DNA of 56,361 nucleotides from Candidatus Nitrosocaldus tengchongensis (GTDB taxonomy: Archaea > Thermoproteota > Nitrososphaeria > Nitrososphaerales > Nitrosocaldaceae): contig JACAFJ010000005.1 in the NCBI GenBank assembly GCA_013538675.1, forward strand, positions 1 to 56,361, given 5' to 3'. How positions within the stretch are numbered: position 1 is the first letter of the stretch; each line of letters opens with the position of its first letter. Made by a program: the position numbers and the translations under genes. Positions 1 through 56,361 of this stretch are shown in pieces. The notes beneath the pieces are model-generated. The model did no database searches and was not told the DNA's origin. It saw only the letters and a list, made by a program, of their open reading frames with translations.

Positions 1-64
1 ATTATATGTTTTATTTATTTATTTTTAGTTATATCAATAATTCATTCATTCATTCCATTCCTGT

Positions 65-691
65 CTATCTATTCTTATATTCTTTACATAACCTTATAAA
101 GTACTCATGGAGCCTTGTATCACCAGATAGTTCAGGATGGAAAGATGTTCCTATCATGTTACCTTGCTGTACAGCAACTATCCTATTGTTATCATCCAGC
201 CTTGCAAGTACATCAACATTGCTCCCAACGCTCTTAACTACAGGTGCCCTTATGAAGACACCCTTGAATGGCTTATCCCCAATAACCCTTATGCTTAGAT
301 CTGCTTCAAATGAGTCTATCTGTCTACCAAATGCATTCCTCTCAACAGTAACATCTAAGAGGTTGAGTAACTGCTGCCTAGTCTCACCAACAACTCTATC
401 ATATGCCCTCTTCGCTAATACTATCATGCCAGCACATGTGCCTAGAACTGGCATCCCAGCACTTACCCTCTCCCTTATAACCTTAAGTGAACCATTGAGC
501 ATGGCAAGTGTACCTATAACTGTACTCTCTCCTCCAGGTATTATCAATCCATCTATCCTTGCAATATGCTCTGGATACTTCACCTGTACAACATTGCCAT
601 CTAACCCTAGTGATCTTAATGCTTCTCTAGTAGCACTAACATTCTCCTCAACATCCCCTTGGAGTGCTAGAATACCTATGGTTATGCTCAT
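65..691 (-). CDS. pdxT: Pyridoxal 5'-phosphate synthase glutaminase subunit PdxT
   Basis: Releases ammonia from glutamine and channels it to PdxS for de novo pyridoxal 5'-phosphate synthesis in the cytoplasm. The 208-residue protein opens with the family signature ILALQGD; the class I glutamine amidotransferase triad is visible as C86 (in GTCAG) and H185/E187 (in SFHPE). The length is normal for the family. I chose the ATG at 691 because AGGTG lies 7 nt upstream; a TTG two codons earlier would sit directly against that site. It follows pdxS by 17 nt, so the two form an operon with the synthase subunit first. Confidence 0.95.
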   Translation of the reverse strand: MSITIGILALQGDVEENVSATREALRSLGLDGNVVQVKYPEHIARIDGLIIPGGESTVIGTLAMLNGSLKVIRERVSAGMPVLGTCAGMIVLAKRAYDRVVGETRQQLLNLLDVTVERNAFGRQIDSFEADLSIRVIGDKPFKGVFIRAPVVKSVGSNVDVLARLDDNNRIVAVQQGNMIGTSFHPELSGDTRLHEYFIRLCKEYKNR

Positions 692-708
692 CCTCAAGCA
701 CCTGTTAA

Positions 709-1698
709 TTACGCCTCACTACCCCTCTCCTGCATCCTCAACTCTAAGGTCTTCACATCCATACCAAGCATAGACTTACCCTCATCTATCATCCTCTGAG
801 CCTCCATGACAGCCTTTGGATCATCCCAGTATGTTGTTGCTATAACTATTGCCCTAGCCCTCTCCATGGGATCTTGACTCTTGAATATGCCAGAGCCAAC
901 GAATACACCATCACATCCTAGGCTCATGAGCATAGCAGCATCTGCAGGTGTTGTTATCCCTCCAGCAGCAAAGTTAACAACAGGGAGTCTTCCAAGCCTT
1001 GCAGTTTCTAGCACATAGGCATATGATACCCTTAGTTCTCTTGCTGCTCTTATAAGTTCCTGCATATCCCCATCCTGATATATCGCCCTTATCCTCCTTA
1101 TCTCACTGTTCACAATCCTTATATGCTTAATCGCTTCTGCAACGTTCCCTGTACCAGGCTCTCCCTTGGTTCTTATCATTGCTGCTCCCTCCTCTATCCT
1201 CCTTAATGCTTCACCAAGGTTCCTTGCACCATTAACGAATGGTGTAGTGAAATCCCACTTCCATATGTGCCTCTCCTCATCTGCTGGCGTTAGAACTTCA
1301 GACTCATCTATCATATCAACACCAACAGCCTCAAGTACTCTAGCCTCCTCTACATGTCCTATCCTGCACTTAGCCATTATTGGTATGGTTACATGATCTC
1401 TTATATCCTCTATCACTCTTATGCTTGCAGTTCTAGCAACTCCTCCAGCCTTCCTAACATCATATGGCAGTTTATCAAGCACCATAACTGCTACTGCACC
1501 AGCATCCTCAGCAATCTGTGCCTGCTCAACGCTTGTAACATCCATTATAACCCCATGCTTCTGCATATGTGCAAACCCACGCTTTAGGAGTGTTGTTCCC
1601 TTTGTTACTGGCAGAGCATCTATCCTATCCATCTTTATACCTCTAGCATTCAACTCGGTTGAGACCAATGATATAGTGTTTGTGTTTATGCCCATCAT
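709..1698 (-). CDS. pdxS: Pyridoxal 5'-phosphate synthase lyase subunit PdxS
   Basis: Synthase subunit that condenses ribose 5-phosphate, glyceraldehyde 3-phosphate and ammonia into pyridoxal 5'-phosphate. The 329-residue (beta/alpha)8 protein is strongly conserved: K110 in IMAKCRIGH and K178 in RTKGEPGTG match the two substrate-binding lysines of the family (spacing of 68 residues as in B. subtilis K81 and K149), and [10 protein letters not shown] is intact. The N-terminus is about 20-30 residues longer than many bacterial forms. It is the first gene of the pdxST operon, with a TATA box about 33-41 nt upstream of the start. Confidence 0.96.
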
Positions 1699-1730
1699 CC
1701 TATACTATCATTATCCTGCATACCATCCAG

Positions 1731-1739
1731 ATATATTTA
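1731..1739 (-). promoter_or_regulatory. TATA box of the pdxST operon
   Basis: The reverse strand reads TAAATATAT here, 33 nt before the pdxS ATG. That predicts a transcript start about 10 nt before the start codon. Seen in sequence; promoter function is inferred from archaeal TATA spacing. Confidence 0.5.
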
Positions 1740-1867
1740 GTTAACCTCATAGCGATCATACGCTACCTGTTAATTCATAGTATGGGAAGAAGATTATCAT
1801 TGATACTATACTAGGATTTAGTTAGTAGGTATGTTATTATCTCATCTCTTGCCCATTAGAATGGTAA

Positions 1868-2464
1868 TCAGGATAAGCCCTGAAGGCACCTAGTCATATT
1901 GAACTCTACTCCTGCAGGTTCGCTCATTACCTGCATGAGCATACACCTAAGCCTTATGAGCAGTGGAGGCACATCTGATGGTGCAAACTCATCAGTTCTT
2001 ATGCTCTCAGCCCATCTGAGGCTCTTGCTTGAGCCATCCAGTGTTACAGTAACAGTGTACCTAGTGAAGGTATCACTGCTCCCAACCTCATCCTTAAGAT
2101 GGGGTACTGCATCGAATAACCCAGTATCACTTATGAATGATTGTATGCTCTTCAACATCTCACTGGGAACCCTGAACTCCCTCTGTACATTGTTGATACC
2201 TTGTTGCATACTGTATAGTGCCCTACCATCAGCCTGTATGCTCATGCTCTCAACCTTCTCTGCAGCAAACCTCTCCACAATACCAAAGCTCACACGCCTC
2301 ATCTCCTCCCTTGTGAATTGAAGGCTAATACTTCCTCTCTCCAGTTGTGTTGTACTGCTACTACTATTACCAACATATGATGAGATTATCTGTATAGCAA
2401 AGATAGTTATAACTGCTATAGCAACTATGACTAGTGCAAATATAGCCTTCTTGGAGAGTATCAT
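1868..2464 (-). CDS. Hypothetical membrane-anchored protein
   Basis: A 198-residue protein that I do not recognise. One N-terminal hydrophobic segment (about residues 6-28, rich in Ile/Val/Ala) follows MILSKK, then a Ser/Thr-rich spacer (NSSSSTTQ) and a soluble domain of about 150 residues predicted to lie outside the membrane. Two cysteines in the C-terminal part (RLRCML and TRCLQG) could form a disulfide. I start at 2464 rather than 16 codons further upstream because the reverse strand has TTTTTATC about 25-30 nt before this ATG, as for a leaderless message. The gene is single, between pdxS and a divergent zinc-finger gene. Confidence 0.65.
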   Translation of the reverse strand: MILSKKAIFALVIVAIAVITIFAIQIISSYVGNSSSSTTQLERGSISLQFTREEMRRVSFGIVERFAAEKVESMSIQADGRALYSMQQGINNVQREFRVPSEMLKSIQSFISDTGLFDAVPHLKDEVGSSDTFTRYTVTVTLDGSSKSLRWAESIRTDEFAPSDVPPLLIRLRCMLMQVMSEPAGVEFNMTRCLQGLS

Positions 2465-2501
2465 ACAATATTGGTAGATGGATAGTAGATAAAAACATAA
2501 C

Positions 2502-2696
2502 ATGGATGGCATTGCTATGCCATGCTATGCTATGGATAAACATTTATTACATCTTGGTAAGGAGTATAATCACTTGAATCTATTCAAGCGTAAAACAAAT
2601 AATGGTAATAATGTATGCGAGTACTGTAATGTGGAGTTTCAGGATAGAGAGCATCTGGAGAGGCATAAGAAGGTAGCACATAGGAAAGGTCGTTGA
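2502..2696 (+). CDS. Small C2H2 zinc-finger protein
   Basis: A 64-residue or shorter protein whose C-terminal half is a single classical C2H2 zinc finger: C-x2-C (CEYC), a 12-residue spacer and H-x4-H (HKKVAH), ending in basic residues. Such one-finger proteins occur in thaumarchaea and may bind DNA, but no target can be read from context. The start is uncertain: ATGs at 2502, 2517 and 2532 are in frame, and a TTG at 2574 has AAGGAG 10 nt upstream. It is divergent from the membrane protein at 1868-2464 and precedes the tRNA-Trp gene. Confidence 0.6.
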   Translation: MDGIAMPCYAMDKHLLHLGKEYNHLNLFKRKTNNGNNVCEYCNVEFQDREHLERHKKVAHRKGR

Positions 2697-2789
2697 TAGA
2701 TTGCTCGTGTTTTGTTACGACTGTTAAGGTTAATATCAAGGCCAGTACGATTGTTACAAGGGGGTCGTAGCCTAGCAAGGCAGGGCGAC

Positions 2790-2812
2790 AGTTATAACGA
2801 AGGAACCGCAAA
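2790..2812 (+). other. tRNA-Trp intron 1 (about 23 nt, position 28/29)
   Basis: The segment must be removed for the anticodon stem ACGGG/CCCGT to form. Position 28/29 is non-canonical. The exact cut sites depend on a bulge-helix-bulge fold that I could not compute. Confidence 0.65.
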
Positions 2813-2821
2813 GGGCTCCAG

Positions 2822-2872
2822 AGGTATACGGGTCATCTGACGAAAGGATGATGTGGCTCTGGAGCTGCAGTG
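2822..2872 (+). other. tRNA-Trp intron 2 (51 nt, position 37/38), box C/D guide-like
   Basis: Canonical intron after G37. Inside it: TACGGGTCA (2827-2835) is complementary to TGACCCGTA (2871-2879) of the 3' exon boundary; a D'-like CTGA is at 2837-2840; a C'-like ATGATGT is at 2848-2854; and CTCTGGAGC (2857-2865) is complementary to the anticodon region GCTCCAGAG (2815-2823). By the N+5 rule the D' guide points at C2874, nucleotide 39 of the tRNA. The final D box and first C box are degenerate. Euryarchaeal tRNA-Trp introns are known to guide methylation of positions 34 and 39; the function here is inference. Confidence 0.6.
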
Positions 2873-3059
2873 ACCCGTAGGTCAGGGGTTCAAGTCCCCT
2901 CGACCCCACCATTGATAATCATATCCATTTAGTGATATGGTAAGGAGAGGAAGTAGAGGTAGAAGTACGGGTGAAGAGAGATGTGCATACAAGTTGTACG
3001 ATCCATAACTTCCTTTTACATTATTTTCATATTTCCTTATTTCTGCTTTCCTTTTTCTC

Positions 3060-3266
3060 TTACTGGTGTCTACTCTCAACTATCTTTTGTATAAATTCCT
3101 GTTCATCTATACCATCTGGCTTACTGTATGAACCATAGCATATATCCACAGTAGTGTTAGGCCATCTATTCCCACCGTAGAGATGTGCATATGTATGTGT
3201 TATATTGGCTGATATAAATGGCAGTAGTGTTAAACCTACTATTCCTTTCAATATAAGCCTAATCAT
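3060..3266 (-). CDS. Small secreted protein, possible truncated matrixin-like fragment
   Basis: A 68-residue open frame starting MIRLILKG, with a hydrophobic signal-like stretch to about residue 20, then a mature part containing RWPNTTVDICYGSY. This resembles the first strand of secreted archaeal zinc metalloprotease (matrixin-type) domains, but no HExxH motif follows before the stop and none is visible downstream in other frames, so it may be a remnant. I chose the ATG at 3266 because TATATAG lies about 25-35 nt upstream on the reverse strand. An in-frame TTG at 3326 is less likely. The resemblance is by eye only. Confidence 0.4.
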   Translation of the reverse strand: MIRLILKGIVGLTLLPFISANITHTYAHLYGGNRWPNTTVDICYGSYSKPDGIDEQEFIQKIVESRHQ

Positions 3267-3694
3267 AAATGAAATTACGTTTTCTTCTATATATTGGTCT
3301 ATATTATTATTATGCTTGATGCTCAATTATTATTGGTAATATTTCCCATTTACCTGTTTGATTAATCTCTTGCTTATCATATGTTTTTGTACATCGGTCT
3401 CTTTAATAGTTAGTAACTTCTTGCTCATATACTGTTGCATTCTAGCCATGCAACTATCAAAGTGTATGCTTAATGTTTACAATACTACCTTACAATCCAA
3501 TGCTTGCTTTCTATCTATTAGACATATAGATCTGTATAGAAAGCATATTTTTAACACCAAATATATTGTATATCTCGATAATTACAGAAAGTGAAGGATA
3601 TGACAGCGAATATATATTATCCACTGCTAGGTGGTTCATTATTGATAAATAATAATAAAAAGAGAGGGGCTATTCATTTATAGTTATTCAATAT
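3267..3694. other. AT-rich intergenic stretch without a supported gene
   Basis: An open frame of 78 codons on the + strand (3358-3594) is Leu/Ile/Cys-rich in a very AT-rich region with no recognisable domain or ribosome site; I regard it as chance. No RNA gene or repeat array is visible. The left end holds the promoter of the small secreted protein. Confidence 0.5.
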
Positions 3695-4258
3695 CTACTC
3701 TTCTACAGGTAACATTCTCATCATTCTACTTGCAAACGCACCAATTATTATAGAATATATTAGGCCATATTGAATGTGTAGACCTATAGCATAGTAGATC
3801 ACTCTAGCAAATGACAGGTTAAGGTCGTTTAGAATCCTACCAGATCTATCAGATGTAATATCACTATAACTCTCTAGAGTAGGCATGACTAGCATATAGG
3901 ATACTGGTAGGAAGAAGAGTAACCATACTAGCACACCAACTACAATACCATAGATGACCGATGTGTTGAAGTTAGATACTGCTCTGAATAACCTTCCAAC
4001 TACTACTATAGGGATGGATGCGATTAGGCCTATCAACGCTCCTGCAGTTATATGCATGACCATGCCCATGCCTACTGCATCTGACCCATCAAAGCCTAGG
4101 GAGTAACCTATTATGAGGTAGAATAGACCGTGAGGATAGTTCATGAGTGCTTCACCAGCAAATATCAAGCCTGATACTACAATGGTAGCAATAAACCCTG
4201 CTAGGAGACCAACGGTTAGCATCTTGATCCCATCTTTAGCCTTAATATATCTATGCAT
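3695..4258 (-). CDS. Hypothetical multi-pass membrane protein
   Basis: A 187-residue integral membrane protein that I do not recognise by family. Four hydrophobic segments are visible: about residues 14-36, 65-87, 98-123 and 155-178. Gly-rich helices such as GMGMVMHITAGALIGLIA are typical of small unassigned archaeal membrane proteins. Loops contain FDGSD and a charged ESYSDITSDRSGR between helices 3 and 4. The start ATG at 4258 has AAAATATAT about 28 nt upstream, fitting a leaderless message. It stands alone, divergent from the next gene. Confidence 0.7.
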   Translation of the reverse strand: MHRYIKAKDGIKMLTVGLLAGFIATIVVSGLIFAGEALMNYPHGLFYLIIGYSLGFDGSDAVGMGMVMHITAGALIGLIASIPIVVVGRLFRAVSNFNTSVIYGIVVGVLVWLLFFLPVSYMLVMPTLESYSDITSDRSGRILNDLNLSFARVIYYAIGLHIQYGLIYSIIIGAFASRMMRMLPVEE

Positions 4259-4438
4259 AACTAACTATATACTAAACATATATTTTACCTTTATGCTTCT
4301 ATACATCAAGATATAACTATTTATAGGTTATAACTATGTGTTATTATCATTATTTTTGTGCATATGTATGAATTATCTGCATATAAAGATTCACTAACAG
4401 AATGGCATATAAGTTGGGGGAGAGAAAGAAGTAAGCAT

Positions 4439-4678
4439 ATGGCGGATGAGGGTGAAAGAAGCGTCCTATACAAGATAAGATGGGAGATACTTGTAATGGC
4501 AGTATCACTTATACTGATAGCAGTGGTAGTATATGCTATACCTAACGACTTTAGCCTAAAGATGTTAGAGGAGAGGGAGAAGCAGAGGGCATTAGAACAG
4601 GTAGAGATGCAAGGGCAAGGGCATAGTAGTGGTGGTGAGGCTAGGGGCAGTATAGGGAACGAAGATTCTATACCATAA
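4439..4678 (+). CDS. Small single-pass membrane protein
   Basis: A 79-residue protein of unknown function. A charged N-terminus (MADEGERSVLYKIRWE) leads into one transmembrane helix (about residues 17-37), followed by a charged, possibly coiled segment (EEREKQRALEQ) and a Gly/Ser-rich tail. I start at 4439 because CATATAAG about 30 nt upstream would make a leaderless transcript; an in-frame ATG at 4358 would add 27 residues of less typical composition. Its small size and topology recall accessory subunits of membrane complexes, but nothing in the sequence says which. Confidence 0.55.
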   Translation: MADEGERSVLYKIRWEILVMAVSLILIAVVVYAIPNDFSLKMLEEREKQRALEQVEMQGQGHSSGGEARGSIGNEDSIP

Positions 4679-4776
4679 TAATTTACATTACTGCTATTAC
4701 TACTACTATACTAACACTACTAGTACTATATTTTGACTGAACAATATATAGTAATAAAAAGCCAGTTAGTTAGCAG

Positions 4777-6168
4777 TTAGTTGGAGAGCGTATACTCCCT
4801 GAAACCTTCTCCTCTCTTCCCTATACTGATTAGCACGAACTCTCCGCTCTTACTTACTATCCTCTCCTCAACGCTCCTCATCCCCCTGTGCAACTGCTCA
4901 TACTCTTCCATGCTTATCCTCCTCCTCTCCCCTATCTCTCTCTCAAGGTCCATCCTGCGAACTACCTCCTTGTACATATCCTGTATAACGCCAGAGAATG
5001 CCATTGCACTGCAGCCAGAGCCGTAGGATGCAAAACCTACCCTCAACCCTGCAAGATCTCTACCCTTCCTATACTCATACTCTACCTCGCTCCTGAAGCC
5101 CATGTAGAGTGATCCAGTGTATAGATTCCCAACTATCTCTGATGCCTTGAGCGAACTTGCTAACTTGCTCTCAAAGACCTCCTTGTACTCCTCAGTATCC
5201 ATGAACCTCCTCCTGAACTCCTCATCCATCTTCATGAACTCCCTATCTGAGAGTATAGCCTCTATAGTGCCCATACCCTCTGGTGGCTTTGGCTCCTCCA
5301 TACCTATCTTTGCTAGTATATTCTTCCACTTTGGCAGGTTCCTCCACTCATGCCTTAGCAGGAACGCTAAAGCGTTCTTACCCATCTTTGAGTATGGTAA
5401 GTGCATTGCTAAAAGATCTATATAGTCTATTATAGACTCATCCGGCCTCAACTTTATTAGCCCAGTCTCTATAGCCTTCTGCTTGTACATTAGCATTGCC
5501 TTCTTCACATATATGAGATAGGCTAGGTTTGAGTAATGTCCATTAACTATTGGTGTTGATCTGGCAAATGGTCTATAGAAGTCATGCTCATTGCTTATGA
5601 CAGTTGATGTTACCTTCTGATCGAATGCTAGGAGACGTGGCTCCTCCTTTATGAGCATTGCAACTGCTCCAGCACCTTGCGTATATTCGCCAGAGGAGCC
5701 TATATCGTACTTTGCTATATCACTTACTATAACTATTGCGTACTTGTCATTATGCTCATCGCATCTTATCCAGTTCGTATTATCATAGAGTGCGTATGAG
5801 CCAGAGACGCATGCGAATTTGCACTCTATACCTCCACAGTGCTCAAACGAGCCTCGTCCATATATCTGCTCAAGCATCCCTATAACATAGGAGTTCATTG
5901 CCTTGGACTCATCAAGCCCAGACTCAGTTGCAACGTATAACCTTCCTATATCATTAGGCTTTAGATCGTTCTTCTGCATAAGCCTCAAGCAGGCATTTGC
6001 TGCCATGCATGCTGGGTCTTGATCAGCATCGATTATGGCCATCTTCTTTATGCCTATACCAAACTCCAACTTGCTAGGATCGATCCTCCTTGCCTCAGCA
6101 AAATCCTTAAAGTCTATGTAGAGTGGAGGTACGTATATCGCTATATCATCTACGCCTACAGACTTCAT
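4777..6168 (-). CDS. hmgS: Hydroxymethylglutaryl-CoA synthase (mevalonate pathway)
   Basis: Condenses acetyl-CoA with acetoacetyl-CoA to HMG-CoA, the entry to the mevalonate pathway that supplies archaeal isoprenoid lipids. The catalytic triad is visible: E82 in ATESGLDES, C120 in KFACVSGS and H211 in VNGHYSN. At 463 residues it is of the longer, eukaryote-like size rather than the roughly 350 residues of many euryarchaeal forms, with an added charged C-terminal region. The ATG at 6168 is chosen because TATATAAG lies about 28 nt upstream; an earlier in-frame TTG is unlikely. It is transcribed alone, divergent from the flavin-binding protein. Confidence 0.93.
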   Translation of the reverse strand: MKSVGVDDIAIYVPPLYIDFKDFAEARRIDPSKLEFGIGIKKMAIIDADQDPACMAANACLRLMQKNDLKPNDIGRLYVATESGLDESKAMNSYVIGMLEQIYGRGSFEHCGGIECKFACVSGSYALYDNTNWIRCDEHNDKYAIVIVSDIAKYDIGSSGEYTQGAGAVAMLIKEEPRLLAFDQKVTSTVISNEHDFYRPFARSTPIVNGHYSNLAYLIYVKKAMLMYKQKAIETGLIKLRPDESIIDYIDLLAMHLPYSKMGKNALAFLLRHEWRNLPKWKNILAKIGMEEPKPPEGMGTIEAILSDREFMKMDEEFRRRFMDTEEYKEVFESKLASSLKASEIVGNLYTGSLYMGFRSEVEYEYRKGRDLAGLRVGFASYGSGCSAMAFSGVIQDMYKEVVRRMDLEREIGERRRISMEEYEQLHRGMRSVEERIVSKSGEFVLISIGKRGEGFREYTLSN

Positions 6169-6191
6169 TGCTATTAGCAAAGATATCCTTC

Positions 6192-6199
6192 CTTATATA
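6192..6199 (-). promoter_or_regulatory. TATA box of HMG-CoA synthase gene
   Basis: The reverse strand reads TATATAAG centred about 28 nt before the ATG at 6168, which predicts a leaderless transcript. Confidence 0.55.
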
Positions 6200-6266
6200 T
6201 TCTATGGATAATAATACTACACTATAAGCGATAAGGTTATGTCCTTCCTCCTCCTAACAGAATTGG

Positions 6267-6719
6267 ATGGTAAGGATTGTCAGGGCAGATCCATGGTGGA
6301 GGAGCATGAGCATGGATGAGGTTGAGGAGTTCCTGAGTAGACCATTACTTATGCGCCTTGCCCTAATGGATAGAGACCTATACCCTATAGTCCATCCCCT
6401 CTGGTTCATATATAAGGATGGGGTATTCTACCTTGAAACTCATAAGGCAAGTAAGAAGGCTAGGCTGTTAAGGAACAATAACAGGGTCTACTTCCTTGTT
6501 GATGAGACTGTTGATGGCAAGCCTAGAGGGGTTAGAGGCAAGGGTAATGCCTTCCTGCTGAACGATGCTGAACTTGCAAGGAATATCATACTAGAGCATG
6601 TAATAAGGTATCTAGGCTCGGCAGATAAACATCTTAGTAAGAAACTCATAGAATCTAGCAAGGATAATGTTGTGGTCAAGGTTGAACCGTTGGTATTTGC
6701 TACTTGGATAGCAGGATAA
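6267..6719 (+). CDS. Pyridoxamine 5'-phosphate oxidase-like flavin (FMN/F420) binding protein
   Basis: A 150-residue split-barrel protein. The order of elements fits the PNPOx-like superfamily: an N-terminal helix (SMDEVEEFLSRP), strand LALMDRDLYPIVHPLWFIYKDGVFYLETH, a basic phosphate-binding segment SKKARLLRNN, then strand VYFLVDE and a GVRGKGNA turn. Such proteins bind FMN, F420 or heme and act as small oxidoreductases; the substrate cannot be read. Despite pdxST nearby there is no link that makes it a true PdxH, and the conserved PdxH C-terminal motif is absent. The ATG at 6267 opens the reading frame just after the divergent HMG-CoA synthase promoter. Confidence 0.8.
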   Translation: MVRIVRADPWWRSMSMDEVEEFLSRPLLMRLALMDRDLYPIVHPLWFIYKDGVFYLETHKASKKARLLRNNNRVYFLVDETVDGKPRGVRGKGNAFLLNDAELARNIILEHVIRYLGSADKHLSKKLIESSKDNVVVKVEPLVFATWIAG

Positions 6720-6777
6720 CCTAGCAAGATCAGCAGTAATGCGGGCCCGGCGGGCTTCGATCCCGCGACCCTCGGAT

Positions 6778-6842
6778 ATCTTCCCTTCCTCTTCCTATAT
6801 TCGTCTATTCTTTCCTTATCTCTCTTGCGTATCTCAGCAGGT
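6778..6842 (-). other. tRNA-Lys intron 2 (about 65 nt, position 37/38)
   Basis: Canonical-position intron between A37 and A38. It is purine-rich in the transcript (GGAAGAGGAAGGGAAG near its end). The exact ends are inferred from cloverleaf completion. Confidence 0.7.
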
Positions 6843-6848
6843 TAAAAG

Positions 6849-6861
6849 TATCACCTATGCA
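6849..6861 (-). other. tRNA-Lys intron 1 (about 13 nt, position 30/31 or 31/32)
   Basis: Thirteen nucleotides separate the 5' anticodon stem from C32. Sliding by one nucleotide gives the same product, so the position is 30/31 or 31/32. This is at the short end of known archaeal tRNA introns. Confidence 0.6.
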
Positions 6862-7007
6862 TCCGATGCTCTACCTAGCTGAGCTACGGGCCCTCATAGC
6901 AACCAACCTATAGACTAGATTTTAATCTTATCTACCTGGATTAAAAATTTTAAAGGGGTATGAGTAAGAGTTATGATAGGGTGATAGACAGATAGTCATA
7001 TGTATGC

Positions 7008-7102
7008 GCCCTGGTAGTATAGAGGCTTGCTAAGCCGTAAAACCTGGTCTAGTATGTGGGTCTGTCACACCCGCGGCCCGGGTTCAAATCCCGGCCAGGG
7101 CG
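7008..7102 (+). tRNA. tRNA-Asp (anticodon GTC) with a D-loop intron
   Basis: GCCCTGG (7008-7014) pairs with CCAGGGC (7095-7101), with discriminator G and no encoded CCA. The anticodon arm is TGGGT-CTGTCAC-ACCCG with GTC at 7064-7066, and the T arm CCGGG-TTCAAAT-CCCGG. The D stem GTAT/GTAT encloses 31 nt rather than about 11; removing 20 nt (7023-7042) gives the usual archaeal Asp D loop AGCCTGGTCTA and a 75-nt tRNA. It is divergent from tRNA-Lys, about 115 bp away. Confidence 0.88.
7023..7042 (+). other. tRNA-Asp D-loop intron (about 20 nt)
   Basis: An extra block inside the D loop containing the hairpin GGCT-TGCTA-AGCC. Its removal restores a standard D loop. The cut sites are inferred from the mature shape and may slide by one or two nucleotides. 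Confidence 0.65.
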
Positions 7103-7226
7103 CTACCCTTAATTATAAAAAAGCATGTATAGTTATTGCTATAGATCTCTACTGTATTGATGCAGTAATATATTAGACCATCTTAATATGAAGACGTCTA
7201 ATAATAATTACATACCTATCCATTTA

Positions 7227-8885
7227 TCAATTCCTTATCAACTGTGCTATATCCAATATAAGTACAGCTGAGCCATCTGGAGCTATAGTTGCATCGACGA
7301 ACCTCCCATTCAATCCTACTACCCGTTTAACTACTATCTCCTTCATATACTCAAAGGAATCAACTATGAATCCTATACTCTTGTCCTTGCTGTTAACTAT
7401 AACTATGTTACTACAATTATTATCATCATCATTATTACCACTATAGCCATTGATGCCTAGCAGGTAAGCCATCTCTACAACAGGTATTATCTTATCACCT
7501 TCACCATCATTATCCCTTACCCTTATCACCTTCCTACCATGTATATGCATGATTTCACCACTCTTAACCTTCATAGTTGTTACAACGTTGGATGATGGTA
7601 TCATGTACCTCTCGCCATGTACATGTACCATGAGGCCAGATATTATAGATACATTCATGGGTATATTCAATGTCATCCTAGTACCTACATCCTTGCTACT
7701 CTCTATCTTCACATAGCCTCCGAACCTACCCACCTGTTTGAATACAACGTCCATACCAACACCCCTACCAGAGATGTCAGTCACTTCTCTAGCAGTTGAT
7801 AGTCCTGGTGTCCCTATAAGCTTCAACGCCTCTTCATCACTCATCCTCTCTGCCTCCTCTCTGTTTATCAGACCCTTTTCTATGGCCTTCGTCTTGAGCG
7901 TATCTACATCTATACCCTTACCATCATCCTCAACTGTTATGCTTATCCTATCCTCTACCTTACTTGCTGTAATGCGCAAAAGTCCTACAGGTTCCTTACC
8001 CTTGCCCATCCTCTCTTCCCTACTCTCTATTCCATGATCTAAAGCATTTCTTATCATGTGAACCAATGGGTCTGTTATAGCTTGGAGTATACTCCTATCC
8101 ACCTCTATCTCAGATCCTTCCATCTCAAGTCTAACCTCCTTACCAAGTTTAGATGCTGTATCCCTAACAAGCCTTGGAAATCTACTGAATATGGTACTCA
8201 ATGGGACTAATCTCAACTTCATAACATTGTATTGGAGATCTGAGATAAGTCTGTCTAGATGTGTAAGTTGGGCCTCTACTACAGAATTATTATTACTACT
8301 ACTAGTAGTAATAATCATGCTCTTGAATCTAGCTTTTGCTATCACCAACTCTCCTACAAGATCAACAAGTCTATCAAGGTCATCAAGCTTAACTGTTATA
8401 GTTGTGGGTAGTTTATCATTGGCTTCATTGGCTATATCATTCTTATTACCGTTATTCTTATTACTATCATCATCCTCACCCTCCTTATTTACAACCTCTA
8501 TCTTCTTCTCATTAACTAGAATCGATGATAGACTGCTTATATATGGCGAGATGTCTATAAGTGCATGCTCATCATTAACAAGCTTGTTTAGAATATCAAA
8601 ACATGTGAATAGTATATCTGCTACACTCTTCTCAAATACCAGCCTTTCATTTCTAAGTGCATCTAGCACATTTTCTATTGTTTTGCATAGAATCCTTATA
8701 TTCTCATAACCCATAGTTCCTGCCATTCCTTTCAGTGTATGTACAGATCTGAATATGCTATCTATATGCTCCCTAGAATTATCCTGCTCATATGTTAGGA
8801 GTTCATTATTCATGTTCTGGATATGTTCATTGGCTTCTATCATGAACAGTTCTCTATACTCCCTGTTGTTACTTATATCGCTCAT
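7227..8885 (-). CDS. cheA: Chemotaxis histidine kinase CheA
   Basis: Histidine kinase that takes signals from chemoreceptors through CheW and phosphorylates CheY and CheB. Domains in order: P1 phosphotransfer with H49 in SVHTLKG; an Asp/Asn-rich linker (about residues 130-160); P3 dimerization (DLVGELVIAKARF); P4 ATP-binding with the N box in MIRNALDHG and glycine boxes DDGKGID and GRGVGMD; P5 CheW-like at the C-terminus. At 552 residues it is short, because no separate P2 (CheY-docking) domain fits between P1 and P3. A second Asn/Asp insert lies in P5. The ATG has GGGAGGTGAG upstream. It ends the cheW-cheY-cheB-cheA run. Confidence 0.96.
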   Translation of the reverse strand: MSDISNNREYRELFMIEANEHIQNMNNELLTYEQDNSREHIDSIFRSVHTLKGMAGTMGYENIRILCKTIENVLDALRNERLVFEKSVADILFTCFDILNKLVNDEHALIDISPYISSLSSILVNEKKIEVVNKEGEDDDSNKNNGNKNDIANEANDKLPTTITVKLDDLDRLVDLVGELVIAKARFKSMIITTSSSNNNSVVEAQLTHLDRLISDLQYNVMKLRLVPLSTIFSRFPRLVRDTASKLGKEVRLEMEGSEIEVDRSILQAITDPLVHMIRNALDHGIESREERMGKGKEPVGLLRITASKVEDRISITVEDDGKGIDVDTLKTKAIEKGLINREEAERMSDEEALKLIGTPGLSTAREVTDISGRGVGMDVVFKQVGRFGGYVKIESSKDVGTRMTLNIPMNVSIISGLMVHVHGERYMIPSSNVVTTMKVKSGEIMHIHGRKVIRVRDNDGEGDKIIPVVEMAYLLGINGYSGNNDDDNNCSNIVIVNSKDKSIGFIVDSFEYMKEIVVKRVVGLNGRFVDATIAPDGSAVLILDIAQLIRN

Positions 8886-8896
8886 GTACTATCTTC

Positions 8897-9943
8897 TCAC
8901 CTCCCATCAACTGCTTTAATTATCCCATCTGCAATTTCATCTGCTGGTAAAACAAGATCTACAGCATTAACCATACATGCTGCCTTTGCCATACCAAATA
9001 CAACAGATGTCTTCTCATCCTGTGCTATTGTGAACCCCCCATTGATCTTTATAATCTTCATACCAAATGCACCATCAAAACCCATTCCAGATAACAGCAC
9101 ACCCACTACATTTGGACCATATATATTCGATGCAGTCACCATAGTTACATTTGCAGATGGTCTAACATATGCGTACTTTGGCCCTTGTTCTAGCCTAATA
9201 TGGTTATGATCAACTATGAGATGATAATCTGCTGGAGCAACCAGTGCAGTACCATTGAGTACCTTGTCATGATCCGATGCTTTCTTAACCTTTATACTTG
9301 CCTTACTTGCTAGCATAGAGACATATGTATCTGTGAATCCTTTTGGCATATGTTGAACTACCATTATGCAAGCTTGTATATCTGAAGGTATTGATCCAAG
9401 TATATCTGTAACTATCCTTGGCGCACCAGTAGACGCTCCTATAACCACTATCTTACCATCGTAATGAGTATATCTATTATTACTATTCGAATTTCTACGG
9501 TTTGGTCTTACCATTGTGTTCATCATATATGCTAACCTTATCTTCTCTGCTATTATGTTGTTAAGTTCATTAATTTGCTTATTATTCATACTAATAAAAT
9601 CAGCAGCTCCTATGCTAGATATCTTTGATATCCATGATTCATCATAGTTAGTTGTTACTATTATGGGTATGAACATCTTACTTAACACATGTTCAATAAA
9701 TGATATACCATCCATATCGGGCATCTCAAGGTCAAGTAGTATGACATCAACATCCTTACTATTATCATTAATAAAGTCCAATCCATTCTTTGCATTCGTG
9801 AATCTACCTATAACATTAAAGTTGTTACCTTTAGCAATATCTTCTAGTATAGATAAAAAATAAGGAGAGTCATTGATTATTACGACATTGATATTTCTAT
9901 TACTACTATAATCATCGCCAATTCCCATTAACTTATCTGCCAT
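8897..9943 (-). CDS. cheB: Chemotaxis response regulator protein-glutamate methylesterase CheB
   Basis: Removes methyl groups from chemoreceptors for adaptation, activated by phosphorylation from CheA. An N-terminal receiver domain has phosphoacceptor D71 in LLDLEMPDMDG; a C-terminal methylesterase domain (about residues 165-345) has the catalytic serine in GASTGAP, histidine in VQHMPKGFT and aspartate in GMGFDGAFG. In the receiver acidic pocket the usual Asp-Asp pair reads N24-D25, which may alter Mg2+ binding. It lies 11 bp upstream of cheA in the same operon. The length of 348 residues is normal. Confidence 0.95.
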   Translation of the reverse strand: MADKLMGIGDDYSSNRNINVVIINDSPYFLSILEDIAKGNNFNVIGRFTNAKNGLDFINDNSKDVDVILLDLEMPDMDGISFIEHVLSKMFIPIIVTTNYDESWISKISSIGAADFISMNNKQINELNNIIAEKIRLAYMMNTMVRPNRRNSNSNNRYTHYDGKIVVIGASTGAPRIVTDILGSIPSDIQACIMVVQHMPKGFTDTYVSMLASKASIKVKKASDHDKVLNGTALVAPADYHLIVDHNHIRLEQGPKYAYVRPSANVTMVTASNIYGPNVVGVLLSGMGFDGAFGMKIIKINGGFTIAQDEKTSVVFGMAKAACMVNAVDLVLPADEIADGIIKAVDGR

Positions 9944-9968
9944 TGGGTGTACACCTACTACCTGCCTA

Positions 9969-10349
9969 TTATCTTGTATTTAGAACCCTCTCTATTACCG
10001 TACCAACCATTGCTCTATCGAATGGCTTAACTATGTAATCCTTCGCTCCATTTCTTATCGCTTCTTGCACTATGTAGCGCTGTTCAACTGCTGTAACCAT
10101 TATTACCTTAGCCATAGGATTCATCTTTATTATCTGTTTTAATGCTTGTACACCATCCATCTTTGGCATATTAACATCCATCGTTACTAGATCTGGCTTG
10201 AACTTCTTGTACTGCTCAATTGCCACCATCCCATCTGATGCCTCTAGTATGTTTGAGTATCCAAGGTTCTTCAGTATATCCTTAAGCACTAGCCTCATGA
10301 AGGCAGCATCATCAACTACAAGTATCTTAAGCAGGTTCTTTGGTATCAT
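9969..10349 (-). CDS. cheY: Chemotaxis response regulator CheY
   Basis: Single-domain receiver that carries the CheA signal to the archaellum motor. All key residues are present: D13-D14, phosphoacceptor D58 in TMDVNMPKMDG, T86 in MVTA and K108 in VKPF. The length of 126 residues is typical. A near-perfect ribosome site (AAAGGAGGTG) lies in the end of cheW, whose stop is 1 nt from the start, so translation is probably coupled. In euryarchaea CheY acts through CheF and ArlCDE; no CheF gene is seen here. Confidence 0.95.
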   Translation of the reverse strand: MIPKNLLKILVVDDAAFMRLVLKDILKNLGYSNILEASDGMVAIEQYKKFKPDLVTMDVNMPKMDGVQALKQIIKMNPMAKVIMVTAVEQRYIVQEAIRNGAKDYIVKPFDRAMVGTVIERVLNTR

Positions 10350-10350
10350 G

Positions 10351-10806
10351 CTAGTCTACACCTCCTTTCATATCGAAGAGCTTATCAATATCTATGTATA
10401 CGACTAATTTATCCTGCATCTTTATTATCCCCTTTATGTATGGCACGTTATCTAGTATTGCCGCATTGAACTCCATGCTATCACTTGTTATCTTCGCTAC
10501 TTGCTCAACATCATCAACCATCAAACCTAGCATTGTACCATTGGCATTGGCAATGAGTATCCTCTTAGGCTCTATACTACTGTTATAACCTAGAATATTC
10601 TTTATATCAACAATTGATATTATCTTACCCCTGAGGTTCATTATTCCAGATATTACCTTTGCCTCTGGTATCCTTGTTACCTTCTCCATAGCCCTTATCT
10701 CATATATCTTATCCACATCAACTGCATAGTATTCTACACTACCATCATCTATATGCAGTTTGAACAAAAGGACATTGAGTATGTTACTGGCACTGCTGCT
10801 CATCAT
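10351..10806 (-). CDS. cheW: Chemotaxis adaptor CheW
   Basis: Scaffold that couples receptors to CheA. The 151-residue SH3-like fold is clear from YYAVDVDKIYEIR, IMNLRGKIISIVDI, LGLMVDDVEQVAKI and YIKGIIKMQDKLVVYIDIDKL. The start is supported by GGGAGGTGATG at 10815-10825, 8 nt before the ATG and overlapping the end of the receptor gene. Operon order is mcp-cheW-cheY-cheB-cheA. Confidence 0.94.
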   Translation of the reverse strand: MMSSSASNILNVLLFKLHIDDGSVEYYAVDVDKIYEIRAMEKVTRIPEAKVISGIMNLRGKIISIVDIKNILGYNSSIEPKRILIANANGTMLGLMVDDVEQVAKITSDSMEFNAAILDNVPYIKGIIKMQDKLVVYIDIDKLFDMKGGVD

Positions 10807-10814
10807 ATCCTATT

Positions 10815-10825
10815 CATCACCTCCC
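10815..10825 (-). promoter_or_regulatory. Strong ribosome binding site for cheW
   Basis: The reverse strand reads GGGAGGTGATG, a near-complete complement of the 16S rRNA 3' end, and it overlaps the stop of the receptor gene. It fixes the cheW start and indicates polycistronic translation. Confidence 0.7.
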
Positions 10826-13075
10826 TTCATATTCAATACCATCATCGTTGTTGTTATTATTAATGGCAGCAGTAGTGGTACCATTACCCATACCGTTACT
10901 TCCCTTATCGCTCCTCGCTCTAGCAAATGGTTTGATCTCTATTATATTACCTTTATTACCATTCTTACTCCCATCACTATCACCATCTATATCAATCACT
11001 TTCTCTTCTACTTGCTTACTCCCTATCTTACCATCATCTTTACCCTCTCTCTGTTTCATCATAGGTTCGTGTTGTTTATCACTCGCCATACTTAACTTGA
11101 ATCCTGATATAGATCCCTTCAGTTTATTATTCATCTTGATAAGTTCCTGAACCTTCTCTGTTATCACATGTAATGCTGCACTCTGCTCTTCAACTGCAGC
11201 AGTTATCTCTTCGGTTGCTGAAGCATTTTCTTCAGATACTGCAGCTATCTCAGATATACTCTTATTTATCTCATCTATAGAGGTTATCTGTTCTTGGAGT
11301 TGAGCACTAACCCCGTTTACGAGCCTTATCATCTCATTAATCTTTGATGCTATACTCTCTAGACCTTTTATTCCCTGCTCTATAACTGCCTTACCCTCAG
11401 TAACCTCTTTTGTACTCATATTTATTATATTGGCAGTGCTCTTTGCATCATTCTGTATATCCTCTATTATCTTTGCAATCTCCTCACTTGCCTTTGCAGA
11501 GTTCATTGCTAATGCTCTAACCTCTTCAGCAACAACAGCAAACCCTCTTCCTGCTTCTCCTGCCCTTGCTGCCTCTATAGCAGCGTTGAGTGCAAGCATG
11601 TTGGTCTGTTCTGCAATCTTTTGTATAACATCTAACACTGTTGTTATCCTAGCAGTCTTTTCAAGCAATATATTCATCTTGTCTGATGATTCATTGCTAA
11701 CATTCATCATGCTCTCTAGGCTCCTACCCGCTTGCTCAGCAGAATCCATGCTCTTCCTTACAGTATCTGCAACCTCGTTAGAGAACTCTACAAGTGTATT
11801 CATCTTCTTATTGGTATCGTTTATGCTTATTGTTATGCTCTCAGAATTCTTACTTATTTCATTTATCCTTGATGCTTGATCTTGTGAACCCCTTGAAACC
11901 TGCTGTATACCTGAGGAGATCTGCTGCATTGCTGAGTTTATCTGTTCAACCGATGTTCCTAACTCATGAACATTCCTATCTACACTATCAGCATTGAGCT
12001 TAACATTGCCTATGAGTTCTCTGAATGAGGTTATAGTGCTATTAAGTGATGATGCAAGGTTACCAACCTCATCATTGCTCTTAACTCCATCTATGCTAAC
12101 ATCTAGATTGCCAGAGCCTAGTATGCCTACTTTATTGCTTATTGCTATCAATGGCCTTGCTATTGATCTACTCATGAAGAGTGAGAATGCTCCTACTCCT
12201 GCCCCTATCCCACCCATAATGAACCATGTAGTCTGCTCCATAGTACGAATTGGAGCAAGGGCCTCAGCCTCATCTATCTCAGCAAGTAACACTAACCCGA
12301 GATCGCTCATACAGTACGAACTCCCAAATATTGGTATACCTCTATAATCTGGATATATCTGGCCCTTTATGTTATTACCATTTGTAAAGCACTCTCTAAC
12401 AGGCATTGTATCAACTACCTGCTTGAACTCTGCTCCCTCCATGAACCTTGAGGGTGTTACCATCAACATATTCCTATTAACTAGGTAGGTCTCTCCAGTC
12501 TCTCCAAGGTTCTCCCTGTTGAGTAATGCCTTCATGAATACTCCCCCTCTTGTCTCGAATATCACTGCACCTATAGCCTTACCATCCTGCATGATTGGTG
12601 CACCTATGAGCAGCACCATGCCCTGTTCATCCTTGCCTATCCTTCCTACGTTCTTACCATTACTAACATCATTGAATATCTCATGCTCTCTTATGCTGTT
12701 CCCTTCCCTACTCCTATCACTGCTTGCTATAACCTTACCAGTGCTGTCTGCAACGTACATTACCTTGGGGTTTGCTCCTACAATATTCAACTCCTTCCAT
12801 AGGAAGTCCATGTTACTCCTAATCAGTTGCTCATCATTCATGTTTGAGCCTATGTTCGATGCAAGTATGGATGCCTGCTTAATCCTCGTCTCTATAACAT
12901 TCCTTACTATATTGGCCCTATCCTCTGCTATGTTAGTGTACTTTGTGCTTATCTCATTCAGTAGGTTATCCTTTGTGCCCTCTAGCAAGAGCATCGATAC
13001 AGCAACCAGTGGTATGAGTGCTATTGCTATGAACGTTACAGTGAACTTGCGCTGTATGTTCCACGTCATATTCAT
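10817..13075 (-). CDS. Methyl-accepting chemotaxis protein (transmembrane, dCache receptor)
   Basis: Membrane chemoreceptor of 752 residues. TM1 (about residues 12-30) and TM2 (about 282-303) flank an extracellular double-Cache-like sensor ([15 protein letters not shown] and [13 protein letters not shown]). HAMP follows (about 304-358), then a long coiled-coil signalling domain whose hairpin tip reads [16 protein letters not shown] and [13 protein letters not shown]. The C-terminus is a low-complexity Asp/Asn/Gly tail without an obvious CheR-binding pentapeptide. It heads the mcp-cheW-cheY-cheB-cheA operon. The ligand is unknown; Cache sensors often bind small organic molecules. Confidence 0.93.
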
Positions 13076-13165
13076 ACATCTACTAGCCTTCAGGTTGAGA
13101 TAAGGTATTGTTTGTATTGTACTTTACTACATATTCTTAATAAATCTCTGCTATAAATTATAAAC

Positions 13166-14239
13166 ATGCAGGTACGTACTAGTGCTACTACTACTGCTAT
13201 ACCAGGCGTAGATAGCATTAAGAGCAGAGGCAAGGAGGCTACACTTGAGGAGATAGCAGATCTAGCATATAGGTTAACAGACAACACTGTAAAGGCCATA
13301 GAGGAGATAGAGAAGATAAATGAGGAGATACATCTTCTAGCAGTTAATGCACTCATAGAGGCAGCAAGGGCAGGAGAAGCAGGAAAGACATTCAGTGTTG
13401 TTGCAAGTTACATGAGCGAGTTGAACAAGAAGGTTGAGAGTATAACTAGGAGGATAAAGAGTGAGATGAACATGCAGGAGTTGAGCAGTGCAATAAGAGA
13501 GCAGTCAATAATAGTTAAAGGCAACAGATTAGCAGATATTGCATTAACTAATATAGATATAGTTGATAGAAGCCTCTATGAGAGGGCAAGCGATGTTACA
13601 TGGTGGGCCCATGATTCATATGTTATAGAGGCATTGAAGAGCAAGAACAGAGATAGCATAAGAAACCTTGAGAAGAGACTAACAATAATACTTGATGCTT
13701 ACACAGTCTATCATGATATAGTTGTATGCGATGTTGACGGTAATGTAATTGCAAGTGGTAAGAATCCTACTCTGAAGGGGAAGAACTGTAAGGATGCAGA
13801 GTGGTTCAAGACAGCATTCAAGAGCAGGTTTGGGTTTGAATGTGCTAATTACTCTCCCCTAGCAGATAACAGGTTAGCGCTTATATTCTCAAGCGTGATA
13901 AGGGATGATGCTGGTAGTGCTATAGGAGTGCTAGCAAACATATTCAAATGGAAGGAGTTTGCTCAGAGGATAGTTGAAAGCATACCATTGCCAGAGAAGG
14001 AGAAGAGGTATACAAGGGCATGTATAACAAACAGTGAAGGGTTAGTACTTGCAGACTCTGCTGGAAGGATATTCGATACTATAGAGTTTAATGGAAGGAA
14101 CGAACTATTCAATAATGCTAGAGGGTTCATGGTAGGAGAGGTTAAAGGAAAGAGATGCATAGTTGCACATGCACTATCGCAAGGTTATGAGAACTACTAC
14201 TCTGGTTTGCACTCATTGCTCATACAAGAGTTATTATGA
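13166..14239 (+). CDS. Small soluble chemoreceptor-like protein: signalling tip followed by Cache-type sensor
   Basis: A 357-residue protein without a transmembrane segment. Its N-terminal third (about residues 20-105) is a very short receptor hairpin with a recognisable tip, [24 protein letters not shown], able in principle to contact CheA/CheW. From about residue 115 follows RLADIALTNIDIVDRSLYER, then a Cache-like sensor (DIVVCDVDGNVIASG, AEWFKTAF, SPLADNRLALIFSSVIRDD). The domain order is the reverse of most receptors, where the sensor comes first. It is divergent from the membrane receptor and convergent with the surface-protein gene. Likely a cytoplasmic sensor; the ligand is unknown. 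The ATG at 13166 has TTAATAAATC about 28 nt upstream. Confidence 0.8.
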   Translation: MQVRTSATTTAIPGVDSIKSRGKEATLEEIADLAYRLTDNTVKAIEEIEKINEEIHLLAVNALIEAARAGEAGKTFSVVASYMSELNKKVESITRRIKSEMNMQELSSAIREQSIIVKGNRLADIALTNIDIVDRSLYERASDVTWWAHDSYVIEALKSKNRDSIRNLEKRLTIILDAYTVYHDIVVCDVDGNVIASGKNPTLKGKNCKDAEWFKTAFKSRFGFECANYSPLADNRLALIFSSVIRDDAGSAIGVLANIFKWKEFAQRIVESIPLPEKEKRYTRACITNSEGLVLADSAGRIFDTIEFNGRNELFNNARGFMVGEVKGKRCIVAHALSQGYENYYSGLHSLLIQELL

Positions 14240-14286
14240 CTTTAATAAAATGATAAGATTATTATTATATTAGTATAATAATATTA

Positions 14287-16941
14287 TTATACTTTCTTTC
14301 TGAGCTTCTTGCTAACATACCACGTCATTATCCCTCCTACCGCTGGTAACATTAGAAGGTATTCAGCATCCATCGGGAGTTCACCGAATATGTTAGTAAC
14401 ATCAGTAGTAGTATCTGCATCATCATTAACATTACCATAAGCAATGTTTCTATCACTCTTGCTATCATTACCTTCTATTTCTGATTTAATACTATTGTTC
14501 TCACTACCTATACTGCTGATCTTTATGCTTGTACTCTCCTCAATACCATAACCAGAGATCTTTACAGTTATAGTTATAACCCCTTCCCTATACGCTATGA
14601 ACCTTGCCATTGCCTTACCCTGTTCATTGGTACTGCTATCATACATGTTTGTTAGTACAGCAAGATCGCTACTCCAACTGACTTGTATGTTACTTAACTG
14701 CACTCCTGCATAGGATGCATCAAGCATCACATCGAACTGATCCATGGGCTTAATACTCTCTGGAGCAGAGAGTTTCAGAGTAGGAGGATTACTGCTTATA
14801 ATCCTGACATCTCTCTTTATTATACCAAACCCGTCAACCATAGCTGTTATCTCTGTACTTGAGCCATGATTACTAGGGTTACTTGCTTCAACGGTGAATA
14901 ATGTGAAGTACTTGCCTTTTGGAATAACAAGCATCTCTGGGATACGTAATCCTGATGAGAATAGTAATGCTCTAACATCGCTTCTTGCATGAACAGGGTA
15001 GCCATCGGCATCAACCACCTCAAGCGATGCGAGTGCCTTTGAGTTGGAGGATATAGGATCAAGCATATTGATGTTAACGTTAAGGTTACCTGCTCCACTT
15101 ATGCTTATACTTCCAGTGCTGGTATATCTCACAGTAGAGCCTACAGCCTCCACACGTAGTATAGAATCCCCTTCCTTAACAGCTCTCAACTGCACTATAG
15201 CATTTGCATGCCCTTTTGCAATACTGTTACCCTTGAGCACCTCTATCTTATCATCACTTACTATCCTCAGACTCATATCATCTGGAGCATATGATGGGTA
15301 ACCATTGGAGTCCTTGAAGTACACTATGTATGGTACATCCATACCTTTGGATACCTTGCTTAGCAATGGCTCACCTGCGATGGTTATACCTTTATGACCC
15401 TGCAGACTCAACCTGAACGATGCATCATCTACATAATCCGAGATGGTATATACCCTTGTCTCTGATGCATCATAACCTACCTTCGCATTTATGAGCGTTG
15501 CTGACTTGCCCCTTGCTATGGTGATCCTTGTATCTTCTACAGCAAGTCTGTTGCCTGATACTATATCTATAGGGGTATCCAAAGGTACTATTACTGGTCT
15601 TATACTCTTATTTTCACTACTACTACTGCTACTGCTACCACCCTTCTTACTACTAGCAACATCAATGGTCACCAACTGTACTGCTCCTATAACCTTGCTC
15701 CTCCCATCCATAATTATAGGCATGGTATCTGGGAAGAACCTTGGCGTTACACTCATCTCCTTACTCTCACCTATGTACTTGCTACCATCAATGTATACTG
15801 GCTCGACCAACTCCACCATAGCATGGTTGCTAGTAAGGTTATTGCTGCTGGTAGCGATGATACCAACACATGCTCTATTCTTATCCTTGTCCTGTAGAAT
15901 CTCATCGCACCTCTTGTCTGTGTTAACGTAAAGAGAGATCACTGTCGTACTCTCACCCTTTCTTATCGTGCCAGTACCCCCAATAATCAACATGCTATCT
16001 GGCTTTACCTCAACCCGCATATCCTGTTCAGCGTAAATAGCATTGCCATTTGGATCTTGGAGTTGTACAAAGGCATATACCTCTTGCCCCCTTACTGCTG
16101 GAACTACATCCATAACGTACAGTCTTAGCACTTGCCTATCTGTACCCTCAACCCTTATCATACCTTCAGCATACATGTTACCATGTCTAGCAGCAATTGT
16201 TATGTATGGATCTGAGAGCAAGACTGCATCTTTTATGCTGAACGGTATATAAGCATAATTTGTGCCTTGCTTTATTATAATGTTACTACTATTCACTTGC
16301 AGCAGGTCTGTGTTAGACGAATGCAACTCTATCAAATAGTCTTTATCTGCATACACTGGTTCATCCTTTGCGTTTAGTAACTGTACAGCAATGTAGCCTT
16401 CCCTAGGACCTATATAAGATAGGTCTGAGGGTTTTATGCTTAATGCTAACCTGCTTGGTTTATTTAATGGCTCATACACCTTGGCATCTATCGTCTCTAG
16501 CATTGTGCCTAGCCCTCTAGCAACTACGGTTATCTTTGTCTCTATACTCTTCAATGGTCTGATCTTTACAGCATATACATTGCCTATCTTCTCTATGCTA
16601 TCACTTATGCTTATAGCATCAGCATCCAACACACTTATGCTTGTTATCTCTGGCATCAACTGTACAGGATTACCTTTGTTATCCTGCATCTGGATGATGA
16701 GGTGAGCATCTTCACCTCTAACCAGCTTATCTGGCATAGTGGATAACTTTAATCTGAATGTTGTTGGTGTTGTTGCTACTGTTGCTGTAGTTGCTGTCTT
16801 ATCCTTACCATCATTATTATTGGTACCACCACTTTTCTTACTATTACTGGTCTGAGCACTAGCCAACAACGTCTGCGATACCATTACTGTTAGGACTAGT
16901 ATTAACACTACTACTGCTACTATCCTACTACCCATATGCAT
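14287..16941 (-). CDS. Large secreted, membrane-anchored Ig-like repeat surface protein
   Basis: An 884-residue protein with a signal peptide (about residues 5-29, ending ASAQ), a Ser/Thr/Asn-rich linker, several beta-sandwich repeats, and a C-terminal helix with basic stop-transfer sequence (YLLMLPAVGG...SKKLRKKV). The repeats share a pattern like D-x-x-G-x-P-x-Y-A-x-x-D followed by strand and SS: EPVYADKDY, NAIYAEQDM, YPSYAPDDM and YPVHARSDV. This is typical of invasin/intimin-like Ig domains. It probably sits in the cell envelope as an adhesin or S-layer-associated protein. Its place between two chemotaxis blocks and next to the archaellum genes suggests a motility or attachment role, which is inference. 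ATG at 16935 is an alternative start. Confidence 0.75.
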   Translation of the reverse strand: MHMGSRIVAVVVLILVLTVMVSQTLLASAQTSNSKKSGGTNNNDGKDKTATTATVATTPTTFRLKLSTMPDKLVRGEDAHLIIQMQDNKGNPVQLMPEITSISVLDADAISISDSIEKIGNVYAVKIRPLKSIETKITVVARGLGTMLETIDAKVYEPLNKPSRLALSIKPSDLSYIGPREGYIAVQLLNAKDEPVYADKDYLIELHSSNTDLLQVNSSNIIIKQGTNYAYIPFSIKDAVLLSDPYITIAARHGNMYAEGMIRVEGTDRQVLRLYVMDVVPAVRGQEVYAFVQLQDPNGNAIYAEQDMRVEVKPDSMLIIGGTGTIRKGESTTVISLYVNTDKRCDEILQDKDKNRACVGIIATSSNNLTSNHAMVELVEPVYIDGSKYIGESKEMSVTPRFFPDTMPIIMDGRSKVIGAVQLVTIDVASSKKGGSSSSSSSENKSIRPVIVPLDTPIDIVSGNRLAVEDTRITIARGKSATLINAKVGYDASETRVYTISDYVDDASFRLSLQGHKGITIAGEPLLSKVSKGMDVPYIVYFKDSNGYPSYAPDDMSLRIVSDDKIEVLKGNSIAKGHANAIVQLRAVKEGDSILRVEAVGSTVRYTSTGSISISGAGNLNVNINMLDPISSNSKALASLEVVDADGYPVHARSDVRALLFSSGLRIPEMLVIPKGKYFTLFTVEASNPSNHGSSTEITAMVDGFGIIKRDVRIISSNPPTLKLSAPESIKPMDQFDVMLDASYAGVQLSNIQVSWSSDLAVLTNMYDSSTNEQGKAMARFIAYREGVITITVKISGYGIEESTSIKISSIGSENNSIKSEIEGNDSKSDRNIAYGNVNDDADTTTDVTNIFGELPMDAEYLLMLPAVGGIMTWYVSKKLRKKV

Positions 16942-16971
16942 AGATCTAGATTATGTTATCGATAATTAAGC

Positions 16972-17006
16972 ATCTGTATGTAAGTCATCTATATTATCTG
17001 TATGTA
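16972..17006. repeat. Pair of 11-bp direct repeats in the divergent promoter before cheC
   Basis: ATCTGTATGTA occurs at 16972-16982 and again at 16996-17006, 24 nt apart, in the 114-bp gap between the surface-protein gene and cheC. The spacing is close to two helical turns, as expected for a dimeric regulator; function is inference. Confidence 0.35.
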
Positions 17007-17055
17007 TTAAATTGATATGACAGACTAAACGATAATTCCTTGCTTAAATCAATCT

Positions 17056-17703
17056 ATGGGTATGAGTAGCATAACAGGAGGAAGAGGTATGGATGGTGAA
17101 GTGGATAACTCTAGAGATGGTAATAGATTAGGCACTATATCGAATGTTATAAAGTTCACCATACTGAACCGCTGTGTTCATGCAATAGATACAATGCTGA
17201 ACGATAGGAGTAGTATAGATTCTATAAGTATAGAGCATATAACACTGGATGATATATATGAGAGGTTCGATCCAGAGCATGTTGTATTTGCCGTTTATAT
17301 AAAGGGCATAGGGGAGATAACGCTAACACTCTTACTTGTTATAGAGGTTGAGGATGGGAAGAGATTAGCATCAATACTTATAGGTAATACTATAGGCAAT
17401 GCTGAGGCTGATGAACTAGCAACATCAGCTATAGCTGAGTTTGGTAACATACTCCTAGCTGGAGCATTCACAAATGCTCTTACACATTTCACTGGCTTCC
17501 GTATAGACTGTACAGCACCAGGATATGCAAAGGATAGCCTAGCAAGCATACTTGAGTATATAATTGCTGATAGCGACTCTACTGAGTTCATATATGCAGA
17601 TGGCAAGTTATCGTTCATGACAAATAAGGATTTTGTACTACATATATCAGTACTCATACCAAGCGAGGATGCAAAGAAATTAGTTGATGCAATGTTCAGG
17701 TAA
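17056..17703 (+). CDS. cheC: CheY-P phosphatase CheC
   Basis: Dephosphorylates CheY-P and in characterised systems works with CheD. The 215-residue protein shows one full active-site motif, S-x3-E-x2-N, in TSAIAEFGNILLAGAFTNAL (about residues 125-144). The first copy expected near the N-terminus (ISNVIKFTILNRCVHAID) has lost the Glu and Asn, so it appears to be a single-site CheC. The N-terminus has about 25 Gly/Asp/Ser-rich residues that are not part of the fold. It is followed directly by cheD: the TAA at 17701-17703 abuts a GTG. Confidence 0.88.
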   Translation: MGMSSITGGRGMDGEVDNSRDGNRLGTISNVIKFTILNRCVHAIDTMLNDRSSIDSISIEHITLDDIYERFDPEHVVFAVYIKGIGEITLTLLLVIEVEDGKRLASILIGNTIGNAEADELATSAIAEFGNILLAGAFTNALTHFTGFRIDCTAPGYAKDSLASILEYIIADSDSTEFIYADGKLSFMTNKDFVLHISVLIPSEDAKKLVDAMFR

Positions 17704-17712
17704 GTGATAGAT

Positions 17713-18228
17713 ATGAGTTCTGCTAGTAGTAGCAGCAGGAACCATACTGTAATCCATGTGAAGATAGGTGAGTTGGCAGTAAGCAGGGATCTTCCATTAA
17801 CTACCATAGTTGGGTCATGTATAGCCTGTTGCATCTACGATGATAGGAATAAGGTAGGAGGTATGGCACATATAATGCTCCCAACCAATAGAATCAATAG
17901 AAGTAATGATATTCATACAAATACAAAAGCAAAGTATGCAGATACTGCTATAAAGAACCTTGTAGATTCGCTAATAAAGAATGGAGCGGATATCAACAAT
18001 CTCAAGGCAAAGATAGTTGGAGGGGCTAGGGTATTTGCACATGAGAGCGATGAGGATATGTTCAACATTGGGGGGAGAAATGCCGAGAAGGTGAGAGAGA
18101 TGCTGAAGGAATATAGGATAAGGATAATTGCTGAGGATATAGGAGGGAGAGGAGGAAGGAATGTAACATTTGATCCTTCCAATCTAACAATCAAGGTAAA
18201 GGGTAATGGCTATGAAAAGATTCTCTAG
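17713..18228 (+). CDS. cheD: Chemoreceptor glutamine deamidase CheD
   Basis: Deamidates receptor glutamines and binds CheC. Family motifs are clear: catalytic Cys in VGSCIACCIYDD and His in GGMAHIMLP, then KIVGGARVF and GRNVTFDPSNLTI. About 171 residues. I prefer the ATG at 17713, with GTGAT a few nucleotides upstream; a GTG at 17704 directly after the cheC stop would add three residues. It is the middle gene of cheC-cheD-cheR. Confidence 0.93.
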   Translation: MSSASSSSRNHTVIHVKIGELAVSRDLPLTTIVGSCIACCIYDDRNKVGGMAHIMLPTNRINRSNDIHTNTKAKYADTAIKNLVDSLIKNGADINNLKAKIVGGARVFAHESDEDMFNIGGRNAEKVREMLKEYRIRIIAEDIGGRGGRNVTFDPSNLTIKVKGNGYEKIL

Positions 18229-18251
18229 CAGGTAGATAAGGGTGTGTTATT

Positions 18252-19019
18252 ATGATAGATGAATATAGTTATGAGAGATTAAGAGATATAATCAAGGCTA
18301 GAGCTGGTATAGATATTTCATGCTATAGCAAGAGCTTCATAGCAAGGAGGCTTGAATTCAGGATGAACTCATGTAATATCAAGGATTATAATGAGTATAT
18401 TAGGCTACTTGAACGTAGCGATGAGATAAAGATATTTGCAACAAATCTAAGTATAAATGTGACTGAGTTCTTCAGAGATCCAGATGTCTTTGCTAGATTT
18501 AGAGATCTACTCAAAGGGTATAATAATGTAAGGATATGGAGTGTAGGTTGTGCAAGTGGAGAAGAGCCATACACAATAGCAATTATAGCAAAGGATAATG
18601 GGATCAGGTGTAGTATACTTGCTAGTGATATAAGCAAGGATGCTATAGCGCATGTAAGGAACGGACTCTACTCTTCCAGATCGGTAAGGAACGTTCCTAA
18701 AGACATTCTTGAGAAGTACTTCACCACAACAGGTAATGGTTATATAGTAAAGAAGGAGATAAAGGATATGGTTACATCTGAGGTTAGAGATGTTACAAGG
18801 AGTGCTCCTACAGGGTACTTCGATTTCATCTTCTGTAGGAACATATTAATATATATGGATCATGCAAGTAAGAATAGGATAATAAGTAATATATGCAATG
18901 TATTGAAGCAGAATGGCTATCTTGTACTTGGCAAGTCCGAGTATATAAACGACTACGCTACCTTATCATTATCATGCATAGATACTAGAGCAAAGATATA
19001 CATAAAGAATCTTAATTAA
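18252..19019 (+). CDS. cheR: Chemotaxis protein methyltransferase CheR
   Basis: Methylates receptor glutamates with S-adenosylmethionine. The 255-residue protein has the CheR N-terminal helical domain (about residues 1-70, including SFIARRLEFRM), then a Rossmann methyltransferase with SAM-binding WSVGCASGEEPYT, DISKDA, and FDFIFCRNILIYM. The length is typical. It lies 23 bp after cheD and ends the rightward block, convergent with the archaellum operon. Confidence 0.95.
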   Translation: MIDEYSYERLRDIIKARAGIDISCYSKSFIARRLEFRMNSCNIKDYNEYIRLLERSDEIKIFATNLSINVTEFFRDPDVFARFRDLLKGYNNVRIWSVGCASGEEPYTIAIIAKDNGIRCSILASDISKDAIAHVRNGLYSSRSVRNVPKDILEKYFTTTGNGYIVKKEIKDMVTSEVRDVTRSAPTGYFDFIFCRNILIYMDHASKNRIISNICNVLKQNGYLVLGKSEYINDYATLSLSCIDTRAKIYIKNLN

Positions 19020-19074
19020 CCATTCATTAGAGTGCATTAGTTAGTTAGTTACATGTTTATACTAACTAACCGAA

Positions 19075-20544
19075 CTAATTGAATATGCTTGTTGGATCTA
19101 TGCTCATAACCAATTCCATCAGTCTTGACATGAACATATCCGTTGCATACATAGTTGCTGAACCTATCATGATGTATAGACCAAGGTTAAACCAGATAGT
19201 CTTGAGGTATCCTCCCCTTGCTATCTTCCCTGCTAGCGCATTTATTATAGAAATGATAACAACTATCACTGGCAACAATGTCTGTAGTAATGCTGGGTCT
19301 ACAACTGTTAGTGGCATTATCATCTGCACCTCCTTGCTACTGAACAATCTTGAGAATATCTGGGTTAGTGTAGCCATAAGGCTTAATGTTGCGAGAGATA
19401 GTACGTGAAGTATGAGCAGTGTCATATCAAAGACTTTTGCTATCTGAAGCCTTTTATTGTAGAGTTCATTGAGCGTAGTAACAAGATTTGCTAGGGTTAA
19501 TCCTACTATACCCATGTTTGCACCCTTCTGCAGTGATTTGACTATTATTATGTTTGTATCTGTGATGAGTCTGTTTGCTGTTTCATTGGATAACTGCTCA
19601 AACGCATCATCAGCATTAACCTTATTCTCAACCCTGTTAAGTAATGCTTTAAGATATGGATTTAATGGACCAAAATCACTCTTCAACGCTGTTCTAAGCG
19701 TGTTTCGCAACGAGCCTATAGTCGAGTATATTTCACCAAAGTATCTTACAAATGCTGGATACCAGTAGTTGAGAGCATAAACCCTATTCTCTATCTTTCT
19801 TGTATAGTAACCTAAAGCAATCAGGGGTAGTGATGCAACTACCATAACAAGTAACTTACTAGCAAGAATATCTGTTATGAACAAGAGTAATGCTATTCCT
19901 ACGCTACTTGCTATACATGGATAAGCAAATAACCTGTATCTATCTGCTATGCTTCTACCTTCACTAACTATCTCATCTCTAGGGAAGCCTTTATACATAA
20001 GGAATACAAATGCACCAAGCCCTGCTGGAGATGCAAATATACTTACAATTATCATGTTGCTATCTGCAGAGCCTGAGAATATACCCATTATTATTGAGGC
20101 TGCTATCATGAATATTGCTGTTGACATCATAGTTGAGTATAATCCAGTCAGCAACTTTATGCTCTCTAACTGTTTCTCATAATGTGTCTTGTATGCCTGT
20201 ATTGTAACATCCAACTCCTGCTTCAAGAACTGTGCTAGATTCTCTCCTAACCTTATTATCTGTGCCAACTTCATGAGCATCTGGTTGAATGCGAGATCAC
20301 TGCTAAGGAATCTTGATGCCACCAACTCAGATGCATGTGCAAGATTATACCTCCATGTTATACCTAGCGCATATATATCTTGCATGGCTTTTGAATAGTG
20401 TGCATAGTTAGATGTTCTAGCAACATTTATCAGTTCAGTTGCTGATACCTGTCCAGTTGAGATGGAGTAGAGGAATGTTACAAAGTAGAGCATTGCTCTG
20501 CTAACACTACTCTGCTTCGTTACTAACTTACTTAGCAAACTCAT
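19075..20544 (-). CDS. arlJ: Archaellum platform membrane protein ArlJ (FlaJ)
   Basis: Polytopic membrane platform of the archaellum motor, homologous to type IV pilus PilC/TadB proteins. The 489-residue protein has two T2SF-like helical domains (GENLAQFLKQELDVTIQAY and GANMGIVGLTLANLVTTLN regions) and about eight to nine hydrophobic segments, with the last three at the C-terminus. Its start overlaps the arlI stop by 17 bp, consistent with coupling. It is the last gene of the archaellum operon. Confidence 0.93.
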   Translation of the reverse strand: MSLLSKLVTKQSSVSRAMLYFVTFLYSISTGQVSATELINVARTSNYAHYSKAMQDIYALGITWRYNLAHASELVASRFLSSDLAFNQMLMKLAQIIRLGENLAQFLKQELDVTIQAYKTHYEKQLESIKLLTGLYSTMMSTAIFMIAASIIMGIFSGSADSNMIIVSIFASPAGLGAFVFLMYKGFPRDEIVSEGRSIADRYRLFAYPCIASSVGIALLLFITDILASKLLVMVVASLPLIALGYYTRKIENRVYALNYWYPAFVRYFGEIYSTIGSLRNTLRTALKSDFGPLNPYLKALLNRVENKVNADDAFEQLSNETANRLITDTNIIIVKSLQKGANMGIVGLTLANLVTTLNELYNKRLQIAKVFDMTLLILHVLSLATLSLMATLTQIFSRLFSSKEVQMIMPLTVVDPALLQTLLPVIVVIISIINALAGKIARGGYLKTIWFNLGLYIMIGSATMYATDMFMSRLMELVMSIDPTSIFN

Positions 20545-22207
20545 ACTTTACACCCATCCTCTCCATGTATGCTTGCAAGCCCATCTCCTTGACCTTAACT
20601 ATATGATTGTATACATCGTGATAGTTGAAGATCTTGTTGCTTATCCAATGCTTTATTATCGATGCTCTCATCTCCAACTCATCATAGAGTAATGATTCAT
20701 CCTTCTTTGATAATCCCCTTCTTACTAACAGTTTGGTAGCGAATAGCGCACTGCTACCCTTACCCCTATACAATGCTATATCCTCTCCAGGGTCCCAGTT
20801 GAATACTGGTATGAACATTATGCTATCAGTTGCAGGGTTATAGCCTATTATCTCGTTTATACTCAACACTCTTCTAACAAGTTTGCCTTGCTTGCCTTGT
20901 ACAGCACTCTGGAATAGTGCTATGTTAAGGTTATCTATATGGGTCTTTGGAACATTTATTGGTTCATTTGTAAGCCTTTGTATAAGGCTTGCTACAGTTG
21001 CTGCATGGAACGTGCTTATAACAGGATGCCCAGTTTGCATCGCTTGGAATGCTATATTCCCTTCTGCTCCCCTTATCTCCCCAACCAGTATGTAGTTTGG
21101 TCTCTGCCTTAATGCTGCCTTGAGGAGATCAAACATAGTAACACTAGATTGAGGATTCCCTGTATCCCTTGTAACCTCGCTCGTCCAGTTAGCATGTGGA
21201 AGAGTTATCTCAGGTGTATCCTCTATGCTAACAACCTTCCATGTAGGGCTTATGAATGCACATGAAGCCATTAGCGTTGTTGTCTTGCCAGATGCAGTCT
21301 CTCCACATATGAATATACTCATACCCTCATTTATCATCATCCATAGGTATGCTGCCTCTCTAGCATCTAATGTGTTTGATGCAACTATCTGCGTTATTGA
21401 GAGAGGTACGCTAGCAAACCTTCTAATTGTTGAGTTTGTACCTCTCCTGCTTATATCCTTGCCAAAGACTATGTTTATCCTTGAGCCTTCAGGAAGAGTA
21501 GCATCAACTACAGGTCTAGCATGTGATATCGTCTTGCCTACCTGCTCAGCCATGTTTATCATAAGTTCCTCAACATCATCATTGCTTAGCCATACACTTG
21601 ACTTTAATGGCCCAAAGAGTTTGTGTACTACATATACATTGCCATTACCCATTATCGTTATATCCTCTAGGTAAGGGTCTGTGAGGAATGGCTCTAGAAG
21701 ACTAAGGCCTATCCTCCTCCTTATGAAGTGGTACTTTAGATACTCAAACTCCTCAGCATTTACAAGTACCTTGTTATTCTTAAGTAATGCCTTTGAGTAA
21801 TCAACATCACCATTAACCTTCACGCACGTATTTGCTAGGAACTCATCTAGGATAAGGAATTTCTCCTGATACTCGTTTGGAGGGCTTATAGTTCCAGCAT
21901 GTATAGCAAATATCTTATTCACTGCCTGTATGAGAAGTGGATGGGGCTCTGGAGGCTCTATGACACCGTATAGAGTGTAACCGTCAGCACTCTCCTGCAT
22001 GGCATATACATGAATGAATACCTGCTCGCTTATAGGGTAGAGTACATTGGGCTTCTTGACAAACTTAAGGCTATCCTCCAACTTCTCGTAGAATGCTGGT
22101 ATACTATATCCAGTACCTACAAACCTCTCAACATACTCTCTAAGGTACCTGTACTTGCTTATGAGTTCTTGAAATCTCTTGTTCTTTATCTGCATCTGAA
22201 TAGACAC
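20528..22207 (-). CDS. arlI: Archaellum motor ATPase ArlI (FlaI)
   Basis: Hexameric secretion-type ATPase that drives assembly and rotation of the archaellum. The 559-residue protein has an N-terminal domain, then the ATPase core with Walker A in CGETASGKTTTL, an Asp box (EDTPEITLPH), Walker B (ILVGEIRGAE) and a His box (GHPVISTFHAA). I keep the GTG start at 22207 since a perfect ribosome site GGGTGATC is 4 nt upstream, whereas the ATG four codons later is too far. Expected to sit under ArlJ and contact ArlH. Confidence 0.95.
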   Translation of the reverse strand: MSIQMQIKNKRFQELISKYRYLREYVERFVGTGYSIPAFYEKLEDSLKFVKKPNVLYPISEQVFIHVYAMQESADGYTLYGVIEPPEPHPLLIQAVNKIFAIHAGTISPPNEYQEKFLILDEFLANTCVKVNGDVDYSKALLKNNKVLVNAEEFEYLKYHFIRRRIGLSLLEPFLTDPYLEDITIMGNGNVYVVHKLFGPLKSSVWLSNDDVEELMINMAEQVGKTISHARPVVDATLPEGSRINIVFGKDISRRGTNSTIRRFASVPLSITQIVASNTLDAREAAYLWMMINEGMSIFICGETASGKTTTLMASCAFISPTWKVVSIEDTPEITLPHANWTSEVTRDTGNPQSSVTMFDLLKAALRQRPNYILVGEIRGAEGNIAFQAMQTGHPVISTFHAATVASLIQRLTNEPINVPKTHIDNLNIALFQSAVQGKQGKLVRRVLSINEIIGYNPATDSIMFIPVFNWDPGEDIALYRGKGSSALFATKLLVRRGLSKKDESLLYDELEMRASIIKHWISNKIFNYHDVYNHIVKVKEMGLQAYMERMGVKYEFAK

Positions 22208-22211
22208 TATT

Positions 22212-22219
22212 GATCACCC
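22212..22219 (-). promoter_or_regulatory. Ribosome binding site deciding the GTG start of arlI
   Basis: The reverse strand reads GGGTGATC, ending 4 nt before GTG at 22207. It matches the 16S 3' end over eight bases. Confidence 0.65.
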
Positions 22220-22244
22220 TTCCTTTCTTTTGCTTGCTATATGA

Positions 22245-22946
22245 TTATGCATTAGCCATAGCTATTGGTACTATCTTCAAACCAAATATGCTGCTAACCT
22301 CAGCGCTGAACTGCGAATTCACCTGCCCCATAGAACCTAATATCTTGACTATCTCAACAGATTTAACATCTCTCCCAGCAACATTCACAGACTTGAGCCT
22401 TATATAGCAGTCAGATGCAGATCTCAGTTTAGAACCTATATTCTCATTTATAGATAATGGATGTGCTGTAAGCGCTATGCTTATACCGTTTGTAACCAGA
22501 TTCTTGCATCTTGTTATGAAATCCAGTATTGCTTCCTCTTCAGCATACATCGTTAGCAATGAGATGGAATCTATAACTACAGCATCGAACTTGTCTGCAT
22601 TTGCATTTATATATCTACTTATTATTGGGAGTAGATACTTTGCATGTTCTCTAGACCACTTTGCACCATATACGTGTAGAGGGAGCATTATCAACCTCCT
22701 CTTAAGAAAATGTATTGAGAAGTTGTAGGTTATAGCCTTCATCTTATCTATATACTCTCTTATGTTGCTCTCACTTATCATAAGAACCCTCATACCTGCT
22801 GCAAGCATACCATATGTGAATAGTGCTGCAATGACACTCTTTCCAGATCCATGCTCTCCCTCTATGAGTATGAGAGAGGGTAATGGTAGTCCTCCTCCTA
22901 GCTGTCTATCTATCTCCTCATTGGTTGTTGAGATTATCCTTACCAT
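22245..22946 (-). CDS. arlH: Archaellum regulatory ATPase ArlH (FlaH)
   Basis: RecA/KaiC-like ATP-binding protein that forms a ring in the archaellum motor and binds ArlI. The 233-residue protein has Walker A in EGEHGSGKSVIAA and Walker B hydrophobic strand AVVIDSISLL. The family binds ATP with little hydrolysis. The ATG at 22946 is preceded by GGTGAG. It stands between arlF and arlI in the conserved order. Confidence 0.93.
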   Translation of the reverse strand: MVRIISTTNEEIDRQLGGGLPLPSLILIEGEHGSGKSVIAALFTYGMLAAGMRVLMISESNIREYIDKMKAITYNFSIHFLKRRLIMLPLHVYGAKWSREHAKYLLPIISRYINANADKFDAVVIDSISLLTMYAEEEAILDFITRCKNLVTNGISIALTAHPLSINENIGSKLRSASDCYIRLKSVNVAGRDVKSVEIVKILGSMGQVNSQFSAEVSSIFGLKIVPIAMANA

Positions 22947-22961
22947 ATAACTAACTCACCA

Positions 22962-23486
22962 TCATGTCGTACTTGCTAATGTTGCTACAACGCCGTTATC
23001 TGTAGAAACTGTGATGACTATACTTGTTGATGGTGTAGAGGTTATAGGATTACTTAGCATAGCCTCCACACTAGCATTCTCCTTTGGATTTAATATATTA
23101 GGATCTATAACATCATTCTGTATACTCAATGTCCATCGTCCTTCTTGTAGTGTATTGCTATATGGTAACCTTTCTATATGCATAACATCATTGTTCATAG
23201 AATCTGTATAGTAGTAAGTCACAATTAAGTCAAAGTGTGTATAATTAAATAACTTACTCTTACCATCATTGTTTAATACAAACGTTATATGCCTTCTATC
23301 ACTACCATCTATTACTAGATCACTTATATCTATGCTAGTCTCATTAAAATCCTTCCTCATCATAGTACTCTTAACCATAGCGTCATTCGTTTTATGCATA
23401 TTGCTTGCAACTGTTAGCATAACTGCTAGAGAGGTTAGTATTGCTATGAACATTATTGCAGATGCTATGACTATACTGAAGCCCAT
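22962..23486 (-). CDS. arlF: Archaellum stator-like protein ArlF (FlaF)
   Basis: A 174-residue protein with one N-terminal transmembrane helix (about residues 5-29, MGFSIVIASAIMFIAILTSL start) and a beta-sandwich ectodomain (ITFVLNNDGKSKLFNY, FDLIVTYYY). This is the shape of ArlF/ArlG, which form the stator anchoring the motor to the S-layer. I assign ArlF from its position directly before arlH, as in Sulfolobus; the two paralogues are similar, so the F/G assignment could be swapped. Confidence 0.75.
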   Translation of the reverse strand: MGFSIVIASAIMFIAILTSLAVMLTVASNMHKTNDAMVKSTMMRKDFNETSIDISDLVIDGSDRRHITFVLNNDGKSKLFNYTHFDLIVTYYYTDSMNNDVMHIERLPYSNTLQEGRWTLSIQNDVIDPNILNPKENASVEAMLSNPITSTPSTSIVITVSTDNGVVATLASTT

Positions 23487-23496
23487 AACAGATCAA

Positions 23497-23958
23497 TCAG
23501 GTTGAGAATATGTATTCATCGGTTATTCCATTTGGCAATGCTATCTTCAGCATATACGTCTTGTTTTGTTGTATTGCACTATCTAGAGTTATTGTAATCT
23601 CTTTTGTCTGTTTGGGATTCCATGTATCAGTATTATCATAAACCCATTTTGGAGTACTCGCTGTGTTGTATGGTATCCTTTGTAAGGCATTAACTTCTCC
23701 AAAGTATACATCAACTGCATCAAGGTTAGATATGCTATACATGCCAGTATTCTTAACCCATGCCTTCACAGTAGTGTCATTAGCATTAACATATATCACC
23801 TTTATGCTTGTTAGCGCAGTTTCTCTTTGCATCTGTGTCTGTGTAGCAAAGAATGATTGGATAATTGTGCTCTTGCTTATAACAGTGCTTGCAAATATTG
23901 CTGCTATGGTTATTGATGCTATAAGCAGTATACTCTCAGTGAATACAGCAGATACCAT
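23497..23958 (-). CDS. arlG: Archaellum stator-like protein ArlG (FlaG)
   Basis: A 153-residue protein with an N-terminal helix (MVSAVFTESILLIASITIAAIF) and a beta-sandwich domain containing VKAWVKNTGMYSISNLDAVDVYFG, the typical ArlF/ArlG pattern. In Sulfolobus ArlG forms a filament capped by ArlF in the pseudoperiplasm. The start has GGGTGATAT upstream. It lies 10 bp before arlF. Confidence 0.75.
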   Translation of the reverse strand: MVSAVFTESILLIASITIAAIFASTVISKSTIIQSFFATQTQMQRETALTSIKVIYVNANDTTVKAWVKNTGMYSISNLDAVDVYFGEVNALQRIPYNTASTPKWVYDNTDTWNPKQTKEITITLDSAIQQNKTYMLKIALPNGITDEYIFST

Positions 23959-23964
23959 GGCATA

Positions 23965-25242
23965 TCACCCATGCTCATGCTCATCAACACCTTTGGAGTT
24001 AATCTGGTTACTCTTTATGCTCATCCTCAGCCTTGCATAGAGGGTATCGGCATCATTATCCTTTATGCCAAGCACATCAGCAAGCATGTAGAGTGAGACT
24101 GCACATTCCTCTGGCGTTAAGGTTGATTTACCAAGCATATCAACTATGCTATACACGATCTTCTCAGCTTCATTGCTAAGGTTGAGCAATTTGCACTGCA
24201 CATGCAGTATATTAGCATACTCATTGCCAAATCTCTTCATAAACTCCCCTATAGTTAATATGAGCTCCATTAGCATTGCTAGGGTTATCCCATTTGCTTG
24301 TGCAAGTGAAAGTATGCTCTTGCTAGATGCTTCCTTTGTATCATCCTTGTAAAGCTTTTCTATGCTAGAATCTGTTATATTGTTCTTGTTGCTATTACTA
24401 ATAGTAACTATACCTTCTTCTTCTTTCTTCTTGATAAGCATGTGTTCATTACTATCATGATCATCGTTGATGTTACTATTGCTAGTATCTCTATCTGCAA
24501 TCTTATCGTTATCATGTCTTTCCTTACCATTGCCATTGCTAGCAATGTTTATATCTGACTTTTGTAGTGGCAGCGTTGGATCTGATACTGCATCTATGTT
24601 GAGTTGATCAAAGTATTTGCGCATGAAGTTCAATGGATTTGCTATCTCTGCTTGGAATGCTTTAAAATCAACCAAAGTAGTTTCGAATGCTTCTGTTAGA
24701 TCCTTCATACTCTTCTTCAGATTATCTATATCTGTCCTTACAGCATTGACAGTGTTTATTGCATCGCTAGCCTTCTGTACTGCTTCGCCAACACTACCTG
24801 CTATAGAAGCTATCTTCTCATCAACCATCTGCTGTATCATAGATTCATCTATTGCAACTGATCTGGCAGATGTTTCTAATGTATTTTCATTGGTAATAAT
24901 TGCATTATCTGTATTTGAATCAGAGTCTTGCTGTGATAACTTGACCTCTTCAACATGTATGTTACTTGCATCTATACCTGCTAGCATATCACTACTATTA
25001 CTGTTGCTGTTATCCATGTTATTTTTTGCAAACTTTGTAAGTGATGAGGGTAATGCTACAAGTACAAGCACTATAAGGAGTGAAGGTAAGATGAAGTATA
25101 ATGGATGAAAGAAGTATTCTCTAGCATTGTAGTAGATGAGGAACCATAGTAGTGATAAAAGCATACCTGTTAGGAGTATTCTGGAAGAGAAGTTTATCTT
25201 CAACAAAAAAAGTAGGGGGGTTGTTATTCCTCTTATCTGCAT
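23965..25242 (-). CDS. Archaellum accessory protein, ArlX or ArlCDE-like (membrane anchor, coiled coil, helical C-terminus)
   Basis: A 425-residue protein in the slot held by arlX in Crenarchaeota or arlCDE in Euryarchaeota. It has two N-terminal hydrophobic segments (about residues 19-38 and 46-68), an Asn/Ser-rich linker, a coiled coil (about 130-205, IASIAGSVGEAVQKASDAIN), a long disordered Asp/Asn/Ser/Lys segment (about 225-300), and a C-terminal helical domain (about 315-415). Likely forms part of the cytoplasmic ring or links chemotaxis to the motor. I cannot match it confidently to either known family. AAAGGTGA lies before the ATG. Confidence 0.6.
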   Translation of the reverse strand: MQIRGITTPLLFLLKINFSSRILLTGMLLSLLWFLIYYNAREYFFHPLYFILPSLLIVLVLVALPSSLTKFAKNNMDNSNSNSSDMLAGIDASNIHVEEVKLSQQDSDSNTDNAIITNENTLETSARSVAIDESMIQQMVDEKIASIAGSVGEAVQKASDAINTVNAVRTDIDNLKKSMKDLTEAFETTLVDFKAFQAEIANPLNFMRKYFDQLNIDAVSDPTLPLQKSDINIASNGNGKERHDNDKIADRDTSNSNINDDHDSNEHMLIKKKEEEGIVTISNSNKNNITDSSIEKLYKDDTKEASSKSILSLAQANGITLAMLMELILTIGEFMKRFGNEYANILHVQCKLLNLSNEAEKIVYSIVDMLGKSTLTPEECAVSLYMLADVLGIKDNDADTLYARLRMSIKSNQINSKGVDEHEHG

Positions 25243-25258
25243 CTTGCTTCACCTTTAT

Positions 25259-25936
25259 TTATCCTAGGTTCACTACGCTAGTTGTTATAACTGGAACTGA
25301 CCTCTCTACAGTTAATACTGAACCACCAGATATTATCAATTCTGTATGAAGAACATCTAGCTGCTCTGGCTGCATGTTTGCACCAAAGACTATGGTCAGT
25401 ACTGCTACCTCACCACCATCAAGTATATCATTGTCCTGTATGCTATTGCTCCACCATATCACTGCACATACCTCATCATCAGCTACATCAGTAGGATTGC
25501 ATGTAGAGTCATCAAATACAGCTGCTACATTGCTATATGAGGCACTAGTTCTCTCGGTACCAATATATATATTGTCAAAGTTTACTGTCTTGCTGAAGTA
25601 CTTTACTGCAGTCAAGTTCTGCTGAAGGTTAACCTCACCTGCTCCACTAGCCAGCTTTATTGGTATACTGTAGTGCAGTAACCTTCCTGTACTAGGATCA
25701 CCACCACCAGTAACTAGCCCTGCTACCTCAACTGCTCCTGTTGCAGACTTTAAGCCTTCACTTATAGTTGTCTTGCTCTTCTGTGTAGTGCCAAATCCTG
25801 CATTCAGTACTACAAATGCCAGTGCTGCTGCAACCACAACGAATGCTATCATCACTATTGCAGACTCTATACCTAGGATACCTCTCCTGCTATTCCTGCT
25901 CCTTCTCGTACCCCTTCTTGTATCCATTACGGCCAT
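25259..25936 (-). CDS. arlB: Archaellin (archaellum filament subunit)
   Basis: Filament subunit with a class III (type IV pilin-like) signal peptide: basic leader ending RRSRNSRRG, cleavage expected after G19, Glu at +5 and a hydrophobic helix GIESAIVMIAFVVVAAALAF. The rest is a beta-rich archaellin domain, Thr/Ser/Val-rich, with two cysteines (STCNPTDVADDEVCAV) that may form a disulfide. Only one archaellin gene is present here. It heads the archaellum operon. An ATG three codons later (25927) is an alternative start. A perfect palindrome lies 35 nt upstream. Confidence 0.93.
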   Translation of the reverse strand: MAVMDTRRGTRRSRNSRRGILGIESAIVMIAFVVVAAALAFVVLNAGFGTTQKSKTTISEGLKSATGAVEVAGLVTGGGDPSTGRLLHYSIPIKLASGAGEVNLQQNLTAVKYFSKTVNFDNIYIGTERTSASYSNVAAVFDDSTCNPTDVADDEVCAVIWWSNSIQDNDILDGGEVAVLTIVFGANMQPEQLDVLHTELIISGGSVLTVERSVPVITTSVVNLG

Positions 25937-25970
25937 GGCATTAGTATAATGGGTTGGATGATATGCTTTA

Positions 25971-25992
25971 GTTTGTAATCTTGATTACAAAC
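25971..25992. promoter_or_regulatory. Perfect palindrome upstream of the archaellin gene, likely operator
   Basis: GTTTGTAATC, two T, then GATTACAAAC: ten-base arms with a 2-nt spacer. It ends 35 nt before the arlB start, just upstream of the TATA-like AAAGCATAT. This position fits an activator or repressor site for a dimeric winged-helix protein. It is 97 bp from the divergent radical SAM gene, which it could also influence. Confidence 0.55.
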
Positions 25993-26088
25993 AATCTAAA
26001 TCTAGGAGAGAGATCAAGTATAGAACCTTGCACCCTATACAGGACTAATAAAAATAATCTTTAAATATTTATCTTATAATTCATATAC

Positions 26089-27111
26089 ATGCTCCACCTA
26101 CACGATGCAAAGAATATCATAAATATGCTGAAAGATCCCCAATACTGGCACATATCCTACAAGGCGATAAAGTCTATGCTAGGCAAGAGGAGCCCATTCT
26201 ATGGTTCTGCAGATGTAACCAATTACTGCAACCTACACTGCTCACACTGCTACTGGTGGGCTAGCAGGAACTCATCTCTTCAAGAGTTGAGTGTAGAAGG
26301 CTGGAAGCATGTTATAGATGAGGTATTCAAGAAGAGGTACAATGTTGTACATGTATATCTGCTTGGAGGAGAGCCTTATCTTAGGCCAGATGTTATAGAA
26401 CTCTTCAGCAATGAGATGTATGGCAAGTGTACTGTAGTAACCAACGCTACTCTACCCATCAAGTTCTTCAAGGGTATAGTGCTCTACATCTTCTCAGTTG
26501 ATGGGCCTAGAGAGGTTCATGATATGATAAGAGGCAAGACATACGATAGGGCAAGGCAGAACATAGTAGAGTTCACAAGCACTTATGGAAAGAAGGGCAA
26601 GGGCTTCTATACCACAGTGAACGTTACTATAAACTCCTTGAACTATAAGCATGTGGCAGAGATGGTTAAGGAGTGGTATGGTATAGTTGAGGGCATAGTC
26701 TTCCAGTTCCATACACCATTCAGTGAGAACGATCCCCTCTGGCTCCCATTTGGTAGAGAGAGGGATGTGCTCATAGATGAACTTATAAGGCTGAAGAGGG
26801 AGCATTATGAATTCATCCTTAACACTGAAGCACAGTTGAATGTTAGCAGGAAGCCTTGGGGCAATAGATGCCCAAACTGGATGTGCATAGCAGTAGATGC
26901 ATTTGGTAGGATAAAGAGTCCATGCAGCATGGGTAGTGCAGATCCAAACATGCCAAGCCCAATATGCGAGAGATGTGGCTGCCTTGGCAACTGCTTAGCA
27001 TACACATATGGGCTGAGGGGAGATCCAAGCAGGGAGTACGATGTATATGCTAGGGGAATGATGGGCAATGATAGCATACACTTTAGACCATCGCTGCATA
27101 CCACTGGTTAA
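26089..27111 (+). CDS. Radical SAM enzyme with Cys-rich C-terminal (SPASM-like) region
   Basis: A 340-residue radical SAM protein. The [4Fe-4S]-SAM motif is C47-x3-C51-x2-C54 (YCNLHCSHCYW), followed by the GGEP motif (LLGGEPYLRP), and a SAM-binding strand (IFSVDGPREVHD). The C-terminus holds seven cysteines in CPNWMCIAVD, SPCSMG, ICERCGCLGNC, typical of an auxiliary iron-sulfur site. The overall layout resembles enzymes that modify peptides or lipids; the substrate cannot be told. No precursor peptide gene is evident beside it. TTTAAATATTT about 23 nt upstream suggests a leaderless mRNA. Confidence 0.85.
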   Translation: MLHLHDAKNIINMLKDPQYWHISYKAIKSMLGKRSPFYGSADVTNYCNLHCSHCYWWASRNSSLQELSVEGWKHVIDEVFKKRYNVVHVYLLGGEPYLRPDVIELFSNEMYGKCTVVTNATLPIKFFKGIVLYIFSVDGPREVHDMIRGKTYDRARQNIVEFTSTYGKKGKGFYTTVNVTINSLNYKHVAEMVKEWYGIVEGIVFQFHTPFSENDPLWLPFGRERDVLIDELIRLKREHYEFILNTEAQLNVSRKPWGNRCPNWMCIAVDAFGRIKSPCSMGSADPNMPSPICERCGCLGNCLAYTYGLRGDPSREYDVYARGMMGNDSIHFRPSLHTTG

Positions 27112-27200
27112 TTAGTAGTAATAATAAAATGCTATAAGATGTCTACTCATTTATACACCATTACTAAAAAGATATCCTGTAAGCATAACTATAGATAGAT

Positions 27201-27758
27201 TTGGACCTCTACTACCTTGATGAACTGGCAGCAAGGATAAAGGTGAACAGGGATAAGGTAGCAAGGCTAAGGCAGGAGCTTGTAGATCTTGATGCAAGGA
27301 TGAGGGATAAGGCAATAGACCAAGAGTTTGCCAGGATTATAGGTTACCATTATGAGGATGAAGATATTGAGAGCATGAGAGCAAGGATGAATAGCGAGAT
27401 AGATGCACTAGAGGAGTCTGTTAAGAACGATATGGAGGCATTCATGAACGGGTTGATATCCCAGGACCTCATACTACCAATAGATCCCAAGCCAGTAACA
27501 GATACCAATGGTAATGGTAGAGGAGGAGGAAGCAAGATAGTATATAGGTATAGGGATAATGCTGTCTTCACAAACTTCGTTGTCCTTCTATCAACATTGA
27601 TGAGCAAGGCTACAGTCAAGGATGTAACGTTCATGCAGGATGGTATAGCAATAGATGCTGTAGATGAGAGAGAGGCTAAGTACAAGTTCGTTAATAGCAT
27701 AAGGGAGATGCAGAGGATCATTGCTAGGAAGGTTACAAGTATTATTACTACAGGCTAG
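27201..27758 (+). CDS. Hypothetical coiled-coil protein
   Basis: A 185-residue protein that I do not recognise. The first 80 residues form a charged heptad-rich coiled coil (IKVNRDKVARLRQELVDLDARM; EIDALEESVKNDMEAFM), then a Gly/Asn linker and an alpha/beta C-terminal part (NFVVLLSTLMSKATVKDVTF, EAKYKFVNSIREMQRII). No membrane segment. It begins with TTG at 27201; no ATG in frame precedes the coiled coil. It sits between the radical SAM gene and another small helical protein, all on the + strand but with gaps of about 50-90 bp. Confidence 0.65.
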   Translation: MDLYYLDELAARIKVNRDKVARLRQELVDLDARMRDKAIDQEFARIIGYHYEDEDIESMRARMNSEIDALEESVKNDMEAFMNGLISQDLILPIDPKPVTDTNGNGRGGGSKIVYRYRDNAVFTNFVVLLSTLMSKATVKDVTFMQDGIAIDAVDEREAKYKFVNSIREMQRIIARKVTSIITTG

Positions 27759-27805
27759 CAACTAGGAACAACATGTTAAAAAGCGATCCATGGTAAGACC
27801 ATTAC

Positions 27806-28090
27806 ATGGATGATAGGATAAGGGATGTGATCAATGCAAAGGTAAAGGAGTGTATAGATGATGTAGATAGAGTCAATATGCTTGTAGATGCTCTAAGCCC
27901 ATTGCATGCAATGGATGGTAAAGATGCTCTATCCCTAGGCATAATCATTGGTAGGGTATACAACTCATTCTACTACCAGAGCAGGCGTATACTCATGCGT
28001 GATCCAAGCAGGGATGAGTTTCAGGAGTTCATAGCCATGCTACTGACAAAGATTAACGAACTATCAGATGCTGCAATGAAGGTAAAGTAA
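27806..28090 (+). CDS. Hypothetical small helical protein
   Basis: A 94-residue, mostly helical, soluble protein (VKECIDDVDRVNMLVDALSPL; GIIIGRVYNSFYYQSRRIL). It is not recognised. It follows the coiled-coil gene by 47 bp on the same strand and could be co-transcribed; conserved length and normal codon use argue that it is real. Confidence 0.6.
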   Translation: MDDRIRDVINAKVKECIDDVDRVNMLVDALSPLHAMDGKDALSLGIIIGRVYNSFYYQSRRILMRDPSRDEFQEFIAMLLTKINELSDAAMKVK

Positions 28091-28200
28091 TAAGGAAGAG
28101 AGGTAGAATAGATTATCTTACACTATACTACTACTGTTATACTGATACTACCGATAAGGTTTATTAATACAGTAGTTGCTCCCTTTAGTTAGCAAGTGGG

Positions 28201-29841
28201 ATGGGCTTCTCTAACTTCGATATAAGGAGGTTTGACTGCTCAAGTTATGATGCCCTATGTAGGAGTTTTGTATGGGAGCTGCCAGAGTACTTCAACATGG
28301 GTGTTGAGATGCTTGATAAGCATGCAGAGAGTAGCAGGATAGCAATATACTATGAGGGTAGCGATGGTAGCACAAGGATGTACAGATTCACGGATCTATT
28401 GAACATGTCCAATAGACTTGCTAACTCATTAACAGATCTCAAGATAGGGAGAGGGGATAGGATAGCCATACTTGTACCTCAAGGTCCAGAGGCACTAGTT
28501 GCTATGCTCACAGCATACAGGATTGGTGCAATAGCATTATCCATGAGCACTCTATTTGGTACAGATGCAATAAAGTATAGGTTAACGGATAGCAATGCCA
28601 AAGCGCTTGTATTCGATGATTCGCTGAAGGATAAGGTAAGGCCAGCACTTGATGGTTTAAGCATAGAGGCATTCTCAGTCCATAGCAGTAATGGTAACGA
28701 GTTCCATGATCTTGATAGCATACTAAAGAGTGGTTCTACAAACTTCAAGCCTGTACATACAAGGATAGGAGACCCTGCTCATATGCTCTACACATCAGGC
28801 ACAACTGGTCTACCAAAAGGCGTGCTTCTACCCCACAGCTTCCTGCTCGGATGCATACCATGCTACCAACTCTACCTTGAGATGGCACCAAGGGAAGGGG
28901 ATGTATTCTGGACACCATCTGAGTGGGCTTGGGTAGCAGCAATAGGGGATGTGCTCTTCCCATCGCTCTACTTTGGCTATCCTGTTGTTGTAACCCCTAG
29001 AAGTGGTAAGTTCGATCCAGCATGGGCATACAGCATAATGGAGCGCTATAGGGTAACATGTGCTTATATAGTGCCTACAGCGTTGAGGATGATGCGTAAG
29101 TTCAAGGATGAGCCTAGGAAGGAGTACGATCTTGTATTAAGAGCATTGGGAAGCGCTGGGGAGCCAGTTGGTGCAGAACTGGTTAGATGGTGCATGGATA
29201 AACTGAATGTGCCATTGAACGAGATATATGGGCAGACAGAGGCAAACATAATAGTTACCAACTGCTACTCACTCATGGGCCCAAAACCAGGCTCTATAGG
29301 GAAGGCAACACCAGGGTTCGTGGTTGAGGTTCTAGATGAGAATGGTAATATAGCAAAGCCAAATGAGATTGGGGAGATAGCAGTGAAGATGCCAAACCCA
29401 GTAGCATTCATAGGCTACTGGAACAGGCAGGAGGATACTGCAAGGAAGGTGAGGAATGGATGGTTATACACTGGAGACAATGGCTACAAGGATGCTGAAG
29501 GGTTCATATGGTTTGTAGCAAGGACAGATGATCTGATCAAGGCAGCAGGGTACAGGATAGGTCCTGCAGAGGTTGAAGAAGCGATAAACCAGCATCCAGC
29601 AGTGCTCGAGAGCGCAGTTGTACCATGGCATGATGAGATAAGGGGGCATGTGATCAAGGCATATGTTGTACTCAAGCCAGGGTATGAACCATCTGAAGCG
29701 TTGAAGGAGGAGATACAGCAGTCAGTTAGGAAGAGGCTTGCAGAGTATGCATATCCAAGGATAATAGAGTTCATAAACGAGTTGCCAAAGACAGATACAG
29801 GGAAGATAAAGAGGAAGGAGTTAAGGACTACGCATAACTGA
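28201..29841 (+). CDS. AMP-forming acyl-CoA synthetase (acetyl-CoA synthetase-like)
   Basis: Activates a carboxylic acid to its CoA thioester through an acyl-AMP. The 546-residue protein shows the ANL-superfamily motifs: P-loop YTSGTTGLPKG, A5 motif EIYGQTEANI, YTGD plus RTDDLIKAAGYRIGP, and catalytic lysine K535 in TDTGKIKRKEL. The length and motifs fit the acetate/propionate/medium-chain branch. The thaumarchaeal carbon cycle is known to use ADP-forming synthetases for its hydroxy acids, so the role here may be uptake of acetate or another short acid; this is inference. GGTTTATTAATAC about 35 nt upstream is a likely TATA box. Confidence 0.9.
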   Translation: MGFSNFDIRRFDCSSYDALCRSFVWELPEYFNMGVEMLDKHAESSRIAIYYEGSDGSTRMYRFTDLLNMSNRLANSLTDLKIGRGDRIAILVPQGPEALVAMLTAYRIGAIALSMSTLFGTDAIKYRLTDSNAKALVFDDSLKDKVRPALDGLSIEAFSVHSSNGNEFHDLDSILKSGSTNFKPVHTRIGDPAHMLYTSGTTGLPKGVLLPHSFLLGCIPCYQLYLEMAPREGDVFWTPSEWAWVAAIGDVLFPSLYFGYPVVVTPRSGKFDPAWAYSIMERYRVTCAYIVPTALRMMRKFKDEPRKEYDLVLRALGSAGEPVGAELVRWCMDKLNVPLNEIYGQTEANIIVTNCYSLMGPKPGSIGKATPGFVVEVLDENGNIAKPNEIGEIAVKMPNPVAFIGYWNRQEDTARKVRNGWLYTGDNGYKDAEGFIWFVARTDDLIKAAGYRIGPAEVEEAINQHPAVLESAVVPWHDEIRGHVIKAYVVLKPGYEPSEALKEEIQQSVRKRLAEYAYPRIIEFINELPKTDTGKIKRKELRTTHN

Positions 29842-29854
29842 GTGATACTTTTAT

Positions 29855-30544
29855 TCATTCTTGTAGCTTATTACCACACTCAGCACAGTAAAGATCAAGG
29901 ATAGAGTTCTCATACATGCACTTACTGCATACCCTACCTTTTACATTTATACCATCATATCCCATGCGCTCAACCATCTCCCATGGTACAAGCAGTTCAT
30001 AACTGCCAGAGTTACCATCACTCCTTTCAATCAATAGAAAGAGCTTCCTCCCATCCATGGCTATCATATCCTTAATGGATCCTACCTTGTTACCTTTGTA
30101 GAATACACCAACCCTCTCATCTATAACCTTCATTAGGCTTATATCCTCTCCCCTTCTACCTTCAGCCATCATCCCCTTTGCTTCATGACGAGCCATTATT
30201 TTACCACCTCTAACCTTATCAGCATCACTTGTGGTATTGCTTGGCTTGATGAAGACCTTGTACCTCGCTATTATACCATTACACTCCCTGCATACATACT
30301 CTCCCTGCTCTAGCAGGATATGCCCTTTAGCAACCTCTTCCTTAGCATCACTATTCCTTATTATTGGAGAGCCTTCAATCTCCATGCTACATGAGTTACA
30401 GTAGTAAGAGATTATCCTATCCTCGTCAACCCTGCCCAATGCGCCTATGAAGAGTTCCCCAGCAAGCCTTGCTCTACCTATCTCATCCTCGTGTAGATCT
30501 GCAAGTATGTAGCCCCCAGAGCCCCTGACCCTTGATATCAACAT
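29855..30544 (-). CDS. Zinc-ribbon protein of unknown function, four CxxC motifs
   Basis: A 229-residue protein with two zinc ribbons: CNSC...CREC in the N-terminal half and CSKC...CAEC at the C-terminus. Between them lies a beta-rich domain (VGVFYKGNKVGSIKDMIAMDGRKLFLLIER, ELLVPWEMVERMG) that by pattern recalls a PRC-barrel, as in the N-terminus of archaeal CdvA, but this is only a visual impression. The ATG at 30544 sits about 20 nt after TTATATTTAA, favouring it over the ATG five codons upstream. It is convergent with the acyl-CoA synthetase and divergent from thioredoxin. Confidence 0.65.
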   Translation of the reverse strand: MLISRVRGSGGYILADLHEDEIGRARLAGELFIGALGRVDEDRIISYYCNSCSMEIEGSPIIRNSDAKEEVAKGHILLEQGEYVCRECNGIIARYKVFIKPSNTTSDADKVRGGKIMARHEAKGMMAEGRRGEDISLMKVIDERVGVFYKGNKVGSIKDMIAMDGRKLFLLIERSDGNSGSYELLVPWEMVERMGYDGINVKGRVCSKCMYENSILDLYCAECGNKLQE

Positions 30545-30635
30545 TGTAGATTCTCTCATCTTAAATATAACCTCTACCCTGGAAAATATTACCCATTCCT
30601 AAAAAATTATTAGTAGGTTATCCTTCTACCCATCC

Positions 30636-30965
30636 ATGGCAAAGGTACAGAAGACAAGTCTAGAGTCATGGGAGAGGGATGTGTTGAACTCCAACATACC
30701 TGTTCTGGTTGACTTTTGGGCAGAGTGGTGTGGACCATGCAGGATGGTTGCCCCAGTCCTTGAAGAACTTGCTGGTGAGTACGATGGAAGGGTTAGGTTC
30801 CTAAAGCTCAACGTTGATGAGAATCAGGACGTTGCAAGGGAGTACGAGATATACAGTATACCAACACTACTGCTCTTCAAGAACGGTCAAGTGGCAGGTC
30901 AGCATATAGGCGCTGCTCCCAAGGATGTGATAAGGAGGTTCATAGAGGAGTCATTGAGGAGCTGA
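30636..30965 (+). CDS. trxA: Thioredoxin
   Basis: A 109-residue thioredoxin with the active site C32-G-P-C35 in WAEWCGPCRM and the conserved cis-proline loop SIPTLLLFKNG. A small cytoplasmic disulfide reductase; no partner reductase is adjacent. It sits between zinc-ribbon genes, which could be redox targets, though nothing proves a link. Confidence 0.95.
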   Translation: MAKVQKTSLESWERDVLNSNIPVLVDFWAEWCGPCRMVAPVLEELAGEYDGRVRFLKLNVDENQDVAREYEIYSIPTLLLFKNGQVAGQHIGAAPKDVIRRFIEESLRS

Positions 30966-31118
30966 GTTAGTTATCACAGACTAGACCAATCATAACCATA
31001 TAGTAGCATGACATACCTTCTTCTATCTACATAAGGTATTAATTTAGTTAGTAGAGGTTTGTATCAACAGCATGAATTAAAACACTTAATTTATTTATTC
31101 CCTGCTCCAATTCTATCT

Positions 31119-31715
31119 ATGGGTCAACTTGGTTATAATACACGTGGACCATTGGTAGATAAGTTGAAGAACCTACTCAACGATGTGCAAGGCAGTTATG
31201 AGGCCTTCCTAGATGCCCATACACTCTACCAAGAGGGTAGGATAGATGAGAGAGCATACTTCACAAGGATGGGAGACTTTCTTAGACAGTTCTCATCCCT
31301 TGGCTTCTTGATGGTCAAGGTGATACTTGAATTAGACGCAAGTATAGGAAGAGAGAAGCAGCAACGGGAGGCTAGGCAAGTAGCAGCAACAGCAACAGCA
31401 GCAATGGTAAAACCATCACCATCTATAGAACAGTTTACGCAACAGGTAGCACAGAGAACCCCCCAATCCCTTGTCAAGGAAGCACAGCAGAAGGATACAA
31501 AGCAATGTGTATACTGTGGTGCTACAATACCTTCAAGGGCAAAGTTCTGTCCAAAGTGCGGTAAGCAGCAGAGCGAAGAGGTAAATGATGAAGGGAGGTC
31601 TGCTGATGCTGCAGTCCAAACAAAGGAAGAAACAGGGAAGGAGAAAGAGGAAGAGGCGAAGAAGGAGAAGAAGAGAAGAGGCAGTAGTGCTAGGAGGAGT
31701 AGAAAGATTACATAG
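31119..31715 (+). CDS. Zinc-ribbon protein with helical N-terminus and basic tail
   Basis: A 198-residue protein of unknown function. The N-terminal 75 residues form an amphipathic helical region (LVDKLKNLLNDVQGSYEAFLDAHTLYQEG), then an Ala/Thr/Gln-rich linker, one zinc ribbon (CVYCGATIPSRAKFCPKCG) and a highly charged Lys/Glu/Arg tail ending RRGSSARRSRK, which could bind nucleic acid. I start at 31119, with TTAATTTAT about 28 nt upstream; 20 further codons upstream have no such support. The stop lies inside a tandem 12-bp repeat. Confidence 0.65.
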   Translation: MGQLGYNTRGPLVDKLKNLLNDVQGSYEAFLDAHTLYQEGRIDERAYFTRMGDFLRQFSSLGFLMVKVILELDASIGREKQQREARQVAATATAAMVKPSPSIEQFTQQVAQRTPQSLVKEAQQKDTKQCVYCGATIPSRAKFCPKCGKQQSEEVNDEGRSADAAVQTKEETGKEKEEEAKKEKKRRGSSARRSRKIT

Positions 31716-31745
31716 TTAGCAACATAGTTAGCAACATAGTTAGCA
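31710..31745 (+). repeat. Three tandem copies of a 12-bp repeat overlapping a stop codon
   Basis: ACATAGTTAGCA is repeated perfectly three times. The first copy supplies the TAG stop of the zinc-ribbon gene. The rest of the 228-bp gap to 31943 is AT-rich with the promoter of the next gene and no other visible feature. Confidence 0.8.
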
Positions 31746-31943
31746 ACGTTGTATTTGTAGAGGATGTCAGGTAGTGTAGAAACGGAGATTTAATGAAGGC
31801 AGTGAAATGAAATGAAATAATGGATGGTTAGTTGTTAACTCATCCCTCCATGTATGTGTATCTTAGGTTATCTGGCATATATAATGATGATGATGGTTCA
31901 TAGCATAGTATAAAATAAATAATATAATGGTATAGACCTTCTC

Positions 31944-32387
31944 ATGAAGGTATTCAATGCAAAGAATGCTGCAGAGGATTACATGTCATTACATACATTA
32001 ACCTACTCTACACCAGAGATGACACTCCTCAAGTTTGCAAGATGGCTTGGTGAGATGGTCGAGGTTGAGTGCAAGATGGATGCAGTTAAGTGTCCAAATG
32101 ATGATGGTCTGCATCCAAAGCATAGGATGCCTAGACTGATGCTTTACATGGAGGAGAGGGAAGAGGAGTACAGGATGGATGTGAGCGAAGAGTTTCTACC
32201 TACTGGAGCAGTGACAACGCTCTTCTCAAAGGTAAAGGAGCAGGTACAGGGTAGAGAGGAGAAGAAGGAGAGTGTGAGTAAGAAAGCAGGCAATGAGACT
32301 GAGAACTTTAAATTCTGTATAGCATGTGGAACAAGACTGGATAAGGATGCAAGTTTCTGCATTGAGTGTGGTACAGAGCAAGCATAG
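31944..32387 (+). CDS. Zinc-ribbon protein of unknown function
   Basis: A 147-residue protein. The N-terminal 85 residues are alpha/beta with paired Cys/His (CKMDAVKCPNDDGLHPKH), then a charged linker and a C-terminal zinc ribbon CIACGTRLDKDASFCIECG. The ribbon is very similar in layout to that of the preceding gene, suggesting a related partner-binding role. AATATAATGG about 20 nt upstream may be its TATA box. The first part is not recognised. Confidence 0.65.
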   Translation: MKVFNAKNAAEDYMSLHTLTYSTPEMTLLKFARWLGEMVEVECKMDAVKCPNDDGLHPKHRMPRLMLYMEEREEEYRMDVSEEFLPTGAVTTLFSKVKEQVQGREEKKESVSKKAGNETENFKFCIACGTRLDKDASFCIECGTEQA

Positions 32388-32513
32388 TTAGTAGTAGTAA
32401 GAAAAATTGCTATAGTATTATACAAGAATTGATCATACGATACAGGATATTAATGAGCTGATACGCTAGTATGTAAGGTTAAACTTTAAGTGCTCATCAT
32501 TATAATAGCCTCT

Positions 32514-32637
32514 GGGCCGGTAGTTCAGCGGTAGAATGTCCGCCTCGCACGCGGATGATCCCATGCAATATACCAACAATAATAGATGGTATGGGATCAG
32601 CGAGAGGTCGCGGGTTCGAATCCCGCCCGGTCCACCA
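32514..32637 (+). tRNA. tRNA-Ala (anticodon CGC) with an intron in the variable region, CCA encoded
   Basis: GGGCCGG (32514-32520) pairs with CCGGTCC (32627-32633, one G-T pair), then discriminator A and CCA. The D arm is GTTC-AGCGGTA-GAAT, the anticodon arm TCCGC-CTCGCAC-GCGGA with CGC at 32546-32548, and the T arm GCGGG-TTCGAAT-CCCGC. The anticodon arm is complete without interruption, yet about 54 nt separate it from the T arm. Removing about 49 nt leaves the usual variable loop AGGTC. Identity as alanine follows from the anticodon. Confidence 0.85.
32556..32604 (+). other. tRNA-Ala intron (about 49 nt) in the variable region
   Basis: Directly after the anticodon stem. It contains a 9-bp inverted repeat, TGATCCCAT (32556-32564) and ATGGGATCA (32591-32599), and then GCGAG, which could alternatively pair with CTCGC of the anticodon loop. 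The ends are inferred from the mature shape and may shift by a few bases. Confidence 0.6.
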
Positions 32638-32718
32638 AAGATGTGCAGAAAGTTATCTCACAATACTACCTTGTAGTATATACTTTCTCTCTTCTCCTCC
32701 TTCCTCCTTCCTTCTTTC

Positions 32719-33564
32719 TCACCTGTTTGTTCTAGCTATTGCTGTACCAGCATACAATGTCTCAAATAAGCCTATCAGCTGCTTTGCAAGTCTCTCATCA
32801 CTCACATACACACCAGCATAGAACCTCTCTGGACTATTAGCATTGACAAGCTCAATACAGATCTCCTTACCATCTATTATCATAAAGCTGAATGGCACAT
32901 CTGTAACCTTCCTATCTACATTCTCTGGGTAGAATGGTACAGTTGCTACCATCATCTTCTCCATCCTCTCTTTGTGCTCCTGCCTTACTGCCTTATCCCT
33001 TGTATGCCCTTCCATCAACATCCTATCTACTATCATCCTCACATTAACACCACGTTTCTGTAACTCAATAACTGTGTTTGTAACATTTTCATTGAAGAAC
33101 CTCGTCACATACAGCACTTCACTAGATGCATTACTCATCCTCTCTACCAGCATGTTTGTAAAATCATCGTAGTCCATGAATACCTTTGCCTTGGCCTCCT
33201 CAACCTTTATGGAGAGCAACTTGTAGATCTCATCCATATCGAACTTGCCACTGCTCTTGAGCACATCAAGCATCTGTAACTTCTTTGCATTCCTCACCTG
33301 CTCAAATAGTACCTGTAGCGACCTCTCATAGATTATCCTTCCTAGAGTTGTCTGTACATACTTACCCTTGTTCTTCTCTATGAGCCCAACATCTACCAAC
33401 TGCTTAAGCCTTGTGTAGTACTGCTTCTTAGTCAGGCCTATCTTCTCTGGAGCCTCGGTCTCGGCCTCTATCCCCTCTATGCTCTGCAAAAATATCTTCA
33501 AGGCATCATATTTTGAGAGTATTGTCAATACCTTGGAAGCTTCTCTTATCACTTCATCTTCCAT
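32719..33564 (-). CDS. Winged-helix transcriptional regulator with C-terminal sensor-like domain
   Basis: A 281-residue regulator. The N-terminal 90 residues form a winged helix (VLTILSKYDALKIFLQ, EKIGLTKKQYYTRLKQLVDVGLIEK, KYVQTTLGRIIYE), then a coiled segment and a C-terminal alpha/beta domain (SSEVLYVTRFFNENV, KRGVNVRMIVDR, PFSFMIIDGKEICIEL) similar in outline to the TrmB/phospholipase-D-like sensor domains common in thaumarchaeal regulators. The ATG at 33564 is 27 nt after TTTAAAAA; earlier in-frame codons would lie in the promoter. It is divergent from the ThiD-ThiN gene. The target is unknown. Confidence 0.8.
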   Translation of the reverse strand: MEDEVIREASKVLTILSKYDALKIFLQSIEGIEAETEAPEKIGLTKKQYYTRLKQLVDVGLIEKNKGKYVQTTLGRIIYERSLQVLFEQVRNAKKLQMLDVLKSSGKFDMDEIYKLLSIKVEEAKAKVFMDYDDFTNMLVERMSNASSEVLYVTRFFNENVTNTVIELQKRGVNVRMIVDRMLMEGHTRDKAVRQEHKERMEKMMVATVPFYPENVDRKVTDVPFSFMIIDGKEICIELVNANSPERFYAGVYVSDERLAKQLIGLFETLYAGTAIARTNR

Positions 33565-33586
33565 GTCAAAATTAACGATTATATAC

Positions 33587-33594
33587 TTTTTAAA
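33587..33594 (-). promoter_or_regulatory. TATA box of the winged-helix regulator gene
   Basis: The reverse strand reads TTTAAAAA centred about 27 nt before the ATG at 33564, consistent with a leaderless mRNA. The rest of the 232-bp divergent gap to 33796 is AT-rich; I see no TPP riboswitch motif before the thiamine gene. Confidence 0.5.
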
Positions 33595-33796
33595 GTTAGT
33601 GTGTAATAACCACATTTTACATTCATAAATTATAAATACTGTATTTATTCTAGATATATACTTACAGAATCCATATTCTTGTATATATTCAAGTAAAATA
33701 TGCAATTATACAGGAAAACATGATCATTCGATGAATATACTATATTAGAGACTATGTATGGATAGGTAGATATTTGATCTGCACTATGCAAATATA

Positions 33797-35320
33797 ATGA
33801 TGTATGTAGTAAGTATAGGAGGCTCAGATAGCAGTTCTGGTGCTGGTGTACAAGCAGATGTAAGGGTATGCTCTGCTCTAGGTGTGTATTGCATGAATGT
33901 TATAACAGCAGTTACAGCACAGAACGCATCTAGCATAACCAAGGTAAAGCCAATGGATGCAGATACCGTAAGAGCACAGATATCAGCACTGCTTGAGGAT
34001 CTACAAGGTCGTATTGTAATAAAGATAAGCATGCTCTACAGCAAGAGCATAATAGATACTGTTGCTGATACATTAAAGCATACAGATTATGATGGGATGA
34101 GTGTGGTTATCGATCCAGTGCTTAGGGCAGGCAGTGGTAGATACCTCCTCAAGAGAGATGCACGATCATACTATATAGAAAAGATGGTACCATTAGCAAC
34201 CATCATAACGCCAAATATCATGGAGGCTGAGTGGTTATCCTCTATGAAGATAAGAGGATATGATGATGCACGTAGAGCAGCGGAGAGGATAACATCTTTA
34301 GGAGCAAAGAGCGTTGTTATAAAAGGCGGGCATATGCAGAGAGAAAGGGATGAGGGTAAAGGAAATGATGATGATAGTAATAATAATGATCATGATCATC
34401 ATGATGATGGATATGTTACTGATCTGCTCTACCATGAGGGTACATTCTATACATTCACAAATAGAAGGATCAGGGGTCCAAGGTTACATGGTGCTGGTAG
34501 TGTATTCTCAGCAGCAATAGCAGCAGAGTTGGCAAAGGGTAACGACCTGGCATCAGCAGTAAGGATAGCAAATAACTTCACACACATTACCATAATGAAT
34601 GCTTCAAGTATAGATGGTTCTACAATGATACCGCTTATAGGTAACGAATATGTTGTTGGTACTGATGATGATAATGCTGTTGTAGTAGCACTTGGAAGAG
34701 CAATCGATATACTTCAGTTCACAGATGGTATTGCTCTGCTCATACCTGAGTCACAGAGCAATCTAGTATTTGCTAGAGAAGGAGCAGAATCCCGTGATGA
34801 TGTTGCTGGAGTTGCTGGTAGGATAGTGAGATATGAGCATGGTAAAGATAAGAAGCATGGGTATGCTAGAGCAGCAGGACCTATACGCTATGGTGCATCC
34901 AAGCACGTTGCAGATGCAGTGCTAACAGCAATGAGATATGATGCTAGCATAAGATCTGCAATGAACATAAGGTATGATGATATAATACTTGATATATGCA
35001 AGGGGTTAGGTTTAAGCATAGCAGGCTACGATAGAAGCAAAGAGCCAGAGTATATCAAGAAGAGGGAAGGTATGAGTGTAAGATGGGGTATAGAGCAGGC
35101 TATCATATCAGCATCAGTACCTATATCAGCACAATCCAGAGTACCAGATGTCGTATACCATAGGGGAGATTGGGGTAAGGAGCCCATGATAATAGTGTTT
35201 GGTCAGAATCCAATGGATGTTCTGAATAAGGTGAATAGAATACTTGTAAGATATAAGGATTATAATAATACAGATACAGAAGAGATGGAGGGAGTTAGCA
35301 AGACGGGTAGAGCAGGATAA
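33797..35320 (+). CDS. thiD: Bifunctional hydroxymethylpyrimidine (phosphate) kinase / thiamine-phosphate synthase (ThiD-ThiN)
   Basis: Thiamine biosynthesis: phosphorylates HMP (phosphate) and joins HMP-PP with thiazole phosphate. Residues 1 to about 275 are a ribokinase-fold ThiD (GGSDSSSGAGVQADV, IDPVLRAGSGRYLL, ITPNIMEAEWL); about 300-490 is an archaeal ThiN domain (ALGRAIDILQ, LIPESQSNLVFA, GPIRYGASKHVADAVL, IIVFGQNPMDVLNKV). Odd points: an Asp/Asn/His-rich insert (NDDDSNNNDHDHHDD) in ThiD, and the anion-hole motif reads HGAGS where ThiD enzymes usually have HGTGC. Divergent from the regulator; followed 11 bp later by a nucleotidyltransferase gene. Confidence 0.9.
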   Translation: MMYVVSIGGSDSSSGAGVQADVRVCSALGVYCMNVITAVTAQNASSITKVKPMDADTVRAQISALLEDLQGRIVIKISMLYSKSIIDTVADTLKHTDYDGMSVVIDPVLRAGSGRYLLKRDARSYYIEKMVPLATIITPNIMEAEWLSSMKIRGYDDARRAAERITSLGAKSVVIKGGHMQRERDEGKGNDDDSNNNDHDHHDDGYVTDLLYHEGTFYTFTNRRIRGPRLHGAGSVFSAAIAAELAKGNDLASAVRIANNFTHITIMNASSIDGSTMIPLIGNEYVVGTDDDNAVVVALGRAIDILQFTDGIALLIPESQSNLVFAREGAESRDDVAGVAGRIVRYEHGKDKKHGYARAAGPIRYGASKHVADAVLTAMRYDASIRSAMNIRYDDIILDICKGLGLSIAGYDRSKEPEYIKKREGMSVRWGIEQAIISASVPISAQSRVPDVVYHRGDWGKEPMIIVFGQNPMDVLNKVNRILVRYKDYNNTDTEEMEGVSKTGRAG

Positions 35321-35331
35321 GAGGGATTATT

Positions 35332-36075
35332 ATGAGCAACGATGTTGTTGACGTTGCAGTAATACTTGCTGGGGGGCTTGGTAGAAGACTGCATCCATTG
35401 ACACTTGTTATGCCCAAACCCATGCTTCCAGTTGCAGATAAACCATTGCTTGAGCATATAATAGAATGGCTACGCTCGAATGGGATAAGGTATATCATAA
35501 TATGCACAAGTTACCTAGGTAGGGTTATAGAGAATTACTTTAGTGATGGTAGTATGCTAAACGTGAAGATAGAGTATGCTAGAGCAAATAGACCATTAGG
35601 TACTGCTGGTCAGTTGAAGAGTGCTGCTCACCTGCTCCCCAACCATGATAGGTTCATATGCTTGTATGGCGACTCCCTCTACGAGTTCAACCTATGTGCT
35701 ATGGTTAATGCTCACAATACAAGGCATGAAGAGGATGGTAGCATGATAGCAACGATGGCTGTGATGCAGTATACAGCAAGGTTGGATTACGGGTTCATAG
35801 ATGTTGATAGCATAGGCAAGGTAATAGGGTGGATGGAGAAGCCAGAGTTTAAGGGATTGATAAATATAGGATGCTACGTTATGGAGAGTGATATACTTGA
35901 GTTCATACCAAGTGATAGGGTTAGTAGCATGAACAAGGTATTCATGGATATTATAGCAAGGGGCAGGAGTATCTACACATATGAGATAGAGAAGGAGGGA
36001 TTCAGGGATATAGGTAATGAGAGAGCATACATGGATGTGTATAGAGAATACATTGAGAAACTTGGCGATGTCTAA
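35332..36075 (+). CDS. Sugar-phosphate nucleotidyltransferase
   Basis: A 247-residue NTP-transferase that makes a nucleotide sugar from a sugar 1-phosphate. Signature GGLGRRLHPLTLVMPKPMLP is at residues 13-32, then the metal-binding region CLYGDSLYE, and VIGWMEKPEFKG. The size fits glucose-1-phosphate or mannose-1-phosphate nucleotidyltransferases without a C-terminal left-handed beta helix; the exact sugar and base cannot be told. AGAGGG before the ATG and the 11-bp gap after thiDN suggest co-transcription despite unrelated pathways. Confidence 0.88.
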   Translation: MSNDVVDVAVILAGGLGRRLHPLTLVMPKPMLPVADKPLLEHIIEWLRSNGIRYIIICTSYLGRVIENYFSDGSMLNVKIEYARANRPLGTAGQLKSAAHLLPNHDRFICLYGDSLYEFNLCAMVNAHNTRHEEDGSMIATMAVMQYTARLDYGFIDVDSIGKVIGWMEKPEFKGLINIGCYVMESDILEFIPSDRVSSMNKVFMDIIARGRSIYTYEIEKEGFRDIGNERAYMDVYREYIEKLGDV

Positions 36076-36188
36076 TTAATATCTATACTGTTAGATACTT
36101 CCACCTCCTGAATAGTTAGTTAGTTGGTTGTTATCGTATTTATCATGCTTGCTTGTATTTGCATTACTCCAGTTAGTTAATCATCCTC

Positions 36189-39100
36189 TCATCTTGCTAT
36201 AGGTATCCTATACCTTATAACCTGTGATACACCATCCCTTGCATATACACCATATATCATATCTGCACTAGCAACCAGAGCATCCTTCAGGGTAACCATT
36301 ATTATCTGGCTTATGTTAGCCCTCTCCCTTACTATCCTCTTCAACCTATCAGTATTAACACTATCCAGATGTGCATCTATCTCATCGAAGAGGTAGAACG
36401 GTGCTGGTTTGAGTGACTGTAATGCTAGAAGGAATGTTATCGCTGCTATAGTCTTCTCTCCCCCGCTGAGTGAGTTCGACTCTCTAGCAGATTTGTTTGG
36501 AAACTGCACAATGAACGCTATGCCAGAGGAGAATATATCCCCATCAGCATCGTCAATCTCAAGCCATGCTGCACCAGCATCATCACTCATTGTAGAGAAT
36601 ATGCTTCTAACCTCCCTATCCACCTTGCTGAATGCATCGAGGAAGAGTTGCCTCTTCTCTCCCTCTATCTGCTCTATGAACCTTACTATGGCATTCCTCT
36701 CCTCTTCAAGTTGGTTCTTCTTCTCCGACATGCCCCTGTATCCATCTATGAGTTGCATGTAACTCCTGTTTGCAAGCTGGTTTACATTGCTCTTGAGCAT
36801 GTTGTACTCCTCCTCCAACCCTTCAAGCAGGTTATTGATATCAGACCCATCATATCCATACTCACGTTCATGTTCATCATGATCCCCGTAGTTACTGTTA
36901 CTGCTACTGAGTTCTTTTATAAGACTCTCCTCCTTTGATTTAAGGTCGTTGTACTCCTTGCTATATAGTGCCAACTCCCTTTCAAGCATGGATAGTTGTC
37001 TGCTCAGCCTCTTCTCCTCATCCATCAATAACCTCAACTCCTCATCATATCTATGTAACCTTGCAAGCGATGATGAGGATGCATCAATAACCTCCTGCTC
37101 CCTATCCCTTAATACCTTCAACTCCTCTATGCATCTATTCAACTCATCCCTGCACCTTTTCACAGCTACAGCACTCTCCCTTGCACCAGCCTTTGCCTGC
37201 TCCAACCCTTTAGATATCTCATCTATACGCCTTAACATACCATCTCTCTCTGAGTTCTTTGCTGCTATACTTGTCATTAAACCCCTCCTCTCTCTATCAA
37301 GTTGCTCAAATCTAGCAGTAAGTGAAGCCTTTGCTCTATTGATCTCCTCCATAGCTATCTCTAACCCCTCTTTATCCTTAGCCAGAGTATTCATACGTTC
37401 TTTAAGAGCAGATATCCTCTCCCCAATTGTAGAATGTCCCTCTCTAAGCCCCTTCACCTGCTCCTTCATACCAAGGATCTCATCACTTATCCTCTCGATC
37501 CTAGCATTGTTCTCTTTGATAACCTGCTCATATCTAGCCAATGTGATCTTAGCATGCTCCATCTCCATATCTATCCTTGTTATATAAGAGGTGATCTCCC
37601 TTCTCTTCATCTCCATATCCTGTATGGTAGTCTCAAGCCCCTTAACCTCCTCCCTCTTCCTCTCTATAACCTGCTTAAGTAGTGATAGCGCAGTATTCAA
37701 CTCCTTAACCGATCTGCTTCTTGCTACGAGTCTGATTATATCACTTATCCTTGAGTTTATATCTAGTGTAGCTGCCTTTATGCTAGGTTCAAATAACTCT
37801 CCATCCATTGTAACTACCCTGTATCCTCTCCTTGCTAGACTTAGGGCATCGCCTCTAGAGTATGCTAGGAGTGTATCACCAAATATAAAGTTCACAAGGC
37901 CCCTATATCTTGATGTTATGAAGTGTGATAGTGGATACAATGTACTATGCTCGTCATTATCCTTAGCATTAGCATTACTATTATTATTATTATCATCAGC
38001 ATCAGAAGAAGCATTGTTATCACTATAAGCGTTATTTACACTATTGGGCTTTGTACCCAATCTTCTAAGCCTTACACTCTTCGCCTCTTCACACCCCTCA
38101 ATCATATCTAGAGGTATCATTGTAACCCTTGCTAACCCTAGCCTCTTTACATGCTCCAGTACTGCAAGCATGGATTTAACATCCCTTACTATGAGTGTCT
38201 TCAACCAGTTAGATCCTACAGCCATAACAGCTCTAGTGTACTTTGCATCCCATGTTAGCAGGCTCTGGAGCATACCAATTATCCCAAACCCATCTGCATT
38301 ATCCATCAGCCTTACTATAGTACCATCCTCTCCCTGCATTGCTAGATCTATCTCTGTCTGATACCTTGTTGCTATATATTCAGCCCTCTCTAGTATTGTT
38401 AATACTCCATCAACCTGCCTAGTCAACTTCTCCCTCTTTGCATATGCTTGTGTTATAGCATTGTCTAACACCTCTAACTCTTTGGCATATCCAGATCTCT
38501 TCTCTGATAAGGTTAAGATTAGCGCATTAATATTGCTCATCTCTTTACCGATCTCTGAACTCCTTCTTTGCAATGCTACCATGTTCTCATCGGATATCTT
38601 AATCCTCTCATCTAGCAATGCTAGCTTTAACTCTATGCTTGATATGTCATCAAGCAATCTTTTCAACTCACCTTCTACACTCTTCTCCTCTTCCCTTTTG
38701 TTTGAGTACTCCTTGAGGAGCATGTTTATCCTGCTACTAACATAGTTCAACTCCTCCTCCACCTTCTTCCTCTCATCCATCATCTCCTCAAGGGTAGTTG
38801 TAAGCCTACAGATATCTTGCTCAACAACCTTGACCTTCTCTACCAGTTTGCTCCTCTCCTTTATGAGTGTGGGTATATCCTTCCCTATTGTAACTATCCT
38901 ACTCTGATTGGCATTGAGCGTAGCCTTCAACTGCTCAACCCTAACTAGCATGCTGGATAACTGTTTACTTATCTCTGCCTTTGATCTTGATGACTCCTCA
39001 ACATGCTTCATGAACCTAGCCTTCTCATCCTCGACTGCTGTTATCCTGCTCCTCAAATCATCTATGCTCTTGCTTATACCCTCAACAGCCTCCCTCCTCT

Positions 39101-39950
39101 TCCCTATCATATCCTCAAGAGTGGTGAGTCTCTCTCTAGTATGTTTGAGCATGCTCCTAATCTGTATACGTTTGAGCCTCTCTATCTCTCTGGCAAGGAA
39201 CTCAAGCCTCAACTGATCGTTACGCTCCTGCTCAAGCTCATCTATCCTACTCCTTATCTCACCCATCCTTGCCAATGCCACCTCCAACCTTCTATCAGCC
39301 TCTACCAACTGCTTCATAGCCTCTTCCTTCTTCTCATCGAAGTATGCTAAGCCAATTATCTCCTCTATTATCCTTCGCCTCTCCTCAGGGTTTAGTTCCG
39401 CTATACGCATAACCATACCCTGCTGCACAATATTCAACTTGTTAGGCGTAGCAAGTGCAACATCAAGCATGTTTGTTATAGTCGATTTGTTCACATGCTT
39501 GCCATTCAGGTAGTACTGATTCTCTCCATTTCCATACATCTCCCTTGTTATGGTCACTGTATTGGAGTCTAGTGGTATCCCTCTATCGCTGTTATCGAAC
39601 GTTATGCTAACCCTTACAGCCCTCCTCTTCCTATCCCTCTCTCTAGCTTCAACTACTATAGTAGTAGTTGAGTCATTAACTCCATCATCATCCTCCTCCC
39701 CAGCATCATCCCCAACTCTCTCCCCCTTACTCCTACCATTGCTATCATGGATGAGTGATTGCAACCTATCTACCCTGAGTACCCTCACACTATTCTCACC
39801 AAGGGCAAATGCTATGGCATCCAGTATGTTACTCTTACCAGAGCCGTTCGGACCTGTTATGCATACAAGCCCTTTATCCAGATTCAGTATAGTACTCTTC
39901 CTTGCAAACGATTTGAAGCCAGATATCTCAACCTTCCTTATATACACCAT
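36189..39950 (-). CDS. smc: Chromosome segregation ATPase SMC
   Basis: Structural maintenance of chromosomes protein. N-terminal Walker A GPNGSGKSNILDAI (residues 33-46), a long coiled coil, hinge at about 520-700, a second coiled coil, and a C-terminal head with signature LSGGEKTIAAITF and Walker B FYLFDEIDAHLD. At 1253 residues it is longer than the roughly 1180 usual; the excess comes from an acidic insert near residue 85 (GDDAGEEDDDGVND), a hinge insert rich in Asn/Asp/Ser (about residues 635-670) and another before the last coil (NSNYGDHDEHE). No scpA or scpB lies next to it. Confidence 0.95.
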   Translation of the reverse strand: MVYIRKVEISGFKSFARKSTILNLDKGLVCITGPNGSGKSNILDAIAFALGENSVRVLRVDRLQSLIHDSNGRSKGERVGDDAGEEDDDGVNDSTTTIVVEARERDRKRRAVRVSITFDNSDRGIPLDSNTVTITREMYGNGENQYYLNGKHVNKSTITNMLDVALATPNKLNIVQQGMVMRIAELNPEERRRIIEEIIGLAYFDEKKEEAMKQLVEADRRLEVALARMGEIRSRIDELEQERNDQLRLEFLAREIERLKRIQIRSMLKHTRERLTTLEDMIGKRREAVEGISKSIDDLRSRITAVEDEKARFMKHVEESSRSKAEISKQLSSMLVRVEQLKATLNANQSRIVTIGKDIPTLIKERSKLVEKVKVVEQDICRLTTTLEEMMDERKKVEEELNYVSSRINMLLKEYSNKREEEKSVEGELKRLLDDISSIELKLALLDERIKISDENMVALQRRSSEIGKEMSNINALILTLSEKRSGYAKELEVLDNAITQAYAKREKLTRQVDGVLTILERAEYIATRYQTEIDLAMQGEDGTIVRLMDNADGFGIIGMLQSLLTWDAKYTRAVMAVGSNWLKTLIVRDVKSMLAVLEHVKRLGLARVTMIPLDMIEGCEEAKSVRLRRLGTKPNSVNNAYSDNNASSDADDNNNNSNANAKDNDEHSTLYPLSHFITSRYRGLVNFIFGDTLLAYSRGDALSLARRGYRVVTMDGELFEPSIKAATLDINSRISDIIRLVARSRSVKELNTALSLLKQVIERKREEVKGLETTIQDMEMKRREITSYITRIDMEMEHAKITLARYEQVIKENNARIERISDEILGMKEQVKGLREGHSTIGERISALKERMNTLAKDKEGLEIAMEEINRAKASLTARFEQLDRERRGLMTSIAAKNSERDGMLRRIDEISKGLEQAKAGARESAVAVKRCRDELNRCIEELKVLRDREQEVIDASSSSLARLHRYDEELRLLMDEEKRLSRQLSMLERELALYSKEYNDLKSKEESLIKELSSSNSNYGDHDEHEREYGYDGSDINNLLEGLEEEYNMLKSNVNQLANRSYMQLIDGYRGMSEKKNQLEEERNAIVRFIEQIEGEKRQLFLDAFSKVDREVRSIFSTMSDDAGAAWLEIDDADGDIFSSGIAFIVQFPNKSARESNSLSGGEKTIAAITFLLALQSLKPAPFYLFDEIDAHLDSVNTDRLKRIVRERANISQIIMVTLKDALVASADMIYGVYARDGVSQVIRYRIPIAR

Positions 39951-40061
39951 GAACCTTTACCTCCCATGCTTGAATAAATAGGTAGGGGTGAACTATTTTT
40001 ATGCTCGTTGCAAAGGAAGGAGATAGTAATAAATTAATTATCATTGGATTATATCCTAGAA

Positions 40062-40886
40062 ATGACAAGGGTGGCACTCCTCCAGCTGGAGTTGAAGGAT
40101 AGTCCAGATGATGCTATGGAGCATGCTGTAAGGCTACTCCAGCAGGTTGGGGCAGCAAACTCTGAGATAGTATGTCTACCAGAGCAGTGGTACCCAAAGC
40201 CCCTGGACAGCATAGATGAACTCAAGCCCATACAAGATATAGCAAGGGAGCATGGGATGGTTGTTATAGCAGGAGCGTTCTTTGAGCATGTTTATGAAGA
40301 TGGCGAAATCAGTTATGGTCATAGCAACGAGAGCAATAGCAATAGCAATAGTAGTAGTAATGCTAACACTAGCAGCGTATACCTCTCAGCACCAGTTATA
40401 GGTCATGATGGTAAGATCATAGATAGGCAACTCAAACTACATCCATTTGGCAGGGAGTTAAGCATCGTAAGAGCAGGGAAGAAGATAAAGATGTTTGAGC
40501 ATAACGGTGTAAGGTTTGGGATAGGTATATGCCACGATGTTGTATTCCCTGAGGTAGCAAGATTGGCAGTAAGGAGTGGTGCGGATATACTCTTCTTCCC
40601 CTCAAAGATAGTGAATGAGGGTATCGAGCCTTGGCATATATATGTTAAGGCTAGAGCATTGGAGAATAGGGTTCCAGTGGTTGCACCAAACCTCTGTAGC
40701 AAAGAGTATGGAGGGATGAGCATAATAGTTGATCTAGCATACAATGAGTCACTGGATATAGTACTGCCTTATGTTGTCACTGCATCTGCTGGAGAGCATG
40801 TACTTATAAGCGATATAGACTTGGAGTTGAGCAGAAGGGTTAGAAGGTTAAGGATGACTGAGTTGAGAGATGATTACATGGTATAA
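40062..40886 (+). CDS. Carbon-nitrogen hydrolase (nitrilase superfamily)
   Basis: A 274-residue nitrilase-fold amidase. The Glu-Lys-Cys triad is visible as E41 in LPEQWYP, Lys in RQLKLHPFG and Cys in GIGICHDVVFPE. It resembles the omega-amidase/Nit2 and N-carbamoylputrescine amidase branches, but the substrate is undefined. A Ser/Asn-rich insert (GHSNESNSNSNSSSNANTSS) encoded at 40322-40377 interrupts the region after the first beta sheets. The ATG at 40062 (MTRVALLQ) is chosen because AATTAATTATC is about 28-35 nt upstream. It is divergent from smc and convergent with inositol-phosphate synthase. Confidence 0.87.
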   Translation: MTRVALLQLELKDSPDDAMEHAVRLLQQVGAANSEIVCLPEQWYPKPLDSIDELKPIQDIAREHGMVVIAGAFFEHVYEDGEISYGHSNESNSNSNSSSNANTSSVYLSAPVIGHDGKIIDRQLKLHPFGRELSIVRAGKKIKMFEHNGVRFGIGICHDVVFPEVARLAVRSGADILFFPSKIVNEGIEPWHIYVKARALENRVPVVAPNLCSKEYGGMSIIVDLAYNESLDIVLPYVVTASAGEHVLISDIDLELSRRVRRLRMTELRDDYMV

Positions 40887-40931
40887 AATGCTCCAGTAGC
40901 ATCATAATATGATGGAGGAGTTATCGATCGA

Positions 40932-42002
40932 TCAACGCTCCCTCTTACCTTGAACGAACTCCATGAATGCTTCCTTAGCATCGTTGTATGGCATCTGTAC
41001 TGGAGGGTGCTTGAAGCAGTATGCAGACACACTTACCAATGGGCCAGAGACTCCTCTATCCAATGCTATCCTTGCTGCCCTAACAGCATCTATCATGACT
41101 CCAGCGCTGTTGAACGCATCTATAACGTTGAGTTTAACGTTTATCTCTAATGGTACATTGCAGAAGTATCTTCCCTTTATGTGTATGTAGCAGACCTTCT
41201 CATTTGCAAGGAATGGCACGTAATCGCTAGGCCCTATCCTCATTGGTACCTCATATGGTAGCATGGCTCTAACAGCACTTGCCTTGCTCTCCCTCTTCTG
41301 CTCAAGCCTCTCCTCATCGAGCATGTTGAAAAAGTCTGCATCCCCTCCTATGTTCAACTGGTAGGTATGCTCAACCTTAACACCTCTATCAACAAGGAGT
41401 TTGATGAGCGTCTTATGCAGTACAGTTGCACCCAACTGACTCATGACATCATCCCCTGCAACTGGTAGATTGCGTTCTGCAAACCTTTCCTGCCATCCCT
41501 CATCAGATGCTATGAATACTGGCATAGCGTTTATGAAGCATGCACCAGCCTTGAGTGCCTGCTCAGCGTAGTACATGGTACCTTTGACGCTACCAACTGG
41601 TAGATAGTTTATGAGCACATCTGCCTTGACCTCCTTCAGCCTCTTCGCAACATCTACTGGAGCATCGCTTGCTACCTTCACTACATTGCTTAGATGCCTT
41701 CCTATACCATCATGCACCTCACCCTTCTCTATATTAACACCTAGCCTCTCAACATCGCACACCTTCAGTGTATTGTTTGGTTCCTCGAATATCCCCTCTG
41801 CAAGGTCCTTGCCTACCTTATTCTCAGCAACATCGAATGCAGCAACGAACTCTATATCCCTTGGCTCTATACCAGCAAGGCTATAGGCTATAAGCCCAGT
41901 AGCATCACCCTCATCTGCCTGCGCATAGTATCTAGTACCTTGGACCAATGCTGAAGCACAATTGCCAACACCTGCTATTGCAACCCTTACCTTCTTACGC
42001 AT
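40932..42002 (-). CDS. ino1: myo-Inositol-1-phosphate synthase
   Basis: Converts glucose 6-phosphate to inositol 1-phosphate with NAD+. The 356-residue protein shows the NAD-binding loop GVGNCASALVQG, IEFVAAFDV, LINYLPVGS, CFINAMPVFIAS, the conserved GDDVMSQLGATVLH, and NIGGDADFFNM. The length fits archaeal and actinobacterial forms, shorter than eukaryotic ones. The product would feed phosphoinositol headgroups of archaeal ether lipids or inositol-based solutes. It stands alone, convergent with the hydrolase gene and divergent from dphB. Confidence 0.95.
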   Translation of the reverse strand: MRKKVRVAIAGVGNCASALVQGTRYYAQADEGDATGLIAYSLAGIEPRDIEFVAAFDVAENKVGKDLAEGIFEEPNNTLKVCDVERLGVNIEKGEVHDGIGRHLSNVVKVASDAPVDVAKRLKEVKADVLINYLPVGSVKGTMYYAEQALKAGACFINAMPVFIASDEGWQERFAERNLPVAGDDVMSQLGATVLHKTLIKLLVDRGVKVEHTYQLNIGGDADFFNMLDEERLEQKRESKASAVRAMLPYEVPMRIGPSDYVPFLANEKVCYIHIKGRYFCNVPLEINVKLNVIDAFNSAGVMIDAVRAARIALDRGVSGPLVSVSAYCFKHPPVQMPYNDAKEAFMEFVQGKRER

Positions 42003-42078
42003 GTCAAGGGTATTACTGGATCAAAAATAAACTTTCCTCTAAAGCATTTTATTATATTCCCTACTAACATCGCAAGGT

Positions 42079-43134
42079 ATGCTCACACTAGTTGGTATGG
42101 GTATCCATGGCTACAAGGGTTTGATTATGGAGGCTATAGAAGCAATAAAGCATGCTGATAAGGTCTATCTTGAGGCATATACTAGCCCTGTTAATGGTAG
42201 AGATGTGAATGCTATAAAGGCCTTAAGAAGTGATCTGTTAGTTGTGCATAGATGGTTCGTTGAGGATGGTAGAAGGATACTGGATGAGGCAAGAGAAGGT
42301 GATGTTGTACTCCTCACATATGGAGATCCTCTAGTTGCAACTACGCATACAGAACTGATGGTAAGGGCAAGGGGTTCAGGGATAAGGTGCAAGGTCATAC
42401 ACTCCTCATCCATTGTAACAGCAGCGCTAGGGGAGTGTGGCTTGCATGCATACAGGTTAGGGAGGATAGCAACGGTAGTATCAGATCCCATAGCAAGTAC
42501 AAGCACTTACTACGTGCTCTACACCAACCTTATGCAGATGAACCACACCCTGCTACTCCTCGAGTATGATCATGAGCATGGATACTTCCTTGCGCCAGGT
42601 GATGCTCTAAGGTTACTGCTTGAGTGCGAGGCTAGAGAGCGTATGAATGCTATAGGTGAAGGTACCTTTGCCATAGTAGCATCAAGGGTTGGTATGGAGG
42701 ATATGATGTTGGTTGGAGGCAAGATAGGCTCTTTACTCAAACATGGTTTTGGGGAACCTCCCCATACGCTGATAGTTACAGGTTCATTGCACTTCACAGA
42801 GGTTGAGGCTTTGAAGGTATCTGTTACCCTACTAGATGAGCCTACAGATAACACCAAGGGGGTTAAGGCAAGGGCAGAGATCATGCTATCCAACTACATA
42901 CCAAGGGCATATACCGCACTATCTAGGGCTAGAGAGTATGTTACCCATGCTAAAGATGCTATAGATTCAAGCATAAAGGATATGATAGATAATGCAGAGT
43001 ACTACCTGAGCGATGCTGAGAGGTTTGCTAGAGAGCATAGGTATGAGCATGCAATCCTAGCATTGGGTTATGCAGAAGGGCTTATAGATGCTCTAAGGTA
43101 CCTCAAGGGTATAGATCCATGGAGAGGCAAGTAG
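42079..43134 (+). CDS. dphB: Diphthine synthase fused to a C-terminal DUF357 domain
   Basis: S-adenosylmethionine-dependent methyltransferase for diphthamide on elongation factor 2. Residues 1 to about 258 match DphB: LTLVGMGIHG, VYLEAYTS, GDPLVATTHTEL, the SSSIVTAALGECGLH core and FGEPPHTLIVTG. The family normally ends near 260-270 residues. Here about 80 more follow with the DUF357 pattern (DMIDNAEYYLSDAERFAREHRYEHAILALGYAEGLIDALRYL, split here across residues about 292-340). DUF357 is usually a separate small helical protein of unknown function. The fusion frame is continuous and has normal codon use. Confidence 0.92.
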   Translation: MLTLVGMGIHGYKGLIMEAIEAIKHADKVYLEAYTSPVNGRDVNAIKALRSDLLVVHRWFVEDGRRILDEAREGDVVLLTYGDPLVATTHTELMVRARGSGIRCKVIHSSSIVTAALGECGLHAYRLGRIATVVSDPIASTSTYYVLYTNLMQMNHTLLLLEYDHEHGYFLAPGDALRLLLECEARERMNAIGEGTFAIVASRVGMEDMMLVGGKIGSLLKHGFGEPPHTLIVTGSLHFTEVEALKVSVTLLDEPTDNTKGVKARAEIMLSNYIPRAYTALSRAREYVTHAKDAIDSSIKDMIDNAEYYLSDAERFAREHRYEHAILALGYAEGLIDALRYLKGIDPWRGK

Positions 43135-43250
43135 CAGTAGCAGCAGGAGCAGAGTAGTAATGGTATTGCATTGCATTGTACATATACACATACATATGTA
43201 TAAGCATGGTAAATCTATATGCTATATAGGAATTGCTCTAAACTTATATT

Positions 43251-43679
43251 ATGGTGTTAGATAGTAAGGCTCAAATGACAGTCCTGATAGATAGGACAGT
43301 GAACTCATACAAGGACCTCATTACATTCCTTAGATCAAGGTTAGGCTCCCTGTACGATGAGATCTATCCTGTCCTTAACACCTACCTGGAGAGCAGGAAG
43401 GTAAGGAAGAAGGTCAACCTGGATGAACTAGATGGGGATATAGATAGGCTCATGGAACTAATAGTTAATCCAGTTGTACACAAGATAGTCAGGGAGAATG
43501 CCCCAGACTTTTCATGGATACCTGTAGTTGGCAGTGATCTTAGCAGGAAGGTTAGGGATGAGTTGCATAGGAAGACCGAGGAGGGGATAAGGCAGGCTAA
43601 GTACTACCTCAAGAAGGATAAGAGGTTGAGAGAGAACCTACAACTCTTCCTGCAGGATGTTGTGGACAGATACCAATAG
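43251..43679 (+). CDS. Hypothetical helical protein
   Basis: A 142-residue, highly charged, mostly helical soluble protein that I do not recognise. Segments DRTVNSYKDLITFLRSRLGSL and EEGIRQAKYYLKKDKRLRENL are amphipathic; the middle has a short FSWIPVVGSDLSRK loop. Codon use is like the neighbours and the ATG is preceded by a TATA-like ATATGCTATATAGG about 30 nt upstream. It stands alone between dphB and the FAD synthetase-like gene. Confidence 0.6.
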   Translation: MVLDSKAQMTVLIDRTVNSYKDLITFLRSRLGSLYDEIYPVLNTYLESRKVRKKVNLDELDGDIDRLMELIVNPVVHKIVRENAPDFSWIPVVGSDLSRKVRDELHRKTEEGIRQAKYYLKKDKRLRENLQLFLQDVVDRYQ

Positions 43680-43779
43680 ATATAGATGATATGGCATGAC
43701 ATGGTTGGTATGGTATATCTCAGAAGCAGGGAGGCAATAACTTTTATTATCTTTACTTATTGCATTCAAGATAGGTTGA

Positions 43780-44430
43780 ATGAGGTTGGATGCGATAGAT
43801 AAGAGCATACTTGCATCAATTTACATAAACGATGTCTGTAGGAGCGATCCTACTACTACTGTTGCTGTAAGGAATACGATGCAGGGCATTGAAGATCATA
43901 TTGATAGATACCTCCCTTCTAGCATCATAGCAGAGCATAGACAGAGGTTGGAGTCTCTAGGCATGATCAGGGATGGTATGCTTACAGAACTTGGGAGAAG
44001 TGCGATAAGGGTAGTGCTCACTGGAGGAGTATTCGATATAATACATCCAGGGCATATACATACGCTAAGGGCAGCAAAGAGCCTTGGCGATGTACTGGTA
44101 GTTGTTATAGCAAGGGACTCTACAGTTGAGAGGCTCAAGGGCAAGAAGCCATTGCATGATGAGGGTAAGAGGAGGGAACTTGTAGCATCTCTACGCTTCG
44201 TAGACCTAGCATTGATAGGGCATGAGAACGATATATTCAAGACTGTAGAACTTGTCAAGCCTGATGTAATTGCATTAGGTTATGATCAGGTACATGAGGA
44301 GCAGTTCATAAGCAAGGAGTGCCAGAGGAGAGGTTTGAACGCATATATAGTAAGGTTAACATCACCAATACCAGAGCTCAAGAGCTCTATGATAAAGGCA
44401 GAGTTGAGATCATCCATATACACAATATAG
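43780..44430 (+). CDS. Archaeal FAD synthetase-like nucleotidyltransferase with N-terminal winged helix
   Basis: A 216-residue protein. Residues about 72-210 form a cytidylyltransferase-like domain with the HxGH signature in GGVFDIIHPGHIHTL, then RDSTVERLKG, LIGHEND and KPDVIALGYDQ, matching archaeal FAD synthetase (RibL), which transfers AMP to FMN. The N-terminal 70 residues (LASIYIN... LESLGMIRDGMLTELG) look like a winged-helix segment, making it longer than the roughly 150-residue RibL. The start ATG is read directly after a TATA-like TTTTATTATC. Exact nucleotide and substrate are not proven. Confidence 0.8.
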   Translation: MRLDAIDKSILASIYINDVCRSDPTTTVAVRNTMQGIEDHIDRYLPSSIIAEHRQRLESLGMIRDGMLTELGRSAIRVVLTGGVFDIIHPGHIHTLRAAKSLGDVLVVVIARDSTVERLKGKKPLHDEGKRRELVASLRFVDLALIGHENDIFKTVELVKPDVIALGYDQVHEEQFISKECQRRGLNAYIVRLTSPIPELKSSMIKAELRSSIYTI

Positions 44431-44476
44431 CAGTAAGTATAGTATTAATTATATTAGATATGTAAGCAAGGAATGG

Positions 44477-44485
44477 TTTTTAATA
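44477..44485 (+). promoter_or_regulatory. TATA box of the meaB-mcmA operon
   Basis: TTTTTAATA centred 27 nt before the TTG start at 44508. This supports a leaderless TTG start for meaB. Confidence 0.55.
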
Positions 44486-44507
44486 CCTTACAGCACTAAC
44501 CCTATCA

Positions 44508-45443
44508 TTGGTTAGCATAGTTGATGCCCTGCTCAAGGGCGAGCGTTGGGCAGTGGCAAAGGCAATATCCATACTTGAGGATAATGGCATACAGGCTAGG
44601 GAGATAGTTGAGATGATATTCAAGCACTCTGGCAATGCAAGGGTTATAGGTGTTACAGGACCTGCAGGTGCAGGAAAGAGCACCCTCGTTGGTAGGTTGA
44701 TAGGAGCATATAGGGCTAGAGGGTTCAAGGTTGGTGTTCTAGCAGTAGATCCTAGCAGTAGTATCTCAGGAGGAGCAATACTAGGTGATAGGGTAAGGAT
44801 GCAGGAGCATGCACTAGATGAGGGCACATACATAAGGAGCATGGCATCTAGAGGTGCTAGTGGAGGAGTATCATTTGCATTAAGGGATGCCATAAGGGTT
44901 CTCGATGTTGCAGGGTTCAACAGGATAATAGTTGAGAGCGTTGGTGCTGGGCAGTTGGATGTGAAGATATCAAGCATAGCTGATGTTACCATAGTGGTGC
45001 TTAACCCACAGACGGGGGATAGCATACAGGCTATAAAGGCTGGGCTAACGGAGGTTGGCGATATCTACGTTGTTAACAAGGCAGATATCTCAGGTGCAAA
45101 TGCACTCTACAACGATATAAGATCACTAGTTGTTGATGGTAGGGATGAAGTGGTAGTGCTCAAGACTGTAGCATCAACTGGCAAGGGTGTGGATGAACTT
45201 GTTGATGCTGTAGAACAGTCATTAAGCAGGAAGCTTAGCAATGGTTATAAGGAGATGTTGAGGAAGAGGGTTGAGAGTGAGTTGATGGATATAATGCTTA
45301 GCATGCTATCCAAGGTGGTACAGGATAGGATGGAGAGGGAGAAGGAAGAAGAGGATAGCATAATAGAGAAGGTCTTGAGCAGGGAGATAGACCCTTACAA
45401 GGCTGCTGAGAGCATAGTTGCAAGGGTGGTGAGATATGAGTAG
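44508..45443 (+). CDS. meaB: Methylmalonyl-CoA mutase GTPase chaperone MeaB (ArgK family)
   Basis: GTPase that protects and reloads methylmalonyl-CoA mutase with its B12 cofactor. The 311-residue protein has Walker [15 protein letters not shown] (about residue 50), the SIMIBI-class [27 protein letters not shown] and guanine motif VNKAD. It starts at TTG 44508, 27 nt after a TATA box; no ATG precedes the conserved region. It overlaps the mutase gene by 8 bp, so the two are translationally coupled. Confidence 0.94.
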
Positions 45444-47103
45444 TAGTAGTGGTAAAGATGATGTTAGCAAAAGCAGCAGTAGTAGTAGAGCAGCAAAGGG
45501 CAGCAACACTGCTAATAACGAGAAGGTACTCTTCACAGACTCTGGCATAAAGGTGAAGAGGATATACACAAGTAGGGATGTTAGAAGGAAGGATGGGGAT
45601 AGGAGGGCTGAGGATGCTGGCAGGTACCCATTCACTCGAGGCATATACCCAGAGATGTATAGAGAGAGGATATGGACCATGCGCCAGTATACAGGCTTTG
45701 GGAGTGCAGAAGAAACAAACAAGAGGTTCAAGTTCCTGCTCGAGCATGGTCAGACTGGACTAAGCCTTGCATTCGATCTACCAACACAGACAGGCTATGA
45801 CTCGGATGACCCTAGGGCTGAGGGGGAGGTTGGGAGGGTTGGTGTAGCGATAAGCTGCATAGATGATATGATGAGATGCTTCGATAGCATCCCTCTTGAT
45901 AAGGTGAGCACATCCATGACGATAAACTCAACAGCAACAACCCTTCTAGCATTCTACATAGGGGTTGCTGAATCACAGCAAGTCCCAATAAACGTGCTTA
46001 GAGGTACGCTCCAGAACGATATACTCAAGGAGTACATTGCAAGGAACACATACATATACCCTCCAGAGCCATCCATGAGGCTCTTCGTTGATTCAATGGA
46101 GTTCTGTAGCAAGAACATGCCATCATGGTACCCTGTAAGCATCTCAGGCTACCATATAAGGGAGGCAGGGGCTAATGCTGTTCAAGAACTTGCATTCACA
46201 TTCTCAAATGCTATAGCATATGTTGATGCATGCTTGGAGAGAGGTTTGAAGATAGACGAGTTTGCCCCTAGGCTCTCATTCTTCTTCTGCTGCACCATGG
46301 ATATACTAGAGGAGGTAGCCAAGTTTAGGGCAGCAAGGAGGATATGGGCTACTATAATGAAGGAGAGGTACAATGCAAGGAATGAGAAGAGTATGCATCT
46401 ACGCTTCCATGTTCAGACTAGTGGTGAGTCTCTAACAGCACAGCAGCCAGATAACAACATAATCAGGGTTACCCTTCAAGCACTTGCAGCAGTGCTTGGA
46501 GGATGCCAATCACTGCATACAAACTCTAGAGATGAGGCACTCTCACTGCCAACTGAGGAGTCTGTTAGGATAGCGTTGAGGACGCAGCAGGTAATAGCGT
46601 ATGAGAGTGGTGTAGCAAGGGTTGTTGACCCTCTTGGAGGTTCATACTACATAGAGCATCTAACAGATGAGATAGAGGATAGGGTATGGAAGTATCTAAG
46701 GAGGATAGAGCGCATGGGAGGCTCCCTCAAGGCTATAGAGAAGGGCTACTTCCAGCAGGAGATAAGGGAGAATGCATACAGGATAAAGAAGGAGGTTGAT
46801 GAGGGCTCAAGGATAATAGTTGGTGTAAACAAGTTCGTTGATAAGGAGGCTGAGGTGCCTGAGGTGCTTAGGATAGACCCAGCATTGGAGAGGAAGCAGG
46901 TTGAGCGCCTTAAGGAGTTCAAGGCTAAGAGGGATATGGTTAAGGTTGAGCATATGATATCTAGCCTAGAGGAGGCTGCTGAGAAGGGTCATAACCTGAT
47001 GCCATACATAGTTGAGAGTGTAAAGGCACGTGTAACTCTAGGAGAGATAAGTAATGCATTAAGGAGGGTATTCGGTGTATACCAACCTAAGCTTGTGATC
47101 TAA
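45436..47103 (+). CDS. mcmA1: Methylmalonyl-CoA mutase, large (catalytic) subunit
   Basis: Catalytic subunit of B12-dependent methylmalonyl-CoA mutase, interconverting (R)-methylmalonyl-CoA and succinyl-CoA. The TIM-barrel motifs are all present: [58 protein letters not shown] and [10 protein letters not shown]. At 555 residues it lacks the C-terminal cobalamin domain, which must be a separate gene outside the window, as in other archaea. The first 30 residues are a Ser/Lys/Asn-rich extension not part of the fold. In thaumarchaea this is a step of the 3HP/4HB carbon fixation cycle. Confidence 0.95.
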
Positions 47104-47139
47104 ACAATTTTTATATAATTCTTCATCTCATTCCTTAGC

Positions 47140-47538
47140 ATGAGGATAGACCATGTTGCTATAGCAGTTAACAACGTTGAGGAAGCACTGAAGACATTTG
47201 AGAAGGTACTCAAGGTTGATAGGAAGCAGATAATGGTTGTGGAGCATGAGAAGGTGAAGTTAGCAATGCTTCAGTTGGAGGATACAAGGATAGAACTGAT
47301 GGAGCCTTTAACTGATGATAGCCCAATAAAGAAGTTCCTGCAGGAGAAGGGCGAAGGGATACACCATATCTCCATATGCACAGAGACGCTTGAGCAGGAT
47401 GTAGATAATGCAAATAGGAACGGTCTGAGGATAATAGGAGGTATAAGGCCTGGGAGTTATGGGAGGAAGATAACATTCGTACACCCAAAGTCATTACATG
47501 GTGTGCTCATGGAGCTCTGTGAGCCACACGCAGAGTAA
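47140..47538 (+). CDS. mce: Methylmalonyl-CoA epimerase
   Basis: Interconverts (S)- and (R)-methylmalonyl-CoA so that the mutase can act. The 132-residue vicinal-oxygen-chelate protein has metal ligands in IDHVAIAV, GIHHISI and the C-terminal GVLMELCEP glutamate. The length is typical. It follows mcmA by 36 bp on the same strand; a TTTTTATATAATT just after the mutase stop may be its own TATA box or the operon's terminator-like tract. Confidence 0.94.
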   Translation: MRIDHVAIAVNNVEEALKTFEKVLKVDRKQIMVVEHEKVKLAMLQLEDTRIELMEPLTDDSPIKKFLQEKGEGIHHISICTETLEQDVDNANRNGLRIIGGIRPGSYGRKITFVHPKSLHGVLMELCEPHAE

Positions 47539-47595
47539 GTATGTAGGTAGCAAGCAAACACAAACAAGCACAAACAAGGCAGGTAGGCTAACCAT

Positions 47596-48222
47596 CTATG
47601 GGAGTTCTACTATCCTTATATTTCTTGCAATGTTTATGACACGGGTACCTGCTAGAGTACCTTCCTTACCTCCCTGCTCATGTATATGCCCACAGAACTG
47701 TGCCAATGGCTTCTCCTGAATAACATAACCTGCTATAGCATTTGAGCCTACATGCATCCCCTGCTTTGGTTCATCGACAACACCATATGGTGGGCAGTGT
47801 GTTAGGAGCACTAGCCTCCCATCCTTGTTTATACCCTTCAACTTGCTCAACAACTCATCGAACTGATCCTCTCTAAGCTCGTAGGGGGTTGAGAATGGGC
47901 TTACATTGCCTCCTCCACACCCAGCAAATACATAACCTTTAACCTCTATGTACTTGCCATGGAGATCTGTCCAGTTGAGTTCCTTGCATGCCATACGCAT
48001 ATCATTAGGCATCTCAAAGTTCCCTGGTACCACAAGCGTCCTTATCCCTAGATCTCCTATCATCCTTGCTGCATCTATCGTGTTACCATGTGCTGGGGTT
48101 ATATCACCACAGCATACAGCAACATCTATGCTTGCTCTAGATGCACTTACATTATCCTTGAGTCTTGCTATCAATACTCTATCTCCATGGATATCTGAGA
48201 AGGCAAGTATTCTAATACCCAT
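47596..48222 (-). CDS. Metallophosphoesterase (calcineurin-like)
   Basis: A 208-residue two-metal phosphoesterase. The ligand motifs appear in order: FSDIHGD, CCGDITPAHGN (GD), PGNFE (GN[HE] variant with E), LLTHCPPYG and CGHIHEQGG. A glycine-rich FAGCGGGN loop lies between. Substrate unknown; the family includes phosphodiesterases and nucleotidases. It is convergent with mce and divergent from the CDGSH gene. Confidence 0.88.
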   Translation of the reverse strand: MGIRILAFSDIHGDRVLIARLKDNVSASRASIDVAVCCGDITPAHGNTIDAARMIGDLGIRTLVVPGNFEMPNDMRMACKELNWTDLHGKYIEVKGYVFAGCGGGNVSPFSTPYELREDQFDELLSKLKGINKDGRLVLLTHCPPYGVVDEPKQGMHVGSNAIAGYVIQEKPLAQFCGHIHEQGGKEGTLAGTRVINIARNIRIVELP

Positions 48223-48264
48223 GCATGCGTTAATCCTCTAGCTGTTGATAAACCTTTTTCAAAG

Positions 48265-48274
48265 TATAAATATA
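48265..48274 (+). promoter_or_regulatory. TATA box of the CDGSH protein gene
   Basis: TATAAATATA centred 25 nt before the ATG at 48294, consistent with a leaderless mRNA. Confidence 0.55.
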
Positions 48275-48293
48275 CTATGGTGTAACAGGTAGC

Positions 48294-48467
48294 ATGGTGA
48301 AGATAAGGATATACGCTGTAGAGAATGGACCATATGTTGTTGAGTTGGATGGCAAGACACACTCTGCACTATGCAGATGTGGTGCATCAAACAATAAACC
48401 GTACTGTGATGGCTCACATAGGAGGGTTGGGTTCAAGGCTGGTGCCTCTAACATAGTGGAGGCATAG
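48294..48467 (+). CDS. Small CDGSH-type iron-sulfur protein
   Basis: A 57-residue protein with the CDGSH [2Fe-2S] signature: C27-R-C29-G-A-S-x-x-K-P-Y-C38-D-G-S-H42, i.e. three Cys and one His ligand. It is a minimal single-domain form. Members transfer clusters or electrons; the specific role is unknown. The start is supported by a TATA box 25 nt upstream. It ends before the L31e gene on the opposite strand, with about 98 bp of AT-rich sequence between. Confidence 0.88.
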   Translation: MVKIRIYAVENGPYVVELDGKTHSALCRCGASNNKPYCDGSHRRVGFKAGASNIVEA

Positions 48468-48565
48468 CATAATATTTTTTATATAGAATTGATTTACAAC
48501 ATATTGCTTCTTACAGGAAGTAGGTTCTTCTCATACACGATGTAGAATTCACATACAATCTTACC

Positions 48566-48937
48566 TTAACCTTCTGACTTTGCATCTGTTGTAGTGCTAC
48601 CTTCCTCCTCCTTCTTCTTCTCACCTGTCTTCTTCTCTTCCTCCTCCTCTTCTCCCTTCCTGCTCACCTCTTCCTGCTTATATGGTTTGACTGTTATTAT
48701 GCCTGATGCATCCTTGCTTATAAGGACCCTGACCCTCCTTGGTGGGCTCCTTATGCCTCTAGCCCATACGAGTTCATTCAACTCCTCATCTATGATCACC
48801 TCTTCACTCTTCATATGCCTCATGGCAAACTCCCTTATCATGTTTATAGCCCTCTTGCTCCTCCTGTTATCTGGGGCAAGTACAACCCTACCAAGGTTTA
48901 TCGTGTAGACCCTCTCCTCAACCCCCTCACTACTCAT
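48566..48937 (-). CDS. rpl31e: Large ribosomal subunit protein eL31 (L31e)
   Basis: Archaeal/eukaryotic ribosomal protein. The fold-defining stretch VYTINLGRVVLAPDNRRSKR and VWARGIRSPPRRVRVLISKD covers residues 10-80; the length of this part is normal. The last 40 residues are a low-complexity Glu/Lys/Thr tail (EEEEEEKKTGEKKKEEE), longer than usual. It lies 18 bp after L39e in a two-gene operon. Confidence 0.94.
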   Translation of the reverse strand: MSSEGVEERVYTINLGRVVLAPDNRRSKRAINMIREFAMRHMKSEEVIIDEELNELVWARGIRSPPRRVRVLISKDASGIITVKPYKQEEVSRKGEEEEEEKKTGEKKKEEEGSTTTDAKSEG

Positions 48938-48955
48938 CCCATCATCTCACCTACC

Positions 48956-49114
48956 CTAACCAACATCAACACTACTCCTCCTCCAGTGCCTCTGCTGGGG
49001 ATTCCTCCTAACCCTCCTGTTTGTCTTGAGTATCACCCAGAGTGGTACAGGGGAGTTCTGTTTGGTCTTCTTCATTAGCCTATTCTTCCTAGGCTTTGTC
49101 TCTCTTGAACCCAT
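48956..49114 (-). CDS. rpl39e: Large ribosomal subunit protein eL39 (L39e)
   Basis: A 52-residue, very basic protein starting MGSRETKPRKNRLMKKTKQN and containing the hallmark PLWVILKTNRRVRRNPQQRHWRR (residues 24-46, given here in part as VPLWVILKT and RHWRR). It lines the exit tunnel of the ribosome. The length matches the family (about 51). L39e then L31e is the usual archaeal order. Confidence 0.95.
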   Translation of the reverse strand: MGSRETKPRKNRLMKKTKQNSPVPLWVILKTNRRVRRNPQQRHWRRSSVDVG

Positions 49115-49171
49115 GCCTATCTCTCTAACATGTGAATGATGGGTTTTTTAAATTATTCTATTCGTTCTATC

Positions 49172-50209
49172 CTAATGCTTGGATGATCTGTCCATAGCTT
49201 TAATATATGCAACAACAGCAGACAGGTTAACTGCACCCAACCTTGCAAGTACCTTAACTGAACCCATCCTAATCGTTGGTTCTAGTCTTGAATCGCATGC
49301 AATCTGTGCTAGGATAACTCTGAGCATATCCTTGCCATCTGCATCTGAGTGTTTATACATACACTCAACATCATAGCCAGCAGCATCACTCCTTCTTATC
49401 ATATCTAGCACTTTATCCCTAAGCATGTACTTTGCTTCAGCATAACCCTTGCTGTATCTATGCAGGAGCATCTGGAATGGATCGTCCTCAATACTCCATG
49501 CATGATAGTTACCATTACAATCTATGAGCGATGCGAATGGATCAACTTGTATAATACAACTCATCTGCTCTGGCACTGGTGTTGGATACCTTATGCCATT
49601 GAGTATAACATCTGGCATGAAGTGCGTATGTGCACCCTCAACGCTTCCTATCCTTTGCTTTACCACTATGGATGCCTTCTTGGTCGTGAATAACCTGTAT
49701 GGCGATACCCTAACTATCCTCTCTAGTATAGAATGCTCGTTCAGGATGTTCTTGCCTTCCATCCCCTTTAACATGCTATTGAGAGCATCATCCTTCACTA
49801 TTATGTATACATCAAGGGTATCATCCCCAATACCCATATCCCAGATGGAGTAGCCATCATCATCATACTCACCTATGTAGGTGAGTACTCTTCTAGAGTT
49901 CATCTTAGCCTCATCCCTGTGCATGCATAGATAGATGCACTGTGTCCATGGTGTGCATCTATAATCAGCGTTCTCAGCAACTATAGCATAGATATTACTA
50001 CTATCACCAATATCAAGACTCATGGCACCATGCTTGTTATCTGCACTCATCCTATCCATGCCTATCCTTACATTGCTCATGCTGGAGCCCAGTGAGAACT
50101 CAGCAACAGCACCATCCCTTACTATTGCCCATGGCACATCACTCCTCCTTATAGCACTCCTCAGTACATCCCTTATGTGCCCATCCAGTATTACAGGAAG
50201 AGCATTCAT
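49172..50209 (-). CDS. Hypothetical protein
   Basis: A 345-residue soluble protein that I do not recognise. The N-terminal part is beta-rich with several Cys (YRCTPWTQCIYLCMH), the middle has a His/Pro-rich stretch (VEGAHTHFMPDVILNGIRYPTPVPEQ), and the C-terminal 100 residues are helical (YSKGYAEAKYMLRDKVLDMIRR). No signal peptide or membrane segment. The ATG at 50209 is preceded by GGTGATGATGG. The first 25 residues (VILDGHIRDVLRSAIRR) look like an amphipathic helix. It lies upstream of the L39e gene but 57 bp apart. Confidence 0.6.
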   Translation of the reverse strand: MNALPVILDGHIRDVLRSAIRRSDVPWAIVRDGAVAEFSLGSSMSNVRIGMDRMSADNKHGAMSLDIGDSSNIYAIVAENADYRCTPWTQCIYLCMHRDEAKMNSRRVLTYIGEYDDDGYSIWDMGIGDDTLDVYIIVKDDALNSMLKGMEGKNILNEHSILERIVRVSPYRLFTTKKASIVVKQRIGSVEGAHTHFMPDVILNGIRYPTPVPEQMSCIIQVDPFASLIDCNGNYHAWSIEDDPFQMLLHRYSKGYAEAKYMLRDKVLDMIRRSDAAGYDVECMYKHSDADGKDMLRVILAQIACDSRLEPTIRMGSVKVLARLGAVNLSAVVAYIKAMDRSSKH

Positions 50210-50279
50210 ACCATCATCACCATCATCCTATCCTTACTTATAGGTAGATTTATTATCATTATTATATGATCAAGTAGGA

Positions 50280-50882
50280 TCAATGCAATGGAATAGCATC
50301 CTCAAGTATATCCCTCAACTGCTTGAGTATCCTTGCAGTTGCACCCCATATTATATGCCCCTTGTATGTGAACTTGTAAGCCTCTCTATATCCATGCTCC
50401 TCATCTCTGCTCATATTGCTCAACAACCCAACCAATGGTGCATCTATGATGTAATCAACCTCCTTCTCATCTATCTTGATACTGCTTATGCTATCTAGAA
50501 CTGCTACGAATGGCTTTACCGTGAAGTTGGATGAGAATGTATCAACCTCCTCTAGGGAGCCTAGTATAGAGTCCTTGCTTAGATCAACGCCTATCTCCTC
50601 TCTTGCTTCCCTTAGTGCTGTATCCAATAGGCTACCATCGTCCTCAGGCTTGAAGGTGCCACCAGGCAGGGATATCTGTCCAGCATGGTTCCTAAGCCTC
50701 CCACTCCTCTTGCATAGGAGTATCTTTGCATAGCCATCTGTATAGTGTATTATAAGGAGCACAGCAGCTGGTATCCTCTTGCTATCATCATACCTAGCAG
50801 TGTTATCATTGATACTGGCATATCCTGCAAGTCTAGACTTGAGTACTCTTGTTAAAGCAATCCTATCAATATCGATCTGCAT
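50280..50882 (-). CDS. NUDIX hydrolase, CoA pyrophosphatase type
   Basis: A 200-residue NUDIX enzyme. LLCKRSGRLRNHAGQISLPGG is the signature of the CoA pyrophosphatase (NudL/UPF0035) group, shown here in parts as KRSGRLRNHAGQ and SLPGG, followed by the catalytic TALREAREEIGV. Likely splits CoA or related dinucleotides. The ATG at 50882 (MQIDIDR) directly follows the stop of the VWA gene at 50888, so I reject a longer start inside that gene. It is the last gene of the moxR-VWA-NUDIX run. Confidence 0.88.
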   Translation of the reverse strand: MQIDIDRIALTRVLKSRLAGYASINDNTARYDDSKRIPAAVLLIIHYTDGYAKILLCKRSGRLRNHAGQISLPGGTFKPEDDGSLLDTALREAREEIGVDLSKDSILGSLEEVDTFSSNFTVKPFVAVLDSISSIKIDEKEVDYIIDAPLVGLLSNMSRDEEHGYREAYKFTYKGHIIWGATARILKQLRDILEDAIPLH

Positions 50883-50887
50883 ATGTA

Positions 50888-52435
50888 TCAACTTGCAAGT
50901 AGTGCTAGTACCTTCTTTGGTATCTCGTTGAGCCTGCTGACTGCTACACATCTATCGTAGCCTAGATCCTTAAGGTTCTGCGCTATGCTAAGTGCCCTTG
51001 CTGTGTTGTTGCTTATCCCGAATGAGACCATATCTATACCCATGCCCTTGAACCTCTTTATTGCTTCCCTTGTTGCTGCAGGATCGTTTGGCTCACCATC
51101 TGAGAATGTCATGAATATATCTGGTTTGAATGCCCTGGCTAATGGCTCAACCTTCTCATACACCTCAGCAAGAGGTGTACCTCCACTGGCCTTTATAGCC
51201 TGCATCCTCCTCTCGCATGACTTACTCCAGTGCTCTCCCTCTCCCTTTATAACCCAGCACCTAGCCTTTCCCTTTGTAGTATTGAATGCTAATGCTATGA
51301 AGTTTACCCCAAGGTAATCAAGAACCTTGCATAGTGCAGTGAAGACTCTCTTGTACTCCTGCTCATCACTAGAGATGCTACTAGAATGGTCAAGGAGGAG
51401 CATGAGTTTGCCCTTGATCTTCATATCCTGCTCACTTATGAATGGTCTATTAGCATGAGTTGTGAGCATCTCAGTATCAAGTTCATCCCCAGCACTTGCA
51501 TAGAGTTCAACCATGCCCCTCTTCCAGTCTCTGAGCATCCTCTTAAGCCTATTCACAAGATCTGGATCGTACTGTGCATACTCATCAACCAACTCTGGCA
51601 CATCCAATGCTTTAGCCATGCTAACCTCTTCCCTCTTACCTGCTATAGCACTCATCCTCTTCACCATCTCATACTCCCTCCTAACTTCTCTTCCATCCAT
51701 TATGCTCCTAACCCTCTTCTCAAGTTCACCATCGCTCTCCTCCTTGAGCCTAAGCAGTCTCCTAAGTGCAAGGTAAACCTCCTCATCCTTCAACTTTATA
51801 CCTATCCTTACCCTAGAGAATGGTACTGGTATTGTTATCAATGGGTTTGCACCTAGAGCATCAAGGACCTTTGGTACCTGCTTCTCAACCCATTCAGTGC
51901 CATAGTTGCTCTTTATAGCATCATCTACTACCTTGTTTGCTATGTTAACTGCATTCTCAACCTTGACTATATCGAAGCCATCCAGATCTCCCTTTATGTA
52001 GCCTGTAAGGAAGTACTGGGAGAATGCTATAACCCTCCTGTGTATACCGTAGAGTGAGTTAACAAGAGGCTTATCCTGCCATGATACCGCCTCATCGTAT
52101 AGCAGTTCATCCAGCATACCAGGCCACTCTCTCAAGCCTAGCATGGTAACCCTCTTCTGCTCTAAAGCGTTGAGAACATGCCCAAAGGCTATATCATCTG
52201 AGAGGTACTTGCTTGAGTGCTTGAACCTCATAGCAAGAACCCAGCATGCTACCCTCCACTGCCTATACCTTGAGAACTCATCCCCAGCAAACACATCTAT
52301 GCTGGGTATTGTTATTGCATTCTTCTCATAATTTATTCTTTGTACTCTAGCAATGCGTAGGATAGCATCCTTGCCAGACCATGCACGTATCAGGAACGTT
52401 CCTATATCCAGAAGGGTATCATCCTTAAGTACCAT
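50888..52435 (-). CDS. VWA domain protein (CoxE-like), partner of MoxR ATPase
   Basis: A 515-residue protein. The N-terminal 300 residues are helical and charged; the C-terminal 190 are a von Willebrand A domain with the MIDAS motif DHSSSIS, threonine in GGTPLAEVYE and DxxD-like FSDGEPNDP, all needed to bind a metal. VWA proteins paired with MoxR ATPases act in metal insertion, complex assembly or membrane stress; the client is unknown here. It starts 77 bp after moxR and ends 5 bp before the NUDIX gene. Confidence 0.87.
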   Translation of the reverse strand: MVLKDDTLLDIGTFLIRAWSGKDAILRIARVQRINYEKNAITIPSIDVFAGDEFSRYRQWRVACWVLAMRFKHSSKYLSDDIAFGHVLNALEQKRVTMLGLREWPGMLDELLYDEAVSWQDKPLVNSLYGIHRRVIAFSQYFLTGYIKGDLDGFDIVKVENAVNIANKVVDDAIKSNYGTEWVEKQVPKVLDALGANPLITIPVPFSRVRIGIKLKDEEVYLALRRLLRLKEESDGELEKRVRSIMDGREVRREYEMVKRMSAIAGKREEVSMAKALDVPELVDEYAQYDPDLVNRLKRMLRDWKRGMVELYASAGDELDTEMLTTHANRPFISEQDMKIKGKLMLLLDHSSSISSDEQEYKRVFTALCKVLDYLGVNFIALAFNTTKGKARCWVIKGEGEHWSKSCERRMQAIKASGGTPLAEVYEKVEPLARAFKPDIFMTFSDGEPNDPAATREAIKRFKGMGIDMVSFGISNNTARALSIAQNLKDLGYDRCVAVSRLNEIPKKVLALLAS

Positions 52436-52512
52436 ATACCATCTATCTCATAGTATGATGATAGATAATAATAACTATTACATCGAAAGGGTTCATTCAC
52501 AATGCTACATAA

Positions 52513-53316
52513 TTAGAAGAGTGATGTTATCAGGTCCATGACCTTCCTGTACTCAGTCTCTCCCCATTGCTCATACACATTCGCAAATACAGCCTCTGCT
52601 GCAAGTTTAGGGGTAACCCCTTGCTTTATGAGCTTTGCAAATGCTATGCTCTCCCTTATGCTAGGGCTATAGTAGAGTTCCTCAACGGACGCAGCCTCCC
52701 TTAGCGTATTTGCAAGCTTTATTGCCCTCCTTACAATCTCCTCATCCTTGTTGCTCAACTGTACATGCGCACCTATTATCTTCATCTCAGTCTCTGCTGG
52801 AGGGTACTCCATCCTTATCCTAACAGGGAACCTGCTAAGGAGTTGTGGAGGCAACTCTTTAGTGCCCATGTGTGAGAGCGGGTTTATTGTTGCTATTACA
52901 AACCAGTCATCCCTAGCCTTGATTATCTGCCCTCCAGCCTCCTTCAGCACTATCTGCCTCCTATCATCAAGAGCCTCATCAAGCCTCAGCAGTACATCAG
53001 CCTCAGCAGCATTCAACTCATCTAGGTAGAGGATAGAACCATTCTTCATAGACTTGATAAGCAGACCCTCAACGAACTCAACATTACCATTGTGTATTGT
53101 TTGCATACCTATGAGGTGGCTCTCCCTAGTACGTAGAGAGAAGTTTATTGTATACAGTTCCTTGTTACGCATATGTGCAAACTTCCTTACTAGAGTGGTC
53201 TTCCCAGTACCCTTTGCTCCTATTATTAGTACGAATATGCCAGCATCGTAGGCCTTATTCAGTATCTCTAGAGAGTTATTCCAGTCTATATAGACTGGCT
53301 CAACCTGGCTAAGCAT
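52513..53316 (-). CDS. MoxR-type AAA+ ATPase
   Basis: A 267-residue AAA+ ATPase with Walker A GAKGTGKT (residues 33-40), Walker B ILYLDELNAAE, sensor 1 VIATINPL and the arginine region QLLSRFPVRI. It lacks other domains. Works as a chaperone with the adjacent VWA protein. TTTATATTAATTGG about 30 nt before the ATG at 53316 is a likely TATA box, so it heads the operon. Confidence 0.9.
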   Translation of the reverse strand: MLSQVEPVYIDWNNSLEILNKAYDAGIFVLIIGAKGTGKTTLVRKFAHMRNKELYTINFSLRTRESHLIGMQTIHNGNVEFVEGLLIKSMKNGSILYLDELNAAEADVLLRLDEALDDRRQIVLKEAGGQIIKARDDWFVIATINPLSHMGTKELPPQLLSRFPVRIRMEYPPAETEMKIIGAHVQLSNKDEEIVRRAIKLANTLREAASVEELYYSPSIRESIAFAKLIKQGVTPKLAAEAVFANVYEQWGETEYRKVMDLITSLF

Positions 53317-53425
53317 ACAGACTCTGATAGCATACCAATTAATATAAAGTTTGCCTAGTGCTAGCCATCATCGTATTAATTATGAGTTAATGGATAGTTG
53401 TTATATTACTGCTAGATAAAGCATG

Positions 53426-53707
53426 TTACTGAGAGATGAGAGCATCAAGCGCTATCTTTACCTTGCAGTCGTTGCAATAGAACTCATCCTTGTATAAGCA
53501 TAGACACTTGTTTCTTGCATATAGGCTTGGTCTCTTGCTCTTCAATGCCTTCTCATAGTCTATGAACTCTATTGCAAGTAGGTTGCATCTCATGCATATA
53601 ACGTCATGTCCCTTGTGCTCCATAACCTTATGCTTATTCCCTTCTCCATCTTCATCTACATCGCTATTGCTTCCCTTCTCCACCCTTTCCCCATCTTCCT
53701 CATACAA
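53426..53707 (-). CDS. Small zinc-finger protein of unknown function
   Basis: A 93-residue protein with an acidic, disordered N-terminus (about residues 1-30, Asp/Glu/Gly-rich) and a C-terminal domain with three cysteine pairs: CMRC, CLC and CNDC. The last two pairs, with CLCLYKDEFYCNDC, could bind zinc. The frame opens at TTG 53707, about 28 nt after a TTTTATAC TATA-like box; an ATG at residue 29 is the alternative and would drop the acidic part. Not recognised. Confidence 0.55.
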   Translation of the reverse strand: MYEEDGERVEKGSNSDVDEDGEGNKHKVMEHKGHDVICMRCNLLAIEFIDYEKALKSKRPSLYARNKCLCLYKDEFYCNDCKVKIALDALISQ

Positions 53708-53752
53708 CTTGTGTCGATTATTGGGTAGAGTAGGTTGTATAAAATCCTTTTA

Positions 53753-53788
53753 ATCTATCTATCCATCCATCAATCCATCTATCTATCT
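53753..53788. repeat. Tetranucleotide repeat tract (ATCT/ATCC, nine units)
   Basis: Nine successive 4-bp units, ATCT or ATCC with one ATCA, in the gap between lysK and the small zinc-finger gene. It could be prone to slippage. Outside any gene. Confidence 0.75.
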
Positions 53789-53816
53789 AGAAGCACACAA
53801 TACATCTACTTCTGTT

Positions 53817-54923
53817 CTATCTACCTATCTCTCTCTTGTGTAGTCTTGAGAGATGGTAGAGTGTTCTCTTCAACACATCTATGCTTGCTATATACTCATC
53901 TATACTAACATGCTCATCTGCAGAGTGTGATGAGTGTGCATCTCCAGGCCCATATGTTACTATTGGTATATTGAGAACATTGCCTAGAACGTTCATATCC
54001 CCTGTACCGCTCTTCCTTATGAGCATTGGCCTACTACCTCTAACATCCATAACTGCAAGTACAAGTGCCCTAACAAGGGGCGAGTCATGCCTTGCCTCAA
54101 ACGCCTCTGTCCTATCTTCTACACTATACTCTATCTTTATGCCCTTCATCTCTGCTATCCTGTTCAGCGTATCATCAAGCATATCAAGCACACTTACTGT
54201 ACTCATCCCATTTGGAATCCTGATATCTATGGTTATGGAGCATCTTGCAGGGGTTACGTTGTGGCTGCTCCCTCCATCTATCTCTGTTATGCAATACGTT
54301 AAGCCTTTGTTGTTCATACCAGCAAGTACATCCTTTATGCTACGCCAGAGTTCATACGCTTCTTCTATAGCATTGCCAGCAAGCATTGGTGCACTTGCAT
54401 GTGCACTCTCGCCAACATCGCATGTTATGTTGAGCGCTACTCTACCCTTGTATGCTATGGTTATCTTCTCCAACCCGCTAGGCTCACCAAATATGGCATA
54501 GTCAGCATCTATGCTGTTCTTCATGAGGTTCTTTATCCCTGTAGCGTTACCCTCCTCATCTACAAGCCCAGCAAAGGTTATGGTACCACAATCTCTAGCA
54601 AGAGATGCTGCAAGGAGTAATGCTAGGAGTGGAGCCTTTGCATCTGAAGCACCCCTACCATATATCAGCCCATCCCTTATGCTTACAGGTATGTACCCTG
54701 GAACAGTATCCATGTGCCCGCAGAGCAGTATCCTAGGGCTACCATAACCCTTCCTTGCTATAACGTTGCCAACATCGTCCATGTGAACATGCTCAAAGCC
54801 CAACTCGCTTGATGCCTTCTCAGCGATGAGCCTTGCTAATGGATGCTCCTGCTTTGATGGAGTATATAACTCAAGAGCCTCCTTGAGGAGTTCTATTGCA
54901 TACGAGTTTGATACTGTAACCAT
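53817..54923 (-). CDS. lysK: [LysW]-lysine/[LysW]-ornithine hydrolase LysK
   Basis: M20-family zinc peptidase that releases lysine (and possibly ornithine) from the carrier LysW. The 368-residue protein shows metal ligands and motifs CGHMDTVPG, GRGASDAKAP, LVDEEGN, GEPSG and SSHSADEH. I start at ATG 54923 (MVTVSNSY) since GGGAAGGGAAG lies immediately upstream; a GTG at 54959 would add a Gly/Lys-rich stretch that is really this ribosome-binding tract. It closes the lysW-lysX-lysK operon. Confidence 0.92.
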   Translation of the reverse strand: MVTVSNSYAIELLKEALELYTPSKQEHPLARLIAEKASSELGFEHVHMDDVGNVIARKGYGSPRILLCGHMDTVPGYIPVSIRDGLIYGRGASDAKAPLLALLLAASLARDCGTITFAGLVDEEGNATGIKNLMKNSIDADYAIFGEPSGLEKITIAYKGRVALNITCDVGESAHASAPMLAGNAIEEAYELWRSIKDVLAGMNNKGLTYCITEIDGGSSHNVTPARCSITIDIRIPNGMSTVSVLDMLDDTLNRIAEMKGIKIEYSVEDRTEAFEARHDSPLVRALVLAVMDVRGSRPMLIRKSGTGDMNVLGNVLNIPIVTYGPGDAHSSHSADEHVSIDEYIASIDVLKRTLYHLSRLHKREIGR

Positions 54924-54965
54924 CTTCCTTCCCTTCCCTTTCCCACCCTTCCCTACCACTCCAGA

Positions 54966-55856
54966 CTATCCGCAATTCTGCATTATGTAATCTATTATCT
55001 CCTCTGCTATCCTTGCGTTTGCTACCCTAGCAACGTTCTTGAACTCAGTTGTAGGGTTCACTTCATGCACAAGCAATCCTCTAGCCTCATCCTCCATGAG
55101 ATCAACCCCTACAACTTCACCATTGACTGCCTTGCACGCCCTTACGCATGTATCCTCCAACTCTTTGCTTATTGGGCATGGCTCTGCTCTACCTCCTAGA
55201 GCCATATTCGTCTTCCATCGCCCATCGCCAGAGTACCTGTATATTGCTCCAAGCACCCTATCGCCAGCAACTATGGCCCTTATATCCCTTGGCGGCCTTC
55301 TAACATACTCCTGAAGGTAGTATATCTGATATAGGGGGAACATATGCTCCCTATCCTCAACTACTGCTTCTGCAGCATCCCTATCCCTTATAAGTGCTAT
55401 CAGCCTGCCCCAACTACCAACTGTAGGTTTTAGTACAGCAGGGTAGCCTAGAGCATCCATAGCCTTGAGTACTGTATCCTGTGTGAATGCAAGCATGCTC
55501 CTAGGTGCCTTTACACCCTGCCTAACTAGCGCTAGATGAGCGAAGAGCTTGTTACCTGCTATCATGCTGCAGTGGAATGGGTTTACTATCCTGTAGCCTC
55601 TGCCTTCTAGTGCAGCAGTGAGATGCAGGTTCCTGAAGTAACTAACACACCTCTGCAGAAATATTCCATTTGTATCACCATCATCTATAATAGAGTCATG
55701 TATTATGCTACCACTGCCTCCATTAAGATCAATCAAAATATCTTTGCTGTCAAGCATCTTAACTTGTAAGCCCTTCCTTACTGCTGCCTCGTATAGTGCC
55801 TTCTCCTCCCACCTTACTAGATCGTACAGTATGTAGAGTTTGCTTACTGACCCCAA
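54966..55856 (-). CDS. lysX: LysW-amino acid ligase LysX (RimK-like ATP-grasp)
   Basis: ATP-grasp ligase that couples alpha-aminoadipate (or glutamate) to the C-terminal glutamate of LysW. The 296-residue protein has RimK-like motifs: GNKLFAHLALVRQGVKAP, AVLKPTVGSWGRLI, YLQEYVRRPPRDIRAI, VGVDLMEDEARGLLVHEVNPTTEF and a C-terminal NVARVANARIAEEI, quoted in part. It starts at TTG 55856, within the end of lysW (overlap about 13 bp); no ATG precedes the conserved first strand KLYILYD. Whether it is LysX-only or a bifunctional LysX/ArgX cannot be told here. Confidence 0.92.
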   Translation of the reverse strand: MGSVSKLYILYDLVRWEEKALYEAAVRKGLQVKMLDSKDILIDLNGGSGSIIHDSIIDDGDTNGIFLQRCVSYFRNLHLTAALEGRGYRIVNPFHCSMIAGNKLFAHLALVRQGVKAPRSMLAFTQDTVLKAMDALGYPAVLKPTVGSWGRLIALIRDRDAAEAVVEDREHMFPLYQIYYLQEYVRRPPRDIRAIVAGDRVLGAIYRYSGDGRWKTNMALGGRAEPCPISKELEDTCVRACKAVNGEVVGVDLMEDEARGLLVHEVNPTTEFKNVARVANARIAEEIIDYIMQNCG

Positions 55857-56020
55857 TCCTCTCCAACGACTTGTGCAGGTTTGATATTAAATCCTTCCCC
55901 TTGCTTCTCCAGTTCGTAACTTGCTCCACAGTCTGGGCATGTGAGTATCTCTCCCTCTATTGCATCGCTAGGTACCTTAAGATCTGCCTCGCACTCAAGG
56001 CATCTAACCTTGCTGCTCAT
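55844..56020 (-). CDS. lysW: Amino-group carrier protein LysW, with altered C-terminus
   Basis: Small acidic carrier to which pathway intermediates of lysine (and arginine) synthesis are attached. The 58-residue protein has a zinc ribbon CLEC...CPDC (residues 7-10 and 28-31) and a C-terminal motif VVGEDWGQ. The family almost always ends EDWGE, and the last Glu receives the substrate through its gamma-carboxyl; here the final codon is CAG (Gln) followed by TAA. Everything else fits LysW, and lysX and lysK follow at once. Either a real variant, a second lysW exists elsewhere, or the base is wrong. Confidence 0.88.
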   Translation of the reverse strand: MSSKVRCLECEADLKVPSDAIEGEILTCPDCGASYELEKQGEGFNIKPAQVVGEDWGQ

Positions 56021-56089
56021 AACAGGCTAGTTAGTGAGAGGTTAATTATACTTTGCTCACCTACTATGATTGGATGCCAGTGTTTATCA

Positions 56090-56361
56090 TCATCTCAAAG
56101 TAGATATCTCAACCCATCTACCATCCCTATAGACTATGGTATGCGATGCTAATGGAACCTGCTCTTCACCTATATCAGTAAACAATACTACAGTATATAC
56201 ACCCTCCCCCACTGAAGGGGTTATCGATGACTCGATATAGAAGTAGTTGCCATCTACAATCCATCTCTCTGCTACATGAACTTTGTCAGCATAGTAGTAA
56301 CCCGATGGAGGAGGTGGGTAGATCATATCAATGGCATCTGAACTGCATATTATACCTCCGC
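56090..56361 (-). CDS. C-terminal part of a hypothetical protein, cut by the window edge
   Basis: The frame is open to the end of the window, so only the last 90 residues are seen; an internal ATG at 56326 is not needed as a start. Content: CSSDAIDMIYPPPPSGYYYADKVH split around a Pro-rich turn, then beta-strand-like segments VDGNYFYIESSI, GEGVYTVVLFTDIG and HTIVYRDGRWVEI. It looks like the C-terminal beta-sandwich of a larger, possibly exported, protein. Family not recognised. Confidence 0.55.
   Translation of the reverse strand, partial: GGIICSSDAIDMIYPPPPSGYYYADKVHVAERWIVDGNYFYIESSITPSVGEGVYTVVLFTDIGEEQVPLASHTIVYRDGRWVEISTLR

Follow-up and report, generated by a model that had tools for sequence, protein, structure and literature searches.

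The best described counterpart of the element analysed here is the intron of the euryarchaeal pre-tRNA-Trp, which in Haloferax volcanii guides formation of Cm34 and Um39, is dispensable, and belongs to a kind present in at least 29 archaea (PMC2584109, PMC4090602, PMC11408192, PMC7714728). The figure of at least 29 is that of PMC2584109, and most of the cited cases of tRNA-Trp intron guides are euryarchaeal (PMC11408192). In the open literature we found neither a two-box form of such a guide nor a thaumarchaeal case described.

How does the tRNA-Trp gene of a thaumarchaeon compare? The window, which is the whole stretch of DNA that was analysed (56,361 nucleotides of Candidatus Nitrosocaldus tengchongensis, a thermophilic archaeon of hot springs that oxidises ammonia), holds a pre-tRNA-Trp(CCA) gene with two introns. 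The second is best read as a variant, with two boxes, of the guide known from euryarchaeal tRNA-Trp introns, and is predicted to direct Cm39. Like the introns of H. volcanii and Pyrococcus (sR50), intron 2 lies in the same tRNA at the same intron position, has a guide in the register of nucleotide 39 together with boxes D' and C', carries a complement of the anticodon region that includes C34, and faces a competing splicing fold. Unlike the euryarchaeal introns, it lacks boxes C and D and measures 51 nt, against 60-103 nt in the euryarchaeal cases seen or cited; nucleotide 39 is C, where H. volcanii has U, and there is a further intron at 28/29. The D'/C' kink-turn and the fifth-nucleotide rule are shared with stand-alone archaeal box C/D sRNAs, but in Nitrosocaldus there is one kink-turn, it sits inside a tRNA intron, and the predicted target is in its own precursor. 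Kink-turns that bind L7Ae without being part of a guide, such as that of the L7Ae mRNA leader (PMC5539422, PMC6298567), are likewise solitary and have C- and D-like strands; here, unlike in such kink-turns, the D' strand has a conserved guide next to it in most families.

Architecture of the pre-tRNA-Trp gene

The gene occupies positions 2761-2911 on the forward (+) strand, as do all features described below, with the acceptor stem formed by 2761-2767 and 2901-2907 and the CCA end encoded at 2909-2911. Excision of 2790-2812 and 2822-2872 leaves a perfect tRNA-Trp(CCA) cloverleaf of 77 nt, called tRNA-Trp(cca) by ARAGORN, and the 51-nt intron is recognised by ARAGORN itself when intron 1 is removed beforehand and introns are allowed. 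Exon 1 (2761-2789, nucleotides 1-28) is followed by the non-canonical, 23-nt intron 1 (2790-2812), located at 28/29 in the anticodon stem and absent from the original prediction made on this DNA. Exon 2, GGGCTCCAG (2813-2821), contains the anticodon CCA (2818-2820) with C34 at 2818. Intron 2 (2822-2872, 51 nt) is at the canonical 37/38 position, and exon 3 (2873-2911, nucleotides 38-73 plus CCA) contains C39 (2874), the predicted methylation target. Nucleotides 27-31 (AC|GGG) can pair with 39-43 (CCCGT) only once intron 1 has been removed; intron 1 splits this strand of the anticodon stem, a rival of the D' guide for 39-43. The bulge-helix-bulge of intron 1, as read from the sequence, is GGCG[AC|A]GTT...AAC-CGCA[AA|G]; relatives show full GGCG:CGCT pairing, and several families within the order have retained this bulge-helix-bulge.

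Within intron 2, the original prediction had described a CTGA preceded by a 9-nt guide perfectly complementary to the 3' exon border, with the fifth nucleotide upstream opposite nucleotide 39, a C'-like ATGATGT 7 nt further on, and a 9-nt match to the anticodon region including C34, all of which can be read directly. The D' guide (2827-2836) pairs through 2827-2835 with 2871-2879, placing G2832 opposite C39 (C2874), and a U2836-G2870 wobble extends this perfect helix to 10 in register. Box D' (CTGA, 2837-2840) is the non-bulged strand of the kink-turn. It is followed by the C-stem (2841-2846), in which C2841-G2846 closes a GAAA tetraloop, and by box C' (TGATGT, 2849-2854), the bulged strand, which is contained in the ATGATGT at 2848-2854. 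The anticodon-region complement (2857-2865) forms 9 bp with 2815-2823, C34 included, and is an alternative partner to the splicing helix. GCAG (2867-2870) stands in the register of the euryarchaeal box D (CTGA), box D itself being absent, and provides the 3' strand of the central splicing helix. In the archaeal bulge-helix-bulge of tRNA introns, nucleotides 32-35 pair with the 3' end of the intron between two 3-nt bulges; three of the four central pairs can form in the window's gene, with C34 mismatched. Among the 72 rows compared below, 27 likewise form three of the four and 33 form all four. By the pattern used, the kink-turn is absent from the other tRNA introns of the same genome.

The kink-turn and the D' guide in relatives

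By chance, the boxes alone (CTGA-N4-14-GATGATG) are expected about 0.9 times in the window, so the evidence has to be comparative and to come from conservation and covariation. In a DNA search the gene turned up in the five other Nitrosocaldus genomes and, beyond the genus, elsewhere in the order. A covariance model, R1, with the T-stem as its sole structure, was run on genomes from the order (400), the phylum (300) and two euryarchaeal phyla (200), and gave matches at E of 1e-9 or better in 132 of the 300 phylum genomes. R1 includes the box columns and is therefore biased towards introns that keep the boxes; guide pairing is unmodelled, and many guide-less introns were still returned. A set of 72 representatives, roughly one for each genus, was parsed by the kink-turn (C-stem only) and tRNA position, and adding the remaining kink-turn pairs to the parsing criterion altered none of the 72 rows.

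The dinucleotide that precedes GA in D' changes in step with the one that comes after TGA in C'. The covarying states are CTGA/TGATG, CTGA/TGAAG, CGGA/TGACG, CCGA/TGAGG, TTGA/TGAAA and ATGA/TGAAT. Between these strands, 123 of 144 pairs are formed, against 96 after shuffling, with none of 5000 shuffles as high, and Watson-Crick pairs alone number 73 against 47 expected; the 72 rows are related by descent, so that the shuffle results are not probabilities, and the argument is that compensated states recur in separate families. Within the order, D' is CTGA in 31 of 31 rows outside family f10, and four genera of f10 combine ATGA with TGATT. In relatives, D' and C' are separated by a C-G or T-A pair closing GAAA or GCAA loops, or by a longer stem. 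The kink-turn of D/D' (CUGA) and C/C' (RUGAUGA) boxes that marks box C/D RNAs is represented by D'/C', whose strands covary and which has a C-stem. Strand covariation combined with a C-stem is the pattern of a kink-turn that L7Ae would be expected to bind.

Beside this kink-turn, 39 of the 72 representatives, from 27 families, have 6 bp or more of guide pairing that sets nucleotide 39 against the fifth nucleotide ahead of D', and most of these helices are 9-11 bp long. This arrangement of a guide next to D/D' with its target at the fifth nucleotide upstream is confined to the C39 register: when the register is shifted by 1-3 nt, only 0-2 of the 72 rows have such a helix, and the two rows concerned (L197 and L206) resemble, by inspection, D' boxes placed one base off. 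As in the euryarchaeal type, the guide to nucleotide 39 spans the 3' border, and it covaries with intron positions -2 and -1 and exon positions 41-43. At position -2 the pairs are A:T (11), C:G (10) and T:A (16), and at position -1 they are C:G (20), A:T (4), T:A (13) and G:C (1). Compensated guide:exon states include GGGTCA:TGACCC, AGGTTC:GAACCT, GGGTAA:TTACCC and GGGTGT:ACACCC, and a compensated change separates two species of one genus (TGACCC/GGGTCA in L014, TTACCC/GGGTAA in L022). The mean guide helix is 9.5, and exchanging the guides between rows lowers it to 6.5.

Comparison thus firmly supports the D' half of the guide, with Cm39 as its prediction, and we consider it probable that intron 2 represents one half, D'/C', of a box C/D guide for Cm39 of pre-tRNA-Trp. 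The half-guide occurs across Thermoproteota, and also in L149, a record that carries the label Asgard. The suggestion of a thaumarchaeal self-guide therefore holds for the D'/C' half with its compensated guide to nucleotide 39, but not as something special to one thaumarchaeon. Whether boxes and complementarities covary in relatives, the question raised with that suggestion, is answered positively for D'/C' and for the nucleotide 39 guide; families f9 and f10 have lost the guide.

Boxes C and D and the complement of C34

What has become of the other half? The original prediction took as its premise that euryarchaeal tRNA-Trp introns guide positions 34 and 39, in agreement with the H. volcanii experiments (PMC2584109, PMC4090602), and proposed for this intron a full two-target guide for Cm34 and Cm39, with GCAG as a degenerate box D and a box C created by circularisation. 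In the C34 register, CTGA is found in none of the 72 Thermoproteota rows, compared with 29 of 29 distinct euryarchaeal introns; a box C in the 5' part is also found in none of the 72, and in 28 of the 29 euryarchaeal introns the D' guide is preceded by an element resembling box C. GCAG does lie exactly where the euryarchaeal CTGA lies, but with box D in register in 0 of 72 rows its reading as a degenerate box was rejected. So was a box C at the circular junction: the window's intron does read GTG|AGGT there, but RTGA occurs in 20 of the 72 rows and RTGANGA in one, the last intron bases follow guide pairing rather than a junction box, and GCAG and the junction overlap too tightly to fit a kink-turn. 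The terminal boxes C and D of the archaeal bipartite guide are consequently both missing, and the circular junction restores neither.

The anticodon complement itself is real and conserved. Its helix reaches 6 bp or more in 62 of the 72 rows and at least 7 bp in 57, and both sides change in its intronic extension, where the i1 pair is AT in 49, TA in 11 and CG in 3. Its conservation is in keeping with a two-target guide, as is the result that exact YTGGAGNNCTGA matches in five Nitrosocaldus genomes included, among the matches listed (30 of 39), no stand-alone C34 guide with a box C/D arrangement. Cm34 has also been found by mass spectrometry in S. acidocaldarius tRNA-Trp, the accessible part of PMC7668247 naming no Cm39; were the intron there of the two-box kind, this would be the reverse of what a half-guide predicts. 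Against these points stand the missing boxes. The complement rivals the splicing helix for nucleotides 32-35. The proposed C34 guide with its own in-register box D fails on this comparison, and a full two-target guide is unlikely, while guidance of C34 by intron 2 in some manner that dispenses with the box is possible.

Lineages that keep the kink-turn without the guide

Why would an intron keep the kink-turn once the guide has gone? In 33 of the 72 rows the kink-turn is retained with a guide to C39 shorter than 6 bp, two of these probably being register slips, and families f9 (ten genera read), f10 and several others have kept both C39 and the kink-turn and lost the guide. In f9 (L009-L013, L016, L035, L047-L057) the guide is replaced by a sequence of the AAACTAAGCTA type, and in f10 (L070-L077) by a CAAAC...GTTTG hairpin. 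From one f9 genus to another, the AAACTAAGCTA-type sequence moves by 2 nt relative to D' (CTGA), and on this ground we set aside its reading as a guide to a new trans target; that reading is further weakened by AAACT, which can pair with a downstream AGTTT. Since f9 and f10 have lost the guide and yet kept C39, Cm39 would not be indispensable.

These guide-less kink-turns, the least explained part of the comparison, suggest either an additional use of the kink-turn or slow decay. They would also suit a kink-turn that serves chiefly in pre-tRNA folding or splicing, with L7Ae holding the intron and the guide secondary, or lost in many lineages; f10 in particular covaries inside the kink-turn (ATGA/TGATT, with a CAC:GTG stem) and has a hairpin in the guide's place. 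Guide:exon compensation in one register only, which 27 families show, the window's own among them, is not demanded by folding, and we regard such a chiefly structural role as quite improbable. That intron 2 is an ordinary intron with chance boxes, its guide merely copying the 27-31 strand (ACGGG, which it contains) or forming the local GTCATC:GATGAT hairpin of the minimum-energy fold, agrees with the expected frequency of the boxes but is extremely improbable, being already disfavoured by covariation: the guide helix reaches 38, -1 and -2, beyond the anticodon stem, and covaries there, and the GTCATC pairing is limited to the nearest families, with TGATG kept where such pairing is impossible.

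A broader form of the half-guide proposal is that a lone C'/D' kink-turn RNP, lacking the C/D motif, methylates C39 throughout the phylum, and that guide-decayed lineages (f9, f10 and others) keep the kink-turn for a second task in pre-tRNA-Trp maturation. We put this forward tentatively, as plausible but somewhat more apt to fail than to hold.

Proposed mechanism

The half-guide reading implies the following sequence of events. L7Ae, which has been described as universal in archaea and with which a single 'tRNA' is enriched in S. acidocaldarius (PMC5539422), would bind the kink-turn formed by CTGA (2837-2840) and TGATG (2849-2853), and Nop5-fibrillarin would join the L7Ae-bound intron; the genome has neighbouring genes for Nop5 (PF01798, 1.4e-65) and fibrillarin (PF01269, 1.3e-85). 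The guide would pair with the intron-exon border of a pre-tRNA-Trp, in cis or perhaps in trans, and C39 would be 2'-O-methylated (Cm39) before splicing. Splicing would need a competing fold, consisting of the anticodon stem and the bulge-helix-bulge, so that the guide duplex and the splicing fold would be mutually exclusive, as in Haloferax. The anticodon complement persists in a phylum in which the boxes C and D required for C34 methylation are missing.

The folding check put forward with the original prediction returned, for naked RNA, a minimum-energy structure that favours the local hairpin over the guide duplex, and thermodynamic folding alone gives no discrimination between the guide and splicing states. 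No Rfam family matches intron 2; weak tmRNA and mascRNA matches were discarded as tRNA-like ends rather than intron families. Judged by its sequence, intron 2 would work like a box C/D guide while falling outside the full archaeal definition. A two-box half-guide is made doubtful by PMC8413462, according to which archaeal box C/D guides require both motif pairs, the second being essential. If ammonia oxidisers and other Thermoproteota share a conserved half-guide, the range of the device would stretch across archaea; such a half-guide would help to tell which half is older, and would offer a natural way to test if a single kink-turn suffices for guided methylation. Lineages with the kink-turn and no guide raise the question of the intron's other role.

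Other features of tRNA genes in the sample

With two exon patterns, tRNA-Trp was not found in 27 of 28 genomes tested from f7 and f9 (G012, G026, G075, G098 and others), including complete genomes of f9; the gene may be interrupted elsewhere in them. The sole match among the 28, in an f7 genome (L088/L295), has a 32-nt intron that lacks the kink-turn, and an apparent T-arm insertion. Apparent extra T-arm introns are present in the tRNA-Trp genes L021, L078, L080 and L081 (families f4, f8 and f16), and D-loop insertions in L017, L019, L066 and L068 (families f3, f12 and f13). L095 and L124, tRNA-Trp genes of thaumarchaeal type whose records bear the labels Deltaproteobacteria and Woesearchaeota, probably come from mislabelled or contaminated MAGs. 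Another intron-containing tRNA, L298 (G000:C32:13880-14090), apparently tRNA-Ser(CGA), has an intron of about 70 nt with GGATGATGG and CTGATGATGA, which are possible C/D-like elements.
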